The notes beneath the pieces were generated by a model. The model saw nothing but the letters and a program-made list of their open reading frames with translations. It searched no databases and was not told where the DNA came from. DNA of 64,000 nucleotides from the NCBI RefSeq assembly GCF_012273655.1, contig NZ_JAAWWP010000003.1:372001-436000 (forward strand), given 5' to 3'. The position numbers and the translations under genes are program-made. Below are positions 1 through 64,000 of the stretch, one piece after another. Within the stretch, counting starts at the first letter, position 1. Each line of letters starts with the position of its first letter. Source of the DNA: Streptomyces physcomitrii (GTDB lineage: Bacteria; Actinomycetota; Actinomycetes; Streptomycetales; Streptomycetaceae).

Positions 1-561
1 GAGAAGCAGCACCCGGAGGGCACCGTCGTCTACCGGGATCTGGCGGCCGAACCGCTGCCGCACCTCGACGGGCTCGGCGCCTCCGCGGGCTTCGCCGACC
101 CCGCGCAGCACACCCCGGAGCAGGCGGACGCCTTCGCCCGGCGGCTGACGCTGATCGAGGAGCTGGAGCAGGCGGACGCCGTGCTGATCGGCGCCCCGAT
201 GTACAACTTCACGATCCCGTCCACCCTCAAGGCCTGGCTGGACCACGTGATCCTGGTCGGCCGCACCGGCGGCGAGGACCCGTCCGGCAAGGGCAAGCCG
301 CTCACGATCGTGGCCAGCCGCGGCGGCTCGACGGCGCCGGGCACCCCGCGCGAGCGCTACGAGTACGTGCAGAACTATCTGCAGGCGGTCCTCGGCGACA
401 TGATGGGCTTCGAGGTGGACTTCATCGTCCCGGAGCTGACCCTCGCCGCGAGCACGCCCGCGATGGCCGACCTGGTCCCCGCAGCCGAGGCCTCCCGCGC
501 CAAGGCCCTCGACGAGGCCGAGCAGAAGGCCGTGCTCCTCGCCCAGCGCCTCGCCGCCTGA
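1..561 (+). CDS. FMN-dependent NADH-azoreductase (5' end outside window)
   Basis: The visible 186 codons have no start, so the N-terminal flavodoxin P-loop strand lies left of the window. The visible part has the AzoR/flavodoxin-like fold: APMYNF followed by STLKAWLDHV is the FMN-isoalloxazine binding loop typical of the family, and SRGGS is the second flavin-contacting loop. Family members are cytoplasmic homodimers that reduce azo bonds and quinones with NADH. The gene is followed by a strong hairpin and is the only gene of its unit visible here. The family is clear; the physiological substrate is not. Confidence 0.88.
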   Translation, partial: EKQHPEGTVVYRDLAAEPLPHLDGLGASAGFADPAQHTPEQADAFARRLTLIEELEQADAVLIGAPMYNFTIPSTLKAWLDHVILVGRTGGEDPSGKGKPLTIVASRGGSTAPGTPRERYEYVQNYLQAVLGDMMGFEVDFIVPELTLAASTPAMADLVPAAEASRAKALDEAEQKAVLLAQRLAA

Positions 562-619
562 TCACCCGACGACCGCCCGGCACCGCCCGGCCGCGAACTG
601 CCGCCGCCCCGCGGACCGT

Positions 620-663
620 CGAAGGCCCCGGCCCCCGTCCACCCCACGGGACCGGGGCCTTCG
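620..663 (+). terminator. hairpin terminator after the azoreductase gene
   Basis: Perfect 12-bp inverted repeat (CGAAGGCCCCGG at 620-631 and its complement at 652-663) about 60 bp after the stop codon. There is no T-run, as is common for Streptomyces terminators. Confidence 0.65.
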
Positions 664-763
664 CGCTCCCGGCCCTTCCGGCCGGCGTTCCGCCGAGCCC
701 GCCCGCCCTGTGTGCTCCCTCACAGGCGTACGGGCACCCGGGCACGGCCAGGTGACCGGACAC

Positions 764-806
764 ACAAAAAAGACCCCGCCCGGAGCCTTCGCTCCGACCG
801 AGGTCA
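764..806 (-). terminator. Rho-independent terminator of tRNA-Leu
   Basis: Read on the minus strand, a GC-rich stem (GGAGC-GAAG-GCTCC core, extended by GACC/GGTC) is followed by six T residues. It begins about 40 nt beyond the 3' end of tRNA-Leu. Confidence 0.7.
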
Positions 807-846
807 TTTCTGACTTCGTGGACACCGTCGGTGTCACCAAGATGAG

Positions 847-930
847 TGCGCGAGGGGGGAGTTGAACCCCCACGCCCTTTCGGGCACTGGAACCTGAATC
901 CAGCGCGTCTGCCTATTCCGCCACCCGCGC
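847..930 (-). tRNA. tRNA-Leu (anticodon CAG)
   Basis: The minus strand folds as a class II tRNA with a long variable arm. Acceptor GCGCGGG pairs with CTCGCGC, the anticodon loop is TTCAGGT (CAG), and the T-loop is GGTTCAACTCC-like. CCA is not encoded. It reads CUG, the dominant leucine codon in this genome. Confidence 0.93.
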
Positions 931-1708
931 ATGGGTGTTGTCGCTGCTGTCTCTCACTGGCGGTGGGAGCGCCTTCCGACATCCAGAAGATTAGCACGGT
1001 GCCGAGGGTGGATTCACATCCGTATTACCGGGCAGCCCGGGCCCCTCCCGGCCCGTACCGGGACGGTGAAGCCGCTCCTCGCACCCCTGCCCCGGGACCG
1101 GCCGGCCGCCCCCGGCGACCGTTCCGCCCCGCGCCCGCCCCCTTCCGTTTCCCTTTGCCGCTTCCCTCCGCCGCTTCTCTCCGCCACGCAACAACCTCGC
1201 ACCAGTCGGGCCCGTACCCCCTGACTTGTCCCGGTCCTGTCCACAGGTGCGGGACACTGGCTTGCGGCCCGTTCTACGATCCGACCGAGGACGCCCGGGC
1301 TGCGGACGCACGAGTACGGAACGCAAGCACGGCGGGGGACGGAAGAGGGACGCGCGGTGACGGGAGACGGGCGGTGCGGACGGTACCGGTGGTCCGGTTC
1401 CGGTCCGGGCGGCCGGCGGACGGATCGGCGGTCCCGGCCGTGGGCATGACCAGGTGGGGCACGAGCTGTGAGGGTCGACACTCCTCGCCGGGCGGTTCCG
1501 GGGGAACCGGGTGTTTTCCCGGTGCGTGGATACGATCGGTAAGCAGGATCAGTGCGCCGGGGAGGGTGGCGGTACCGGAAGCCGGGCAGGCGGCCGGGCA
1601 GCGGTACCGGCGGGCGGTGCGCAAGGACGGCGGCACGCACGACGGGCGGGCCGGAGCAGGAAGACAGCAGAGCGCGTACGCAGGACGCGGCGAAGGAGGA
1701 GGTGCCCC
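931..1708. other. non-coding region before fhaA
   Basis: About 780 bp between tRNA-Leu and fhaA. Open frames here read as Arg/Pro-rich shadows and have no recognisable domain. It should hold the promoter of the fhaA operon, but no convincing -10/-35 pair was identified. A single DnaA-box-like CTGTCCACA lies at 1237-1245. Confidence 0.5.
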
Positions 1709-2563
1709 GTGGGAGTCCTGAAGAAGTTCGAACAGCGCCTGGAGGGGCTGGTCAACGGCACCTTCGCCAAGGTGTTCAAGTCCGAGGTGCAGCCGGTGGA
1801 GATCGCCGGTGCGCTGCAGCGGGAGTGCGACAACAACGCGACCATCTGGAACCGCGACCGGACCGTCGTGCCCAATGACTTCATCGTCGAGCTGAGCGCG
1901 CCGGACTTCGAGCGCCTCAGCCCCTACGCGGGCCAGCTCGGGGACGAACTGGCCGGCATGGTGCGCGACTACGCGAAGCAGCAGCGGTACACCTTCATGG
2001 GCCCGATCAAGGTGCACCTGGAGAAGGCCGAGGACCTGGACACCGGTCTGTACCGGGTGCGCAGCCGCACCCTGGCCTCCAGCACCTCCCAGGCGCCCGG
2101 CCCCGGCGGGCCAGGTCCCGGCGGCGCCCCCGCGCATCCGCCGCAGGGCCGCCCCGGCGGCGGGTACGGATACCCGCAGGCCCCCGCCGGCGCCCCGCCG
2201 ATGCCCTCGGCTCCGCCGCCCGGCCGTCCCGCCTCCCCGCCCGGCGCCCCGGCGCGACCCGGTGCGGGAGGCCGCGGCCAGGCGACGCGCTGCTGGATCG
2301 AGATCAACGGCAACCGCCACCAGATCGCCCGCGCCACGCTCGTCCTCGGCCGCAGCACCGAGGCCGACGTGCGGATCGACGACCCCGGCGTCTCGCGCCG
2401 GCACTGCGAGATCCGGACCGGAACGCCCCCCACGATCCAGGATCTCGGTTCCACGAACGGCATCGTGGTGGACGGGCAGCACACCACCCGCGCTACGCTC
2501 CGCGACGGCTCCCGGATCGTCGTGGGGAGCACCACCATCATTTACCGGCAAGCCGAAGGGTGA
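1709..2563 (+). CDS. fhaA: FHA domain protein with DUF3662 N-terminus (FhaA type)
   Basis: A 284-residue cytoplasmic phospho-threonine reader. Residues 1 to about 115 are the DUF3662 (FhaA N-terminal) domain beginning VLKKFEQRLE. A Pro/Gly-rich linker follows, and the last 90 residues are an FHA domain with LGRSTEADVRIDD, SRRHCEI and DLGSTNG. In mycobacteria the homologue binds phosphorylated MviN and PknB targets to tune peptidoglycan synthesis. The GTG at 1709 is chosen because AAGGAGGA lies just upstream and the conserved N-terminus starts there; the upstream extension is low-complexity. It is the first gene of the operon and ends 10 bp before fhaB. Confidence 0.93.
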   Translation: MGVLKKFEQRLEGLVNGTFAKVFKSEVQPVEIAGALQRECDNNATIWNRDRTVVPNDFIVELSAPDFERLSPYAGQLGDELAGMVRDYAKQQRYTFMGPIKVHLEKAEDLDTGLYRVRSRTLASSTSQAPGPGGPGPGGAPAHPPQGRPGGGYGYPQAPAGAPPMPSAPPPGRPASPPGAPARPGAGGRGQATRCWIEINGNRHQIARATLVLGRSTEADVRIDDPGVSRRHCEIRTGTPPTIQDLGSTNGIVVDGQHTTRATLRDGSRIVVGSTTIIYRQAEG

Positions 2564-2573
2564 AGCGGGGGCA

Positions 2574-3089
2574 ATGTCAGAGCTGACCCTGACGGTCATG
2601 CGGCTGGGTTTCCTGGCCGTTCTGTGGCTGTTCGTGATCGTGGCCGTACAGGTCATCCGCAGCGACCTGTTCGGTACGCGTGTCACCCAGCGCGGGGCCG
2701 CTCGGCGGGACGCCCGGCCGCAGCAGGCCGCGCGCCAGTCCGCCCCGCCGCCGCAGCAGCAGCGCCAGAGCGGCGGCGGGCGCCAGCGCCGCGGCGCCCC
2801 CACGAAGCTGGTGGTCTCCGAAGGCACCCTCACGGGCACCACGGTCGCCCTCCAGGGGCAGACGATCACCTTGGGCCGGGCCCATGATTCGACGATCGTG
2901 CTGGACGACGACTACGCGTCGAGCAGGCATGCCAGGATCTACCCGGACCGCGACGGCCAGTGGATCGTCGAGGACCTCGGTTCGACGAACGGCACCTATC
3001 TCGACCGGACCCGGCTCACTACCCCGACGCCGATTCCGCCGGGAGCGCCGATCCGTATCGGCAAGACCGTCATCGAGCTGCGGAAGTAG
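2574..3089 (+). CDS. fhaB: membrane-anchored FHA domain protein (FhaB/FipA type)
   Basis: A 171-residue protein with an N-terminal membrane segment (about residues 8-27, rich in L, V and F), a Gln/Arg-rich linker and a C-terminal FHA domain (LGRAHDSTIVLDDDYASSRHA, then DLGSTNGTYLD). FhaB homologues recruit the PASTA kinase phospho-signal to division and wall enzymes. It lies 10 bp after fhaA and about 140 bp before the phosphatase gene, so it is probably cotranscribed with both. The ATG at 2574 directly precedes the membrane segment. Confidence 0.92.
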   Translation: MSELTLTVMRLGFLAVLWLFVIVAVQVIRSDLFGTRVTQRGAARRDARPQQAARQSAPPPQQQRQSGGGRQRRGAPTKLVVSEGTLTGTTVALQGQTITLGRAHDSTIVLDDDYASSRHARIYPDRDGQWIVEDLGSTNGTYLDRTRLTTPTPIPPGAPIRIGKTVIELRK

Positions 3090-3230
3090 TACGCCAATGA
3101 ACGAGCGGAGCGAGCGAAGGGGCGCGGGGCCGGCCGGAGAGCGGCGGGGCCACGGCGTGCTTTCGACCGGAGGGTGGGCAGTGTGGCTCGAGGAGACCGG
3201 CTGCAGTCCGAGCCGACGGGCGAGGTGGGC

Positions 3231-4730
3231 ATGAGCCTGTCACTGCGCTTCGCCGCCGGATCGCACAAGGGCATGATCCGCGAGGGCAACGAGGACTCGG
3301 GTTACGCCGGTCCCCGGCTGCTCGCCATCGCCGACGGCATGGGGGGCCAGGCCGCGGGCGAGGTGGCCTCCTCCGAGGTGATCTCGACGCTGGTCACCCT
3401 CGACGACGACGTACCCGGCTCGGACATCCTGACCTCGCTGGGGACCGCCGTGCAGCGGGCCAACGACCAGCTGCGGGTGATGGTCGAGGAGGACCCGCAG
3501 CTGGAGGGCATGGGCACCACGCTCACCGCGCTGCTGTGGACGGGCCGCCGGCTCGGCCTGGTGCACGTCGGCGACTCGCGGGCCTATCTGCTGCGCGACG
3601 GCGCCCTGACCCAGATCACGCAGGACCACACCTGGGTGCAGCGGCTCGTGGACGAGGGCCGCATCACCGAGGAGGAGGCCACCACGCATCCGCAGCGCTC
3701 GCTGCTGATGCGGGCCCTGGGCAGCGGCGACCACGTCGAGCCCGACCTCTCCATCCGCGAGGTGCGCGCCGGTGACCGCTACCTGATCTGCTCCGACGGA
3801 CTCTCCGGCGTCGTCAGCCATCAGACGATGGAGGACACCCTCGCCAGCTACCAGGGCCCGCAGGAGACCGTGCAGGAGCTGATCCAGCTCGCGCTGCGCG
3901 GCGGCGGCCCCGACAACATCACCGTGATCGTCGCCGACGTCCTCGACATCGACAGCGGCGACACCCTCGCGGGCCGGCTCAGCGACACCCCCGTGGTGGT
4001 CGGCGCGGTCGCCGAGAACCAGCACCAGACCCACGACGACGGCGCCATGGAGACCCCCGCGGGCCGCGCCTCCGGCCTCGGCCGCACCCCCGAACCCCCG
4101 CCCGCCGGAGGCGAGTTCGGTCCGCCCGGCAGCGGCGGCGAGGGGGCGGCGGGGTACGCACCGGAGGGGGGCTTCGGCGCGTACGGGGACGACGACCTCG
4201 ACAAGGGCGGCGGCCGCCGCAGGTGGGTCAAGCCGACCCTCTACGGGGTGCTGGCCCTGGCGGTGATCGCGGGCGGCCTCTACGGGGGCTACCGCTGGAC
4301 GCAGACCCAGTACTACGTCGGCTCCAACGACGGCCATGTCGCGCTGTACCGCGGTATCAGCCAGGACCTCGCCTGGGTGAACCTCTCGAAGGTGCAGAAG
4401 GACCACCCCGAGATCGAACTCAAGTACCTGCCGCCGTACCAGCAGCGGCAGGTCGAGGCGACGATCGTGGAGGACGGCATCGACCAGGCCAACGACAAGA
4501 TCGACGAGCTGGCCCGGCAGGCCACCGCCTGCCGCAAGGAGGAGGAGCGCCGGGCGGCCGAGAAGGAGCAGCCCCCCTCCGGTGACGAGGCCAACCCCTC
4601 GGGCCCGCCGAAGTCGACGGACAAGGGCGGCAAGACCGAGGCCAAGCCCACCAAATCACCCACTCCCACACCGGGCCCCACTCTCTCCGAGGAAGAGAAG
4701 ACCCTGGTCGGGCAGTGCGGCAAGAAGTGA
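3231..4730 (+). CDS. pstP: PP2C-family Ser/Thr phosphatase (PstP type)
   Basis: A 499-residue phosphatase that removes phosphate from Ser/Thr kinases and their targets. The catalytic domain (about 1-240) shows the PP2C metal motifs: REGNED near residue 17, DGMGG at 35-39, GDSRAYL, SDGLSG and GGPDNITVIV. A Gly/Pro-rich linker leads to one membrane helix at about 333-355. An extracytoplasmic C-terminal region of about 140 residues ends in a Lys/Pro/Ser tail. The ATG at 3231 fits the family start; an in-frame GTG at 3183 is possible but adds unconserved residues. It forms an antagonist pair with the PASTA kinase downstream. Confidence 0.93.
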   Translation: MSLSLRFAAGSHKGMIREGNEDSGYAGPRLLAIADGMGGQAAGEVASSEVISTLVTLDDDVPGSDILTSLGTAVQRANDQLRVMVEEDPQLEGMGTTLTALLWTGRRLGLVHVGDSRAYLLRDGALTQITQDHTWVQRLVDEGRITEEEATTHPQRSLLMRALGSGDHVEPDLSIREVRAGDRYLICSDGLSGVVSHQTMEDTLASYQGPQETVQELIQLALRGGGPDNITVIVADVLDIDSGDTLAGRLSDTPVVVGAVAENQHQTHDDGAMETPAGRASGLGRTPEPPPAGGEFGPPGSGGEGAAGYAPEGGFGAYGDDDLDKGGGRRRWVKPTLYGVLALAVIAGGLYGGYRWTQTQYYVGSNDGHVALYRGISQDLAWVNLSKVQKDHPEIELKYLPPYQQRQVEATIVEDGIDQANDKIDELARQATACRKEEERRAAEKEQPPSGDEANPSGPPKSTDKGGKTEAKPTKSPTPTPGPTLSEEEKTLVGQCGKK

Positions 4731-4754
4731 GCAGCTGAGGGGCCCGGGCACACC

Positions 4755-6185
4755 ATGAGCAGTTCCACCTCCACCACGAACACCGCGAACACCTCGACGA
4801 TCGGATCCATCGGCACGCCGAGCCGCCGCAACACCGAGCTGGCGCTCCTTGTCTTCGCCGTCGTCATCCCGGTCTTCGCGTACGTCAATGTCGGCCTCGC
4901 CGTGAACGACGAGGTCCCCACCGGGATGATCGGCTACGGCCTCGGACTCGGCGGTCTCGCGGGCGTCGCGCACCTGGTCGTGCGGAAGTTCGCCCCGTAC
5001 GCCGATCCGCTGCTGCTGCCGCTGGCCACCCTGCTGAACGGCCTGGGTCTGGTCGCCATCTGGCGGCTCGACCAGTCGCCGCGGCTCCAGCAGCGCGCCG
5101 AGAACCTCTTCGGCGCCTTCTCGCCGGACGCGCCGAAACAGCTGATGTACTCGGCGCTCGGCGTCGCCTTCTTCGCGGCGATCCTGGTGTTCCTCAAGGA
5201 CCACCGCATCCTCCAGCGCTATACGTACATCTCGATGGTCGTGGCGCTGGTGCTGCTCGTGGCGCCGGTGTTCTTCCCCGCGGTCAACGGCGCGAAGATC
5301 TGGATCTCGATCGGCGCCTTCACCATCCAGCCCGGTGAGTTCGCGAAGATCATCATCGCGATCTTCTTCTCCGGCTACCTGATGGTGAAGAGAGACGCGC
5401 TGGCGCTGGCCAGCCGCCGGTTCATGGGCCTGTACCTGCCGCGCGGCCGCGACCTCGGCCCGATCATCACGGTGTGGGCGATGAGCCTGCTCATCCTGGT
5501 CTTCGAGACCGACCTCGGCACCTCGCTGCTGTTCTTCGGCATGTTCATCGTGGTGCTGTACGTCGCCACCGAGCGCACCAGCTGGATCGTCTTCGGTCTG
5601 CTGATGTCCGGCATCGGCGCGGTGGGCGTGGCCAGCTTCGAGCCGCATGTGCAGGAGCGCGTCGACGCCTGGCTCAACCCCTTCTCCGACCAGGTGATGC
5701 AGGGCAACAGCGAGCAGATGGCCCAGTCCCTGATGGCCTTCGGCTCCGGCGGTGTGCTCGGCACCGGCCTCGGCCAGGGCGACTCGGACCTGATCGGCTT
5801 CGCCGCCAACTCCGACTTCATCTTCGCCACCTTCGGCGAGGAGCTGGGGCTCGCCGGGGTGATGGCCATCCTGCTGCTGTACGCGTTGATCGTGGAGCGC
5901 GGCATCCGTACCGCCCTGGCCGCCCGCGACCCGTTCGGCAAGCTGCTCGCCGTGGGCCTGTCCAGCGCCTTCGCCATCCAGGTCTTCGTCGTCGCGGGCG
6001 GCGTGATGGGCCTGATCCCGCTGAGCGGCATGACCATGCCCTTCGTCGCCTACGGCGGCTCCTCGGTGATCGCCAACTACGCCCTGATCGGCATCCTGAT
6101 CCGGATCAGCGACACCGCCAGACGCCCGGCCCCCGCCCCCGCCCCGAACCCCGACGCCGAGATGACCCAGGTGGTGCGCCCGTGA
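4755..6185 (+). CDS. rodA: SEDS-family peptidoglycan polymerase (FtsW/RodA/SpoVE)
   Basis: A 476-residue polytopic membrane protein, the glycosyltransferase partner of the class B PBP encoded next. Conserved SEDS features are FGSGGVLGTGLGQGDSD in the large external loop and the C-terminal MGLIPLSGMTMPFVAYGGSS block. About ten to twelve hydrophobic helices can be counted. Its TGA overlaps the GTG of the PBP gene in a GTGA junction at 6182-6185, so the pair is translationally coupled. Synteny with mycobacterial rodA-pbpA supports an elongation or spore-wall role rather than the dcw-cluster FtsW. Confidence 0.92.
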   Translation: MSSSTSTTNTANTSTIGSIGTPSRRNTELALLVFAVVIPVFAYVNVGLAVNDEVPTGMIGYGLGLGGLAGVAHLVVRKFAPYADPLLLPLATLLNGLGLVAIWRLDQSPRLQQRAENLFGAFSPDAPKQLMYSALGVAFFAAILVFLKDHRILQRYTYISMVVALVLLVAPVFFPAVNGAKIWISIGAFTIQPGEFAKIIIAIFFSGYLMVKRDALALASRRFMGLYLPRGRDLGPIITVWAMSLLILVFETDLGTSLLFFGMFIVVLYVATERTSWIVFGLLMSGIGAVGVASFEPHVQERVDAWLNPFSDQVMQGNSEQMAQSLMAFGSGGVLGTGLGQGDSDLIGFAANSDFIFATFGEELGLAGVMAILLLYALIVERGIRTALAARDPFGKLLAVGLSSAFAIQVFVVAGGVMGLIPLSGMTMPFVAYGGSSVIANYALIGILIRISDTARRPAPAPAPNPDAEMTQVVRP

Positions 6186-7651
6186 ACAAGCCCCTGCGCC
6201 GGATCGCGATCTTCTGCGGGCTGCTGGTTCTCGCGCTGCTCGCCCGCGACAACTGGATCCAGTACGTCGCCGCCGACGAGCTGCGCACCCACGAGAAGAA
6301 CCGCCGCGTCGCCATCGAGCGGTACGCCTCGCCGCGCGGCAACATCATCGTGGACGGCAAGCCGATCACCGGGTCCACCAAGACCTCGGGCAGCGACTTC
6401 GCCTATAAGCGCACCTACAGCAACGGCCCGATGTGGGCCCCCGTCACCGGTTACGCCTCCCAGGCCTTCGGCGCCACCCAGCTGGAGAGCCTGGAGGACG
6501 GCATCCTCACCGGCAACGACGACCGCCTCTTCTTCCGCCGCACCCTGGACATGCTCACCGGCAAGAAGAAGGAGGGCGGCAACGTCGTCACCACCCTCAA
6601 CGCGGACGCCCAGAAGGCGGCCTTCGAGGGACTCGGCGGCAAGAAGGGCGCGGTGGCCGCCCTGGACCCGCGCACCGGCGCCATCCTCGCGCTGGCCTCC
6701 ACGCCCTCCTACGACCCCTCCACCTTCGCGGGGAACTCCACGACCACGGACTCCAAGGCCTGGGAGAAGCTCCAGAAGAAGCAGAACCCGGACGAGCCGA
6801 TGCTCAACCGGGCGCTGCGGCAGACCTACCCGCCCGGCTCCACCTTCAAGGTGGTGACCGCCGCGGCGGCCCTGGAGCACGGCCTCTACGAGAACCCGGA
6901 CGACAAGACCAAGTCGCCGCTGCCCTGGACCATGCCCGGCACCAACACCGAGCTGAAGAACGAGGGCGACATCCCCTGCGAGAACGCGACCCTGCGCGAG
7001 GCCCTGCGGGTCTCCTGCAACACCGTGTTCGGCAAGATCGGTTCGGACCTCGAGAACGACAAGATGCTGGAGACGGCGGAGGAGTTCGGCTTCAACAAGG
7101 AGCAGTTCACGCCGGTGCGCACCAATGCCTCCAACTTCTCCGACGACATGAACAAGTCGCAGACCGCGCTCTCCTCCATCGGCCAGTTCAACACCGCGGC
7201 GACCCCGCTGCAGATGGCGATGGTCGCCTCCGCGGTCGCCAACGACGGCACGCTGATGGAGCCGTACATGATCAGCCAGCTCCAGGCGCCCAACCTCGAC
7301 GTGGTCGAGAAGACCTCGCCGAAGAAGATGAGCGAGCCGCTGTCCGAGGAGAACGCGCAGAAGCTCCAGGACATGATGGAGACCGTCGTCGACAAGGGCA
7401 CCGGCCAGAACGCCAAGATCGACGGCGTCACGGTCGGCGGCAAGACGGGTACCGCGCAGCACGGCGTCGCCAACAGCAAGAACCCGTACGCGTGGTTCAT
7501 CTCCTACGCGAAGACCGACTCGGGCTCCCCGGTGGCGGTGGCCGTGGTCGTGGAGGACTCCGACGCCAGCCGCGACGACATCTCCGGTGGCGGCCTCGCC
7601 GCCCCCATCGCCCGGGACGTGATGAAGGCGGTCGTCGACAGCAAGCAGTGA
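6182..7651 (+). CDS. pbpA: class B penicillin-binding protein (PbpA type, transpeptidase)
   Basis: A 489-residue DD-transpeptidase with one N-terminal anchor (about residues 7-22). Transpeptidase motifs are S220-T-F-K223 (nucleophile), S278-C-N280 and K421-T-G. ERYASPRGNI is the short PBP dimerisation-domain start. It has no transglycosylase domain and so depends on the SEDS protein upstream. The GTG start overlaps the stop of that gene by 4 bp. The gene ends about 170 bp before the kinase gene. It is shorter than FtsI-type PBPs and lacks PASTA repeats. Confidence 0.94.
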   Translation: MNKPLRRIAIFCGLLVLALLARDNWIQYVAADELRTHEKNRRVAIERYASPRGNIIVDGKPITGSTKTSGSDFAYKRTYSNGPMWAPVTGYASQAFGATQLESLEDGILTGNDDRLFFRRTLDMLTGKKKEGGNVVTTLNADAQKAAFEGLGGKKGAVAALDPRTGAILALASTPSYDPSTFAGNSTTTDSKAWEKLQKKQNPDEPMLNRALRQTYPPGSTFKVVTAAAALEHGLYENPDDKTKSPLPWTMPGTNTELKNEGDIPCENATLREALRVSCNTVFGKIGSDLENDKMLETAEEFGFNKEQFTPVRTNASNFSDDMNKSQTALSSIGQFNTAATPLQMAMVASAVANDGTLMEPYMISQLQAPNLDVVEKTSPKKMSEPLSEENAQKLQDMMETVVDKGTGQNAKIDGVTVGGKTGTAQHGVANSKNPYAWFISYAKTDSGSPVAVAVVVEDSDASRDDISGGGLAAPIARDVMKAVVDSKQ

Positions 7652-7822
7652 CCCCGGTCACGACGCCTTCACACCGGTGTCCCGAGGGGGTACCGGTCCG
7701 GTATCGGGTCACGGTGACGGGTCGGGCCGGGCAGCACAGGCCGGGTACGGTATGCCCGGGCAGCACACCGCCGGGCCGCGCAGAGCGTGCGGCCGGGAAC
7801 GACGGAGAGGGCTGGATTAGCT

Positions 7823-9838
<2,016 letters not shown>

Positions 9839-9897
9839 GGCCCCGCGGAACCTGAGCCCCGGCCGCTGAAGCACGGCCCGTACGGCAGGCAGCACGG

Positions 9898-9940
9898 CGA
9901 AGTCCCCGGCACCACCCGCGAGGTGGGGCCGGGGACTTCG
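9898..9940 (+). terminator. terminator after the PASTA kinase gene
   Basis: Long inverted repeat: CGAAGTCCCCGG at the left, CCGGGGACTTCG at the right, with an inner ACCACC/GGTGG extension. It starts about 60 bp after the stop codon. The facing sortase gene ends about 110 bp further on. Confidence 0.65.
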
Positions 9941-9983
9941 GCGTGGAGGGGGACTTCCGGCGCACCGCGCTCTGCGGGTGGAC

Positions 9984-10033
9984 GAGCGGGAGGGAAGCCG
10001 GGGAGGGCGAGCGGGAGGGAAGCCGGGGAGGGC
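9984..10033. repeat. perfect 25-bp tandem duplication
   Basis: Two identical 25-bp units (9984-10008 and 10009-10033), followed by a 6-bp start of a third, in the gap between the convergent kinase and sortase genes. Each unit is purine-rich (GAGCGGGAGGGAAG core). No coding role. Confidence 0.8.
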
Positions 10034-10052
10034 GAGCGGCGGAGCGCCTGCC

Positions 10053-10937
10053 TCAGCGGATCTCCTTCGGGGGCGTGCGCTCCGCGTCGACCTTCTCGGT
10101 GCGGACCAGTTCGCCCCAGACCACATAGCGGTACCGGGAGGTGAAGACCGGGGTGCAGGTCGTCAGGGTGAGGTACCGGCCGGGCTTCTCGCGTCCGGAG
10201 TCGCCGGGGATCGCGTTCAGGACACCGACGTTGTACTTCGAGGTCTCCGGGAGCGTCGCGTAGACCCGGTAGACGTACCAGACGTCCTTGGTCTCGAAGA
10301 CGACCGGATCGCCCTTCTTGATCTTGTCGATGCGGTGGAACCTGGCGCCGTGGCCGTCGCGGTGGGCGGCGAGCGAGAAGTTGCCCTTCTCGTCCTTCGG
10401 CAGCGCGGACTTGACGGGCTGGGTGTAGTACCCGGCGACGCCGTCGTTGAGGACCTTCGCGGAGGTGCCCTTCTTGACGAGCACCTCGTCCTTGCTCATC
10501 GCCGGTACGTGCAGGAAGCCGAGGCCGCCCTCGGTGTCCAGTCCGCCGGGACCCTGGTCCTTGCCGTCCCCGTGCGCCCAGTTGTCGCGGACCCGCTCGC
10601 TCTGCCGGTCGGACTCGCGGTCGGCGATGACGTTCGTCCACCACAGCGAGTAGACGACGAAGAGGCCGAGCACCAGGCCCGCGGTGATGAGGAGTTCACC
10701 GAAGACGCCGACCGCGGTGACGATCCGTCCCGGCGCGCGCCGCCGCCGCACGGGCGCCGCTTCCGCCGCCGCGGACTCCTCCCCAGCGGGCTGTTCCGTC
10801 GCGGGCTGCTCCGCCACGGGCGGTTCGGCCACGGGCGGTTCGGCCACGGGCCGCTCCTTCGAGGCCTCCTCTGTCGTGGACTCCTGTGCCGCGGGCTGCT
10901 CCTCCCGGTCGCGGTCCGCGTCGCTGCCTGCTGTCAC
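10053..10937 (-). CDS. class E sortase
   Basis: A 294-residue membrane-anchored transpeptidase that attaches surface proteins to the wall. An acidic Pro/Glu-rich cytoplasmic N-terminus (with a repeated VAEPP unit) precedes a membrane helix (about 75-100). The sortase fold holds the catalytic His in AAHRDGHG, Cys in LTLTTC and Arg in SRYR. Class E enzymes of Streptomyces recognise LAXTG-type signals and sort chaplins, but no substrate gene is present in this window. It lies about 100 bp after the second sortase gene in the same direction. Confidence 0.9.
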   Translation of the reverse strand: MTAGSDADRDREEQPAAQESTTEEASKERPVAEPPVAEPPVAEQPATEQPAGEESAAAEAAPVRRRRAPGRIVTAVGVFGELLITAGLVLGLFVVYSLWWTNVIADRESDRQSERVRDNWAHGDGKDQGPGGLDTEGGLGFLHVPAMSKDEVLVKKGTSAKVLNDGVAGYYTQPVKSALPKDEKGNFSLAAHRDGHGARFHRIDKIKKGDPVVFETKDVWYVYRVYATLPETSKYNVGVLNAIPGDSGREKPGRYLTLTTCTPVFTSRYRYVVWGELVRTEKVDAERTPPKEIR

Positions 10938-11040
10938 TGCCCCTGCCCGTCCGTCTCAGGTACTCGCCCGACCGCCCGTGCCACGCACGGCTCGACCCCG
11001 CCCGCCCGGCGGGCCGTTGGGCGCGCCCGGCCCGGGTCCC

Positions 11041-12636
11041 TCAGCCGAGGAGCGCGTCCGGCTTGCCCTTGCCGCGCGGCCGCTCCTCGACCATCTTGCC
11101 CCAGACGATCATTCGATACGTACTGGTGAATTCCGGAGTGCACGTCGTCAGTGTGAGGTACCGGCCCGGCTTGGAGAAACCCGAACCATTCGGGACGGGT
11201 GCGATCACCGAGGTGTTGCTGGGCGGCGTCTGCGGCAGGATGTTCGCCATCTTGTAGACGTAGTACGTGTGCTGGGTCTCCACGACGATCGGGTCGCCGG
11301 GCTTGAGGCGGTTGATGTAGCGGAACGGTTCGCCATGGGTGTTGCGGTGCCCGGCGACCGCGAAGTTGCCCGACTTGTCCTCCGGCATCGCCGTCTTGAC
11401 GGTGCCCTCGCCGCCGTAGTGCCCGACCATGCCGCGGTCGAGGACCTTGTGCTTGCTGATGCCCTCGGCGATCGGCACCACCACGTCCAGCTTCGGGATG
11501 TGCATGATGGCGAAGCCCTGCCCCGGCTCGAAGACCCCGGGCTGGCGCTTGCCCTTGGCCCAGTCCTCTTCCAGGCTGTCGCGGGCGCCGTCGGCCTGCT
11601 GGTGCGCCCGGACGTTGGTCCACCACAGCTGGTACGTCACGAAGAGCAGCAGGACCACGCCGAGGGTGATGAAGAATTCTCCGACCGCCCGGCTCGCGAT
11701 GACCCCCGCGCTGGGCTTGCGCGCCCTGGCCGCCCGCCGCGCCTCCACCCGGCTCAGCGGGGCCGCGGACTCCTCTCCGTCGCCGGACGCCCCGGCTGCC
11801 CCCGAGGCTCCGGACGCCCCGGCTGCCTCGGCGCCCGTGCCCGAACTGCCGCCGCGGCCCTGCCGTTTGGCCGCCTTGCGCCGGGCCGCCCGCCCGCCCG
11901 CCGCCTCCGGGGCCGCCGCGGCGCTCCCGGCCTCCCGCGCCGTACCCAGCGCTACGGTCTCGTCGCCGAGGGGCCGTGCCCGCCCGGACTCCTCCGGCGG
12001 CGGCACCCGCAGCCCCACCGTCTCGTCGTCGCGACGACGGGGCTGGGCGGCCTGCCGGGCGTCAGGAGCGGGCGTCCGCCCCGCGGCGGGCGGCGGGTTC
12101 CGCCGGGCTCCACGAGCCGGTGCCCGCCCCGCAGCGGACGGAGGCACCTGCCCCGCGGAGGGGGGCGCCTGCCCCGCGGAGGACGGCGTCTGCCGAGCGG
12201 CGGAGGGTGGCGCCTGCCGAGCGGCGGACGGCGGCGTCTGCCGCGCCGGGGACGGCGGCGTCTGCCCGGCAGGGGGCGAAGGCTGCGGCACCGCGCGCTG
12301 CGGCGCTCTGCGGCGGCCTGTGGGGCGTTCCCGCTCCGGGGCGGGCCGCCGGGGCGTCTGGCCGGTTTCCGGCGGCTGAGGCGGCTTTCTGCGCCTGCCC
12401 CGGCCCGCCTGGGCCTCGGGCGCGGGCGGGCCCGGCTGCTCCCCGGGCCCCGGCGTGCGGAACCACGGCGAGGGGTGGCGGGCGGGGAGGGGGTCGTTCA
12501 GCGGGTCGTCGAGCTGTTCGACGGCGGCCTCGAAGGCGCCGGTGTCCGCCAAGGAGCCTTCCCAGGCGGCCCGTTCGCCCGGCGGGGCGCCGCTCCCGGA
12601 GCCCGCCCGGTCGCGCTCGGGGACCGGCTCGGTCAC
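11041..12636 (-). CDS. class E sortase with very long disordered N-terminus
   Basis: A 531-residue protein. Roughly the first 300 residues are cytoplasmic, rich in Pro, Arg, Ala and Gly, with about seven copies of a unit like ARQTPPSA. A membrane helix and a sortase domain follow, with GHRNTHG (His), LTLTTC (Cys) and TSTYR (Arg). The domain is clearly paralogous to the other sortase 100 bp downstream. The GTG at 12636 overlaps the stop of the amidotransferase gene (GTGA), which fixes the start. The long repetitive tail is unusual for sortases and probably disordered. Confidence 0.87.
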   Translation of the reverse strand: MTEPVPERDRAGSGSGAPPGERAAWEGSLADTGAFEAAVEQLDDPLNDPLPARHPSPWFRTPGPGEQPGPPAPEAQAGRGRRRKPPQPPETGQTPRRPAPERERPTGRRRAPQRAVPQPSPPAGQTPPSPARQTPPSAARQAPPSAARQTPSSAGQAPPSAGQVPPSAAGRAPARGARRNPPPAAGRTPAPDARQAAQPRRRDDETVGLRVPPPEESGRARPLGDETVALGTAREAGSAAAAPEAAGGRAARRKAAKRQGRGGSSGTGAEAAGASGASGAAGASGDGEESAAPLSRVEARRAARARKPSAGVIASRAVGEFFITLGVVLLLFVTYQLWWTNVRAHQQADGARDSLEEDWAKGKRQPGVFEPGQGFAIMHIPKLDVVVPIAEGISKHKVLDRGMVGHYGGEGTVKTAMPEDKSGNFAVAGHRNTHGEPFRYINRLKPGDPIVVETQHTYYVYKMANILPQTPPSNTSVIAPVPNGSGFSKPGRYLTLTTCTPEFTSTYRMIVWGKMVEERPRGKGKPDALLG

Positions 12637-13298
12637 GCCGAGGCCCTGCCCACGATCGGGGCCAGGCCCGCGGAACGCCCCACGGCGCCCTCGTCGCCGC
12701 ACTCGGCCAGCCAGTTGGCCAGCATCCGGTGGCCGTGCTCGGTGAGCACCGACTCGGGGTGGAACTGCACGCCCTCCACGGCGTGTTCGCGGTGCCGCAG
12801 CCCCATGACGATGCCGTCCTCGGTCCGCGCGGTGACCTCCAGCTCGGCGGGTACGGTCCGCGGCTCGGCCGCCAGCGAGTGGTAGCGGGTCGCGGTGAAG
12901 GGCGTGGGCAGCCCCGCGAAGACGCCGCGCCCCTCGTGCCGTACGAGGGAGGTCTTGCCGTGCAGCAGCTCCGGCGCCCGGTCGACGACGCCGCCGTAGG
13001 CGACCGCCATCGACTGCATGCCCAGGCAGACGCCGAAGACGGGCACCCGGGTCGCGGCGCAGTGCCGGACCATCTCGACGCAGACGCCCGCCTCTTCGGG
13101 GGTGCCGGGGCCCGGCGAGAGCAGCACGCCGTCGAAGCCGTCCTGGGCGTGCCCGGTGGACACCTCGTCGTTGCGCACCACTTCGCAGACGGCGCCCAGC
13201 TGGTACAGGTACTGCACGAGGTTGAAGACGAAGCTGTCGTAGTTGTCGACGACGAGGATGCGGGCCGGCCGTCCGGACCCGGGGGCGATGTCGTTCAT
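12633..13298 (-). CDS. class I glutamine amidotransferase (anthranilate/aminodeoxychorismate synthase component II)
   Basis: A 221-residue glutaminase subunit that feeds ammonia to an anthranilate or 4-amino-4-deoxychorismate synthase. DNYDSFVFNL starts the fold. GVCLGMQ carries the nucleophile Cys, and the C-terminal GVQFHPES carries the catalytic His and Glu. No component I gene lies nearby, so TrpG and PabA cannot be told apart. The ATG at 13298 has GGAG about 9 nt upstream. Its stop overlaps the sortase start, and its place between cell-division and sortase genes is typical of Streptomyces. Confidence 0.92.
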   Translation of the reverse strand: MNDIAPGSGRPARILVVDNYDSFVFNLVQYLYQLGAVCEVVRNDEVSTGHAQDGFDGVLLSPGPGTPEEAGVCVEMVRHCAATRVPVFGVCLGMQSMAVAYGGVVDRAPELLHGKTSLVRHEGRGVFAGLPTPFTATRYHSLAAEPRTVPAELEVTARTEDGIVMGLRHREHAVEGVQFHPESVLTEHGHRMLANWLAECGDEGAVGRSAGLAPIVGRASA

Positions 13299-13351
13299 GA
13301 CCGCATTCTCCGTCGTGGCCTCCCCGGCGCGGGCCACCGCCGCGGCGCCGC

Positions 13352-13525
13352 TCACCGGCCCGCCCTTCCCTCGTCGACCGTGACGTCGTTGAAGGGGAGC
13401 AGCGGCTCCGCCCACGGGAAGACGTACTGGAACAGCAGGAAGACGACGAGGAGCACCAGGAGCAGCGAGAGGAGTGCCCTCACCCACACGTTGCCCGGCA
13501 GATGCCGCCAGATCCAGCCGTACAT
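13352..13525 (-). CDS. small single-span membrane protein
   Basis: 57 residues starting MYGWIWRHLPGN, with a strongly hydrophobic helix at about 17-36 and a charged C-terminus. The ATG at 13525 has purines upstream. It lies 53 bp before the amidotransferase gene and after the DUF881 gene, all in one direction, so it is probably an operon member. Its function is unknown; the location next to crgA and DUF881 hints at the division envelope. Confidence 0.75.
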   Translation of the reverse strand: MYGWIWRHLPGNVWVRALLSLLLVLLVVFLLFQYVFPWAEPLLPFNDVTVDEGRAGR

Positions 13526-13704
13526 GCCGTCCCACTCGTCCCGTCCGCCGCGTTCCCGGTGTGCCGCATCAAGACTAAGCGGACCCGGCGGCGGCTCGGG
13601 GCCGCCTGGACAAAGCCTCACCCCATGTGCCTCGTCACACCCCGCCGGGTACGAAGGCCCGCTCGGGGGGCGCACAGACGTGCCCCGGGTCCGTGCGGGG
13701 GCGC

Positions 13705-14556
13705 TCAGTCGACGGGCTCGGCCTGGTGCAGGTCGACGGTGCCGGAGTAGCCGGGCAGGGTCCGGGTGCCGTCGTCGTGGACGTCCCAGCCGAGTCCGTA
13801 GGCGTTGACGTACAGCATGTAGTTCTGGATCTGCGGGGAGTCGGAGAGCGCCTTCTTCAGCTTCTGCGGTGCGCCTACGGCGGTCACCTTGTACGGGGGC
13901 GAGTAGACGCGGCCCTGGAGGATCAGGGTGTTGCCGACGCAGCGGACGGCGCTGGTGGAGATCAGGCGCTGGTCCATGACCTTGATGCCGCGGGCGCCGC
14001 CGCGCCACAGGGCGTTCACCACGGCCTGCAGGTCCTGCTGGTGGATGACCAGGTCGTTGGGCTGCGGCTCGGGGTAGCCGGGCAGCTTGGCGGTGGCGTC
14101 CGGCGGGGCGTCGTCGAGGGTGACCGTGAGGGCCTCGCCGCGCAGCTTGCGGGTGCCAGCGGCCGATTCCAGGGCGGCGAGCTTCTTCTCCTCGGCCTCG
14201 GTGCTGCCGTTGTCCCGCTCGGCGAGCGAGTCGACGTCGCCGCGCAGGCCCGCGTTGGACTCCTCCAGCTGACCGTTCTTGCGGCTGCGCTCCTGGATCA
14301 GGTCGGACAGCTTCAGGAGCGAGGCGTCGGTACGGATGTTGGTGCCCTTGGCCGTGTTGAAGCTGGTGAAGAAGAGCAGCCCGGCGAGGGCGAAGACGGC
14401 GGCCGTCAGCAGGCGCACCGGGTGCCCGCGCAGCCGTCCGCGGCCGCGCGGCGCCTCGGCCGTGCGGCCTTTGTCGTCTCTCGTGTCCTCGTCGTTCCCG
14501 TTCCCGCCCCCGGGAGGGCTGGTGCCGGGGCCGGTGGAGTCGGCAGAATGGCTCAA
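13705..14556 (-). CDS. DUF881 family membrane protein
   Basis: A 283-residue bitopic protein with a disordered cytoplasmic head of about 45 residues and a membrane helix at about 48-66. A coiled-coil-like stretch follows (LSDLIQERSRKNGQLEESNA), then the DUF881 domain (TVTLDDAPP, NALWRGGARGIKVMDQR). Members are widespread in Gram-positives, resemble septal coiled-coil proteins in layout and often sit beside crgA, as here. The biochemical role is not established. It is transcribed divergently from crgA across 156 bp. Confidence 0.88.
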   Translation of the reverse strand: MSHSADSTGPGTSPPGGGNGNDEDTRDDKGRTAEAPRGRGRLRGHPVRLLTAAVFALAGLLFFTSFNTAKGTNIRTDASLLKLSDLIQERSRKNGQLEESNAGLRGDVDSLAERDNGSTEAEEKKLAALESAAGTRKLRGEALTVTLDDAPPDATAKLPGYPEPQPNDLVIHQQDLQAVVNALWRGGARGIKVMDQRLISTSAVRCVGNTLILQGRVYSPPYKVTAVGAPQKLKKALSDSPQIQNYMLYVNAYGLGWDVHDDGTRTLPGYSGTVDLHQAEPVD

Positions 14557-14620
14557 CGGACCCTTACTCCTAACGGCGCCGGGGAAGCACTACGCTAACG
14601 GACGCTCGGGGGAGCACTCA

Positions 14621-14636
14621 GTGTCCCCTCAGTGTC
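14621..14636. promoter_or_regulatory. possible WhiA-type motif pair upstream of crgA
   Basis: GTGTC occurs at 14621-14625 and 14632-14636 as part of a direct repeat CTCAGTGTCC, about 80-90 bp before the crgA start. GACAC (the complement) is the core bound by the sporulation regulator WhiA. Only the motif is seen; binding is inferred. Confidence 0.3.
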
Positions 14637-14712
14637 CGCTTGTACGCTGCCTCTTCAGCCCAGTCCACAGTCCCGTGCGCGGGCAGGCAGCGCATCGACA
14701 GGAGAGACCCTC

Positions 14713-14967
14713 GTGCCGAAGTCACGTATTCGCAAGAAGGACGATTACACGCCCCCGCCGGCGAAGCAGGCGACGAACATCAAGCTGACCAGCCGCAGCT
14801 GGGTGGCACCGGTGATGCTCGCCCTCTTCCTGATCGGCCTCGCCTGGATCGTCGTCTTCTACGTGACCGACGGCAAACTGCCGATCGAGTCGATCGACAA
14901 CTTCAACATCGTCGTCGGTTTCGCCTTCATCGCCGCCGGATTCGGTGTCTCCACGCAGTGGAAGTAG
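14713..14967 (+). CDS. crgA: cell division protein CrgA
   Basis: 84 residues, the family length in Streptomyces. A basic N-terminus [16 protein letters not shown] precedes two membrane helices at about 31-52 and 64-80. The protein ends STQWK. CrgA coordinates septum placement with growth in Streptomyces and recruits wall enzymes to the septum in mycobacteria. The GTG start follows an AGGAGAG ribosome site. It is convergent with the rhomboid gene and divergent from the DUF881 gene. Confidence 0.95.
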
Positions 14968-15454
14968 CGTTTCCGCGGTTCGTCGGCATCCGTACCAGCA
15001 GCACCAGCGCCCCGCGGCCGGTCGGCCGCCTCGCCTGAGTTCCTGAGCCCTCCCGGCTCCGGTGTCTCCGGGGAGGCAGCCGTGCTCTCCGGCCGCGGGG
15101 TTCGCTGTGTGCGCCCTCGGACCACCGGGGGCTGCCGGGGCCCCCGGGGATCACCGCCGAGTTATCCACAGGGCTGTCCACATGGGGAAAAGATCTGAAG
15201 ATCTGTGGATAACCTCTGCGCGGTTGACGCCGGTGTGACTGCCGTACCGGTATCCGGATACCTGTTCCCCCCTTGCCCTTCCTGGGAAAACCCAGGTCAG
15301 CGAGGCAGACCCGCGGGCTTCCGCACCCCCCGCGCAAGACCGGGCACACGCTGTGGACAACTTGCGAAGATGCAGGCGAAGCTGTGTTTCGAACACCTGT
15401 TTTATTCACAGCCCGGAGGGTCCGCCGGCCCCGTTCCGGAGGCGGTGGCGCGGG
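14968..15454. other. convergent intergenic region with DnaA-box cluster
   Basis: A 487-bp gap between the 3' ends of crgA and the rhomboid gene. No ORF is convincing. Its notable content is the DnaA-box cluster described separately. Confidence 0.7.
15161..15360. promoter_or_regulatory. cluster of four DnaA boxes
   Basis: TTATCCACA at 15162-15170, CTGTCCACA at 15174-15182, TTATCCACA on the other strand at 15204-15212 and a perfect TTGTCCACA on the other strand at 15352-15360. The first and third form 11-bp inverted arms (15161-15171 and 15203-15213) around an AGATCT-GA-AGATCT palindrome. The cluster lies between convergent genes, so it is not their promoter. A role in binding or titrating DnaA is inferred. 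Confidence 0.55.
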
Positions 15455-16354
15455 TCAGAGAAGGACGGCGGTACGCACCAGAACGGTGGCGACCAGCACC
15501 GCGAGCAGGAGCGCGCTGGAGCCCCACTGCACCAGCGAGCGCCGCTCGGCCGGGGCGTGCACCATCGCGTACGCCAGGGCGGCACCGGCGACCAGACCGC
15601 CGATGTGTGCCTGCCAGGCGATGTTCGACATGGTGAAGGTGAAGACCAGGTTGAGGCCGAGCAGCAGGATCACCGGGCGCATGTCGTAGCGCAGCCGCCG
15701 CATCAGCACCGCGGTGGCCCCGAGCAGGCCGAAGACCGCGCCGGAGGCCCCGTACGAGACGTCCTGCGGGGCGACCAGGACATAGGTGAGCGCGCTGCCC
15801 GCGAGGCCCGAGAGCAGATAGAGCGCGAGATAGCGGGCCCGGCCGAGCGCCGCCTCCAGCGGGGCGCCGAGCCACCACAGGCCCAGCAGGTTGAAGGCGA
15901 GGTGCCAGGGCTGCTCGTGTACGAACATCGAGGTCAGCAGGCGGTACCACTCGCCGGAGGCCACTCCCTCGGTGGGCGCGTACCCGCCGGAGGGGAAGTA
16001 CTGGGGCGGGGGCCAGCCGCCGAGCAGCGCGGTGTGGGCCAGGACCGTGTCGCCCACGTGCACGGCGACGAACATGAAGAGGTTGAGCGCGAGCAGGACC
16101 TTGGTCACCAGCCGGGGATCGGCGGCGACGGAGCCGCCCGCCAGGGTGCGCGGCCGGGCCGCGCTCGCCCCGGGCCCGGTGTTCGCGGCCCGCACGCAGT
16201 CCGGGCACTGGAATCCGACGGAGGCACTGACCATGCACTCCGGGCAGATGGGCCGGTCGCAGCGCACACAGCGCACGCCGGTCTCCCGGTCGGGGTGGCG
16301 GTAGCAGCCGGGCAGCTCGCCCTGCGCCTGCCTCCCGCCTGACGGCTGGTCCAT
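15455..16354 (-). CDS. rhomboid family intramembrane serine protease
   Basis: 299 residues. The N-terminal about 60 residues form a Cys-rich zinc-ribbon-like segment (Cys 17, 29, 32, 37, 40, 50, 53). The rhomboid domain of six or seven helices follows, with HLAFN (His151, Asn155), the nucleophile in GASGAVFG (Ser204) and His250 in QAHIGG. Such proteases cut membrane helices within the bilayer; no substrate can be named. The ATG at 16354 begins MDQPSGG. It is followed by the cyclophilin gene, about 140 bp away on the same strand. Confidence 0.92.
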   Translation of the reverse strand: MDQPSGGRQAQGELPGCYRHPDRETGVRCVRCDRPICPECMVSASVGFQCPDCVRAANTGPGASAARPRTLAGGSVAADPRLVTKVLLALNLFMFVAVHVGDTVLAHTALLGGWPPPQYFPSGGYAPTEGVASGEWYRLLTSMFVHEQPWHLAFNLLGLWWLGAPLEAALGRARYLALYLLSGLAGSALTYVLVAPQDVSYGASGAVFGLLGATAVLMRRLRYDMRPVILLLGLNLVFTFTMSNIAWQAHIGGLVAGAALAYAMVHAPAERRSLVQWGSSALLLAVLVATVLVRTAVLL

Positions 16355-16495
16355 GGCGTGCCTCGATCCCGTACGACTGCCCGCGGCGGCCGCCCCGCAG
16401 ACGGCACCGCCCCGCCCTTCCTGACGGATGGGCGGGGCACAAGGTTCCCGGCCGCGGCGGCCCGGCGGCTCTCGACCCTCAGCCGATCCCGGGAC

Positions 16496-17023
16496 TCAGC
16501 GGGTCTCGATGACGACCGACTCGATGACCACGTCGCTCACCGGGCGGTCGGTGCGCGGGTTGGTCTTGGCGGCCGCGATGGCGTCCACGACCTTCTTGCC
16601 GCCCTCGTCGACGACCTCGCCGAAGATGGTGTGCTTGCGGGTCAGCCAGGCGGTCGGCGACACGGTGATGAAGAACTGCGAGCCGTTGGTGCCCGGACCG
16701 GCGTTGGCCATGGCGAGCAGGTACGGGCGGTCGAAGGAGAGGTCCGGGTGGAACTCGTCCTCGAACTCGTAGCCCGGGCCGCCGGTGCCGTTGCCCAGGG
16801 GGTCACCGCCCTGGATCATGAAGCCGCTGATCACGCGGTGGAAGACGGTGCCGTCGTAGAGCCTGGCGGTGGTCTTCGCACCGGTCTCCGGGTTGGTCCA
16901 CTCCCGCTCGCCCTGGGCGAGTTCGACGAAGTTCTTGACCGTCTTGGGCGCGTGGTTCGGCAGCAGCCGCACCTCGATGTCGCCGTGGTTGGTCTTCAGG
17001 GTGGCGTACAGCTGCTCGGCCAC
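16496..17023 (-). CDS. peptidyl-prolyl cis-trans isomerase, cyclophilin type
   Basis: 175 residues, a single cyclophilin domain without signal peptide, so cytoplasmic. Active-site landmarks are FHRVISGFMIQGGD and GSQFFITV. It catalyses proline isomerisation in folding. The GTG at 17023 (VAEQLYATLKTNHGD) has GGAAGG upstream and matches the family N-terminus; codons further upstream are not conserved. It is divergent from the DUF5324 gene. Confidence 0.94.
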   Translation of the reverse strand: MAEQLYATLKTNHGDIEVRLLPNHAPKTVKNFVELAQGEREWTNPETGAKTTARLYDGTVFHRVISGFMIQGGDPLGNGTGGPGYEFEDEFHPDLSFDRPYLLAMANAGPGTNGSQFFITVSPTAWLTRKHTIFGEVVDEGGKKVVDAIAAAKTNPRTDRPVSDVVIESVVIETR

Positions 17024-17352
17024 GATCTGCCTTCCGTTGTCCTCTGTGACTCCCCGATCCTCGCACGGACCGGCCCGCACCATACCCGGCCACCGCCCCG
17101 TACCCGCCGATCCGGCGTCCTCACCGGGAAAACCCCCGGCTGCCGGGTGCCAAGGAGGCGCTCGGCGGCCCGATCCGTGGCATCGTCGGACCCGGACCGA
17201 TCCAGAACTTTTGCACCGGATTGATCGTCTCTCGCCCCACTCTGCACCTGTGACCCGGATGCCTGCTTTCGCAAGCCGCCGCGGCACCGGACAGGCATGA
17301 TCCTCATGGGGGTGGAAAGGCGAAACGGTATGCCACCGAGAAGGAGGTTCTC
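17024..17352. other. divergent promoter region, cyclophilin / DUF5324
   Basis: 329 bp between divergent starts. No ORF and no clear operator were seen. An AAGGAGG ribosome site closes it at the right. Confidence 0.5.
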
Positions 17353-18072
17353 GTGAACCGCATGGACAGCGTGCGCGCCGCTACCGGCTCTGCGAAGGAC
17401 AGCGTTCTGCACGCTGCGGAAGTGGTGGCGCCCTACGCCGACACGGCCAAGGACCGGGCAGCCCTGTACGCCCAGGAAGCACGCGTACGGCTCGCCCCCC
17501 GGGTGTCCCTCGCTGCGGACCAGGCCCGTGTGCAGTACGGCGCCCATGTCGCCCCACGACTGGAGGCGGCTCTGCAGCATGTGCCGCCGAAGGTCGACCA
17601 GGCCGCCCAGGAAGCGGCGCACCGCACCCGCAAGGCAGCTCAGCAGGCGGCGGAGTACTCCCGTCCCCGTATCGAGCAGGCGGTGGCCGCCACCCAGCCC
17701 GTACGCGAGGAGGCGTCCGCCCGCAGTGCGGCCGCCGTCGCCGCGCTGCGCGGACAGGTCTCGGCCAAGGAGATCGACAAGCTCGTCCGCAGGAAGCAGC
17801 GCCGCGGCCGGGCGGGCAGCGCCCTCAAGGGCGTCGCGCTCCTGGGCCTGGTCGCGGGCGGCGCCTTCGCCGTCTGGAAGTGGTGGGACAAGCAGGCCAA
17901 CCCGGACTGGCTGGTCGAGCCCCCCGCGGCGACCGAGGTGCGGGACCCCTCCGCGCCGATCACCGCGGTCGACGGCAGCCCGGCAGCCGGGCTCGACCCG
18001 GAGGTCCAGGCGAAGCAGGACGAAGCGGACGGCAGCGGCTCCTCCTCGCGCGGTAAGCCGAAGGAGAGCTGA
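17353..18072 (+). CDS. DUF5324 family protein
   Basis: 239 residues. The first 165 are Ala-, Arg- and Gln-rich helices (RLAPRVSLAADQARVQYG, repeated AAQ/AAE stretches) likely to be amphipathic or coiled. A membrane helix lies at about 165-180 (LLGLVAGGAFAVWKWW), and a polar C-terminus ends KPKES. This is a Streptomyces-specific family of unknown function. The GTG at 17353 follows AAGGAGG; an ATG nine bases later is an alternative. It is a single gene ended by a strong hairpin. Confidence 0.85.
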   Translation: MNRMDSVRAATGSAKDSVLHAAEVVAPYADTAKDRAALYAQEARVRLAPRVSLAADQARVQYGAHVAPRLEAALQHVPPKVDQAAQEAAHRTRKAAQQAAEYSRPRIEQAVAATQPVREEASARSAAAVAALRGQVSAKEIDKLVRRKQRRGRAGSALKGVALLGLVAGGAFAVWKWWDKQANPDWLVEPPAATEVRDPSAPITAVDGSPAAGLDPEVQAKQDEADGSGSSSRGKPKES

Positions 18073-18092
18073 ACCTCGCTTCACCGAGGACT

Positions 18093-18129
18093 CGTTGGGC
18101 GGGAGGCAGTGACGGCCTCCCGCCCAACG
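18093..18129 (+). terminator. terminator after the DUF5324 gene
   Basis: Perfect 15-bp stem (CGTTGGGCGGGAGGC at 18093-18107 with its complement at 18115-18129) and a 7-nt loop, 20 bp after the stop codon. Confidence 0.75.
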
Positions 18130-18131
18130 AT

Positions 18132-18145
18132 GTTTCACGTGGAAC
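18132..18145. promoter_or_regulatory. parS: parS-like site (one mismatch)
   Basis: GTTTCACGTGGAAC differs from the perfect palindrome GTTTCACGTGAAAC by one base. It lies about 32 kb left of oriC, directly after the DUF5324 terminator, in non-coding DNA. Confidence 0.75.
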
Positions 18146-18333
18146 ATGGCGCGCAGCGCATCGGCACCGGCAATTTCCTGCCCTTTTCCGCACCGGCCGC
18201 GAGCCGCAGAGAGCGTTTGCTTACCCGGCTTACTCTGTGTGCCCTCTTGAATACCGGACAGCCGGACTGCTGACAGACCAAGACCGGCGGGAAGCCGCGC
18301 GGCACCCTCGGGCGGGCCCGGCCCGTACATACG

Positions 18334-18375
18334 CAGAGGCCGCCTGACCTGTGGAAAACGGTCAGGCGGCCTCTG
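18334..18375 (-). terminator. hairpin downstream of tRNA-Ala
   Basis: Perfect 16-bp inverted repeat (CAGAGGCCGCCTGACC at 18334-18349 and complement at 18360-18375) with a 10-nt loop, starting a few bases beyond the tRNA 3' end on the minus strand. Confidence 0.7.
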
Positions 18376-18381
18376 AGGATG

Positions 18382-18454
18382 TGGAGCCTAGGGGAGTCGA
18401 ACCCCTGACATCTGCCATGCAAAGACAGCGCTCTACCAACTGAGCTAAGGCCCC
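18382..18454 (-). tRNA. tRNA-Ala (anticodon TGC)
   Basis: 73-nt cloverleaf on the minus strand: acceptor GGGGCCT with AGGCTCC, D-arm AGCTCAGTTGGTAGAGC, anticodon loop TTTGCAT, T-arm GGGGTTCGACTCCCC. CCA is not encoded. Confidence 0.95.
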
Positions 18455-18634
18455 TCGCCATGGTGCCGAGCCCGCGGAAACGCGCCTGTGCCGTGCACCG
18501 GGACCAGAGTAGCGGGTCATCCCCCGGATCTCACAAAAGGATTGGGGTCCCCGTGCGCGACCACGCTCCGTAAGATGCCCCACGGGGTTCACTTCAGCGA
18601 ACCGCGGTACTTGGGGAAGCGATGGGGAGACGCA

Positions 18635-19183
18635 ATGGATGCCGCACAACAGGAAGCCACCGCAAGAGCTCGTGAGCTTCAGCGGAACTGGTACGGAGAG
18701 CCGCTGGGGACGCTCTTCCGCAAGCTGATAGACGACCTGGGACTCAACCAGGCGCGGCTGGCCGGGGTCCTCGGCCTCTCGGCGCCGATGCTGTCCCAGC
18801 TGATGAGCGGCCAGCGGGCCAAGATCGGCAATCCGGCGGTGGTGCAGCGGGTGCAGCTGCTGCAGTCGCTGGCCGGACAGGTCGCCGACGGCAGCGTGAG
18901 CGCGGCCGAGGCCACCGAGCGGATGGACGAGATAAAGAAGTCCCAGGGCGGTTCGGTGCTGAGCAACGCCGGGCAGAACACGTCCAGTTCGGGAGCGCCG
19001 ACCGTCAAACGCGTGGTGCGCGAGATCCAGTCACTGCTGCGCTCGGTCGCCGCGGCCGGTGACATCATCGATGCGGCGGACTCCCTCGCCCTGGCCCACC
19101 CCGAACTGGCAGAGTTCCTGCGGGTGTACGGCGCCGGGCGGACCGCCGACGCGGTGACCCACTACCAGGCACACCAGAACTGA
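18635..19183 (+). CDS. helix-turn-helix DNA-binding protein
   Basis: 182 residues. A helix-turn-helix lies at about 36-62 (LGLNQARLAGVLGLSAPMLSQLMSG), of XRE-like character. The rest is helical with a Ser/Gly linker and a conserved-looking C-terminal half (TVKRVVREIQSLLRSVAAAGD). It is probably a transcriptional regulator with unknown targets. The ATG at 18635 is preceded by GGGGAGACGCA. It lies 49 bp before the Ser/Thr kinase gene on the same strand, so the two may form an operon in which the kinase acts on the regulator (inference). Confidence 0.82.
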   Translation: MDAAQQEATARARELQRNWYGEPLGTLFRKLIDDLGLNQARLAGVLGLSAPMLSQLMSGQRAKIGNPAVVQRVQLLQSLAGQVADGSVSAAEATERMDEIKKSQGGSVLSNAGQNTSSSGAPTVKRVVREIQSLLRSVAAAGDIIDAADSLALAHPELAEFLRVYGAGRTADAVTHYQAHQN

Positions 19184-19232
19184 CCCCGGGCACCGGCTCG
19201 CCCGGGCACACCGAAGGGGAGCGCACCAGGCC

Positions 19233-20765
19233 ATGGGTGAGGTGTTCGCCGGCCGGTACGAACTGGCCGACCCGATCGGGCGCGGGGGAGTCGGTGCGGT
19301 GTGGCGCGCCTGGGACCACCGGCGGCGCCGCTATGTCGCCGCCAAGGTGCTCCAGCAGAGCGACGCCCACACCCTGCTGCGCTTCGTACGGGAGCAGGCG
19401 CTGCGGATCGACCATCCGCATGTGCTCGCGCCCGCCAGCTGGGCCGCCGACGACGACAAGGTCCTGTTCACCATGGACCTCGTCGGCGGCGGCTCGCTCG
19501 CGCATCTGATCGGGGACTACGGCCCGCTGCCGCCGCGTTTCGTGTGCACTCTGCTCGACCAGCTGCTCGCCGGTCTGGCCGCGGTGCACGCGGAAGGCGT
19601 GGTGCACCGCGACATCAAGCCCGCCAACGTCCTTCTGGAGGCGACCGGTTCGGGCCGCCCGCACCTGCGCCTGTCCGACTTCGGCATCGCGATGCGCAAG
19701 GGCGAGCCCCGCCTGACCGAGACGGACTACGTGGTCGGCACCCCCGGCTACTTCGCGCCCGAGCAGATGCTCGGCTCCGAACCGGACTTCCCCGCCGACC
19801 TGTTCGCGGTCGGCCTGGTCGCGCTCTACCTCCTGGAGGGCGCCAAGCCGGACGCCAGGGCGCTGATCGAGTACTTCGCCGAGCACGGCACCCCGCGCGC
19901 GCCCAAGGGCATCCCCGAACCGCTCTGGCAGGTCGCGGCCACCCTGCTCCAGCCCGATCCCGAGGCCCGCTTCCGCACCGCGACCGGCGCCCGCAAGGCA
20001 CTCGCCGCGGCCGCCGAGCTGCTGCCCGAACCCTCCCTCGACGAGGACGAGTTGGTGGAGGTCTTCGACCAACTCGGCCCGCTGCCGGAAGGTTTCGGCC
20101 CCGAGGGCCCGCTCCGCGGCCGCCCCCGGCACCCCCGCCCCCCGGCTCCGCCCGCCCCGCCTCTGACACCTCCCGCGACGCCGCCGTCCGTCCCACCACG
20201 GCCACCGACGACGCCCCCGGCGACGCCACCGCCAGCGACTCCACCGGCCGCCGCGGGTCCGCCGACTCCACCGCCACCCACCGCGGGCTCGCCGACTCCA
20301 CCGTCCGCCGCGGCCCCGGCCTCCGCCGCGGCGTCCTCACCGTCCCTCTCGGACACGGGCAGCTTCCACCTGGCCCCGCCGCCGCCCGCCACGGCCCCCC
20401 GGGACGTGGTGCCGAGCCCGCCCCCGCATCCTCCGACCGCTCCGCCCGAACCCCCCGCCGCCTACCGGCCGTACGCGGACCCGGCCCCGGCGCCTCCCCC
20501 GCAGCCCCACGGCAACCAGAACCACGGGGACCAGACGCCGTCCACCGCGCAGCCCTCGTACGCGTACCCGCCGACCAGCCGCTACACCGCCCAGCACACC
20601 GTGCACGGTGCCGCCTCCTCCCAGACGCAGACCGCGGCCCGGCCCGCCGCTCCCTCCCGCCGCAAGCGCAAGCCGGGCCCCCCGGTGAAGGCCGTCATCC
20701 TCCTGCTCGGCGCCGCGACCCTGAGCTTCGCGGTGGGGACCTGGGGCCTGCTGCAACTCTTCTGA
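19233..20765 (+). CDS. Ser/Thr protein kinase with C-terminal membrane tail
   Basis: 510 residues. The kinase domain (about 8-265) has IGRGGVGAV, Lys38, HRDIKPANVLL and DFGIAMRK. A Pro/Ala/Thr-rich region of about 180 residues follows. A single hydrophobic helix sits at the extreme C-terminus, ending GLLQLF, so there is no extracellular sensor. That differs from the PASTA kinase at 7.8 kb. Signal and substrates are unknown; the preceding HTH protein is a candidate partner. Confidence 0.92.
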   Translation: MGEVFAGRYELADPIGRGGVGAVWRAWDHRRRRYVAAKVLQQSDAHTLLRFVREQALRIDHPHVLAPASWAADDDKVLFTMDLVGGGSLAHLIGDYGPLPPRFVCTLLDQLLAGLAAVHAEGVVHRDIKPANVLLEATGSGRPHLRLSDFGIAMRKGEPRLTETDYVVGTPGYFAPEQMLGSEPDFPADLFAVGLVALYLLEGAKPDARALIEYFAEHGTPRAPKGIPEPLWQVAATLLQPDPEARFRTATGARKALAAAAELLPEPSLDEDELVEVFDQLGPLPEGFGPEGPLRGRPRHPRPPAPPAPPLTPPATPPSVPPRPPTTPPATPPPATPPAAAGPPTPPPPTAGSPTPPSAAAPASAAASSPSLSDTGSFHLAPPPPATAPRDVVPSPPPHPPTAPPEPPAAYRPYADPAPAPPPQPHGNQNHGDQTPSTAQPSYAYPPTSRYTAQHTVHGAASSQTQTAARPAAPSRRKRKPGPPVKAVILLLGAATLSFAVGTWGLLQLF

Positions 20766-21773
20766 GCACGTCCGGGCCGCGCCGCCTCCGGTCCGCCGCG
20801 CCCGGGGCCGGACATGCCGAGGGGCGGCTCCGCTGGGCGCGGTCCGCTTCAGGGGTCTCGTGGAGGTGGGCACGGAGGCTCGGGGCACGCGAACTCGTGA
20901 GCCCGTGTGTGCCGAGGAGAGGGATGGCTGCCGGGTCGCGCGGGCTTGAGGGCGCGGTTCTCCCGGTGCGGGTATACGGGTTTACGGGTGGATGGGTGGC
21001 GGGGTCGCTTGAGCCGGCCTGGTCAGGTCAACTGGCGCGGGCTGTCAGGTCGGTGGCGTCCAGGGGCGGCAACTGCTGCTGTGGGTGCGCCTGTTCGCGG
21101 GGTGGGTCGACTGCCTGCGTGAACCGGTCGTCCTCGCGGGTCGGTTGTCCGCGTAGGTCGGTTGTACGCATAGATCGGTTGTCCTCTGCCCTCGCAGGTC
21201 GGCTACCCGTGTGGGGCGGTCCTGCCCGTACAGGCCGATCTCTGTCCGTATCCATATCCGTATCCGTAGGGGACTCGGATCCATCCGACCGGAGCTGGGC
21301 GCGGTGGCTGCGTGCGGTGGCCGGGCAGGATGGGGGCTGTCTGTACGTCCTGTGTACGTCCTGTTCTCGCGGCGGCCTGGCGGGCTGCCGGGAATTCCTC
21401 TGGGCCGGGATGGCCCTCAGGAGTTCCGTGCCCGAGGTGCGTGCCCACGCATCTCGCGTACGTACGGACGCGTGTGCCCGGCTTCCTGCGGTGGCTTCCG
21501 GTAGTGCGGAGTCAGCCTTCCGAGACGTCTTCCCGACTCCGGTGTCCGAACGGTTGCGGCGCTGATCCTCGATCCTCATCCGGTCCTGCTCGCTCGGGGA
21601 ACCCGGCCTCGACCTGCCCTGCCGGCAAGCTGCCCGGCGGGCCGTCCTGCTGTCCTGCCGCCGACTCTGCGACGGCGTACGGCAGTTGGTCCAGGCGCCG
21701 GTTGCTGCCCGATTCCTGCGCTGCTCCTGTCCTGCTCCCGTGCTGCCTCTGCGGAGAGCGGAAAACGGCGCGT
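20766..21773. other. gene-poor kilobase with short direct repeats
   Basis: No ORF here looks like a gene: frames on both strands are Arg-rich and lack a ribosome site or domain. It contains three near-copies of GGTCGGTTGT spaced 17 bp (21139, 21156, 21173) and a run of four TCCGTA-type hexamers (21245-21268). Imperfect GC-rich arms near 20770-20813 may end the kinase transcript. Confidence 0.55.
21139..21182. repeat. three 17-bp-spaced direct repeats
   Basis: GGTCGGTTGT at 21139-21148 and 21156-21165, and GATCGGTTGT at 21173-21182, equal 17-bp spacing. A weaker related element (GGTCGGCT) follows near 21207. Purpose unknown. Confidence 0.6.
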
Positions 21774-22616
21774 TCAGGACAGGATCTGGCCGGAGGGACC
21801 GGCGAGGAGTGCGGCCGTGGAGTCCTCGTAGACGTTGGGGCGCGTCTGGTGGACGATCGTCGGCGAGAGGGCGCCCGCGACGCTGCCGGTGCTGCCGGAC
21901 GGGCGGGCTTCGCCGGTGCCCTGGCGCTGCGAGGGGAACGCGGGCTCGGGTGCGGCTTCCTCGGCGGACTCGGGGGCGGGTGCCTCGGCGGTGTCCGGAG
22001 CGGGGCCCTCGGCGTCCTCCATGGCGGGCGCTTCCTCACCCATGAGCGGGGCTTCCTCGCCCTGCGGCGCGGGAGCTTCCTCGTTCTGCTGGGCGGATGC
22101 TTCCTCGCTCTGCGGCGCGGGTGCCGACTCGCTCTCCGGGGCCGGTGCCGATTCACCCCGCGGGGCGGGGGCTTGCGGGTCGCCGAGGGTGAAGTCGGGG
22201 GTTTCGAGGGCGAAGGCCGAGCCGTCCTGGAGCGGGGTCCGCTCGCCGGTGCCGACGGGAGCCTCTGCCGTGTTCAGCGGTGGCCGGCCGTCCTCGGCGG
22301 GCACTGCCTGTTCGTGCCGGGGTGTGTGCCGGTCGGCGGTGCTGCCCATCCGGCGGCAGCTCGGCGAGGAGCCGTGCGCCTCGGCCGCGATGCGCTGCTT
22401 CATCGTCGGCGGCAGCGACCTGATGTCCTTGGCGACGAAGTGCGCGGGCGTCACGTCCATGACGTCCAGCGCGGTCTCCAGGTCGTTGCAGTGCTCCTTG
22501 GTCTTCTGCGCCGGGACGGCGGCGGTGGCCGTGCTGGAGAATCCGAGTGCGGCGAAGACGGTGAAGACCGCGGCGATGAGCGCGGCCCACAGCTTCATGA
22601 CCTTGGTGGCGGCCAT
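21774..22616 (-). CDS. secreted Glu/Ala/Pro-rich protein of unknown function
   Basis: 280 residues. An N-terminal signal peptide (about 1-33, ending STATAAVPA) is followed by a short mixed region with two Cys (in KEHCNDLE and SPSCRRM). A long low-complexity segment made of variants of EEAPAPQ/ESAPAPE occupies about 140-220. The C-terminus is more ordered (GALSPTIVHQTRPN). No membrane or sorting signal is visible at the C-terminus, so it is probably released. The ATG at 22616 is followed directly by the lysine-containing signal sequence. No family was recognised. Confidence 0.72.
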   Translation of the reverse strand: MAATKVMKLWAALIAAVFTVFAALGFSSTATAAVPAQKTKEHCNDLETALDVMDVTPAHFVAKDIRSLPPTMKQRIAAEAHGSSPSCRRMGSTADRHTPRHEQAVPAEDGRPPLNTAEAPVGTGERTPLQDGSAFALETPDFTLGDPQAPAPRGESAPAPESESAPAPQSEEASAQQNEEAPAPQGEEAPLMGEEAPAMEDAEGPAPDTAEAPAPESAEEAAPEPAFPSQRQGTGEARPSGSTGSVAGALSPTIVHQTRPNVYEDSTAALLAGPSGQILS

Positions 22617-22952
22617 GGCTCCTCACTTTCAGGTTGGGCGATTTGCGTACTTTCCCAATGATGTGTATGTGAGGAATCGAGTGGGGGACCGACACCGGCG
22701 CACAGCGATCTTCCGATGAACACCACCCTTCTGGCCGCACGCGATCAGGAAGCTCCCCGAATACGGCCAAGAGCGCTGAACGTCACATTTCCACAAGGGC
22801 ACCCGGAGGAGCGAGATCCGCTTCGACTGCCCTGGTGGAGGCGGGAGTTGGCGGGTTCCGGGGGTGCGGAGACAGGTCACCGATTGGTATCGGCCGGTGT
22901 GTATAGTCGGGCGCCGAAGGTCCCCTACGTCAAGGAAAGACGAGGTCGCGCG
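22617..22952. other. divergent promoter region, secreted protein / DLW-39 gene
   Basis: 336 bp between divergent starts, somewhat less GC-rich than its surroundings. No defined operator was recognised. Confidence 0.45.
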
Positions 22953-23081
22953 GTGAAGAAGCTTCTCCTGGTCGCACTGGCCGCCATCGGCGGGCTCCTC
23001 GTGTACCGCCAGATCCAGGCGGATCGCGCCGAGCAGGATCTGTGGACGGAGGCGACCGACTCCGTGCCCACGGGTTCCTGA
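22953..23081 (+). CDS. DLW-39 family small protein
   Basis: 42 residues: a hydrophobic N-terminal helix (VKKLLLVALAAIGGLLVYR) and the EQDLWTEATD motif that names the family. It is a single-span peptide of unknown function, usually found near the gyrA-side tRNA genes in actinomycetes. The GTG at 22953 has AAGGAAAGACGAGG upstream. It is followed by a strong terminator. Confidence 0.88.
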   Translation: MKKLLLVALAAIGGLLVYRQIQADRAEQDLWTEATDSVPTGS

Positions 23082-23103
23082 GCTGCCACAGCAGACATGC
23101 CCT

Positions 23104-23132
23104 GGCCCCGGCCGCTCACTGCGGCCGGGGCC
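23104..23132 (+). terminator. terminator after the DLW-39 gene
   Basis: Perfect 12-bp stem GGCCCCGGCCGC with its complement and a 5-nt loop, about 20 bp after the stop. Confidence 0.75.
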
Positions 23133-23300
23133 TTGCGCTGACCGGCCCCGCCCGAACGGAGGCAAGCCGGGCGGAATCCACAGTTCCAGGCCAGGGGTTG
23201 CGCACCGCACGGGGCCGGGGTAGAGAGTCCCGGGCGGGTTACCCGCGGGAAACGTGACCACCCGCGGTACCTGACCGGACTCACGGGGGAGGGATGAGGC

Positions 23301-24878
23301 GTGGGCGTGCGGCTCGAAGCTGCGCGGTGCGTACGGGCGGTGTCCGCCGCGACGGCGGCGTTGTGCCTGCTCGCCGCCCTCCCCGGACAGGCCTGGGCCG
23401 CCGCCCGCCCCGATCCGTACGCCTTCGCCGAGGACGCCCCCACCGTGGCGGCCGCCGGGGAGGCCTCCGGTGCCCGGCAGCTGAAGGCGGGCGGCCGCTA
23501 CCGCAGCGCCCTCGGCCCCGGCGCGAAGGGGTACTACCGGATCAGCCTGGACTCCGCCTCCAGCGCCTATGTCTCGGCGACCGCGCTGCCCCCGCCCGGC
23601 ACCGACGGCGCCTACGGCGACGGCGTCAAGGTCTCGCTCCAGACCGCCGAGGGCTTCACCTGCTCGTACGACGCCACGAGCTTCGGCTCCCTGGTCAGCC
23701 CGCGTCCGCTCGTCGCCACCGCGGCCCGGCTGATCGGCCCGGCCGAGGGCACCTGCCAGGAGGCGGGGACCTACTACGCGGTGGTCGAACGCAAGGGCTC
23801 CCATCCGGAGAACTGGGACCTGGAGCTGCAGTTCGCCACCGAACCGGCGCTGCGCGGCAAGGCCCCGAGCGCACCGCCCTCCGACGCCGCCCCCTCCGCC
23901 TCCGCCGAGCCGCCCGCCGGACCCGCGCGCACACGCGAGGGCGGCACCAGCTTCAACGACGCCCCCGCCCTGGAGAACGGCGCCTGGCGCGACCGCATCA
24001 CCTCGGGGACCACGCTCTTCTACCGGGTGCCGGTCGACTGGGGCCAGCGCCTGCGAATCGGCGCCGGGATCGCCCCGGGCTCCGGCGGCGAGGGCTCCGA
24101 GCCGGGCGAGGGCTCCCGCAGCGAGGGCTCCGGCAGCGGGAGCCCCACCGGCCAGGACTCCGGGGGTGCGGATCCCGGCGAAGGGTCCGATACGGGCTCC
24201 GGCGACGGCCCCGGGGACGGCCCTGGCTCCGGCTCCGGCTCCGACGCGGACACGGACCCGGCGGCCGGCACCGGCCGCGCCGGCGGCGACTACGTCTCCA
24301 GCGCGCTCGAACTGGCGCTGTACAACCCGGTGCGCGCGACGGTGGCCCGCACCGACACCTCGTACGACGGGCAGCCGAAGAAGACCACGCTCCGCCCGAT
24401 GGCGCCGGTCGCCTACGGGAACCGCTTCGCGGCGGCGCGTGAGGAGATGACCTCGGCGCGCTTCGCGGGCTGGTACTACCTGGCCGTGCATCTGAACGAC
24501 AAGGTGGCCGGCACCTTCGGTGACCGCCCCCTCGCCCTGACGCTGAACATCGCGGTCGAGGGCGAGGCCCAGGACGGGCCGGGCTACGCGGGGTCGCCGC
24601 AGCCCTCGGGACTGTTCGGCACCGAGGACGGCCCGGGCGCGAGGGGCGGCCCCGCCGATCCGGCCGGGGACGCCGACGACGATCCGCTGCTCGGTCCCAC
24701 CGCGGCGAGGGCGGTGGCCGCGGGCGGCTTCGGCACCGGCGCCCTGGCTCTCGCCGTCCTCGGCCTGTGGACGCTCCTCGCCCGCCGGGGCGCGGCACGC
24801 GCGGAGCGGCGCCAGCGGGACGCGTCCACGCGGTCCGGCCAGGCGCCACCCGAGCCACCGTCGTATCCAGGACGCTGA
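23301..24878 (+). CDS. secreted membrane-anchored protein, unknown function
   Basis: 525 residues. A signal peptide (about 1-33, LPGQAWAA) precedes an all-beta-looking extracellular part starting YYRISLDSASSAYVSATALPPPG. A Gly/Ser/Pro/Glu spacer lies in the middle (about 245-325), a second conserved part ends near SGLFG, and a C-terminal membrane helix with a basic tail (LWTLLARRGAARAERR) closes it. The layout resembles the non-VWA part of Streptomyces secreted VWA proteins, a weak inference. The GTG follows GGGGGAGGG. It appears monocistronic. Confidence 0.78.
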   Translation: MGVRLEAARCVRAVSAATAALCLLAALPGQAWAAARPDPYAFAEDAPTVAAAGEASGARQLKAGGRYRSALGPGAKGYYRISLDSASSAYVSATALPPPGTDGAYGDGVKVSLQTAEGFTCSYDATSFGSLVSPRPLVATAARLIGPAEGTCQEAGTYYAVVERKGSHPENWDLELQFATEPALRGKAPSAPPSDAAPSASAEPPAGPARTREGGTSFNDAPALENGAWRDRITSGTTLFYRVPVDWGQRLRIGAGIAPGSGGEGSEPGEGSRSEGSGSGSPTGQDSGGADPGEGSDTGSGDGPGDGPGSGSGSDADTDPAAGTGRAGGDYVSSALELALYNPVRATVARTDTSYDGQPKKTTLRPMAPVAYGNRFAAAREEMTSARFAGWYYLAVHLNDKVAGTFGDRPLALTLNIAVEGEAQDGPGYAGSPQPSGLFGTEDGPGARGGPADPAGDADDDPLLGPTAARAVAAGGFGTGALALAVLGLWTLLARRGAARAERRQRDASTRSGQAPPEPPSYPGR

Positions 24879-25255
24879 CCACCGCACCGCGAACGGACCC
24901 GCGACACCTCTGCCTCCACCTCCACCTCTCCCTCCGCCTTCCCCATCTCATCCGCAGGTCCGTCGCCCAGTCCCCCACTCCACCACTGCGGGACCCACCG
25001 CCGGGTACCGGGCACTCCGCCCACCGCGCCTCGTACCCCGACCCCGTACCTCGCCCCGCTCCGAAATGCTCTGCCTCGCGGCAAGACCATCTGGACGAGC
25101 AGCGGATCGAGGAAGTGGGCGGGAGTTGAGGGTGGGGGTGATTGAAGGTGGGGCGGTCGCAGGTGGGGGGCGGCGGAGTCCGGGCTACTGGAACCCAGCT
25201 CCGCGCCGGGCTGAAAAGGCGGCTCGCGGTGGGCTGAAGGCGCCTCCACGCTCAG
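24879..25255. other. intergenic region with purine/pyrimidine-biased tracts
   Basis: 377 bp between convergent genes. It holds a pyrimidine-rich stretch around 24905-24950 and a G-rich purine stretch around 25118-25185. No gene or clear terminator was found. Confidence 0.5.
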
Positions 25256-26398
25256 CTACACCGGCGGCTCCGCGTTGAGCAGTTCCCGGAGCCACCCGGC
25301 ACCGGCCGCCTGGCCCGCGGCGTGCGCGGGCTCGGAGGCTCCCGGGAAGAGGCGCCCCCACGAGACCGCGCGGCCCAGTACCCCGAGCCGCCCCGCCAGA
25401 CTCAGCGCCCGCCGCAGCTCCGCCGGGGTACGGCCGTGCCCCGTCCAGGGCTCCAGGTAGGCGTCCCGCAGCCGGGGCAGCGCCTCGGCCCCGTACAGTT
25501 CGCGCGCCCGCCGGGCGGGGACGAGAAAACTGCAGAACGGATGCGAGACGGCCGCGTCCCCCCAGTCGAAGAAGGTGAACCGCCCCACCCCGGACCGCCC
25601 TGCCTCCCCCCGACCGGCCTCCGGCCGATGCGCCACCGCTCGACCCGCCTCCGACTGACCCGTCTCCTCCCGATCCGCCTCCGCCCGATCCGCCTGCGGA
25701 GGGAACAACTGCCCCGCGTCCAGCTGGTGGAAGAACTGCCCCTCATGCAGATCGGAGTGGTCGAGCGAGTCCGCGATCCCCGCCCCGGCCAACTCCGCAC
25801 ACCACTGAGCCACTTGGGGCCGCAACGCCCGCAACCGCGCGCGCTCCTCCGCCCCGAGCGCGCCGTTCCCGCCGACCAGCCGCTCGAAGACCCCGGGCAA
25901 CTCGGCGGTACGGGCCCGGGGCACCCCCAGCTCCACAAGCTCTCCGGCACGCGGAGCCAGCGCGTACTGCATCCCCGCGTACTGCCGCAGCGCCCCCTCC
26001 CACTCCCGCGGGCCGGCACCGCCCTCGCCGAGCACGTCACGGAAGAGGGCGCCCCCGTCGGGCAACAGCGACCAGCCCCGCTCGGCATCGACGGCCAACG
26101 GCGCGAGTACGTGCTCCGGCACCCACCGGGCCAGTGCGGCAGCGAGCGGCGCCTCGAAGGCACTGGCCGGCGGATTCGCCTTGAACCACACGGCCCCCTG
26201 GCCCGCGACAGGCATCCGCACCAGCACCGACCAGGGCCGCAACCGCACCCTCAGCGGTCCGGTGACCCGCAGACCACGCGCCGCCAACTTCCGCCCGGCC
26301 CAGGCGAACACCTCCCGCCGCCAGCCCTCCTCCTCCCAGGGCGTCCGCGCCTCCGGATACGCCCCGCGATCCACGACCACCGCCGCCTCAGCTGCCAT
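25256..26398 (-). CDS. phosphotransferase (APH/kinase-like) family protein
   Basis: 380 residues. It shows the bilobal aminoglycoside/choline-kinase-like fold: VWFKANPP in the N-lobe, LDHSDLHEGQFF as the catalytic loop and FFDWGDAAVSHPF as the metal-binding motif. Between these two motifs sits an unusual insertion of about 45 residues rich in R, E and A (units like ADREE, AGRGEAGRSG). The real substrate is unknown; resistance should not be assumed. The ATG at 26398 is chosen over a longer frame because the upstream codons are Arg-rich. It is the last gene before CRISPR array 1. Confidence 0.82.
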   Translation of the reverse strand: MAAEAAVVVDRGAYPEARTPWEEEGWRREVFAWAGRKLAARGLRVTGPLRVRLRPWSVLVRMPVAGQGAVWFKANPPASAFEAPLAAALARWVPEHVLAPLAVDAERGWSLLPDGGALFRDVLGEGGAGPREWEGALRQYAGMQYALAPRAGELVELGVPRARTAELPGVFERLVGGNGALGAEERARLRALRPQVAQWCAELAGAGIADSLDHSDLHEGQFFHQLDAGQLFPPQADRAEADREETGQSEAGRAVAHRPEAGRGEAGRSGVGRFTFFDWGDAAVSHPFCSFLVPARRARELYGAEALPRLRDAYLEPWTGHGRTPAELRRALSLAGRLGVLGRAVSWGRLFPGASEPAHAAGQAAGAGWLRELLNAEPPV

Positions 26399-26499
26399 GG
26401 GGGCAATCCCAGCACCGGGGCGGCCACGCCTCCAGCGGTTTTCCTGGCGCGCCGCCGTACCGGAAAGCCAGCCCATCCGAAGCCCCGCTTACCGCTCAG

Positions 26500-27078
26500 G
26501 CCATGACCTCCGCTTCCGCAGAGAGAACGGATGACCTGACCGAGACGGCACTGACTCACCCGACTCACCTCCGCTGACGCGGAGAACACTGTCCTGCGCT
26601 CAGGCGGCCTCGCGCGACGGCCCGGCTCACCTCCGCTCACGCGGAGCGCACGTGTTCGCCCCGACTGATGAGATGTCGGAGACCGGCCCACCTCCGCTCG
26701 CGCGGAGCGCACGCCACTTGTTCCAGTCCGGCGTCCGGCCCAAGCGGCTCACCTCCGCTCGCGCGGAGCGCACTGGGGGAGGAGGAAGGGGGCAAGGGCT
26801 ACGTGCGGCTCACCTCCGCTCGCGCGGAGCGCACTCGCGGTGGATGGAACGGGAGGCGGAGCTGTTCGGCTCACCTCCGCTCGCGCGGAGCGCACAGGAA
26901 GTCGGCGTACTCGCCGAACAACATGCCCGGCTCACCTCCGCTCGCGCGGAGCGCACGCCGCAGGTTCGGGGCGCCGGGCCGGGGTGGTCGGCTCACCTCC
27001 GCTCGCGCGGAGCGCACTCGAAGCGGTCGTGGACCAGGATGCGGGCGCCCGGCTCACCTCCGCTCGCGCGGAGCGCAC
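26500..27078 (-). CRISPR. CRISPR array 1 (type I-E), 9 repeats plus one decayed repeat
   Basis: 29-bp repeat, on the plus strand CGGCTCACCTCCGCTCGCGC followed by GGAGCGCAC, period 61 with 32-nt spacers. Exact repeats start at 26745, 26806, 26867, 26928, 26989 and 27050. Those at 26623 and 26684 have one change each. That at 26561 has five, with a 33-nt spacer after it. A 19/29 match at 26500-26528 sits exactly one period further out. The leader is on the cas2 side, so transcription is leftward and the decayed end is the old end. Eight spacers lie between the clear repeats. Confidence 0.97.
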
Positions 27079-27117
27079 ACTTCCTGACCTGCACCCTTAG
27101 AGGGGCATTGCCATTTC
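27079..27117 (-). promoter_or_regulatory. leader block of array 1, overlapping the end of cas2
   Basis: 39 nt abutting the first repeat, starting GAAATGG and ending GCAGGTCAGGAAGT. It is 33/39 identical to the block in front of array 2. The first 21 nt encode the last six cas2 codons and its TAA. Confidence 0.8.
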
Positions 27118-27408
27118 TTGACTCGGTCGGTCGAAGGCGATCAAGGTCAGGCCGTCGAAGTCGACGGGGGTACGGCGTTGCGGCCCCGCCGTGCGGAGTT
27201 CGAAGCCCTGTTCGTTGTCGGTGGGGTAGGCGAGGACCGCGTTGCCCTGGTCCGCGCAGGCGGTGACCGACTGCCAGAGTTCGTCGCGTACCCGGGCGGA
27301 GACGGTGCCGACGTAGAGCTCGGGGGTGACTTCGAGGAGCCAGCGGGTGAGGGCGCCTCTGAGGTGGTCGGGGACGGCGGTCGCCGAGATGACGATCATG
27401 GAGGCCAT
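27097..27408 (-). CDS. cas2e: CRISPR-associated endonuclease Cas2 (type I-E)
   Basis: 103 residues starting MASMIVISATAVPDHLRGALTRWLLEV, the type I-E Cas2 fold. It forms the structural core of the Cas1-Cas2 integrase that inserts spacers next to the leader. The stop codon lies only 18 bp before the first repeat of array 1, so the leader overlaps the coding sequence. A 27-bp gap separates it from cas1. Its tail EMAMPL is echoed by EMAKPF in the array 2 leader. Confidence 0.95.
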   Translation of the reverse strand: MASMIVISATAVPDHLRGALTRWLLEVTPELYVGTVSARVRDELWQSVTACADQGNAVLAYPTDNEQGFELRTAGPQRRTPVDFDGLTLIAFDRPSQEMAMPL

Positions 27409-27435
27409 GGGGCAGGTCCTTCCCGGGAGAGGGCT

Positions 27436-28404
27436 TCAGCCGTCGGCGGCGTGGTTGATGCCGCCGGGGACGGCTCCGGTGACGGGGTCCCAGAGGTCGA
27501 CGAGTTCTTCTTCCGGGTCGGGGGCCTCGCGGTCGCTGCCGGGGTCCAGGAGGTCCTGGATGTCGTGGACGATCCGCGGGAGGAGCCGGAACAGGCGCAG
27601 GTCGTCGCGGAAGGAACGGCGGGCCTGCGCTTCGGGGTTGGGCGAGCTGTGGAGGGAGAAGGCGAGGGGGATGGTGAGTTCGGCCTTGTAGAGGTCGGCG
27701 ACGTCGTAGACGAGGGCCTGCTGGTTTCCCTGGTGGACGAAGCCGAGGGCGGGGGACATGCCCAGGGAGTGGACGGCGGCGTGGACGATGCCGTAGAGGC
27801 AGGTGTTGGCGGAGGACAGGGCCAGGTTGACGGGGTCCTGGAGGTCCCACTGCGCGGGGTCGTAGGCGCGGCGGAAGCGGCCGATCCTGTGCTGCTGGGC
27901 GAGGATCTTGTACTGCGCTTTGACGCGCTGGCCCTCCATGCCGCGCAGTTGCTGGAGCGTGGTGCCGGGCGGGACGGTGCCGGCGCCGAAGCGCTTCTCG
28001 TACATGGCGGTGGCGATGCGCAGGCGGTGTGTGTCGTCCGCCCAGGACCGCGCCTGGCGTTCGAGCCAGGTCGTACTCAGGGACGCGGGCTGGGTGGCCG
28101 CGTAGCAGCGCACTCCCCCGGAGCCGGTGATCAGCACCGTGGTGCCGTGGCGGGCGAGGGTGGCCATGGCGGGCGCGGTGATGGAGGTGCCCGGGCCGAG
28201 GAGCACGCAGGAGAGGGCGGCGGTGGGCAGGTAGACGGTCTGGCGGCCGTGGAGTTCGCTGCTGACCTCGGCCAGGACGCCGGTGTCGTCCTGGAGCACG
28301 CGGACGATGTCCAGGTAGAGGAAGGACAGGGAGTCGGCGATGCGCGGCAGCATGGCGACGGTGGGTGCGGCGAGCTTGCGGCGCGCCTGCGAGGGTGTGG
28401 TCAT
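27436..28404 (-). CDS. cas1e: CRISPR-associated endonuclease Cas1 (type I-E)
   Basis: 322 residues. An N-terminal beta domain precedes the helical catalytic domain. Likely metal ligands are Glu157 (MEGQRVK), His224 (GFVHQG) and Asp234/Asp237 (YDVADLYK), all present, so it is probably active. It is the integrase subunit for new spacers. The ATG at 28404 overlaps the cas6e stop (ATGA). A C-terminal acidic extension (PDPEEELVDLWDP) goes slightly beyond the usual core. Confidence 0.96.
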   Translation of the reverse strand: MTTPSQARRKLAAPTVAMLPRIADSLSFLYLDIVRVLQDDTGVLAEVSSELHGRQTVYLPTAALSCVLLGPGTSITAPAMATLARHGTTVLITGSGGVRCYAATQPASLSTTWLERQARSWADDTHRLRIATAMYEKRFGAGTVPPGTTLQQLRGMEGQRVKAQYKILAQQHRIGRFRRAYDPAQWDLQDPVNLALSSANTCLYGIVHAAVHSLGMSPALGFVHQGNQQALVYDVADLYKAELTIPLAFSLHSSPNPEAQARRSFRDDLRLFRLLPRIVHDIQDLLDPGSDREAPDPEEELVDLWDPVTGAVPGGINHAADG

Positions 28405-29069
28405 ACGTCCGCCGGAGTGCGCTGGGGGGCGAGGGTGAGCAGGCCGCAGCCGTAGGCCTTGCCGCGGCCGATGCCGGCGGTCAGCTTGGTGCGCAGCTGG
28501 TCGGGGTCGACGATGACGGCGACGCCGTCGAAGCGGGTACGGGAGTGGCGGATGCGCTGCCGGTCCTTCTGCCCGCTCCTGGTGCCGGTCGCGGCGTCGA
28601 GCGGCTGGGAGAGCAGGGAGAGCAGCTTCAACCCGGCCGCGTCCGCCTGGCGTTGCCACCACTCCTCGGCGTCCGGTCCGTGCAGGGCGACCACCTCGGG
28701 CAGCTGGTAGCGGGAGCGGGTGGTGGCGCCGGGCTTGCGTACCGCGCTGGCCGTGCAGCGGTAGTGGATCTGGAGGCCGCCGCACAGAAGGCCCAGGAGC
28801 GGGTCGAGGGAGCGGATGGCGCTCCGGCCGTAGCCGTCGGGGAGCTTGGTCAGGTCGGGTTGGTGGGCGGACTGCAGGAGGATCGCGGGCCCGCCGCGGG
28901 CGTCGTCGACCCGGTGCAGCAGACCGAGTCGACGGCGGGGATCGGGGCCGAGGTCGTCGGGGAAGAGGCTCATCAGGCGGCGGTGCAGTCCGACCGCGTC
29001 ACCGAGGTCGCGGCGGGCTTCCCGGGACCTCGGATCGGGGGCGATGCGGGTCAGCCACAGGGATGTCAT
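28401..29069 (-). CDS. cas6e: Cas6e/CasE crRNA-processing endoribonuclease
   Basis: 222 residues with two ferredoxin-like folds. The candidate catalytic His29 lies in VGLHRRLMSLFPDD, and the C-terminal glycine loop is GIGRGKAYGCGLL. It cuts the repeat hairpin (GCTCCGCG-CGAGCGGAG-type stem in this repeat) and stays bound in Cascade. The ATG at 29069 overlaps the cas5 stop, and its own stop overlaps the cas1 start, both as 4-bp ATGA junctions. Confidence 0.95.
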   Translation of the reverse strand: MTSLWLTRIAPDPRSREARRDLGDAVGLHRRLMSLFPDDLGPDPRRRLGLLHRVDDARGGPAILLQSAHQPDLTKLPDGYGRSAIRSLDPLLGLLCGGLQIHYRCTASAVRKPGATTRSRYQLPEVVALHGPDAEEWWQRQADAAGLKLLSLLSQPLDAATGTRSGQKDRQRIRHSRTRFDGVAVIVDPDQLRTKLTAGIGRGKAYGCGLLTLAPQRTPADV

Positions 29070-29935
29070 CGGCGTGCTCCCTCGGGGGTGGTCTGGGCGC
29101 GGTAGGCCGCGAGGCGCTTGAGGTGGTCGATGCCGTGCCCCGCCCATTGCTCGCGTGGCGGCGTGTACCGGCGGCGGAAGACGGGTCGCGCGTGGTGGCT
29201 TCGGCTGCGGGGGTGGAAGGAGGCGGGCTCGTCGTGGAGTTGTCCGGCGGGTTGGGCGGCCTCCGCGGGGTCGGACGGGCGCAGCTCGGGCGGGAGGGGC
29301 AGGTGGTCGAGCGGGCGGTCGCCGAGGAGTTCCACCTCGGGGGCGGGTGCCCGTTCGCGCGGCGGGGGCGCGGCGAGCGGCAGGTGGATCAGGTGGTGCA
29401 GGGGGTCCTCGAAGACGCCGATCAGGAGGGGTCCGGTGGGCGGGCAGGACCGGCGGCCCAGGTAGAGCGGCCAGCGCGGGGCCGCGAGGGCGTCGGCGCA
29501 GGCGGTGAGGAGGCCGGGCGGGGTGTCGGGCCCGGGGGTGAGGGCGGCGGTGAAGGCGGCGTCCGCGAGGTAGTAGCGGTGGGAGAGGAGGGTGCCGGTG
29601 TCGCCGGAGCGCTTCTTGCCCTGGGCGGTGGTGACCGTCTGCGCGGCCGGGAGTCCGCCGCCCACGGTGTGCAGGTCACGCAGGAGTACGCCGCCCCGGT
29701 CCGTACGGACGGTCAGGCGCAGGGTGGCGAGGTCGCCGACCGGCTCCTGCCGTGCCCGGCCGAGGGCGGCGGCCAGCAGACCGATGACGCCGGAGCGCGT
29801 GGGGTGCGGGGCGGTGTCGCGCTGGTTGAAGTGGCTGTGCCCGCCCCAGGACTGCAGGGGGCCCGCGAGGTGGAGGAGCAGGCCCGGCACGGATGCCGCG
29901 GAGGCGGCGTCCGCGGCGAGGTCGGAGTGGGTCAC
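29066..29935 (-). CDS. cas5e: Cas5e/CasD Cascade subunit
   Basis: 289 residues. GLLLHLAGPLQSWGGHSHFNQRDT is the typical Cas5 N-terminal ferredoxin-like start, and PTRSGVIGLLAAALG follows. Cas5e caps the 5' handle of the crRNA. It is longer than the E. coli protein (about 224 residues), the extra length being a Pro/Arg/His-rich C-terminal part. The GTG start overlaps the cas7 stop (GTGA). Confidence 0.94.
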   Translation of the reverse strand: MTHSDLAADAASAASVPGLLLHLAGPLQSWGGHSHFNQRDTAPHPTRSGVIGLLAAALGRARQEPVGDLATLRLTVRTDRGGVLLRDLHTVGGGLPAAQTVTTAQGKKRSGDTGTLLSHRYYLADAAFTAALTPGPDTPPGLLTACADALAAPRWPLYLGRRSCPPTGPLLIGVFEDPLHHLIHLPLAAPPPRERAPAPEVELLGDRPLDHLPLPPELRPSDPAEAAQPAGQLHDEPASFHPRSRSHHARPVFRRRYTPPREQWAGHGIDHLKRLAAYRAQTTPEGARR

Positions 29936-31116
29936 GCCGCGGGCTCCTGCTCGAAGGCGCGGTCCGCCGCGGCGGTGACCAGCTTGTCGACGGACGAGTG
30001 CCGCGTGCCGAGTCCGGTGAGGTCCTTGGCGTCGCGGCCCGTCCAGCCCGCCAGGAGGATGCCCTCGGTGCCCATGAACGCGTCGACCTCCTCGGCGTAC
30101 TCGGCGAGAGCGTCGCGGGAGGGGGCGGCGAATCCGCCCTCGGGAGCCATCCGTACGGGCTTCTCGAAGGCGGCGGCCAGGGAGAGCGGGCGGTCGGCGC
30201 GGACGGTGACGTGGACCAGGTCCGGCGGCGTGTTCGGAGCGGTGGAGTTCTTCTTCGCCTCGGGCAGGGAACGTACGAACGACTGGAGGAAGGCCTCGGC
30301 GAGTTCCCGGACGGCTGCCGTGTCACCGCCGAGGTTGGCGGCGAGTTCGGCGAGGTCGAGGGTGGCGTAGCGGTAGAAGGTGCCCGCGCTGAACTCGGCG
30401 TGGCCCATGTGGCCGCTGCCGGTGGCGTCCTGCCACTGGTCGGTGACGTCGTCGACGGCGGAGAAGTAGTCGATCTCGATGTCGGTGGGGTGCGTGGTCA
30501 TGGCGTGCGCGACCTGGACGGCGCCGTCGACCCCGGCGTCGTCCACCTCGGCGAGCATGCGGCCGAAGGTGTTGATGACGCCGTTGCGGGAGCGCAGCAC
30601 GCCCTTCACCCGGCCGGTCTGGTCCTTGAGGACGCTCTTGTCCGAGGGCTTGGTGATGTCCTTGGCCTTCTCGATCTCCGCGCGGAACTCCTCGGCCAGA
30701 TCGGCGAGTTCGGAGATGGCTGCCTCGGGTACGTAGACCAGGGCGTTCTGGAGGACCACGTTGGGCAGGACCTTCTTCTCCTTCTCCTCCAGCTCGAACT
30801 TGATCCCGGAGGCGGCCGCCACCTGCGCCCCCGCCCTGGCCGCGAGCCCGGCATCCCAGCCCCGCTCCTCGCTCAGCAGGCGGGCCACCCGCTCGGCGAT
30901 ACGACGGGTACGCAGCGCACTCTGCCCGGTACGTTCCTCGAACTTCTTGCGCACGGCGCGCTTCCAGCACTGGCTGGAGACCCGGGTACGCAGCACGCCC
31001 CCGAACTGGACGGTCTTCACCGAGTTCGTGTCGTCGCGGTTGAGGTTCGCGAACGGCACGGTCTGCAGCACGCTGACGCAGAGGAAGCGGGCGGGGAGGG
31101 TGAGGGTGGTGGTCAT
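29932..31116 (-). CDS. cas7e: Cas7e/CasC Cascade backbone subunit
   Basis: 394 residues starting with a Thr-rich head and then SVLQTVPFANLNRDDTN, the Cas7e signature. FGGVLRTRVSSQCWKRAVR follows. Six copies line the crRNA in Cascade. The internal region GHAEFSAGTFYRYATLDL is family-typical. The ATG at 31116 lies 116 bp after the cse2 stop, the largest gap within the Cascade genes. Confidence 0.95.
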   Translation of the reverse strand: MTTTLTLPARFLCVSVLQTVPFANLNRDDTNSVKTVQFGGVLRTRVSSQCWKRAVRKKFEERTGQSALRTRRIAERVARLLSEERGWDAGLAARAGAQVAAASGIKFELEEKEKKVLPNVVLQNALVYVPEAAISELADLAEEFRAEIEKAKDITKPSDKSVLKDQTGRVKGVLRSRNGVINTFGRMLAEVDDAGVDGAVQVAHAMTTHPTDIEIDYFSAVDDVTDQWQDATGSGHMGHAEFSAGTFYRYATLDLAELAANLGGDTAAVRELAEAFLQSFVRSLPEAKKNSTAPNTPPDLVHVTVRADRPLSLAAAFEKPVRMAPEGGFAAPSRDALAEYAEEVDAFMGTEGILLAGWTGRDAKDLTGLGTRHSSVDKLVTAAADRAFEQEPAA

Positions 31117-31232
31117 GAGGGCTCCAAGAGGGTGGCTGGAGGAAGAAGAGCGTCACCGCACGGGGGCGGATGTTCTTCTGCGGTCGTGACGGGCCCGCGG
31201 CAGGGCACCGTGTCCGGTGAGGGCCGGTCCTG

Positions 31233-32066
31233 TCAGCCGCCCGGAGAGGGTTCCGGGCTTTCGGCCGTGGCCGTGACGTCCCCGACGGTGGCCGTGGCGT
31301 CCTCGACCACGGCCTCGGCGTCCTCGCTGTCGGCCCGGCGGCGGTCCGCCTTCTGCAACTCCCGGTAGAAGTCCTGAAGCCAGTACCGGGTGATGCGGCC
31401 GGAGTCCCGGGGCCAGTCGAGGAGGTCCTGGAGCAGCCGGGCGAAGTCGACGGGCACGCCCAGGGACCGCAGATAGCGCACCGAGGCGGGGAGGTGCCGG
31501 TGCAGGCCGGTGATCTGCTGCTTGCACAGCACGTTCAACCGGCTCTCCGCCGTGCCCCGGCGCATCTGGCGTTCCCGGCCCGAGGCCACATCGACCGCGG
31601 CCGCGAAAGCCGCGCCGAGGCTGGATCCGTAGTCGGGGCGGAGAGTGGCGGCACGGTCCTCGGACCCGGGCGCGGTGCCCGCCGGCGCTCCACCGCTCGC
31701 GCCGTCCTCGGCGCCCTCGGCGTCTTCGGCTTCTTCGGTCCCCTCCGCATCCTCCGTCTCCTCCTCCGACGACGACCTCTGCTTTCTGCGCGTCTGCTCG
31801 GCGATCATGGCCGCGACCGCGTAATACGCGCGCTGGGCGCGGTCGTCGGCGGCGGGCGGCACCAGGTGGGCGATCACCTGGTGCATGCGGGGTACGGCGT
31901 CCAGGTCCTTGCCGACTCCCGAGCGCAGGGCGCTGCGGGCCCCTGGATCGCTCTCACAACGGCGGCTCACCGAGGCGACGAAGCGGTCGTACGTGGTGAG
32001 CCGGTTCGTACGGGGACTCCGCTGGGCGGGAACTGCCGCCTGCGGAACGGTGTTGGCGACGGTCAC
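31233..32066 (-). CDS. cse2: Cse2/CasB Cascade small subunit with acidic insertion
   Basis: 277 residues, clearly longer than usual Cse2 proteins (about 160-220). The helical core is recognisable (YDRFVASVSRRCESDPGARS; LNVLCKQQITGLHRHLPASV; LLQDLLDWPRDS). An inserted low-complexity segment of about 40 residues after TRRKQRSSSEEE is built from EDAEG/EEAE units, and a second Asp/Glu/Ala/Thr tail lies at the C-terminus. Cse2 stabilises the R-loop in Cascade. The GTG at 32066 overlaps the cse1 stop. The insertion probably forms a loop between helices; its effect is unknown. Confidence 0.9.
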   Translation of the reverse strand: MTVANTVPQAAVPAQRSPRTNRLTTYDRFVASVSRRCESDPGARSALRSGVGKDLDAVPRMHQVIAHLVPPAADDRAQRAYYAVAAMIAEQTRRKQRSSSEEETEDAEGTEEAEDAEGAEDGASGGAPAGTAPGSEDRAATLRPDYGSSLGAAFAAAVDVASGRERQMRRGTAESRLNVLCKQQITGLHRHLPASVRYLRSLGVPVDFARLLQDLLDWPRDSGRITRYWLQDFYRELQKADRRRADSEDAEAVVEDATATVGDVTATAESPEPSPGG

Positions 32067-33679
32067 GGGGTGGGCTCCTTCTCCTTGGCCGCACCCGGGG
32101 CGGACGCGGCACGTCGGTCGCCGAAGAGGTCGGTTCGGGCTTCCTGGACCGCTTTCGCACCGCGCTGGGTGCCCGCGACCTGATCGGTGACCTCGTCGAA
32201 CGCGGCCAGCGCGAGGCGGAGGAAGGCGGCACGGGCGGCCGGGCCGTCCAGGCCGCCGTCGAGGGTGGTGCCGGTACGGTCCAGTCCGGCGAAACGGCGC
32301 CAGAACTCCCGCTCGGCACCGGGCCAGTAGCGTGCTGCCCCGTTTACCGCCCAGGCGTCCGCGTCGTCCTTCGGGTCGTTGACATAGGTGCGCCAGGCGC
32401 GGCGCAGGGCGCGGTCGAGCCGCTGGCCGAAGCGTTCGCCGAGGACGCGGAGCTGACCGACCGCGGGGCGGCTGGTGGCCGCGCGCCGTTCCAGGTACCC
32501 GAGGACGGGCGGGGTGGCGGCGTCGACGAACTGGAGGTCCTTGGCCTGGCTGTCCTGCTCGAAACCGAGGGCCCGGACCCGCAGGTCCTCGACGAAGTCC
32601 TCGGAGATCTCCTGAGCCCAGTCGAAGACGGCGGGACGGCGCGGCCGGGCCTGGCCGGGCGGTTCGGCGAGCAGCAGTGCGTCGAGGTCGCGCCACAGGG
32701 CACGGGAGGAGTTCGCGTGCCGCGGGTAGCGGTTGCCGGCCTGGCTCTTCTGCCAGATCAGAAAGTCGTCGTCGGGGCGGGCGGCACGGCCGGTGCGGTA
32801 GCCCCAGGTGATGTAGGCGTCCACGACGCGGGAGGCGTCCTCGGGGTCGGGGACGAGCAGCAGCGCGTGCACGCCCTGGCCGGTGAGCTGCGAACAGGGC
32901 CCGGTGGCGGCGGGCGGCGGCCCTTCCGGGTCCGGCAGGGTCTCCCTTTCCCACGGGCAGAGGTCCTCGGCAGGGCGTACCTGCTGCTTCGGCGGGACCA
33001 GCCCGGCGAGGAGCGTCTGGAAGAGGGTGCCGCCCTCGGGGTGGTAGGAGAGGGTCCCGCGCAGCGGTCCCCCCGTGGCGTTGGACGTCTTGGTGCCGTT
33101 GACGGTGCGCGCGCTGCACTTGCCGGACGGCCCGTAGAAGAGCCAGGTCAGCAGGCTGAGTACGGCTTCGGAGGCGCTCGGCGGGACGGGGCGGGTGTCG
33201 CTCGTGTGCGTGAACCAGGCGTGGTTGTTGCCGGCCGGGCGGGTCACGATCAGCTTGTTGACCCCGGCGGTGCCCGCGGCGTCGCACTCCTCGACCAGCC
33301 GGGGGTCCTGCATCCACGGGCGGCCACCCGCGTCGTCGAACAGGAAGAACCTGCTGTGGTGCCGCGCGCAGTAGGCGTCGATGCCGTCCGACGGAAGCTG
33401 CCCGGCGGCCAGGATCTCGTCACGGCGCAGGATCCAGGCCTCACGGCCGTCGAGTGCCTGGTCCAGGCCGGTCACCCGGGCGGTGAGAGCGTAGAGGATC
33501 CGCAGGAGCGCGGAGTGCGCGGGCGGGATCGCCACGGCGAGGTTCTCGATCTCGTGCGCATGCCGCAGCAGCGGTCGCAGGCCCACCTCGCCCTCCGGAC
33601 CGCTCCCCACGGGCGGCGCACTCCCCGGCCTCCACCGCACCGGGAAGAGCGGGTCGTCGAGCACGTTCGTCAGAGGCAT
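32063..33679 (-). CDS. cse1: Cse1/CasA Cascade large subunit
   Basis: 538 residues starting MPLTNVLDDPLFPVRW. Family landmarks include FFLFDDAGGRPWMQDP, the loop GTAGVNKLIVTRPAGNNHAWFTH and TWLFYGPSGKCSART. Cse1 recognises the PAM and recruits Cas3. A GGGAGAG ribosome site precedes the ATG at 33679, and the longer upstream frame is rejected as unconserved. It is separated from cas3 by 193 bp and coupled to cse2 by a GTGA overlap. Confidence 0.94.
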   Translation of the reverse strand: MPLTNVLDDPLFPVRWRPGSAPPVGSGPEGEVGLRPLLRHAHEIENLAVAIPPAHSALLRILYALTARVTGLDQALDGREAWILRRDEILAAGQLPSDGIDAYCARHHSRFFLFDDAGGRPWMQDPRLVEECDAAGTAGVNKLIVTRPAGNNHAWFTHTSDTRPVPPSASEAVLSLLTWLFYGPSGKCSARTVNGTKTSNATGGPLRGTLSYHPEGGTLFQTLLAGLVPPKQQVRPAEDLCPWERETLPDPEGPPPAATGPCSQLTGQGVHALLLVPDPEDASRVVDAYITWGYRTGRAARPDDDFLIWQKSQAGNRYPRHANSSRALWRDLDALLLAEPPGQARPRRPAVFDWAQEISEDFVEDLRVRALGFEQDSQAKDLQFVDAATPPVLGYLERRAATSRPAVGQLRVLGERFGQRLDRALRRAWRTYVNDPKDDADAWAVNGAARYWPGAEREFWRRFAGLDRTGTTLDGGLDGPAARAAFLRLALAAFDEVTDQVAGTQRGAKAVQEARTDLFGDRRAASAPGAAKEKEPTP

Positions 33680-33872
33680 GGCTCTCCCGGAGCAGAAACG
33701 GAGACGGTTTCGTACGAGCGGAGCCGGGAGCGAACGGGCAGCGCGCGACCGGGTACGTACCGCGCCCGATGAGCCGGCGCAGGTCGGCAGGTGCGGTAAC
33801 TCCCCTTTCGGGAAGCAGAGTTGAAAAGTAGCGAAGAGGACGAACTCTTGTGAGGGTTTCCTGGAGAAAGAG
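33680..33872 (-). promoter_or_regulatory. spacer between cas3 and cse1, possible internal promoter
   Basis: 193 bp, richer in A and T than the neighbouring coding DNA (GAAAAG/CTTTTC and similar stretches near 33815-33880). Its position matches the Cascade promoter of E. coli I-E loci. No clear -10/-35 pair was assigned. Confidence 0.35.
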
Positions 33873-36722
33873 TCAAAGTTCCTCGACTCCCACCTCGGAG
33901 AGGGCGATCGTGCGCTCACCGAGCCCGCATCGCCACCCCTCCCCTTCCTCACCGGGGGTCAGCACCAGCACGCCCACTTCGCGCAGCAGCGGCTGCTGGC
34001 GCCAGCCGGGCGGATGCTCGACTCCTCCGTCCCGCAGCCACCGGCCGGGTACCGGCACCACCCGGGCCATCACCTCGGCCAGCTCCCGACGAGAGGGTCG
34101 AGGCCCTTCCGGCAGGCCCGCCTCGCCGGACTCGTCCAGCATCCAGGCGCCGTCCGGCTGCGCGTACACGCACACCACCCGGCCGGTGTCCGCGCCGAGG
34201 CGCGTGGTGAGGAGGTCCTCGTCCACCCCCTCGACCCGTCGGCTCAGGAGGTGCAGGTACCCCTGGACATCTCCCGGGCCGCCGATCGCCACCATGTCCG
34301 CCAGGCTCGTCTCGGCCGCCTGGGAGGCGAGACGCTCCAGGTCCAGATCCCGCAACTCCCGCCCGACGCCGGCATCCAGATCATCGACGAAGTCCGGCGC
34401 GTAGACGGCGTCCACCAGCTCCTGCACTCCACCGGGGACCGCGATGCCCTCGCCCGCGCGCTCCCTCAGCAGCAAGGACGTCCGCAGCAGCAGGCTGGCG
34501 TCGTAGACCAATCCCCACGACCTCGGGCACATCCGGCCCTCAGGAGCGAGGAACGGATCCAGCACCACCACGCGCGGAGCGTCCTCCGCCGCGGCCCACG
34601 CCGGTCTGCCCGTGCCGCCCCGCTGGTGGCGCCTGCAACGCCCGGCCCGCTGCAACAGTTGGGCCAGCGGAGCCAGATCGCTGATCACCACCTCGAAGTC
34701 GAGGTCGAGGGACTGCTCCACCACCTGCGTGGCCACCAGCACGGAGGGCTCCCGCACCGATGGTTCCGCCCCCGCCTCCGGCTTGCCGTAGGCGCGCTCG
34801 CACTCGGCCGCGATCTCCTGCCGTACGCGGGCGGGGAAGCGGGAGTGCAGCAGCCGCACCCCGCCCGGACGCCCCGCTAGCTCAGGGAAGGCGGCGCGGA
34901 TGTCACGGAAGGTGGCCTGCGCCTCGGCGACGGTCGTGCAGCACACCAGCGCGGTACCCCCGCCCTCGACGACCTGCCGGAGTTCCTCGCGCACCGCGGC
35001 ACGACGCCCGCCCGCCGGAGCGGGCCCGCCCGCCTCACCTTCCCGTACATCCCAGGCCACCGGCCGCACGACGACGTCGAGGGTGCGGGGCCTTCCCGTC
35101 GCCGTGCTCCGCGGCGCCGAGACCTCGCCGGTCACGGCTCCCGCGTACACCCATCCCGGGTACGCGGGCTCGACCGGTGCCGCCTCGGTGAACCCCGCAC
35201 CGCGCCGGTAGGCGTTCACCAGAGAGGCCGCCGCCTGGCCCGTCAGCGTCGCCGACAGGAGCACCACCGGCGCGCGCATCGCGCCCAGCCACTCCAGCAG
35301 GACCAGCAGGAGCTTGTGCATCCACGGGCCGTAGGCATGGGCCTCGTCGACCACGAAGACCTTCTCGTGCAGCCCGAACAGGCGCAGCGTGTTGTAGCGC
35401 AGTGGCAGCACGCCGGCCAGGACCTGGTCGACGGTGCCCACCGACAGCGGCGCCAGAAAGCCGCGGCGGTTCCCGCGCACCCAGTCCCCGGCCGCCACCG
35501 AGGTGGCCGTGTCCGAGGAGAGCTGAGCGGTCCGGTCGTCGGAGGACGGCGGCGTGTAGGCCGAGTTCAGCCAGGCCATCGAGTGCAGCAGCGTCAGAGC
35601 GCGCTGACCGGTCAACGCCGACTCCGCGAACGCGCGCACCCTCCCGTACATGGCGTCGGCCGTCGCCATCGTCGGCAGCGCCACGAACATCCCGCGCGCC
35701 CCCGCCGCCCTGCCCAGCACCGACGAGGCGAACAGCGCCGCCTCCGTCTTCCCGTCCCCCGTCGGCGCCGTCACCAGCAGCACCCCCGGGCCGTGGGCCT
35801 GCACCAGACCGGGCAACTGCGCGACGAGGTCGGCCTGGAGCGGGTTCGGCGCGAACGGGAACATCCCGCCGAAGCTGCTCTCGGCGAACTCGGCCCGCCC
35901 CAGCCGCGCCGCACCGACCAGCGCGGGAGCCGCCGCCACCGCACGCGCGAAGTGCGCGTCCACCTCCGCCGCAGTGCCCTGCCACCCCGTCGTGCCCCGT
36001 ACGGACTCGATCGCGGCGGTGTCACTGGCCAGCCAGTCCGCGCAGACCACCAGCCCTGACAACACCACGGCGAGGTCCGCCGACAAGGCCCCCGCGGGCA
36101 CCGAGGCCGCACCGGTGACCCGCCGCAACTCCTCCAGATGACAACGCCGCTGGACATGCCACCCTGCCGCACCAAGACCAGGCTCGTACGAAGCGGGCGT
36201 CCGCATCTCCGACGTCGTCAACTTCCGCCCGAACAGCCCGTGATGACCGCCGAGCAACTGCCCCACCCAGTGCGCCAGTTGGGCTCCGCTGCCACCCCGC
36301 TGCGCGGCGCCGTGCCGGTTCGGATACCCGGCCTCTTCGAGCAGCGAACCCAACGACCAATGGGTAGCCATCTCGTGCCGCATCCGAGCACCCGCCACAT
36401 GCGCGTACTCGGGCTGCCCGCCCACCACCTCGAACAAGGCGGGCACCTGCGCCTGAAAGGCAGGCGAGATCTTCCCCAGATCATGCAACCCCGCCCAGAA
36501 CGAGAGCACCGCCCGGCACTCCGACTCCGACAGCCCCAACTGCCCGGCGAACCGCTCCCGGACCCGCTGCTCCAGCAACTCGTCCCACAGCACACCGAAC
36601 GTCGCCGCCACATCCAGCAGATGACACATCACGGGGTACGGCCCGGCCAGCCCGTGCTCCTTGCCCCACAGACGCCCGTCCGGCAACACCACTGCCTGCC
36701 ACGCATCTTGACTGTCAGTCAT
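33873..36722 (-). CDS. cas3: Cas3 helicase-nuclease (HD-DExH), type I
   Basis: 949 residues. The N-terminal HD nuclease has the HD pair at His80-Asp81 (GLHDLGK), with further His at 34 and 160-161. The helicase has APTGDGKT at 319-326, DEAH at 459-462, SAT at 490-492 and QRAGRCRR at 691-698; all are intact. Cas3 is recruited by Cascade and degrades the displaced DNA strand. The ATG at 36722 has AGGAC upstream. It is the first gene of the cas operon, facing away from array 2. Confidence 0.96.
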   Translation of the reverse strand: MTDSQDAWQAVVLPDGRLWGKEHGLAGPYPVMCHLLDVAATFGVLWDELLEQRVRERFAGQLGLSESECRAVLSFWAGLHDLGKISPAFQAQVPALFEVVGGQPEYAHVAGARMRHEMATHWSLGSLLEEAGYPNRHGAAQRGGSGAQLAHWVGQLLGGHHGLFGRKLTTSEMRTPASYEPGLGAAGWHVQRRCHLEELRRVTGAASVPAGALSADLAVVLSGLVVCADWLASDTAAIESVRGTTGWQGTAAEVDAHFARAVAAAPALVGAARLGRAEFAESSFGGMFPFAPNPLQADLVAQLPGLVQAHGPGVLLVTAPTGDGKTEAALFASSVLGRAAGARGMFVALPTMATADAMYGRVRAFAESALTGQRALTLLHSMAWLNSAYTPPSSDDRTAQLSSDTATSVAAGDWVRGNRRGFLAPLSVGTVDQVLAGVLPLRYNTLRLFGLHEKVFVVDEAHAYGPWMHKLLLVLLEWLGAMRAPVVLLSATLTGQAAASLVNAYRRGAGFTEAAPVEPAYPGWVYAGAVTGEVSAPRSTATGRPRTLDVVVRPVAWDVREGEAGGPAPAGGRRAAVREELRQVVEGGGTALVCCTTVAEAQATFRDIRAAFPELAGRPGGVRLLHSRFPARVRQEIAAECERAYGKPEAGAEPSVREPSVLVATQVVEQSLDLDFEVVISDLAPLAQLLQRAGRCRRHQRGGTGRPAWAAAEDAPRVVVLDPFLAPEGRMCPRSWGLVYDASLLLRTSLLLRERAGEGIAVPGGVQELVDAVYAPDFVDDLDAGVGRELRDLDLERLASQAAETSLADMVAIGGPGDVQGYLHLLSRRVEGVDEDLLTTRLGADTGRVVCVYAQPDGAWMLDESGEAGLPEGPRPSRRELAEVMARVVPVPGRWLRDGGVEHPPGWRQQPLLREVGVLVLTPGEEGEGWRCGLGERTIALSEVGVEEL

Positions 36723-36853
36723 GACGCATGTCCTACCAGCCCGCACCGACAACGCAGGCTGATCAGGCCATTCCCACTCCCCACAGGGCCACGCCGCCTA
36801 CAGTGCGCACCATGCGTACTGCTCACTCCCGGCCCTGCACTTCACCTGGCAAT
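36723..36853. promoter_or_regulatory. divergent control region, cas3 / array 2
   Basis: 131 bp between the cas3 start (leftward) and the leader block of array 2 (rightward). Both the cas operon promoter and the upstream part of the array 2 leader should lie here. No specific motif was assigned. Confidence 0.5.
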
Positions 36854-36892
36854 GAAATGGCAAAGCCCTTCTGACGCCGCAGGTCAGGAAGT
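36854..36892 (+). promoter_or_regulatory. leader block of array 2, copy of cas2 tail plus leader
   Basis: 39 nt abutting the first repeat, 33/39 identical to the array 1 block and ending identically in GCAGGTCAGGAAGT. Read in the same frame it gives EMAKPF and a stop, against EMAMPL and a stop at the end of real cas2. There is no cas2 gene in front of it. Confidence 0.8.
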
Positions 36893-37530
36893 GTGCGCTC
36901 CGCGCGAGCGGAGGTGAGCCGTACACGTCCGGGCGGCGCACGAACCGCTTCTCGTGCGCTCCGCGCGAGCGGAGGTGAGCCGTCCGCACCCTGTACCGGG
37001 ACGCCGTGCGTGATGTGCGCTCCGCGCGAGCGGAGGTGAGCCGCCGCCCGGTAGTCGGGGTGATGGCGCCACATCGTGCGCTCCGCGCGAGCGGAGGTGA
37101 GCCGAGGTCGCCGCCCGCGAGTTCGCCGCTACGGATGTGCGCTCCGCGCGAGCGGAGGTGAGCCGTCCAGCGCGTCCGGCAGGGGCGAGGCGCCGCCGTG
37201 CGCTCCGCGCGAGCGGAGGTGAGCCGTCCTCTCCGGTCTGGTTCGGGCCTTGGAAGTGTGCGCTCCGCGCGAGCGGAGGTGAGCCGCAGCACTCGGACCC
37301 GATCACCTCCGACGAGGAGTGCGCTCCGCGCGAGCGGAGGTGAGCCGCGCACCCCTCGGGCAGGCCACCGTGACGGGCCGTGCGCTCCGCGCGAGCGGAG
37401 GTGAGCCGGTCATGCGGTGGCGGGTGCGGAGGACGACGATGTGCGCTCCGCGCGAGCGGAGGTGAGCCGGTCGCCTTACTGCTCGCGTTCACCGGGGCCC
37501 TGTGCGCTCCGCGCGAGCGGAGGTGAGCCG
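36893..37530 (+). CRISPR. CRISPR array 2 (type I-E), 11 repeats
   Basis: Eleven identical 29-bp repeats, GTGCGCTCCGCGCGAGCGGA followed by GGTGAGCCG, starting at 36893, 36954, 37015, 37076, 37137, 37198, 37258, 37319, 37380, 37441 and 37502. Nine spacers are 32 nt; the sixth (37227-37257) is 31 nt. The leader is on the cas3 side, so transcription is rightward. The last repeat is intact, unlike in array 1. No spacer is shared with array 1 by eye. Confidence 0.97.
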
Positions 37531-37560
37531 GGTCTGCGGATAGGGGGCGCCTTGACGACC

Positions 37561-37737
37561 ATGCCGTACACCGCAGACAGACATGGCCGCGACTCTGCCC
37601 AACGTACCTTTCGCCTGGGCAAGATAGCGACGGCCAGGTTCTTCGCTGGGGAGGTGCTTCCGTTGCTCGCCGCTCAACGCGCCTGCGCCGTGCGGCAGGA
37701 CGGCGTCTTGGCGTCCGTGCCGGAGGAGGCATGGTGA
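37561..37737 (+). pseudogene. 3' remnant of an acyl-CoA dehydrogenase gene
   Basis: 58 codons in frame to the TGA at 37735. The peptide contains GKIATARFFAGEVLP and ends VPEEAW, typical of the extreme C-terminus of long acyl-CoA dehydrogenases. The rest of the gene is missing: immediately upstream is the last CRISPR repeat. An intact gene would need over 500 more codons. Family assignment rests on these short motifs. Confidence 0.6.
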
Positions 37738-37858
37738 CCGCGGAGATGCCGAGCCCCGCCGGTGTCGGCGAGCCGCGGACCAGCCACGCGCGTGTCGGCT
37801 GCCGCGCACGGTCGCCTCACCCGCACGATCCTCACCATCGCGTTCCAAGGAGCCAGCC

Positions 37859-38506
37859 GTGACCGAACCGCCCGCCGCCGTCCTCGCCCGAGGCCATCAG
37901 ACCATGCTGCTGGCGCACCGTGCCATGGTGCGCGACCTGGAGCGCATCGGCCTCGCCAGCCGCACGCTGCCGGCGGCCGACGCGGATCGCACCAGCGCGT
38001 TGCGCGCGTATACGCACACGATCTTCCAGTTGATCGAGCACCACCACCACGGCGAGGACGAGTTCCTCTGGCCGAAGCTGCGCGAGCGGGGTGCCGACGT
38101 GGATGCCCTGACGCTGATGACCGGCGAGCACGAGGAACTCACAAAGGTGCTGCACGCCTGGCACGCGGTCAGCCAACGGCTCGGCACCGACGAAGCGGCC
38201 CCGGCCGAGCTGGCGGCCCGTACGGACGACCTGCGCGAGCAGCTCGCCGCGCACGCCGCCGACGAGGAGCGAGAGCTGTCGGGACGGCTCGCGCCCGCGC
38301 TGGACGGCCGGATCTGGAAAGGCTTCGAGAAGCACATGCGCAAGACGGCGCCGCTGTGGACGCTGCGGTTCATGCCGGCTTGGCTGCTGTCCGTCTCGGG
38401 CCCTGAGGAGCGCCGGGGTGTGCCCGCCGCCCCGGTCGGACGGCTGTTCAGCGGCTGGCTGGAGAGGTCCCAGCTCGCCGCCTTCGGTGAGCACCACGCG
38501 GTCTAG
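37859..38506 (+). CDS. hemerythrin HHE-domain-like protein
   Basis: 215 residues. The first about 150 form a four-helix HHE-type domain with candidate metal ligands in HQTMLLAH, EHHHHGEDEFLWP, MTGEHEEL and AHAADEERE. The remaining helical tail (RFMPAWLLSVSG...) is not recognised. Family members bind a di-iron or haem-like centre and act in oxygen or NO sensing or storage; the role here is unknown. The GTG at 37859 follows CCAAGGAG. It stands alone between the CRISPR locus and tRNA-Ile. Confidence 0.83.
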   Translation: MTEPPAAVLARGHQTMLLAHRAMVRDLERIGLASRTLPAADADRTSALRAYTHTIFQLIEHHHHGEDEFLWPKLRERGADVDALTLMTGEHEELTKVLHAWHAVSQRLGTDEAAPAELAARTDDLREQLAAHAADEERELSGRLAPALDGRIWKGFEKHMRKTAPLWTLRFMPAWLLSVSGPEERRGVPAAPVGRLFSGWLERSQLAAFGEHHAV

Positions 38507-38930
38507 CGATCCAGTCGGCGGATCGGCCTGCCACTCCGCGGACCTCGCCCCCCATCGGCGCCTCTCTCCTTCTCCGGGGTGCGGGCCTCCCGGCGAGGAG
38601 GCTTGGCACTACGGGCGCCCCAGGCGCCGGAGCGTCAGCGTTTGACGCGGTTGCGGAGGGCGAGGACGGCCAGGCCCAGCAGGACGGGCTCGGTGAGGCG
38701 GGAAGTCACCTCGATGTAGGTACCCGCAGTCCGGGGGCCGACGGAGGACGCGGAAGAGCCCTCAGCGTTCCAATCCGTACGGCCCCGGGACCCGGTCTCC
38801 AAGCCATGGGTTCCGGACCGCGGAGTCCCGGGAGAAGCCGGGAGAAATCCGGGAGAAGATCTTGCCCACCCCCACCCCCTCACCCCCGCCCAGACCGACC
38901 GAGACCGACACCCCCCTCCCCGGCCGACAA
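38507..38930. other. region between hemerythrin-like gene and tRNA-Ile
   Basis: No intact gene. On the minus strand around 38635-38740 a short frame ends LTEPVLLGLAVLALRNRVKR and stop, which reads like the C-terminus of a membrane protein and may be a gene remnant. The rest is G/C-biased filler before the tRNA terminator. Confidence 0.4.
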
Positions 38931-38965
38931 GAAAAAGGGCGCCTCCCCACCAGGGGAAACGCCCT
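38931..38965 (-). terminator. Rho-independent terminator of tRNA-Ile
   Basis: On the minus strand AGGGCGTTTCCCC pairs with GGGGAGGCGCCCT and is followed by five T residues. It starts about 20 nt after the tRNA 3' end. Confidence 0.8.
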
Positions 38966-38985
38966 ATCTTTCTGCACTGCATCTG

Positions 38986-39059
38986 TGGGGCTAACAGGAT
39001 TTGAACCTGTGGCCTCATCCTTATCAGGGATGCGCTCTAACCAACTGAGCTATAGCCCC
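38986..39059 (-). tRNA. tRNA-Ile (anticodon GAT)
   Basis: 74-nt cloverleaf: acceptor GGGGCTA with TAGCCCC, D-arm AGCTCAGTTGGTTAGAGC, anticodon loop CTGATAA, T-arm ACAGGTTCAAATCCTGT. CCA is not encoded. Confidence 0.96.
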
Positions 39060-39175
39060 GCCGCGCTCTGTGCGCTGACCTGAGAAGATTAGCGCACGAC
39101 GTGGTCAGTCCCAAAATCGGTAACCGGGGCCCGGAACAGGCCCGGACCGGACCCCCGTGAGCGGCTCCCGAGCGG

Positions 39176-39718
39176 CTACTCGTCCTCCGCCAGGGTCAGC
39201 TCCACGCCGCCGACGAAGCCCGCGGAGAGGTTGTAGATGAAGGCGCCGAGGGTGGCCAGGGCGGTGGCGAGGACGACGTCGATGACGGCGATGACCGAGG
39301 TGAAGATGAGCACCCGGGGCAGCGAGAGGAAGGACTGGAGGTCGAATCCGTTGGATTCGTTGGAGCCGGTCGCCTCGGAGATGGTGCCGCCGACGGTGGA
39401 GAAGACGCCCATCGCGTCCATGACCATCCACAGCACCGCGGAGGCCACCACGGTGCAGATGCCCAGTGCGATGGAGAGCAGGAAGCTCACCTTCATCACC
39501 GACCAGGGGTCCGCCTTGGCGACCCGCAGCCGCGCCTTGCGGGTCCGCGGGGTGGTGCGCGCCCCCGCGGGCGTACGGGGTCTGCGTACGGTGCCGTCCG
39601 GGGCGGACTGGTAGGCCTGCGGCGGGTGGTACGGGCCGGAGGGGGCCTCCGGCGGCCGTTCGCCGGGCAGGGCTCCGCCCGTGTACTGCTGGCCCTCGGC
39701 GCCTCGGGTTTCGGTCAC
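39176..39718 (-). CDS. DUF3566 membrane protein
   Basis: 180 residues. A polar Pro/Gly/Gln-rich cytoplasmic N-terminus (about 75 residues) is followed by the DUF3566 domain with two membrane helices (VMKVSFLLSIALGICTVVAS and IAVIDVVLATALATLGAFIYNL). The C-terminus ends ELTLAEDE. The function is unknown; it is conserved directly downstream of gyrA in actinobacteria. The GTG at 39718 has AGGGGG upstream. The gap to gyrA is 193 bp on the same strand. Confidence 0.9.
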   Translation of the reverse strand: MTETRGAEGQQYTGGALPGERPPEAPSGPYHPPQAYQSAPDGTVRRPRTPAGARTTPRTRKARLRVAKADPWSVMKVSFLLSIALGICTVVASAVLWMVMDAMGVFSTVGGTISEATGSNESNGFDLQSFLSLPRVLIFTSVIAVIDVVLATALATLGAFIYNLSAGFVGGVELTLAEDE

Positions 39719-39911
39719 GTTGCCCCCTGGGGCTGCTGGGAGTCGTCGTCGTGCAAGGGAGAGAAGGCAGGGGCGGGAAGGGGCGAGCAGGGAGCGGGGC
39801 CGGTCACCGCGGGGCCACGGACGCCGTCCGTTCCGGCCGGAAGGGTTCCGGCGACCGTGGCCCTGCTCACGACCCGCTCCTCGTACTCGGCGGCCTCTCG
39901 GCCCGCCCGGC

Positions 39912-42512
<2,601 letters not shown>

Positions 42513-42590
42513 GGCCGTACTGGATCCTTTCGGACTGTGCGGAAGCGGAGGTCCTCGGGCGGCCGCCGGGGGCCGCGCCGCAGAGCCGCC

Positions 42591-45229
<2,639 letters not shown>

Positions 45230-45955
45230 TCAGCCGTAGGTGTCGCCGGGGCCCTTGCTGCCGGGGGCGCGCAGCGATCCGTACCGCCGCGGGCCGGTGC
45301 CCGGGCCCTGGACCTTGATCAGCCGTACGGTGCCGTGGCCGAGGTCCTCGTTCAGGCGGGCGACCAGCTGGGGGGCGAGCAGGCGCAGCTGGGTGGCCCA
45401 GGCGGTGGAGTCGCAGCGCACGGTCAGCACGCGGTCGGCGGCCGGGTCGCCGGCGTCGTCCTGGTAGCTCACCGGGACGCAGTGCCGGGCGAGGTCGGGG
45501 CCGACGATCTGCGGCCAGCGGCCCATCACCCCGCCGACCGCCGCCGGGGTCTCCCAGCCGCGCTCGGTGATCAGCCGGTTGATCGCGGCGCCGAGCGGCA
45601 GCGGGTCGCGGCCGTCCGCGCGGGCGCCCGAGCGCAGTCCGCCGCGGCGGGCCTGCTTCTTCTGCCGGGCGGCGTCCCCGCGGGCCCGCGCCTGCTCCTT
45701 GGCCGCGCGCAGCGCCACCCGGGCGAGGTCGACGCCGCTGGGTTCGCCGATGCCCGCGGGCGCGGCTTCCGCGGCGGGGGTGTCGGCCGGTGCGGCCCGG
45801 TTGCCCGGTGCGGCCGGGGCGGCCGGGGTGCCGTCGCGGCGGGGCGCGCGGTCGCCGGGGGCGCCCGCGGAGGCGTCCGCTGTGCCGTCCTCGCCGGGGC
45901 CGCCGCCGAGGCGCTGCTGCCCGCTCGGCCCGGGGCGCCGCCCGCCGCCGCTCAT
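45230..45955 (-). CDS. DUF721 (DciA-like) protein
   Basis: 241 residues. The N-terminal about 80 residues are Gly/Ala/Pro-rich and low-complexity. The C-terminal DUF721 domain has [30 protein letters not shown] and [19 protein letters not shown]721 proteins of the DciA type load the replicative helicase in many bacteria lacking DnaC, so a role in helicase loading is plausible and fits the replication gene context. The ATG at 45955 overlaps the recF stop (ATGA). Confidence 0.9.
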
Positions 45956-47115
45956 CCGGCCGTCACCTCGCCCTCGCCGACCCGGAACCGGGCCCCGCGC
46001 AGCACCTCGGGCACGTCCTCGTCCACCGCCGCGGTCACCAGGACCTGCTCGCCGGGGGCGACCAGCTCGGCGAGGCGGTCCCGGCGCCGGGAGTCCAGCT
46101 CCGCGAAGACGTCGTCCAGGATGAGCACGGGCTCCCCCGCCCGGCGCCCGCCCTCGGCCGGTGTCTCCTCGGCGTACGGGCTCTCGGCGCGCAGCAGGTC
46201 GTACGAGGCCAGCCGCAGCGCCAGCGCGTACGACCAGGACTCGCCGTGGCTCGCGTACCCCTTGGCGGGCATCCGGCCGAGCTTGAGCACCAGGTCGTCG
46301 CGGTGCGGGCCGACCAGGGTGACGCCGCGCTCCACCTCCTGGGTGCGCACCTCGGCCAGGGCGGCGAGGAGCTGCTCGTACAGCTCCTCGCGGCGGTGCG
46401 CCTCGCCGGGGGCGGAGGGCTTGTACTCCAGGGCCAACGGGCCGCCGCCGGGGGCGAGTTGCTCGTAGGCCTTGTCGGCGAGCGGCTGGAGGGCGTCGAT
46501 CAGGGAGAACCGCTGGGCGAGCAGCTCGGCGCCGGCCCGGGCCAGGTGCTGGTCCCAGACGTCCAGGGTGGACAGGTCCATCTTGCGGCCCGCGTGGCGG
46601 CGGGCGAGCGCGGCGGACTTCAGCAGGGTGTTGCGCTGCTTGAGCACCCGGTCGTAGTCGGCGCGCACCCCGGCCATCCGCGGGGAGCGGGCGGTGACCA
46701 GTTCGTCGAGGAAGCGGCGGCGCTCGGTGGGGTCGCCCTTGACCAGCGCCAGGTCCTCCGGCGCGAAGAGCACGGTGCGCAGGATGCCGAGCACGTCACG
46801 GGGCCTGACCGCCGAGGAGCGGTTGATCCGCGCCCGGTTGGCCTTGCCCGGGTTCAGCTCCAGCTCGACCAGCTGCTGCCGCTCGCCCTGGCGCACCGCG
46901 CCGCGGATCACCGCCCGCTCGGCGCCCATGCGCACCAGGGGGGCGTCCGAGGAGACCCGGTGGCTGGAGAGGGTGGCGAGATAGCCGACCGCCTCCACCA
47001 GATTGGTCTTGCCCTGGCCGTTGGGCCCCACGAACGCGGTGACGCCCGGGTCGAGTGCTACCTCGGCCCGGGCGTACGAGCGGAAGTCGGCCAGCGACAG
47101 ATGAGTGACATGCAC
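45952..47115 (-). CDS. recF: DNA replication and repair protein RecF
   Basis: 387 residues, an SMC-like ABC ATPase. Walker A GPNGQGKT is at 30-37, with a signature-like region near the middle and Walker [12 protein letters not shown] near the end. RecF helps load RecA at gapped DNA. The ATG at 47115 begins [14 protein letters not shown], the normal start. It lies 51 bp after gnd on the same strand and is coupled to the DUF721 gene. Confidence 0.97.
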
Positions 47116-47140
47116 GGCCGTGCACCGACCTCCCCCAGGG

Positions 47141-47180
47141 TGTGGACTACTTCTGGCTCTTGTGGATTACTTCTGGCTCT
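47141..47180. repeat. 20-bp tandem duplication at the end of gnd
   Basis: TGTGGACTACTTCTGGCTCT (47141-47160) is followed directly by a copy with one change (47161-47180). The right copy carries the last gnd codons and stop; the left copy is a non-coding duplicate. Confidence 0.85.
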
Positions 47181-48048
47181 TCTCGACGGCGTGCCCGCCG
47201 AACTGGTTGCGCAGCGCCGCGATCATCTTCATCTGCGGCGAGTCCTCCTGGCGGGAGGCGAAGCGGGCGAACAGCGAGGCGGTGATCGCGGGCAGCGGCA
47301 CGGCGTTGTCGATGGCGGCCTCCACGGTCCAGCGGCCCTCGCCGGAGTCCTGTGCGAAACCGCGCAGCTGCTCCAGGTGCTCGTCGTCGTCGAGGGCGTT
47401 GACGGCGAGGTCGAGCAGCCAGGAGCGGATGACCGTGCCCTGCTGCCAGGAGCGGAAGACCTCGCGTACGTCGGTGACCGAGTCCACCGCCTCCAGCAGC
47501 TCCCAGCCCTCGGCGTAGGCCTGCATCATGGCGTACTCGATGCCGTTGTGGACCATCTTCGCGAAGTGGCCGGCGCCGACCTTGCCCGCGTGCACGGAGC
47601 CGAAGTCGCCCTCCGGCTTGAGGGCGTCGAAGACCGGCTGCACCTTGGCGACGTTCTCCTTGTCGCCGCCGTACATCAGCGCGTAGCCGTTCTCCAGGCC
47701 CCAGACGCCGCCGGAGACGCCGCAGTCCACGAAGCCGATGCCCTTGGCCGCCAGCTCCTCGGCGTGCTTCTCGTCGTCGCTCCAGCGGGAGTTGCCGCCG
47801 TCGACGACGACATCGCCCGGTTCGAGGAGTTCGCCGAGGGTGTCGATGGTGGACTGGGTCGCGTCACCGGCCGGGACCATCACCCAGACCACCCGCGGGC
47901 CGCTGAGCCGCCCGACCAGCTCCTGGAGGGTGCCGACGTCCGCGAGATCGGGGTTGCGGTCGTATCCGATGACGGTGTGGCCTGCGCGGCGGATGCGCTC
48001 GCGCATATTGCCGCCCATCTTGCCGAGGCCGACGAGACCGAGCTCCAT
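47167..48048 (-). CDS. gnd: 6-phosphogluconate dehydrogenase, decarboxylating (short form)
   Basis: 293 residues, the short NAD(P)-dependent form. The Rossmann motif is GLVGLGKMGGNM, the substrate-binding motif is CGVSGG, and the catalytic Lys/Asn are in KMVHNGIEY. It makes ribulose-5-phosphate, NADPH and CO2. The ATG at 48048 has AAGGATC upstream; a TTG one codon earlier is less likely. It sits between recF and dnaN as in other Streptomyces. Confidence 0.95.
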   Translation of the reverse strand: MELGLVGLGKMGGNMRERIRRAGHTVIGYDRNPDLADVGTLQELVGRLSGPRVVWVMVPAGDATQSTIDTLGELLEPGDVVVDGGNSRWSDDEKHAEELAAKGIGFVDCGVSGGVWGLENGYALMYGGDKENVAKVQPVFDALKPEGDFGSVHAGKVGAGHFAKMVHNGIEYAMMQAYAEGWELLEAVDSVTDVREVFRSWQQGTVIRSWLLDLAVNALDDDEHLEQLRGFAQDSGEGRWTVEAAIDNAVPLPAITASLFARFASRQEDSPQMKMIAALRNQFGGHAVEKSQK

Positions 48049-48179
48049 CAATGATCCTTAAGTAGCGTCCGGTGGGCGGGCACGGGCCGTGCCCAGACCG
48101 AGCCTAAACCCGCGCCGCCGTGCACACCTGTGGGCTCAGCCGCTCAGGCGTCACCCCACTCACCTGCGGTGTTGTCCGC

Positions 48180-49310
48180 TCAGCCGGACAGCCGCACCGG
48201 CATGATCAGGTACTTGTACGCCTCGTCCGCCTCCGCGTCCAGGGCGGGCTTGCCGCTCAGCAGCGCGGGCTTGGTGGAGGTGGTGAAGGAGAGCTGGGCC
48301 ACCGGGGAGTCGATGGCGCTGAGGCCGTCGAGCAGGAAGGTCGGGTTGAAGGCGATCGAGATGTCGTCGCCCTCCAGCTGCGCGTCGACCCTTTCCACAG
48401 CCTGTGCGTCGTCGCTGGAGCCGGCCTCCAGGATCAGCACGCCCTGCTCGAAGCTGAGCCGCACCGGGGTGTTGCGCTCGGCGACCAGGGCCACGCGCTT
48501 GACGGCCTCCACGAAGGGGGCGGTCTCGATCACGGCCACCGAGTTGAACTCGGTCGGGAAGAGCGTGCGGTACTTCGGCAGGTCGCCTTCGAGCAGCCGG
48601 GTGGTGGTACGGCGGCCCGCGCCCTCGAAGCCGATCAGGCCCTCGCCCGCGCCGGAGCCGGACAGGGCGATGGTCACGCTGTCGCCGCTGGTCAGTGCCT
48701 TGGCGGTGTCCTGGAGGGTCTTGGCGGGCACCAGGGCGACCGCGGAGATCTCCGCGGACTCCGGCTTCCACAGGAACTCGCGGACCGCGAAGCGGTAGCG
48801 GTCGGTGGAGGCGAGGGTCACGGTGTCGCCCTCGATCTCGATACGCACACCGGTGAGCACCGGGAGGGTGTCGTCCCGGCCCGCGGCGATGGCGACCTGG
48901 TTGGCGGCGGCGGCGAAGACCTCACCGGGGACGGTGCCGGTGGCGGTGGGCATCTGCGGCAGGGCCGGGTACTCCTCCACCGGCAGGGTGTGGAGGGTGA
49001 AGCGGGAGGAGCCGCAGACCACGGTCGCCCGTACACCGTCTGTGGAGATCTCCACCGGGCGGTTGGGCAGGGCCCGGCAGATGTCGGCGAGCAGGCGGCC
49101 GGAGACGAGGACCGTGCCGTCCTCCTCGACCTCGGCGTCGACGGAGACGCGGGCCGAGACCTCGTAGTCGAAGCTCGACAGGCTCAGGGCGCCGTCCTCG
49201 GCCTTCAGCAGCAGGCCCGCCAGTACCGGCGCCGGAGGCCGGGCCGGGAGGCTGCGCGCCGCCCAGGCAACTGCCTCCGCGAGTACATCGCGTTCCACCC
49301 GGATCTTCAC
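48180..49310 (-). CDS. dnaN: DNA polymerase III beta sliding clamp
   Basis: 376 residues, the usual length. It starts MKIRVERDVLAEAVAWAARSLP and ends YKYLIMPVRLSG, where the PVR-type C-terminus is the clamp hallmark; three clamp domains are present. It tethers polymerase III to DNA. The GTG at 49310 is the conserved start. It lies immediately left of oriC and is transcribed away from it. Confidence 0.97.
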   Translation of the reverse strand: MKIRVERDVLAEAVAWAARSLPARPPAPVLAGLLLKAEDGALSLSSFDYEVSARVSVDAEVEEDGTVLVSGRLLADICRALPNRPVEISTDGVRATVVCGSSRFTLHTLPVEEYPALPQMPTATGTVPGEVFAAAANQVAIAAGRDDTLPVLTGVRIEIEGDTVTLASTDRYRFAVREFLWKPESAEISAVALVPAKTLQDTAKALTSGDSVTIALSGSGAGEGLIGFEGAGRRTTTRLLEGDLPKYRTLFPTEFNSVAVIETAPFVEAVKRVALVAERNTPVRLSFEQGVLILEAGSSDDAQAVERVDAQLEGDDISIAFNPTFLLDGLSAIDSPVAQLSFTTSTKPALLSGKPALDAEADEAYKYLIMPVRLSG

Positions 49311-49555
49311 CGTAAGCCGCCTCCTGCTGTCGCCTGGCTGCTCTCGCCCTGCTGGTCTGACTGAACTGACTGATCTGTCTGGCCGGTCTGCTCCGCGTCC
49401 CGGGCTCCGGGGCCTCTCGGCTTCCGGGAGTCGGTGCGACGCGGTGTCCTCCGTCCCACCGAGGGGAAGGTGACCGGGGACCAGTCTGACGTACCGCGCT
49501 GACACTCGGCGCCTCTCGGGGTCAAGTCGTACCGGGCGGCAGATCGGCGCCGGAC

Positions 49556-50140
49556 CGCGAGTTGTGCACAGCCCCCTCTTCGAAACCAATTCCCCGGTCT
49601 AACTAGGTGGGGGTAGTAGTAGGGGCTGTGGAAACCGTGGATAACCGCGTTTTCGCAGGTCAGCACGGAAATTTTGTCCACTGTGCCTGTGGGCGGAGCC
49701 GGTGGACAACCGGCCGTCGCTGTGGACGGGGGAAAGTTCTGCACACCCGATGCACAGGCAAGGGGTGGTTCTCCCCAGCGGCGTCCCCAGCTTTACCCAG
49801 GTTCCCCACAGCCCAATCGGTCAGCTTCGTGTGACGCCTTTCACTCGGAGCGGTGAGAGGGCGTGCCTCGTTGCCGAACAGTGGACGGCGATGTGGAGAA
49901 GGTACGGCAAGCTGGGGACAACGGCTCCTGGCCTGTGGGCGGGCGGTGGACAACCGTACCCACAGGCTGTGTACAAGTCGCCCGTCCACAAGATGTGGAG
50001 AAGCTTCGTCCACCGATCCACAGGCAGCTGAGCTGGTCTGATGGATCATCGGCCGGGCCTCCTGTGGACGCCCTTGGGACAACTTCCCCCTCCCCAGGAT
50101 GTGGACGGGAAAAAGTCCCCGAATCTGTGGAGAAGCAGCG
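49556..50140. other. oriC: origin of replication oriC
   Basis: Non-coding region between dnaN and dnaA with about twenty DnaA-box-like 9-mers (one or two mismatches from TTGTCCACA) on both strands. Examples are 49562, 49627, 49674, 49701, 49721, 49802, 49892, 49945, 49982, 49994, 50014, 50063, 50100 and 50126. They are denser at the dnaA side. The position between dnaA and dnaN and the number of boxes match Streptomyces oriC. No box inside it is perfect. Confidence 0.93.
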
Positions 50141-50304
50141 CCGCGGTGGAGGGAATCGAACAGCCGCCTCCCGAACCGGCGCGCGAGAGGCCGCGCGATC
50201 CCGTACGAGGAAGGTTTGAGAAGCCGCAGAACGGGGCCGCGGACCGCTCCCAGGGCGTCCGGCGGGCGCGGTGCGCGTCCCCGGAGAACGCCGCCGGGGC
50301 AAGC

Positions 50305-50335
50305 GAGAACCCCCGGCGCGGAGCCGGGGGTTCTC
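50305..50335 (-). terminator. terminator of dnaA
   Basis: Perfect 13-bp stem GAGAACCCCCGGC (50305-50317) with its complement (50323-50335) and a 5-nt loop, about 40 bp beyond the dnaA stop. Confidence 0.8.
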
Positions 50336-50375
50336 GGGGCGGAGCGGCGGGAGCGGGCCTGCCGGCCCGGCCCCG

Positions 50376-52670
50376 TCAGCCGTTCTTGATGCGGTTGGTC
50401 AGCTCGGTGACCTGGTTGTAGATGGAGCGGCGCTCCGCCATCAGCGCCCGGATCTTGCGGTCCGCGTGCATCACGGTGGTGTGGTCGCGCCCGCCGAACT
50501 GCGCGCCGATCTTCGGCAGCGAGAGGTCGGTCAGCTCCCGGCACAGATACATCGCGATCTGCCGGGCGGTCACCAGGACCCGGCTGCGCGAGGAGCCGCA
50601 CAGGTCGTCCACGGTCAGGCCGAAGTAGTCGGCGGTCGCCGCCATGATCGCGGTGGCCGTGATCTCGGGGGCGGCGTCCTCACCGCCGGGGATCAGGTCC
50701 TTGAGGACGATCTCGGTCAGGCCGAGGTCCACCGGCTGCCGGTTGAGCGAGGCGAAGGCGGTCACCCGGATCAGGGCGCCCTCCAGCTCGCGGATATTGC
50801 GCGAGATCCGGGAGGCGATGAACTCCAGGACCTCCGGCGGGGCGTTGAGCTGCTCCTGCACCGCCTTCTTGCGCAGGATCGCGATCCGCGTCTCCAGCTC
50901 GGGCGGCTGCACATCGGTGATCAGCCCCCACTCGAAGCGGTTGCGCAACCGGTCCTCCAGGGTGACCAGTTGCTTGGGCGGCCGGTCCGAGGAGAGCACG
51001 ATCTGCTTGTTCGCGTTGTGCAGCGTGTTGAAGGTGTGGAAGAACTCCTCCTGCGTCGACTCCTTGTCCGCGAGGAACTGGATGTCGTCGACGAGCAGGA
51101 TGTCCATCTCCCGGTACCGCTTGCGGAAGCTGTCGCCCTTGCCGTCCCGGATCGAGTTGATGAACTCGTTGGTGAACTCCTCCGAGCTGACGTACCGCAC
51201 CCGCGTCCCCGGATAGAGACTGCGCGCGTAGTGCCCGATCGCGTGCAGCAGGTGGGTCTTGCCGAGCCCCGACTCCCCGTAGATGAACAGCGGGTTGTAC
51301 GCCTTCGCCGGTGCCTCGGCGACCGCGACCGCGGCCGCGTGGGCGAAGCGGTTCGAGGCCCCGATGACGAAGGTGTCGAAGAGGTACTTGGGGTTCAGCC
51401 GCGCGGTCGGCTCCCCGGGGCCGGTCGCCGGGGCGGGCTTCGCCGCCAGCGGCCCGGGCGCACCACTGGAGGCGGGCAGCGAGGAGCCCACCGGCCCGCC
51501 CGCGTGCACATGCCCCCGCGAGGAGGGCGGCCCCCCGCGCGGACCGGGCCCGCCGGCCGGCGGCTGCCCGCCCGGGTCCGGGGCGGAAGGGGGACGCCGG
51601 TCCGGACCCGGGCGCTCGTACTCCCCGCGGGACTTCTCGTAGGCGCCGAGTTCGCCGCGGTCCCCGCGCTCGGCAGGGGCCCGCTCGCCGCGGTCCCCGC
51701 GCTCGAAGTCCATCCGCTGCTCGTACGGCAGCCGCTCGGCCTCGTACCCCGGGCGCTCGCCGCGCTCGCGCTCCCGCTCGTAGGGCGGCCGCTCGCTCTC
51801 GTAGCCGCCGCGCTCGGCCCCCCGGCGGTCGGCCGCGGGACGCTCCTGCTCGTATCCGGCGCGCTCGCTCTCGTACCCGGGCCGCTCGCCGTCGTAGGAG
51901 CGCTCGCCCTCGTAGGAGGGGCGCTCCTTGTCATAGGGGCGGTCCTTCTCGTACGGGCGCTCCTGCTCGTAGGAGGAACGGTCCGCTTCGTAGCCGCCGC
52001 GGTCCTGCTCGTAGGACGGGCGCTCGGCGTCGTAGCCGCGGTAGTCGTGGCCCGGCTGCTGGGCGGCGGGGCCGGTGTAGGACTCGCGCTCGGGGAAGCC
52101 GAGGCGCTGCTGCTGCCAGCCGTAGTCGTCCTGGCCGGTGCGCGGCCAGGCGCCCGGCTCGGGGCGCTGGTACTCGGAGGGGTACGCGGGGCGGGCGGTC
52201 GGCAGCGAGTCCGGGCGGGCCTCGCCGCGGGCGGCGGGCACCGAGTCGCCGCGGCCGTGCCCGGGGTGCTCCTCGCCCGGCCTGCGGGCGTACCCCTCGT
52301 ACGTCTCACGGCCGGGGGCGGCGGAGGGCAGCTCCGGCTCCTCGTACCGCTGCTGCTGGCCGGGCAGTTGGGGGGCGGGCGCCTCGCCGGCGTTCTCGTC
52401 GACGGTGATGGCGATGCGGATGCGGCGGCCGTACTCCCTGCTGAGGGAGGAGGCGACGACGGGCGCGAGGCGGCCTTCGAGCACGCCCTTGGCGAATTCG
52501 TTCGGCACGGCGAGCAGCGCGGTGTCGGCGACCAGGCCGAGCGGCTGGCAGCGCCTGATCCACCGCTCGTCCTTCGCCTCGATCCCGTGGCCGCCCCCGT
52601 CGCCGATCCCGAGGAGCTGGTCGAGCACCCGTGGCCACACTGCGGCAAGATCGGCAGTTACGTCAGCCAC
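50376..52670 (-). CDS. dnaA: chromosomal replication initiator DnaA with expanded domain II
   Basis: 764 residues, longer than E. coli DnaA (467) and typical Streptomyces DnaA (about 620-660). Domain I occupies about 1-95. Domain II spans about 96-420 and is disordered, with a stretch (208-316) of repeated [13 protein letters not shown]-like units. The AAA+ domain starts at [14 protein letters not shown] with Walker A GESGLGKT (465-472). The DNA-binding domain IV has [11 protein letters not shown]. The protein ends NRIKNG. The GTG at 52670 ([12 protein letters not shown]) is the conserved start. Confidence 0.96.
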
Positions 52671-53138
52671 AGGGCACGCTCTCTCGCTGGTCCCACGAAG
52701 GTGTGGTTCGGGGACGGTCGGTGAATGATCGCCGGACGGACCCCCCTGAGACACGGGGCGCCCGCGCGGTGGCGGGCGAAGGGAACGAATCGGAGTCCGG
52801 CCACGGTAGTCAGGGCAACGGGTACGGTTCAAGTTGTTGTCCACAGCCTGTGCACAGTGTCCCCCGGGCGCCCGTCTTTCCCGGACTTTCGCCGGTCTTT
52901 CCCGGTCGTCCAGGAGCTGGTTTGACCCGGCGGCGCGGCCCCGCGTACCGTAACCAGGTCGAGTTGTCGATGGCTGCTGCCGCCTGCCTCCGATGGGCAA
53001 AAGGTCAAGGATCCCAGGTCACGCCGGGGATTCTCGGCCGGGAAGCGGTGCACTCGGGCGTAAGCGAGCTACTCGTGGGCGCACGGTGACAGCCAGTCGA
53101 TCTCCCGCCATCCTTCGAATCATTACTGGAGCCCCCGA
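52671..53138. other. divergent promoter region dnaA / rpmH
   Basis: 468 bp between divergent starts. No ORF is convincing. It contains the perfect DnaA box listed separately and should hold both the dnaA and the rpmH promoters. Confidence 0.6.
52837..52857. promoter_or_regulatory. DnaA boxes in the dnaA promoter region
   Basis: A perfect TTGTCCACA at 52837-52845 with a weaker CTGTGCACA-like box just after it (about 52848-52856), some 170 bp upstream of dnaA. Autoregulation of dnaA by DnaA is known in Streptomyces, and this fits. Confidence 0.65.
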
Positions 53139-53276
53139 GTGAGCAAGCGCACCTTCCAGCCGAACAACCGTCGTCGCGCGAAGACCCACGGCTTCCGGCT
53201 GCGGATGCGCACCCGTGCCGGCCGCGCGATTCTCGCGTCCCGCCGTAGCAAGGGTCGCGCCCGTCTGTCCGCCTGA
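53139..53276 (+). CDS. rpmH: 50S ribosomal protein L34
   Basis: 45 residues, starting [20 protein letters not shown] and ending GRARLSA, the invariant L34 sequence. The GTG at 53139 has TGGAG about 8 nt upstream. It is the first gene of the rightward rpmH-rnpA-yidD-yidC-jag-rsmG unit. Confidence 0.98.
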
Positions 53277-53297
53277 TCATCCACAGGTCATGACGTC

Positions 53298-53678
53298 GTG
53301 CTGCCTACCGAGCATCGGCTGAGGCGGCGCGAGGACTTCGCGACCGCGGTACGCCGAGGACGCAGGGCCGGCCGGACACTTCTCGTCGTCCATGTCGCCC
53401 GTGAACGCAGTGGTGCCACGGACCCGCACGCACCGGGGGAGGATGCCTCTCCCACGCGTGCGGGTTTCGTCGTCAGCAAGGCGGTGGGCGGTGCCGTGGT
53501 CCGCACCAAGGTGAAGCGCAGGCTTCGCCATCTGATGCGCGACCGCCTCGGTCTGCTGCCCCCCGGTAGCCTGGTAGTCGTCAGAGCGCTGCCCGGTGCG
53601 GGGGACGCCGCATACGGCCAGCTGGCCCGAGACCTGGACGCCGCGATCACGAGGCTGCTGGGAGGGGGCGCGCGATGA
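53298..53678 (+). CDS. rnpA: ribonuclease P protein component
   Basis: 126 residues starting [23 protein letters not shown]. The RNP motif region is [25 protein letters not shown]. It assists the RNase P RNA in maturing tRNA 5' ends. The GTG at 53298 lies 21 bp after rpmH. Its stop overlaps the yidD start (ATGA). Confidence 0.97.
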
Positions 53679-54031
53679 AGTACCCACTGCTGGCGCTGAT
53701 CAAGATCTACCAGTGGACCATCAGCCCGCTGCTCGGGCCGGTCTGCAAGTACTACCCCTCGTGTTCCCACTACGGCTTCCAGGCCATCGACCGGCATGGC
53801 GCGGTCAAGGGAACGGCACTGACCGCCTGGCGCATCCTGCGGTGCAATCCGTGGTCCGCCGGTGGTGTCGATCATGTACCGCCGCGCAAGCGACCGCGCT
53901 GGCACGAGATGCTGCGCACTGCCTGGCGCGAACGCAAGGGCGGGCCTCCCGCCGCCGGTGCGCCGTCCGGGTGCCACCACGAGCCCCCGGGTCACGCCGC
54001 CGAGACCCCGTCCCATGCTCAAGGAGCCTGA
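53675..54031 (+). CDS. yidD: membrane protein insertion efficiency factor YidD
   Basis: 118 residues. The core is [23 protein letters not shown] with the conserved Cys pair, then [15 protein letters not shown]. It is a peripheral membrane protein that supports YidC-dependent insertion. The C-terminal about 40 residues are a variable Arg/Pro-rich tail. It overlaps rnpA by 4 bp and ends 3 bp before yidC. Confidence 0.95.
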
Positions 54032-54034
54032 TTA

Positions 54035-55324
54035 GTGGACACGATTGCCAGTCTCTTCAGCTTCATCACCACACCGGTGTCCTGGGTCATCGTCCAGTTC
54101 CACAAGGTGTTCGGTGCGATCTTCGGTGAAGACACGGGCTGGGCCTGGGGCCTGTCCATCGTGTCCCTGGTGGTCCTGATCCGTATCTGCCTGATCCCGC
54201 TCTTCGTGAAGCAGATCAAGGCGACGCGGGCGATGCAGACGCTGCAGCCCGAGATGAAGAAGATCCAGGAGCGCTACAAGAACGACAAGCAGCGTCAGTC
54301 CGAAGAGATGATGAAGCTGTACAAGGAGACGGGCACCAACCCGCTCTCCTCGTGCCTTCCCATCCTGGCGCAGTCGCCGTTCTTCTTCGCCCTGTACCAC
54401 GTGCTCAGCGCCATCGCCTCGGGTGACACCATCGGCGTCATCGACCGGCCGCTGCTCGACAGCGCTCGGAACGCGCACATCTTCGGCGCCCCGCTCGCCG
54501 CGAAGTTCATGGACAGCGGGGACAAGGTCGCCGCGCTCGACGCCTCCCTGACCGATGTCCGCCTCGTCACCGCGATCATGATCGTGATGATGTCGCTGTC
54601 GCAGTTCTACACGCAGCGCCAGCTGATGACGAAGAACGTCGACACCACCGTGAAGACGCCGTTCATGCAGCAGCAGAAGATGCTGATGTACGTCTTCCCC
54701 GTCATCTTCGCCGTCTTCGGCATCAACTTCCCCGTCGGCGTCCTCGTCTACTGGCTGACCACCAACGTGTGGACCATGGGCCAGCAGATGTACGTGATCC
54801 GCCAGAACCCCACCCCCGGCAGCAAGGCCCAGGCCTCCTACCTGGAGCGCCTGCTCAAGCACGTCACGCACGCCGAGAAGGTCCGCAGCCGCCGCGACCG
54901 CAACGCCATCAAGGCCATCGTCGCCAAGGGCCGCGACCGCAACGAGTTCGAGCGCAAGTTCATCAACGGGCTCAGCAAGGCCGGCCTCGCCGCCCAGACC
55001 GACGGCTCGGTCGACAAGAGCGAGTCGGGTGCCGTCGCCACCGAGACCGAGGACGGCGTCCAGGCCGGAGCGCCCAAGCGCCAGCAGCCCAAGCGCCAGT
55101 CCAAGGCCCAGCGGCAGTCCACCACCGGGGCGCCCAAGAGCGCCGCGGAGAAGACCTCCCTGTCCAAGGACGAGGCCGACGAGCCGGAGGACACCCCACC
55201 GGCCAAGGGATCCTCGGCACAGTCCCCGTCCGGGGGCGGCAAGTCCGCCTCCGGTAACGCCCGCCAAGCCAAGTCCGGACAGCGCAAGGGCCCGCAGCGT
55301 CCCAAGCACCCGTCCAAGAAGTAA
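54035..55324 (+). CDS. yidC: membrane protein insertase YidC
   Basis: 429 residues. The short actinobacterial form lacks the large periplasmic domain. Helix 1 is at about 30-55, the cytoplasmic hairpin is [18 protein letters not shown], the hydrophobic core includes [20 protein letters not shown], and later helices lie around 185-245. The long C-terminal tail (about 300-429) is Lys/Gln/Ser-rich and disordered. The GTG at 54035 directly follows yidD. Confidence 0.96.
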
Positions 55325-55338
55325 GAAGGAGTCCATCC

Positions 55339-55848
55339 GTGACGGAAGGCACCATCTCCCCCGAAGCCGAGGGCGACACCCTGACCCGCCTCGAGCAGGA
55401 AGGTGAGATCGCGGCGGACTACCTGGAGGGTCTGCTGGACATCGCCGACCTCGACGGTGACATCGACATGGACGTGGAGGCCGACCGGGCCGCCGTGTCG
55501 ATCATCAGCGACGCGAGTGGCCGGGATCTGCAGAAGCTCGTCGGACGGGACGGGGAGGTCCTCGAAGCCCTCCAGGAGCTGACCCGTCTCGCCGTGCACC
55601 GGGAGACCGGTGACCGCAGCCGCCTCATGCTCGACATCGCCGGGTTCCGCGCCAAGAAGCGCACCGAGCTCTCCGACCTCGGTGCCAAGGCCGCCGCCGA
55701 TGTGAAGAGCTCGGGCGAGCCGGTGAAGCTGCAGCCGATGACCCCCTTCGAGCGCAAGGTCGTGCACGACGCGGTCAAGGCGGCGGGCCTGCGCAGCGAG
55801 TCCGAGGGCGAGGAGCCCCAGCGCTTCGTCGTCGTTCTGCCTGCCTGA
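55339..55848 (+). CDS. jag: Jag/KhpB-type RNA-binding protein (KH-R3H)
   Basis: 169 residues. An acidic N-terminus (MTEGTISPEAEGDTLTRLEQEGE) precedes a KH-like part (ADRAAVSIISDASGRDLQKLVGRDGEVLEALQ). A C-terminal R3H domain follows (RLMLDIAGFRAKKR... ERKVVHDAV). KhpB proteins bind RNA and affect cell elongation and division in Gram-positives. The GTG at 55339 has AAGAAGGAG upstream and is 14 bp after yidC. Confidence 0.95.
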   Translation: MTEGTISPEAEGDTLTRLEQEGEIAADYLEGLLDIADLDGDIDMDVEADRAAVSIISDASGRDLQKLVGRDGEVLEALQELTRLAVHRETGDRSRLMLDIAGFRAKKRTELSDLGAKAAADVKSSGEPVKLQPMTPFERKVVHDAVKAAGLRSESEGEEPQRFVVVLPA

Positions 55849-55867
55849 GCGGCACCTCACGTTTTTC

Positions 55868-55897
55868 CGGCCCCGTCTGTGTGTGCAGACGGGGCCG
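55868..55897 (+). terminator. terminator after jag
   Basis: Perfect 12-bp stem CGGCCCCGTCTG with its complement and a 6-nt loop, followed by CTCTTTGT. It lies 20 bp after the jag stop, so rsmG may have partly independent expression. Confidence 0.75.
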
Positions 55898-55960
55898 CTC
55901 TTTGTCAGCCTGAGAGCCAGTACGCCCAGCGTGGGTGGCTCGGTATGGAAGGACGGTCCC

Positions 55961-56677
55961 GTGACGGAGGAAGCGGAGCTCCCCCCGGCGCCGGAGCAGG
56001 CCCGGAAGATCTTCGGTGAGCGCTACCAGGACGCGGTCCGGTACGCCGAGCTGCTCGCCGAGACCGGCGTGCAGCGCGGGCTGATCGGTCCGCGTGAGGT
56101 GCCCAGACTCTGGGAGCGGCACCTGATGAACTGCGCCGTGCTCTCCGAGGTCGTCCCCGAGGGCGTGACCGTCTGTGATGTGGGCTCCGGCGCCGGGCTG
56201 CCCGGGATCCCGCTCGCCCTTGTCCGGCCCGACCTCAAGATCACCCTCCTTGAGCCCTTGCTCCGCCGGACCAACTTCCTCTCCGAGGTGGTCGAACTCC
56301 TGGGCCTCGATCATGTGACCGTGGTGCGCGGGCGCGCCGAGGAGGTACTCGGCCAGCTCACCCCCGTCCATGTGGTCACCGCCCGCGCGGTCGCCCCGCT
56401 GGACCGCCTCGCGGCCTGGGGAGTGCCCTTGCTGCGCCCCTACGGGGAGATGCTCGCCCTCAAGGGGGACGCGGCGCATGAGGAGGTCAAGGCTGCCGGG
56501 GCGGCGCTCAGCAAGCTGGGGGCCCAAGACGTCTCGATCGTCCAGGTCGGCGAGGGTCTGGTCGATCCGCTGTCCACGGTCGTACGTGTCCAGGTCGGCG
56601 AGAGCCCCGGTGGCGTGCGCTTCGCGGCGAAGCGCGCCAAGGCCGCCCGAACGGAACGTACCCGTCGGCGCCGCTGA
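55961..56677 (+). CDS. rsmG: 16S rRNA (guanine-527-N7) methyltransferase RsmG
   Basis: 238 residues. The SAM-binding motif is VCDVGSGAGLPGIPLAL, preceded by RLWERHLMNCAVLSE. It methylates G527 of 16S rRNA; loss gives low-level streptomycin resistance in Streptomyces. The GTG at 55961 has GGAAGGAC upstream, and the frame before it is unconserved. It ends about 350 bp before the chosen parA start. Confidence 0.96.
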   Translation: MTEEAELPPAPEQARKIFGERYQDAVRYAELLAETGVQRGLIGPREVPRLWERHLMNCAVLSEVVPEGVTVCDVGSGAGLPGIPLALVRPDLKITLLEPLLRRTNFLSEVVELLGLDHVTVVRGRAEEVLGQLTPVHVVTARAVAPLDRLAAWGVPLLRPYGEMLALKGDAAHEEVKAAGAALSKLGAQDVSIVQVGEGLVDPLSTVVRVQVGESPGGVRFAAKRAKAARTERTRRRR

Positions 56678-56805
56678 GGGGACAGGGGGTCGCGGCTGAA
56701 CTGAGCCGAGGCCGCCCGTACATGAGACATACGCATGGGCCGACAACTCGGCCGTCTCGCCGAGTTGACCGTCCCCGCCGGGTACACCGGAGCCCCTTGA
56801 CCGGA

Positions 56806-56810
56806 GTGTC
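56806..56810. promoter_or_regulatory. possible WhiA-type GACAC motif upstream of parAB
   Basis: GTGTC (complement GACAC) lies about 220 bp before the chosen parA start. parAB is developmentally controlled by WhiA and WhiB in Streptomyces, but a five-base motif alone is weak evidence. Confidence 0.25.
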
Positions 56811-56843
56811 GGTAATGTCCGCGCCGGGTGCGAGCGACATCGT

Positions 56844-56857
56844 GTTTCACGTGAAAC
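56844..56857. promoter_or_regulatory. parS: parS site
   Basis: Perfect 14-bp palindrome GTTTCACGTGAAAC between rsmG and parA, about 6.8 kb right of oriC. It is the binding and CTP-loading site for ParB. Confidence 0.93.
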
Positions 56858-57024
56858 GTCGTTCGCTCTTGCATGGCATCATCAATCGCGGCCGCACAGC
56901 GGCAGCACCCCGTGACCGTCGGTCCCAGAGTGCCCTCGGGTCCCCCAGAAGGGGGGCGGAGTTTTCCACAGAGCCGGATTTCTCCACAGAAGACCCGGGC
57001 TCGCTGGTTCCTGACCCCGAAGGC

Positions 57025-58101
57025 ATGGGAGGCTCTGTTCATTGCGAGCCTGTAGTCGAGGAGAGTGAATCCTTGCGGTCCGACGCCAACATCGCGGGAC
57101 CGATGACCGATCCGGTCCCCGGTCCCCGCACCGAGACGGCGGGGGAGGATGTTTCACGTGAAACACCGGCCCCGATGGATAACACCCCGATCGGTCGTGC
57201 TGCCCAACTCGCTGTCGAGGCGCTGGGTCGTGCGGGCGAGGGGCTGCCACGGCCGGAGGAGACTCGGGTCATGGTGGTCGCCAACCAGAAGGGCGGGGTG
57301 GGGAAGACGACCACCACCGTCAATCTGGCGGCCTCCCTTGCTCTCCACGGCGGCCGGGTACTGGTGATCGACCTCGACCCGCAGGGGAACGCCTCTACGG
57401 CGCTGGGGATCGACCACCACGCCGAGGTGCCCTCCATCTACGACGTCCTGGTGGAGAGCAAGCCGCTCTCCGAGGTCGTACAGCCGGTCCCGGATGTCGA
57501 AGGGCTCTTCTGTGCCCCGGCCACCATCGATCTCGCCGGTGCGGAGATCGAGTTGGTGTCCCTGGTGGCGCGGGAGAGCAGGCTCCAGAAGGCGATCGAC
57601 GCCTATGAGCAGCCGCTGGACTACGTCCTCATCGACTGCCCGCCCTCCCTCGGTCTGCTGACCGTCAACGCGCTGGTGGCCGGTGCGGAGGTCCTCATCC
57701 CCATCCAGTGCGAGTACTACGCGCTGGAGGGGCTGGGCCAGCTGCTCCGCAATGTCGAGTTGGTACGGGGTCACCTCAACCCGAGCCTGCATGTCTCGAC
57801 GATTCTGCTCACCATGTACGACGGGCGGACCCGACTCGCCTCGCAGGTCGCCGACGAGGTACGCAATCACTTCGGCGAGGAGGTGCTGCGGACCAGCATC
57901 CCGCGTTCGGTCCGCATCTCCGAGGCGCCGAGCTACGGGCAGACCGTGCTGACGTACGACCCCGGCTCCAGCGGTGCGCTCTCCTATCTTGAGGCGGCGC
58001 GTGAACTGGCCCTGCGCGGGGTGGGCATCCGGTACGACGAGCACCAGGGCTATGTGAGCCCGCAGAACGACCAGCAGAGCACGGCGGAGGGGATCCAGTG
58101 A
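57025..58101 (+). CDS. parA: chromosome partitioning ATPase ParA
   Basis: 358 residues from the ATG at 57025 (MGGSVHCEP). The deviant Walker [11 protein letters not shown] is at about 88-97, Walker B is [14 protein letters not shown], and the dimer motif region is [17 protein letters not shown]. ParA anchors ParB-parS complexes at the hyphal tip and aligns chromosomes in sporulating hyphae. The start is uncertain: ATGs at 57103 and 57175 are alternatives. The N-terminal residues before the ATPase are disordered, and a parS palindrome is embedded in them (codons for DVSRET). Its stop overlaps parB. Confidence 0.93.
57151..57164. promoter_or_regulatory. parS: parS site within the 5' part of parA
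   Basis: Perfect GTTTCACGTGAAAC, 307 bp from the previous site. It is in the parA frame if translation starts at 57025, or just upstream of the start if the ATG at 57175 is used. Confidence 0.93.
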
Positions 58102-59222
58102 GCGAGCGTAGGAGGGGACTGGGGCGGGGTCTGGGCGCACTGATCCCCGCGGCCCCGACACCACCGGAGAAGCCCGCCTCGGCGGCGGGGGAGGACGGCA
58201 GCACGCCCGCTCCCACCACGGTTCCGGTACTGACCGCGGAGCGAGGAGTCGCCGCGGCGAAGGTGGCCTCACTCCCCCAGGGAACGGTCTCACCCGAGAA
58301 CGAGGAACCGGCGGTCCCAGCGGACGCAGAGGAGTGGAAGAGCCCCGCGGGCGCGCACTTCGCCGAGATCCCGATCGACGCCATCACCCCGAACCCGCGG
58401 CAGCCCCGTGAGGTCTTCGACGAGGACGCCCTCGCCGAGCTCGTCACCTCCATCAAGGAGGTCGGTCTCCTCCAGCCGGTCGTCGTACGGCAGTTGGGCA
58501 CCGGTCGCTACGAGCTCATCATGGGTGAGCGTCGCTGGCGTGCCTGCCGCGAGGCCGGGCTGGAGAACATCCCGGCCATCGTCCGCGCCACGGACGACGA
58601 GAAGCTGCTCCTGGACGCCCTGCTGGAGAACCTCCACCGGGCCCAGCTGAACCCGCTGGAAGAGGCGGCCGCCTACGACCAGTTGCTCAAGGACTTCAAC
58701 TGCACCCATGACCAGCTCGCCGACCGCATCGGCCGCTCCCGTCCGCAGGTCTCCAACACTCTCCGTCTGCTGAAGCTGTCACCGGCGGTGCAGCGGCGGG
58801 TGGCCGCGGGTGTCCTCTCCGCGGGGCATGCTCGTGCCCTGCTCTCCGTGGAGGATTCGGAGGAGCAGGACAGGCTGGCGCACCGCATTGTCGCCGAGGG
58901 GCTCTCGGTCCGTGCGGTCGAGGAGATCGTGACGCTGATGGGCTCCCGCCCGCAGAGCGCACCCCGGGCCAAGGGCCCGCGGGCCGGCGCCCGGGTCTCC
59001 CCGGCGCTGACGCATCTGGCCTCCCGGCTCTCGGACCGCTTCGAGACCCGGGTGAAGGTGGACCTCGGGCAGAAGAAGGGCAAGATCGTCGTCGAGTTCG
59101 CCTCGATAGACGATCTGGAGCGCATCCTCGGCACCCTCGCCCCCGGCGAGGGCCCGGTGATGCAAGCCTCGCCCGCCGAGGAGGACGACCCGGAGGGCGC
59201 GGAGGGCGAGGACGAGAGCTGA
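58098..59222 (+). CDS. parB: chromosome partitioning protein ParB
   Basis: 374 residues. An N-terminal ParA-interacting peptide ([13 protein letters not shown]) and a disordered linker precede the ParB/Srx CTPase domain ([27 protein letters not shown]). The central HTH is [20 protein letters not shown], and the C-terminal dimer domain is [17 protein letters not shown]. It loads at parS and spreads as a CTP clamp. The GTG overlaps the parA stop (GTGA). A strong terminator follows. Confidence 0.97.
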
Positions 59223-59261
59223 GTCCGCCTCGCGGACGAGCACCCCGCAACAGGGGTGCGC

Positions 59262-59304
59262 AGAGCGGGCCGTGTCCGGTGTGTGCCGGAAAACGGCCCG
59301 CTCT
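59262..59304 (+). terminator. terminator after parAB
   Basis: 12-bp stem AGAGCGGGCCGT (59262-59273) with its complement (59293-59304), an inner small hairpin CCGG-TGTGTG-CCGG in the loop, then TTTGC. It starts 40 bp after the parB stop. Confidence 0.75.
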
Positions 59305-59400
59305 TTGCTTTACGGCAGTTTCGAGGCAATCGCTTCCTCGCTACGATGCGGAGAAGTACGGCGCATCCGACTGTCGGTACCGCAGAGGGAGGCGGCTCCA

Positions 59401-59657
59401 TGCCCATGGCGAGCCGCACGGGACTGGTCGCAGCGGCCCTCGGCCTGGGCGCGGTCGGCGGATTTCTCGGGAGTCTGCTCAGGGAGCAGAGCGCGCTGAG
59501 CGCCGCCCGGGAGTGTGTCGGCGAGGAAAGTGAGGAAGTGCCTCCATGGGGCGTCGACTCGTGCCGCTCACGCTGGACAATCTCTCGGATCTCCCCAGCC
59601 GCTGCCGTGCGTGCGTTTACTGGGAGCTCGATCCCGTCAGCGGGCAGGACGCGGTAA
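59401..59657 (+). CDS. possible small membrane protein overlapping the acetyltransferase gene
   Basis: 85 codons from the ATG at 59401, with GAGGGAGGCGG upstream. Residues 6-25 form a hydrophobic Gly/Ala/Leu helix (TGLVAAALGLGAVGGFLGSL). The C-terminal third lies over the start of the acetyltransferase gene in another frame and looks like shadow sequence. A genuine short protein with an unusual overlap or a chance ORF are both possible. Confidence 0.4.
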
Positions 59658-60163
59658 AGGCGGGTACCCCGCACCTCGAAAAGGAGGCCTGGATCTCCGC
59701 GGTCCTCCTCGACTGGGGATCCTGCGGTCGCGTGGTCTACGTCGATGAGCAACCGGTGGGCTTTGTGCTCTACGCTCCCCCCGCCTATGTCCCCCGCGCC
59801 ATGGCCTTTCCCACCAGCCCGGTCTCCCCGGACGCCGTGCAGCTGATGACCTCCTGGATCGCTCCGGGCTTCCAGGGGCAGGGACTGGGCCGGGTGATCG
59901 TGCAGACGGTGGCCAAGGATCTGCTGCGCCGAGGCTTCAAGGCCATCGAGGCCTTCGGGGACGCCCGTTGGGAGGGCCCCGCCTGTCTGCTGCCCGCCGA
60001 CCATCTCCTCTCCGTCGGCTTCAAGACGGTACGGCCGCACCCCTCGTACCCGCGTCTTCGCCTGGAGCTGCGTTCCACGCTCTCCTGGAAGGAGGACGTG
60101 GAGATGGCGATCGACCGCCTCCTCGGCGCCGTCCAGAAGGAGCCCGCGCTCCGTCCGCTGTGA
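59546..60163 (+). CDS. GNAT family N-acetyltransferase
   Basis: 205 residues. The N-terminal part is MGRRLVPLTLDNLSDLPSRCRACVYWE, with a C-x-x-C pair. The acetyl-CoA loop lies in PGFQGQGLGRVIVQ, typical of GNAT enzymes. The substrate is unknown; it is conserved between parB and trxA in Streptomyces. The ATG at 59546 has GAGGAAG upstream. It is convergent with trxA. Confidence 0.88.
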   Translation: MGRRLVPLTLDNLSDLPSRCRACVYWELDPVSGQDAVKAGTPHLEKEAWISAVLLDWGSCGRVVYVDEQPVGFVLYAPPAYVPRAMAFPTSPVSPDAVQLMTSWIAPGFQGQGLGRVIVQTVAKDLLRRGFKAIEAFGDARWEGPACLLPADHLLSVGFKTVRPHPSYPRLRLELRSTLSWKEDVEMAIDRLLGAVQKEPALRPL

Positions 60164-60210
60164 GGTCGTCCGCTGTCAGGCCAGGACCGGCCCGCGCCTC
60201 GGAATGCAGA

Positions 60211-60238
60211 ACGGGCCGGTCCCGAAGGACCGGCCCGT
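60211..60238. terminator. bidirectional terminator between acetyltransferase gene and trxA
   Basis: Perfect 12-bp stem ACGGGCCGGTCC with its complement and a CGAA tetraloop, in the 115-bp gap between convergent genes. Confidence 0.8.
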
Positions 60239-60243
60239 CGCAT

Positions 60244-60257
60244 GTTTCACGTGAAAC
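60244..60257. promoter_or_regulatory. parS: parS site
   Basis: Perfect GTTTCACGTGAAAC in the non-coding gap just after the terminator, about 10 kb right of oriC. Confidence 0.94.
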
Positions 60258-60278
60258 AGTGCCGCGTACTGCTCGACC

Positions 60279-60611
60279 TCACTCGGCGATGAAGTCCTCG
60301 AGGTCGCGGATGAGCGCGGCCTTGGGCTTGGCGCCGACGATGGTCTTGGCGACCTCACCACCCTGGTAGACGCTGAGGGTCGGGATGGACATGACCCCGT
60401 AGCGCGCGGCCGTGTTGGGGTTCTCGTCGATGTTGAGCTTGACGATCTCGATCTTGTCCCCGTGCTCGGCGGCGATGGCCTCGAGGGAGGGGGCGATCTG
60501 GCGGCAGGGTCCGCACCAGGCGGCCCAGAAGTCCACCAGCACGGGCTTCTCGTTCTTGAGTACGTCCTGCTCGAAGGTCTCGTCGGTGACGACCTTGAGG
60601 TTGCCGGCCAC
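60279..60611 (-). CDS. trxA: thioredoxin
   Basis: 110 residues, with the redox motif W32-C-G-P-C36 in FWAAWCGPCRQIAP and cis-Pro in MSIPTLSVY. It reduces cytoplasmic protein disulfides and is recycled by the thioredoxin reductase encoded 44 bp upstream. It is cotranscribed with trxB from the sigma-R type promoter. Confidence 0.97.
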   Translation of the reverse strand: MAGNLKVVTDETFEQDVLKNEKPVLVDFWAAWCGPCRQIAPSLEAIAAEHGDKIEIVKLNIDENPNTAARYGVMSIPTLSVYQGGEVAKTIVGAKPKAALIRDLEDFIAE

Positions 60612-60655
60612 GGCGGGCTCCTTAGATGTTGTGCGGCGGGGGTGTACGAGGTGGA

Positions 60656-61621
60656 TCAGACGGCGGCTGCGGCCACGGCCGCCTCGCCGTCGGTGAGCGC
60701 GGCGAGGTAGCGCTCCGCGTCCAGAGCGGCCGAGCAGCCGGTACCGGCCGCGGTGATCGCCTGGCGGTAGGTGTGGTCCACGACGTCTCCGGCGCCGAAG
60801 ACGCCGGTGAGGTTCGTACGGGTGGACGGGGACTGGACCACGAGGTAGCCCTCGTCGTCGAGGTCGAGCTGACCCTTGAAGAGTTCGGTGCGCGGGTCGT
60901 GGCCGATCGCGATGAACAGGCCGGTCACCGGGAGCGCGGAGGTCTCGCCCGTCTTGACGTTGCGGAGTGTCAGGCCGGAGAGCTTCTGGTCGCCCTGGAC
61001 CTCGGCCACCTCGCTGTCCCAGATGAAGGAGATCTTCGGATCGGCGAAGGCTCGCTCCTGCATCGCCTTGGACGCGCGGAGCGAGTCACGGCGGTGGACG
61101 ATCGTCACCGACTTCGCGAAGCGGGAGAGGAAGGTCGCCTCCTCCATCGCGGTGTCACCGCCGCCGATGACGGCGATGTCCTGGTCGCGGAAGAAGAAGC
61201 CGTCACAGGTAGCGCACCAGGAGACGCCGCGTCCGGAGAGCGCGTCCTCCTTCGGCAGGCCGAGCTTGCGGTGCTGGCTGCCGGTCGCCACGATGACGGC
61301 CTTCGCCTGGTGGACCGTGCCCACGGTGTCGGTGACGGTCTTGATCTCGCCGGAGAGGTCGACCGAGACGATGTCGTCGGCCACCAGCTCGGCGCCGAAG
61401 CGCTCGGCCTGGGCACGCATCCCGTCCATGAGGTCGGGGCCCATGATGCCGTCCTGGAAGCCGGGGAAGTTCTCCACCTCGGTGGTGTTCATGAGCGCAC
61501 CACCAGCGGTGACGGCGCCCTCGAATACCAGCGGCTTGAGCGAGGCGCGCGCGGTGTACAGCGCTGCCGTGTAGCCGGCAGGCCCGGAGCCGATGATGAT
61601 CACGTTACGAACGTCGGTCAC
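60656..61621 (-). CDS. trxB: thioredoxin reductase (NADPH)
   Basis: 321 residues. The FAD motif is [15 protein letters not shown], the redox pair is Cys136-A-T-Cys139 ([11 protein letters not shown]), and the NADPH motif is [11 protein letters not shown]. It transfers electrons from NADPH to TrxA. The GTG at 61621 ([11 protein letters not shown]) has AAGGAATC upstream; the upstream frame is excluded because the promoter lies within it. Confidence 0.97.
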
Positions 61622-61688
61622 GGCTTGATTCCTTGTCTCTGGCGACTGCGTACTCCCGGCGGGATCCTTGAGTCCTCCCACCCGACCC

Positions 61689-61715
61689 AACGGATCCTAC
61701 GGGGCGTGCATTCCC
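61689..61715 (-). promoter_or_regulatory. sigma-R type promoter of trxB-trxA
   Basis: On the minus strand GGGAAT (61715-61710), then exactly 18 nt, then GTT (61691-61689), about 70 bp before the trxB start. GGAAT-N18-GTT is the disulfide-stress sigma-R consensus, and trxB is a known sigma-R target in S. coelicolor. Confidence 0.85.
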
Positions 61716-61809
61716 GAGGGGACCGCCCGTTCACGGGTCCGGGCAAGTGCGCCGGAAAGTGTGTCGGAGACCACCGCGACGACAGAGGGGGATGCGGAGG
61801 GCCGCGGCC

Positions 61810-62835
61810 TCAGCGCCGTGCGTAGGAATCCGTGGAGAGGATCTCACCGCTCGCCGTCTTGCCCTGGTCGACGCAGGAAGCATCCACCACATAGGCCGAG
61901 ACCTGCTTGGCGTCGGAGGGGTGGGGCAGCACGACGAGGTACGCGGGCTTGCCCTGATAGGTGCCCTGCTCGGCGGCGAGCGGCGCGTTCTTGCGGCCGA
62001 TGCCCTTTTCGACGCAGGAGGGAATCTTCACCGCGGGCAGCTCCTGGCGCAGAGGCGCGTCGGACGGAGCGTCCGGGCTCGACTTCACGTCGAAGGAGGG
62101 AGTCGACTGCTTGGGCGAGGGAACGGCCTTCTCGCCGTCCAGGAGCTTACCGACCCGCGACTCCATGGTGGAGTCGGAGAAGGTGGTCCCCTTGTGCTGG
62201 TTCTCCGCCGTGGTCTGCGAACCGTCATCGTCCTGACCACCGACCACCTGGAACAGCAGACCCCCGAGGCCCAGCGCGGCCACGGTGAAGACGGCTCCGA
62301 GAGCGACCACCCGGCGGCGACCGGCGCGACGCCCACCACGGCCGGGTCCGGTGGTGCCCTTGGCGCGTCCCGCGGGCCGGTACCCGGAGGAAGCCTTCGA
62401 TGTTTCACGTGAAACATGGCTGCCCTTGCGACCCGGGCGTGCCGGGTTCTGGACATCCAGCTCGGCGTCCTTGTCGTGCGCGCTCGCGCCGGATGCCGAG
62501 GCGAGGGCGCCGGTCTCGGCGAGTCCCTCGATCTCCGGAGGGGTGACCGGCTCCGCCGAGGAACCGACCGTCTGGTCTTCCGGCGCGGTGGCGGCGAGCA
62601 GGGCTTCGGCGGCCAGGGCCGCGTCGATCCGCTCGGCGACATCCACCGGCATGGGCGTGGACGGGGGAAGGGTGCCGAGGAGCCCGCGGATCTCCTCCAG
62701 AGACGCGTGCACATCCCGGCAGTCCGCGCAGGACTCCAGGTGCCGATGAATCTCCTCGCTGCGGGCAGGCGTCAGCAGGCCCTCGGTGAGATCGGAGATC
62801 TCGGTGACGTCCGGATGCTCAGCTGCCCCGGTCAC
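61810..62835 (-). CDS. anti-sigma factor with zinc-finger-type domain, partner of SigM
   Basis: 341 residues. The N-terminal ZAS-like domain carries HRHLESCADCRDV (H-x3-C-x2-C). A cytoplasmic linker follows, then one membrane helix (about 175-195, VVALGAVFTVAALGLGGLLFQ). The extracytoplasmic part has conserved SYARR at the end. It probably holds SigM inactive at the membrane until an envelope or redox signal. The GTG overlaps the sigM stop (GTGA). A perfect parS lies within its coding frame (VSRET codons) at 62402-62415. Confidence 0.9.
   Translation of the reverse strand: MTGAAEHPDVTEISDLTEGLLTPARSEEIHRHLESCADCRDVHASLEEIRGLLGTLPPSTPMPVDVAERIDAALAAEALLAATAPEDQTVGSSAEPVTPPEIEGLAETGALASASGASAHDKDAELDVQNPARPGRKGSHVSRETSKASSGYRPAGRAKGTTGPGRGGRRAGRRRVVALGAVFTVAALGLGGLLFQVVGGQDDDGSQTTAENQHKGTTFSDSTMESRVGKLLDGEKAVPSPKQSTPSFDVKSSPDAPSDAPLRQELPAVKIPSCVEKGIGRKNAPLAAEQGTYQGKPAYLVVLPHPSDAKQVSAYVVDASCVDQGKTASGEILSTDSYARR
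62402..62415. promoter_or_regulatory. parS: parS site inside the anti-sigma factor gene
   Basis: Perfect GTTTCACGTGAAAC, about 12.4 kb right of oriC, lying in coding sequence and read as VSRET on the minus strand. Confidence 0.93.
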
Positions 62836-63545
62836 GCGCGTCCACCTCCACCCTTCATTGCCGCGGGCCCCCCGGGCCCACTGTCCTGAGAACTGTCTGC
62901 GGATGGGACGGAGCTCCCTGCCGCTCGGTTCCGTTCTCGGGAGGAGGTTTTCTTTCCGGCCGAGCGATCCGCGTCACCCCGTAGATGGGAGAGGAGCGGG
63001 ACCAGCCTCGCCCGACCGCGGGCGCACCGGCTCTTCACCGTGCCGACCGGCACCCCGAGGGCCTCTGCCGCCTCGGCCACCGGATAGCCCTGCATGTCCA
63101 CGAGGACGAGGGCGGCGCGCTGGTCGAGCGGCAGGGTGCCGAGCGCCTCGATGAGCTGGCGGTGCAGATCATTGCGCTCCGCGGGGGCGGCCGCCGATTC
63201 ATGGGGTTCGAGCAGCTGCTCCAGCCGCTCGTCGTCGTCGATGGGGGAGGTCTTCCGGGAGGACGCCTTGCGGACCCGGTCCAGGCAGGCGTTCACGACG
63301 ATGCGGTGCAGCCAGGTCGTGACCGCGGACTGGCCCCGGAAGGTGTGCGCCGCGCGGTAGGCGGAGACGAGAGCGTCCTGGACGGCGTCGGCGGCCTCTT
63401 CGCGGTCTCCCAGGGTGCGCAGGGCCACGGCCCAGAGCCGGTCGCGATGCCGCCGCACCAGCTCGCCGAAGGCCTCTCCGTCGCCCGCTACATGGCGGGA
63501 CAGGAGCTCCTGGTCGCTGACGCCGTGGTCCACGGCCTCTTCCAC
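62832..63545 (-). CDS. sigM: ECF RNA polymerase sigma factor SigM
   Basis: 237 residues. Region 2 has FGELVRRHRDRLWAVALRTLGDREEAADAVQDALVSAY, and region 4 has LPLDQRAALVLVDMQGYPVAEAAEALGVPVGTVKSRCARGR. An unusual Ser/Gly-rich tail of about 45 residues follows. SigM in Streptomyces is an ECF factor controlled by the adjacent anti-sigma. The GTG at 63545 is preceded by GGGGGAGGG; a GTG four codons later is an alternative. The gap to the upstream gene is only 28 bp. Confidence 0.94.
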   Translation of the reverse strand: MEEAVDHGVSDQELLSRHVAGDGEAFGELVRRHRDRLWAVALRTLGDREEAADAVQDALVSAYRAAHTFRGQSAVTTWLHRIVVNACLDRVRKASSRKTSPIDDDERLEQLLEPHESAAAPAERNDLHRQLIEALGTLPLDQRAALVLVDMQGYPVAEAAEALGVPVGTVKSRCARGRARLVPLLSHLRGDADRSAGKKTSSRERNRAAGSSVPSADSSQDSGPGGPAAMKGGGGRA

Positions 63546-63573
63546 CCTCCCCCTCCCCCCTTCGGCGCTGCCC

Positions 63574-64000
63574 TCAGCCAGTGAACTTCACTTCGGTGAT
63601 TCCCTGCTTGTACCCCGCCTTGCTGTACTCATCTCCGCCGGAATACGGAATCGCGGTCAGCCAGACGAGGACGTACCGCGCCTTGACGGGCTTGTCGGCC
63701 GAGAAGCGGAGCGTGGAGCCGTCCGTCTTCCCGTCCGCGATCTTCCGCAGGGAGTCCAGCGAAGCCGAGGGCGAGAGCGAATCGGTCGCGTACAGGGAAC
63801 CGGCGGTGTCCGCACCGCTGTAGTGCAGTCCGACCGAGGCGCCCGACACATCCCGCTCGCCGCCGAGATCGTAGACGATCCCGAGGCCCTTCTTATAGGG
63901 GGCGAGGGTCGGTCCGCCGGTGTACGAGTACGTGCGCCAGTACGTGCTGGGGTTCTCGTCGTGGGTCAGGCGGACGTCATCCGGGTGCTGGGGCTTGCCG
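63574..64000 (-). CDS. C-terminal domain of a membrane (pseudo)kinase-like protein, start outside window
   Basis: The visible 141 codons form a beta-rich discoidin-like domain (DDVRLTHDENPSTYWRTYSY; GLGIVYDLGGERDVSGASV; ARYVLVWLTAIP; ITEVKFTG). In actinobacteria such a domain ends the pseudokinase encoded with MurJ/MviN, which in Streptomyces is a separate gene upstream of sigM. That identity is inferred from domain and position, as the kinase part lies outside the window. Confidence 0.7.
   Translation of the reverse strand, partial: GKPQHPDDVRLTHDENPSTYWRTYSYTGGPTLAPYKKGLGIVYDLGGERDVSGASVGLHYSGADTAGSLYATDSLSPSASLDSLRKIADGKTDGSTLRFSADKPVKARYVLVWLTAIPYSGGDEYSKAGYKQGITEVKFTG

Follow-up and report, generated by a model that had tools for sequence, protein, structure and literature searches.

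A probable CRISPR leader element of type I-E, common to two arrays in Streptomyces physcomitrii, lies partly within the 3′ end of cas2

The window, as the whole analysed stretch of DNA is termed here, comprises 64,000 nucleotides of Streptomyces physcomitrii (NCBI RefSeq assembly GCF_012273655.1, contig NZ_JAAWWP010000003.1, positions 372,001 to 436,000 of the forward strand) and holds a full, ordered type I-E gene set (cas3, cse1, cse2, cas7e, cas5e, cas6e, cas1e and cas2e) between two CRISPR arrays. Seven of the genes (cse1, cse2, cas7e, cas5e, cas6e, cas1e and cas2e) each scored above the curated NCBIfam cut-off, while cas3 passed the cas3_core and cas3_HD cut-offs but did not reach the one set for the full-length model PRK09694. 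In window coordinates, the features are:

26561..27078, minus strand: CRISPR array 1, with its leader end at 27078; the last repeat's first base was set by eye
27079..27122, minus strand: leader element of array 1, 44 nt (−44 to −1), profile score 61.1
27097..27408, minus strand: cas2, encoding a Cas2e of 103 aa (NCBIfam TIGR01873, E 3.6e-23)
27439..33775, minus strand: cas1, cas6e, cas5e, cas7e, cse2 and cse1, one type I-E set with NCBIfam matches above cut-offs
33873..36722, minus strand: cas3 (NCBIfam cas3_core, cas3_HD), divergent from array 2, its start at 36722 picked by eye (ATG reading MTDSQDAW)
36723..36848, plus strand: remainder of the cas3/array-2 intergenic region, the upstream part of leader 2, also present at array 3
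36849..36892, plus strand: non-coding leader element of array 2, 44 nt, profile score 64.6 (itself a training row of the profile)
36893..37530, plus strand: CRISPR array 2, 11 perfect 29-nt repeats

Array polarity, judged by changed repeats lying distally, was evident at array 1, where six perfect repeats stand on the leader side and three changed repeats at the distal end; array 2, with perfect repeats only, is uninformative in this respect. A 39-nt block abuts the first repeat of both arrays (27079–27117, minus strand; 36854–36892, plus strand), and its 33/39 identity, noted in a first-pass annotation of this DNA, was reproduced, as were the reading frames given there: Cas2 ends in SQEMAMPL-stop and the same frame at array 2 reads NEMAKPF-stop. 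When the array-1 block was slid without gaps along either strand of the whole 64-kb window, the next best match was 22/39, and repeat detection in the window returned the block plus first repeat as an inverted repeat (I5, 27050–27117/36854–36921, 91% identity). Comparison across loci widened the conserved element to 44 nt (27079–27122, minus strand, and 36849–36892, plus strand), with a consensus of roughly G(C/T)(A/C)AAGAAATGGCAAAGCCC..CTAACG..GCAGGTCAGGAAG(G/T). Upstream of it, leaders 1 and 2 of the window share only background identity (0.27 over −88 to −45), and no cas2-like sequence was seen in the window upstream of the array-2 element. The element adjoins the leader-proximal repeat and is common to the arrays of one system, as a CRISPR leader should be, but it departs from the usual description of leaders as non-coding at array 1, where 26 of its 44 nt (27097–27122) double as leader 1 DNA and the cas2 3′ end, TAA included; the array-2 element is non-coding.

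Using a profile trained on array-2 leaders from 17 genomes (one of them the leader of the window itself) and a threshold of 20 picked by eye, it was possible to survey the block across cas2 loci. Scores exceeded 20 near 39 of 127 distinct cas2 loci, a set in which some entries are fragments or odd frames (e.g., L044, L046, L066, L107, L122); 37 of these 39 belong to the 55 window-like loci. Three genus genomes with matches only below cut-off (G397, G461, G590) were left out of the fetched set. The top score in 1.5 Mb of random sequence at 72% G+C was −1.8, far below the array matches, and this, with the 22/39 runner-up in the window, leaves a negligible probability that the resemblance is a chance one between short stretches relatively rich in AT. 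The array junction fell at cas2 stop+17 or +18 in 35 of the 39 profile-positive loci and at stop+21, +24, +29 and +265 in the remaining four. In 22 loci out of 38 fetched, with Cas2 lengths of 101–110 aa, array 1 started exactly 18 nt past the stop of cas2. Two loci (L031, L032) carry additional Cas2 residues located upstream of the block, and three fell below threshold with the scored place 18–20 nt past the cas2 stop (L041, 16.3; L081, 12.6; L043, 4.4). Seven others (L034–L040) have intergenic leaders of a different type. The element is clade-specific: by profile, the block occurred in none of the 42 loci of a long-tailed Cas2 clade, and 11 other-clade loci had an array ≤25 nt from the cas2 stop, yet without this block. 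Upstream of cas3, an inverted array carrying the block was present in 21 of the 67 loci listed, from three named genera including Nocardiopsis, and is therefore not a local event; 16 of these 21 array-2 blocks are profile training rows, the independent ones being L023, L032, L102, L130 and L137. The block was not seen at one putative far leader (L026b).

The first-pass annotation had explained the likeness by the copying of a piece of DNA comprising the cas2 end, leader and repeat, inverted to the other side of the cas operon to seed array 2, and had suggested aligning the leaders of other Streptomyces. The second leaders did contain the block, as that proposal expected, but five of them (L026, L030, L102, L130, L137; the first two are profile training rows) keep it while their cas2 tails are without it. 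Further, the block lies 265 nt beyond cas2 at L082, mostly past an early cas2 stop at L090, and in another frame at six loci (e.g., KEMQSPS), and it is present at a third array of the S. physcomitrii genome, on another contig where a Cas2e match is absent. Since the block persists without cas2 coding, which is the outcome that the first-pass annotation had itself named as contradicting its proposal, a recent copy and inversion of a cas2-leader-repeat fragment was rejected.

To compare the leaders of the two arrays, 19 of 23 Streptomyces-group array-1 leaders were used (L012, L020 and L028 were dropped because their array boundary was uncertain, and L033 because its stop differed) with 17 of 18 array-2 leaders (L023 dropped, boundary off by one). 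The two consensus sequences were identical at 40 of 44 columns, with strong conservation starting at −44 and continuing up to the repeat junction; per-column information in arrays 1 and 2 was correlated over −45 to −19 (rho = 0.71) and uncorrelated over −60 to −46 (rho = 0.04). At codon positions 1/2/3 of −44 to −22, array-1 leaders matched the array-2 consensus at 0.74/0.76/0.72 of sites, compared to 0.39/0.15/0.28 upstream of the block. The last seven cas2 codons had a GC3 of 0.50 compared to 0.81 in the body of the gene (Fisher p = 3e-14), and alanine was encoded by GCA in 17/19 tail codons compared to 25/217 in the body. For glutamate, GAA was already commoner in the body (54 vs 42), so that the codon argument depends mostly on GCA and the remaining codons that end in A. 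The equal conservation of the three codon positions and the low GC3 bear out one proposal of the first-pass annotation, that leader DNA lies partly inside cas2 coding DNA.

Twelve genomes with both leaders allowed within- and between-genome comparisons, under permutation statistics that ignore kinship. The whole block was more alike within genomes (0.714 vs 0.674, P = 0.0057), a likeness that came from the final 18 nt (0.796 vs 0.709, P = 0.0011), and the cas2-coding half was not (0.663 vs 0.660, P = 0.47); upstream of the block similarity was 0.284 within and 0.297 between genomes. This within-genome likeness could, as a sequence pattern, reflect gene conversion, copying or co-evolution with Cas1-Cas2. 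A cas2-end fragment copied in this lineage would account for the within-genome signal of the whole block and its last 18 nt, as for the 33/39 identity with its matching stop, and the stop is retained at the same place and frame in 12 of 17 array-2 leaders (absent in five). The genome also does hold one leader copy, array 3 resembling leader 2 at 80% over positions 1–164 of the query (window 36753–36921; match at G000:C5:66629–66792). Nonetheless, such an event in this lineage is very unlikely, with the cas2-coding half no closer within genomes, upstream similarity lacking, the arrangement common to 21 loci of three named genera and the block found where cas2 does not encode it. Leaders 1 and 2 probably share ancestry through an old duplication of the array, in which the copied unit was leader and repeat, not cas2; an ancient copying event before the Streptomyces/Nocardiopsis split is possible, and recent copying is unsupported.

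Conservation of the Cas2 tail peptide itself, for instance for contact with Cas1 or DNA and with DNA conservation secondary, would fit the EMANPL-like tails frequent among array-1 loci. Without an abutting forward array, though, tails diverge (RPDDGDAAESL, QRANKEAEPSTG...); arrays 2 and 3 retain the same DNA in non-coding form, conservation at the third codon position equals that at the others, and six loci use another frame. Of nine matched solved Cas2 sequences, eight align only to query residue 92–94 and the ninth, a chain of 78 residues, stops at 79, so that the residues after ~92 (DRPSQEMAMPL) fall outside the alignment with solved Cas2 chains; a structure prediction from 30 sequences (mean pLDDT 59, residues 77–103 <50) was too poor for the tail. 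The peptide reading is extremely improbable, and was rejected in the main because array-2 and frame-shifted loci keep the DNA without the peptide. At one locus (L092) the start of the block is kept in the cas2 tail, with junction and array lost.

Leaders also drive array transcription, and the block might chiefly serve array expression, as a promoter or transcription signal, and not be an integration anchor. A −10 box predicted to overlap the first repeat in Streptomyces avermitilis, in the portion of that study available (PMC4762764), is consistent with this, as is a TA step at −21/−20 in 11 of 17 array-2 leaders (counted from the aligned rows). Array 1, however, is co-oriented with the cas operon and 18 nt behind it and so may need no promoter of its own, and it still keeps the block; strong conservation from −44 to the repeat junction also argues against a primarily transcriptional role, which we regard as unlikely.

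Overall, the sequence comparisons make it highly likely that the block is a conserved, compact type I-E leader element of ~44 bp and not a copied cas2 tail. The cas2 end would be written through a control sequence shared by the arrays, so that the likeness would point to conservation of a signal in the DNA rather than to a stray piece of copied gene. The element immediately adjoins the first repeat in arrays that this Cas1-Cas2 clade serves. Array 1 has it squeezed against the cas operon, where the cas2 frame enters it and ends at its TAA, putting the cas2 stop 18 nt before the first repeat, and the last eight or so Cas2 residues, as by-products of the frame's entry, appear to be set by leader DNA. 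At arrays 2 and 3 the same element is non-coding, with other DNA ahead of it. By analogy with E. coli type I-E, whose leader elements lying up to ~55 bp from the junction play this part, we infer that it marks the leader-repeat junction for spacer integration by Cas1-Cas2.

The corresponding junction element of type II-A systems is called the leader-anchoring sequence. In those systems short elements beside the first repeat likewise control site-specific spacer integration, though with another Cas1-Cas2 family, and coding overlap is unmentioned in the sections available (PMC6895254, PMC5382924). In Escherichia coli type I-E, likened here by description and position and not by sequence, leader DNA near the first repeat directs Cas1-Cas2, and one cas set serves two arrays; within the available text, its leader has an IHF site at −9 to −35, Cas1-Cas2 contacts at −1 to −4 and an upstream element at −50 to −55, and is called non-coding, whereas 26 of the 44 bp at array 1 here are cas2 frame (PMC10011333). 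CRISPR I and II of the S. avermitilis type I-E system, likened by description and not by sequence, also flank the cas genes, with array II transcribed in the opposite direction to them; as far as the accessible text goes, their leaders are aligned (Fig 1B) and spacers were acquired at both arrays, and a leader/cas2 overlap is unmentioned (PMC4762764).

Surveys of leader motifs across CRISPR types have reportedly been made by Santiago-Frangos (2021) and Buyukyoruk (2025). A leader inside cas2 was not found described in the text returned by full-text literature searches, a scope lying outside these two surveys, nor was a leader overlapping cas2 in the available portions of two type I-E papers (PMC3316620, PMC3559282).

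The element represents a precise, conserved 44-bp candidate adaptation signal for one actinobacterial type I-E clade. Array-1 DNA can be changed without altering the protein, which offers a clean test of this candidate. Leader searches restricted to non-coding DNA would truncate such leaders, and the C-terminus of this Cas2 is not to be taken as protein conservation. We consider it rather probable that, within a large type I-E lineage of actinobacteria, the gene of an integrase subunit shares DNA with its own landing site, the element being embedded in the cas2 3′ end: the leader would dictate the Cas2 tail, loss or movement of array 1 would free that tail to drift, and the leader would comprise a 44-bp junction module at all arrays of the clade plus a separate upstream part only at stand-alone arrays, with A-tracts of the block that might take over from IHF in bending or marking the DNA. 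Some array-2 leaders have an extra common stretch (CACTGACA-like) >100 nt upstream, so that the full leader 2 may exceed the block. In the array-2 consensus, GCAAAG-N5-GCAAAG sets the A-tracts 11 bp apart.

In the window, a 39-nt block abuts the first repeat of both CRISPR arrays that flank the full type I-E set of eight genes: array 1, behind cas2 (block at 27079–27117, minus strand), and array 2, inverted upstream of cas3 (block at 36854–36892, plus strand). The 33/39 identity of the two copies reported in the first-pass annotation was borne out, as were their reading frames (SQEMAMPL-stop at array 1 and NEMAKPF-stop at array 2). The next best ungapped placement of the array 1 block on both strands of the window was 22/39, and a repeat search of the window returned the block pair plus repeat as an inverted repeat (68 nt, 91%). 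The likeness is real and far beyond chance. Past array 2 lies an ORF (37859–38506) that appears hemerythrin-like by eye (His/Glu-rich motifs).

Genome contigs were scanned with the Cas2 protein, giving 38 loci with flanks of up to 10 kb, and TIGR01873 searches of the phylum (396 genomes) and the genus (246) matched 21 and 70 genomes, the own genome among both. Re-searching 136 loci (from the scan, the family searches and further stretches) produced 137 cas2 hits, of which 127 were distinct, including the window's own; 55 of the 127 cas2 loci were classed as window-like (identity ≥60% across ≥82 residues). A profile trained on 17 array 2 leaders, including the window's own, was scanned around each cas2 stop (best score in 1.5 Mb of random sequence at 72% G+C, −1.8).

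Array finding and leader extraction recovered the block at the majority of the Streptomyces arrays read; in 22 of the 38 scanned loci, array 1 starts exactly 18 nt past the stop codon of cas2. Profile scores exceeded 20 at 39/127 cas2 loci. The leader-repeat junction lay 18 nt past the stop in 29 window-like loci, 17 nt past it in six (five window-like plus L087), and at +21, +24, +29 and +265 in one locus each; where Cas2 is longer (L031 and L032), the additional residues are upstream of the block. One locus (L029, junctions 10330 and 11028) carries the cas2-side block and a higher-scoring, inward-facing block at the far side of an array of ambiguous orientation.

What is conserved is the DNA, not the peptide. 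The consensus sequences of array 1 (n = 19) and array 2 (n = 17) leaders agree in 40 of 44 columns, and the match of array 1 leaders to the array 2 consensus is equal over codon positions 1, 2 and 3 (98/133, 115/152 and 110/152), as against 111/285, 40/266 and 80/285 directly upstream of the block. Per-column information content was correlated between the two arrays over positions −45 to −19 (Spearman 0.71) versus 0.04 over −60 to −46. Codon usage is likewise distinct, with a GC3 of 0.50 in 133 cas2 tail codons vs 0.81 in 1770 body codons and a GCA share of Ala codons of 17/19 vs 25/217; Glu codons are less telling because GAA is already commoner in the cas2 body. As the species are related and kinship was uncorrected, P values from the leader and codon comparisons are indicative only.

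The block is also kept where cas2 does not encode it. In L082, cas2 ends in RPDDGDAAESL and the block sits 265 nt beyond, next to a forward array. The cas2 of L090 stops early, so that the greater part of the block is non-coding, and the score is still 54.7. Six loci read the block in a different frame (e.g. KEMQSPS). Five strains with a block-less cas2 retain the block in front of the inverted array that lies upstream of cas3.

Profile scores of the array 2 block in strains with a block-less cas2
L026: 66.7 (profile training row)
L030: 71.0 (profile training row)
L102: 30.9
L130: 59.0
L137: 51.9

Among the 67 loci listed, 21 had an inverted array with the block, 16 of these being training rows and L023, L032, L102, L130 and L137 independent. 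In L030 the leader element occurs twice, 78 bp apart, at one array (junctions 12822 and 12900). A third block-bearing leader occurs elsewhere in the own genome, ahead of an array (array 3; contig 5, G000:C5:66629-66792; L157, junction 8769), and is 80% identical to leader 2 over 164 nt; the repeats of this array differ slightly (by eye, GTTTTC, GTTTGC or GTCTTC then TCCGCGCGAGCGGAGGTGGGTCG at many units). No cas gene was seen by eye among ORFs of at least 170 aa around it, and the only two Cas2e matches of the genome are both on contig 23, so none is near array 3. The first-pass annotation had proposed that array 2 was seeded by an inverted copy of the cas2 end, leader and repeat; this was not upheld, the block being present where cas2 does not end in it, a result that the annotation itself had named as refuting the idea.

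Some facts do point to a shared history of leaders 1 and 2. Identity of the whole block was greater within than between genomes (0.714 vs 0.674, P = 0.0057), an excess due to the 18 nt nearest the repeat (0.796 within, 0.709 between; P = 0.0011), whereas the cas2-coding half showed none (0.663 vs 0.660, P = 0.47). The stop codon at the cas2-stop position is kept in 12 of 17 array 2 leaders. Against the copying of a cas2 fragment stand the coding half and the background identity upstream of the block (0.284 within vs 0.297 between genomes). Judged from sequence, the two leaders are probably related through an old array duplication, and conversion or a shared integrase would have held their last 18 nt together. 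Comparison of array 3 with array 2 shows that leader copying does occur, and in that pair the likeness extends well upstream of the block. A search of 61 relatives with the leader 2 region gave some match in 14, mostly short and to the repeat or junction end; in one genome (G423) the match covered query 39–164 at 78%.

No block was found near the cas2 stop in 18 of the 55 window-like loci. Seven of these have a different, intergenic leader (Nonomuraea, Herbidospora, Acrocarpospora and Spongiactinospora), three score lower on the profile at that position (L041, L043 and L081), one is rearranged (L092), and in seven no forward array abutting cas2 was seen, with orientation judged by eye (L026, L030, L083, L102, L130, L132 and L137). 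In L092 the cas2 tail retains the start of the block (SQEMA) before running into unrelated sequence, the junction half and array being gone, as if a rearrangement had broken inside the leader. By eye, the Nonomuraea leaders (L034, L038 and L039) have two CAGGTC/CAGCTC-like elements without the GCAAAG part, which suggests clade-specific leader types with mainly the junction-proximal element in common. The element is rare among the 72 loci that are not window-like, with two carriers (L071 and L087). It was absent from 11 loci of other clades in which an array lies no more than 25 nt from the cas2 stop, and from all 42 loci marked as clade B (long-tailed Cas2); it is therefore the leader of one clade and not of all type I-E systems. 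The second Cas2e of the own genome (G000:C23:139830-140078; L068 and L124; 122 aa as read, GWSKAAKRRRFGG end) belongs to this long-tailed clade (42/127 loci as marked), and a repeat lies ~90 nt downstream.

A conserved leader as such is ordinary; apparently new is a leader set within the coding DNA of cas2 and backed by natural controls, of which no description was found in the full-text literature searched, the two most relevant leader-motif surveys lying outside that scope. One account places the E. coli elements that direct Cas1-Cas2 no further than ~55 bp from the first repeat (PMC10011333), and, since the block occupies the same place, its most likely role would be in designating the leader-repeat junction as the integration site. 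With 18 nt between the cas2 stop and array 1, there is scant space for a leader outside the gene. Of nine solved Cas2 sequences that gave a match, eight cease to align at residue 92–94, so the Cas2 tail may tolerate whatever residues the leader encodes. Streptomyces avermitilis shares the two-array layout of the window, the likeness being one of layout, and is reported to gain spacers in CRISPR I and CRISPR II (4/144 and 17/144 colonies, two strains; PMC4762764). The block may also have a part in transcription. A CACTGACA-like stretch, located over 100 nt upstream of the block and near cas3, recurs in many array 2 leaders and may be a second element of leader 2 or belong to the cas3 promoter.
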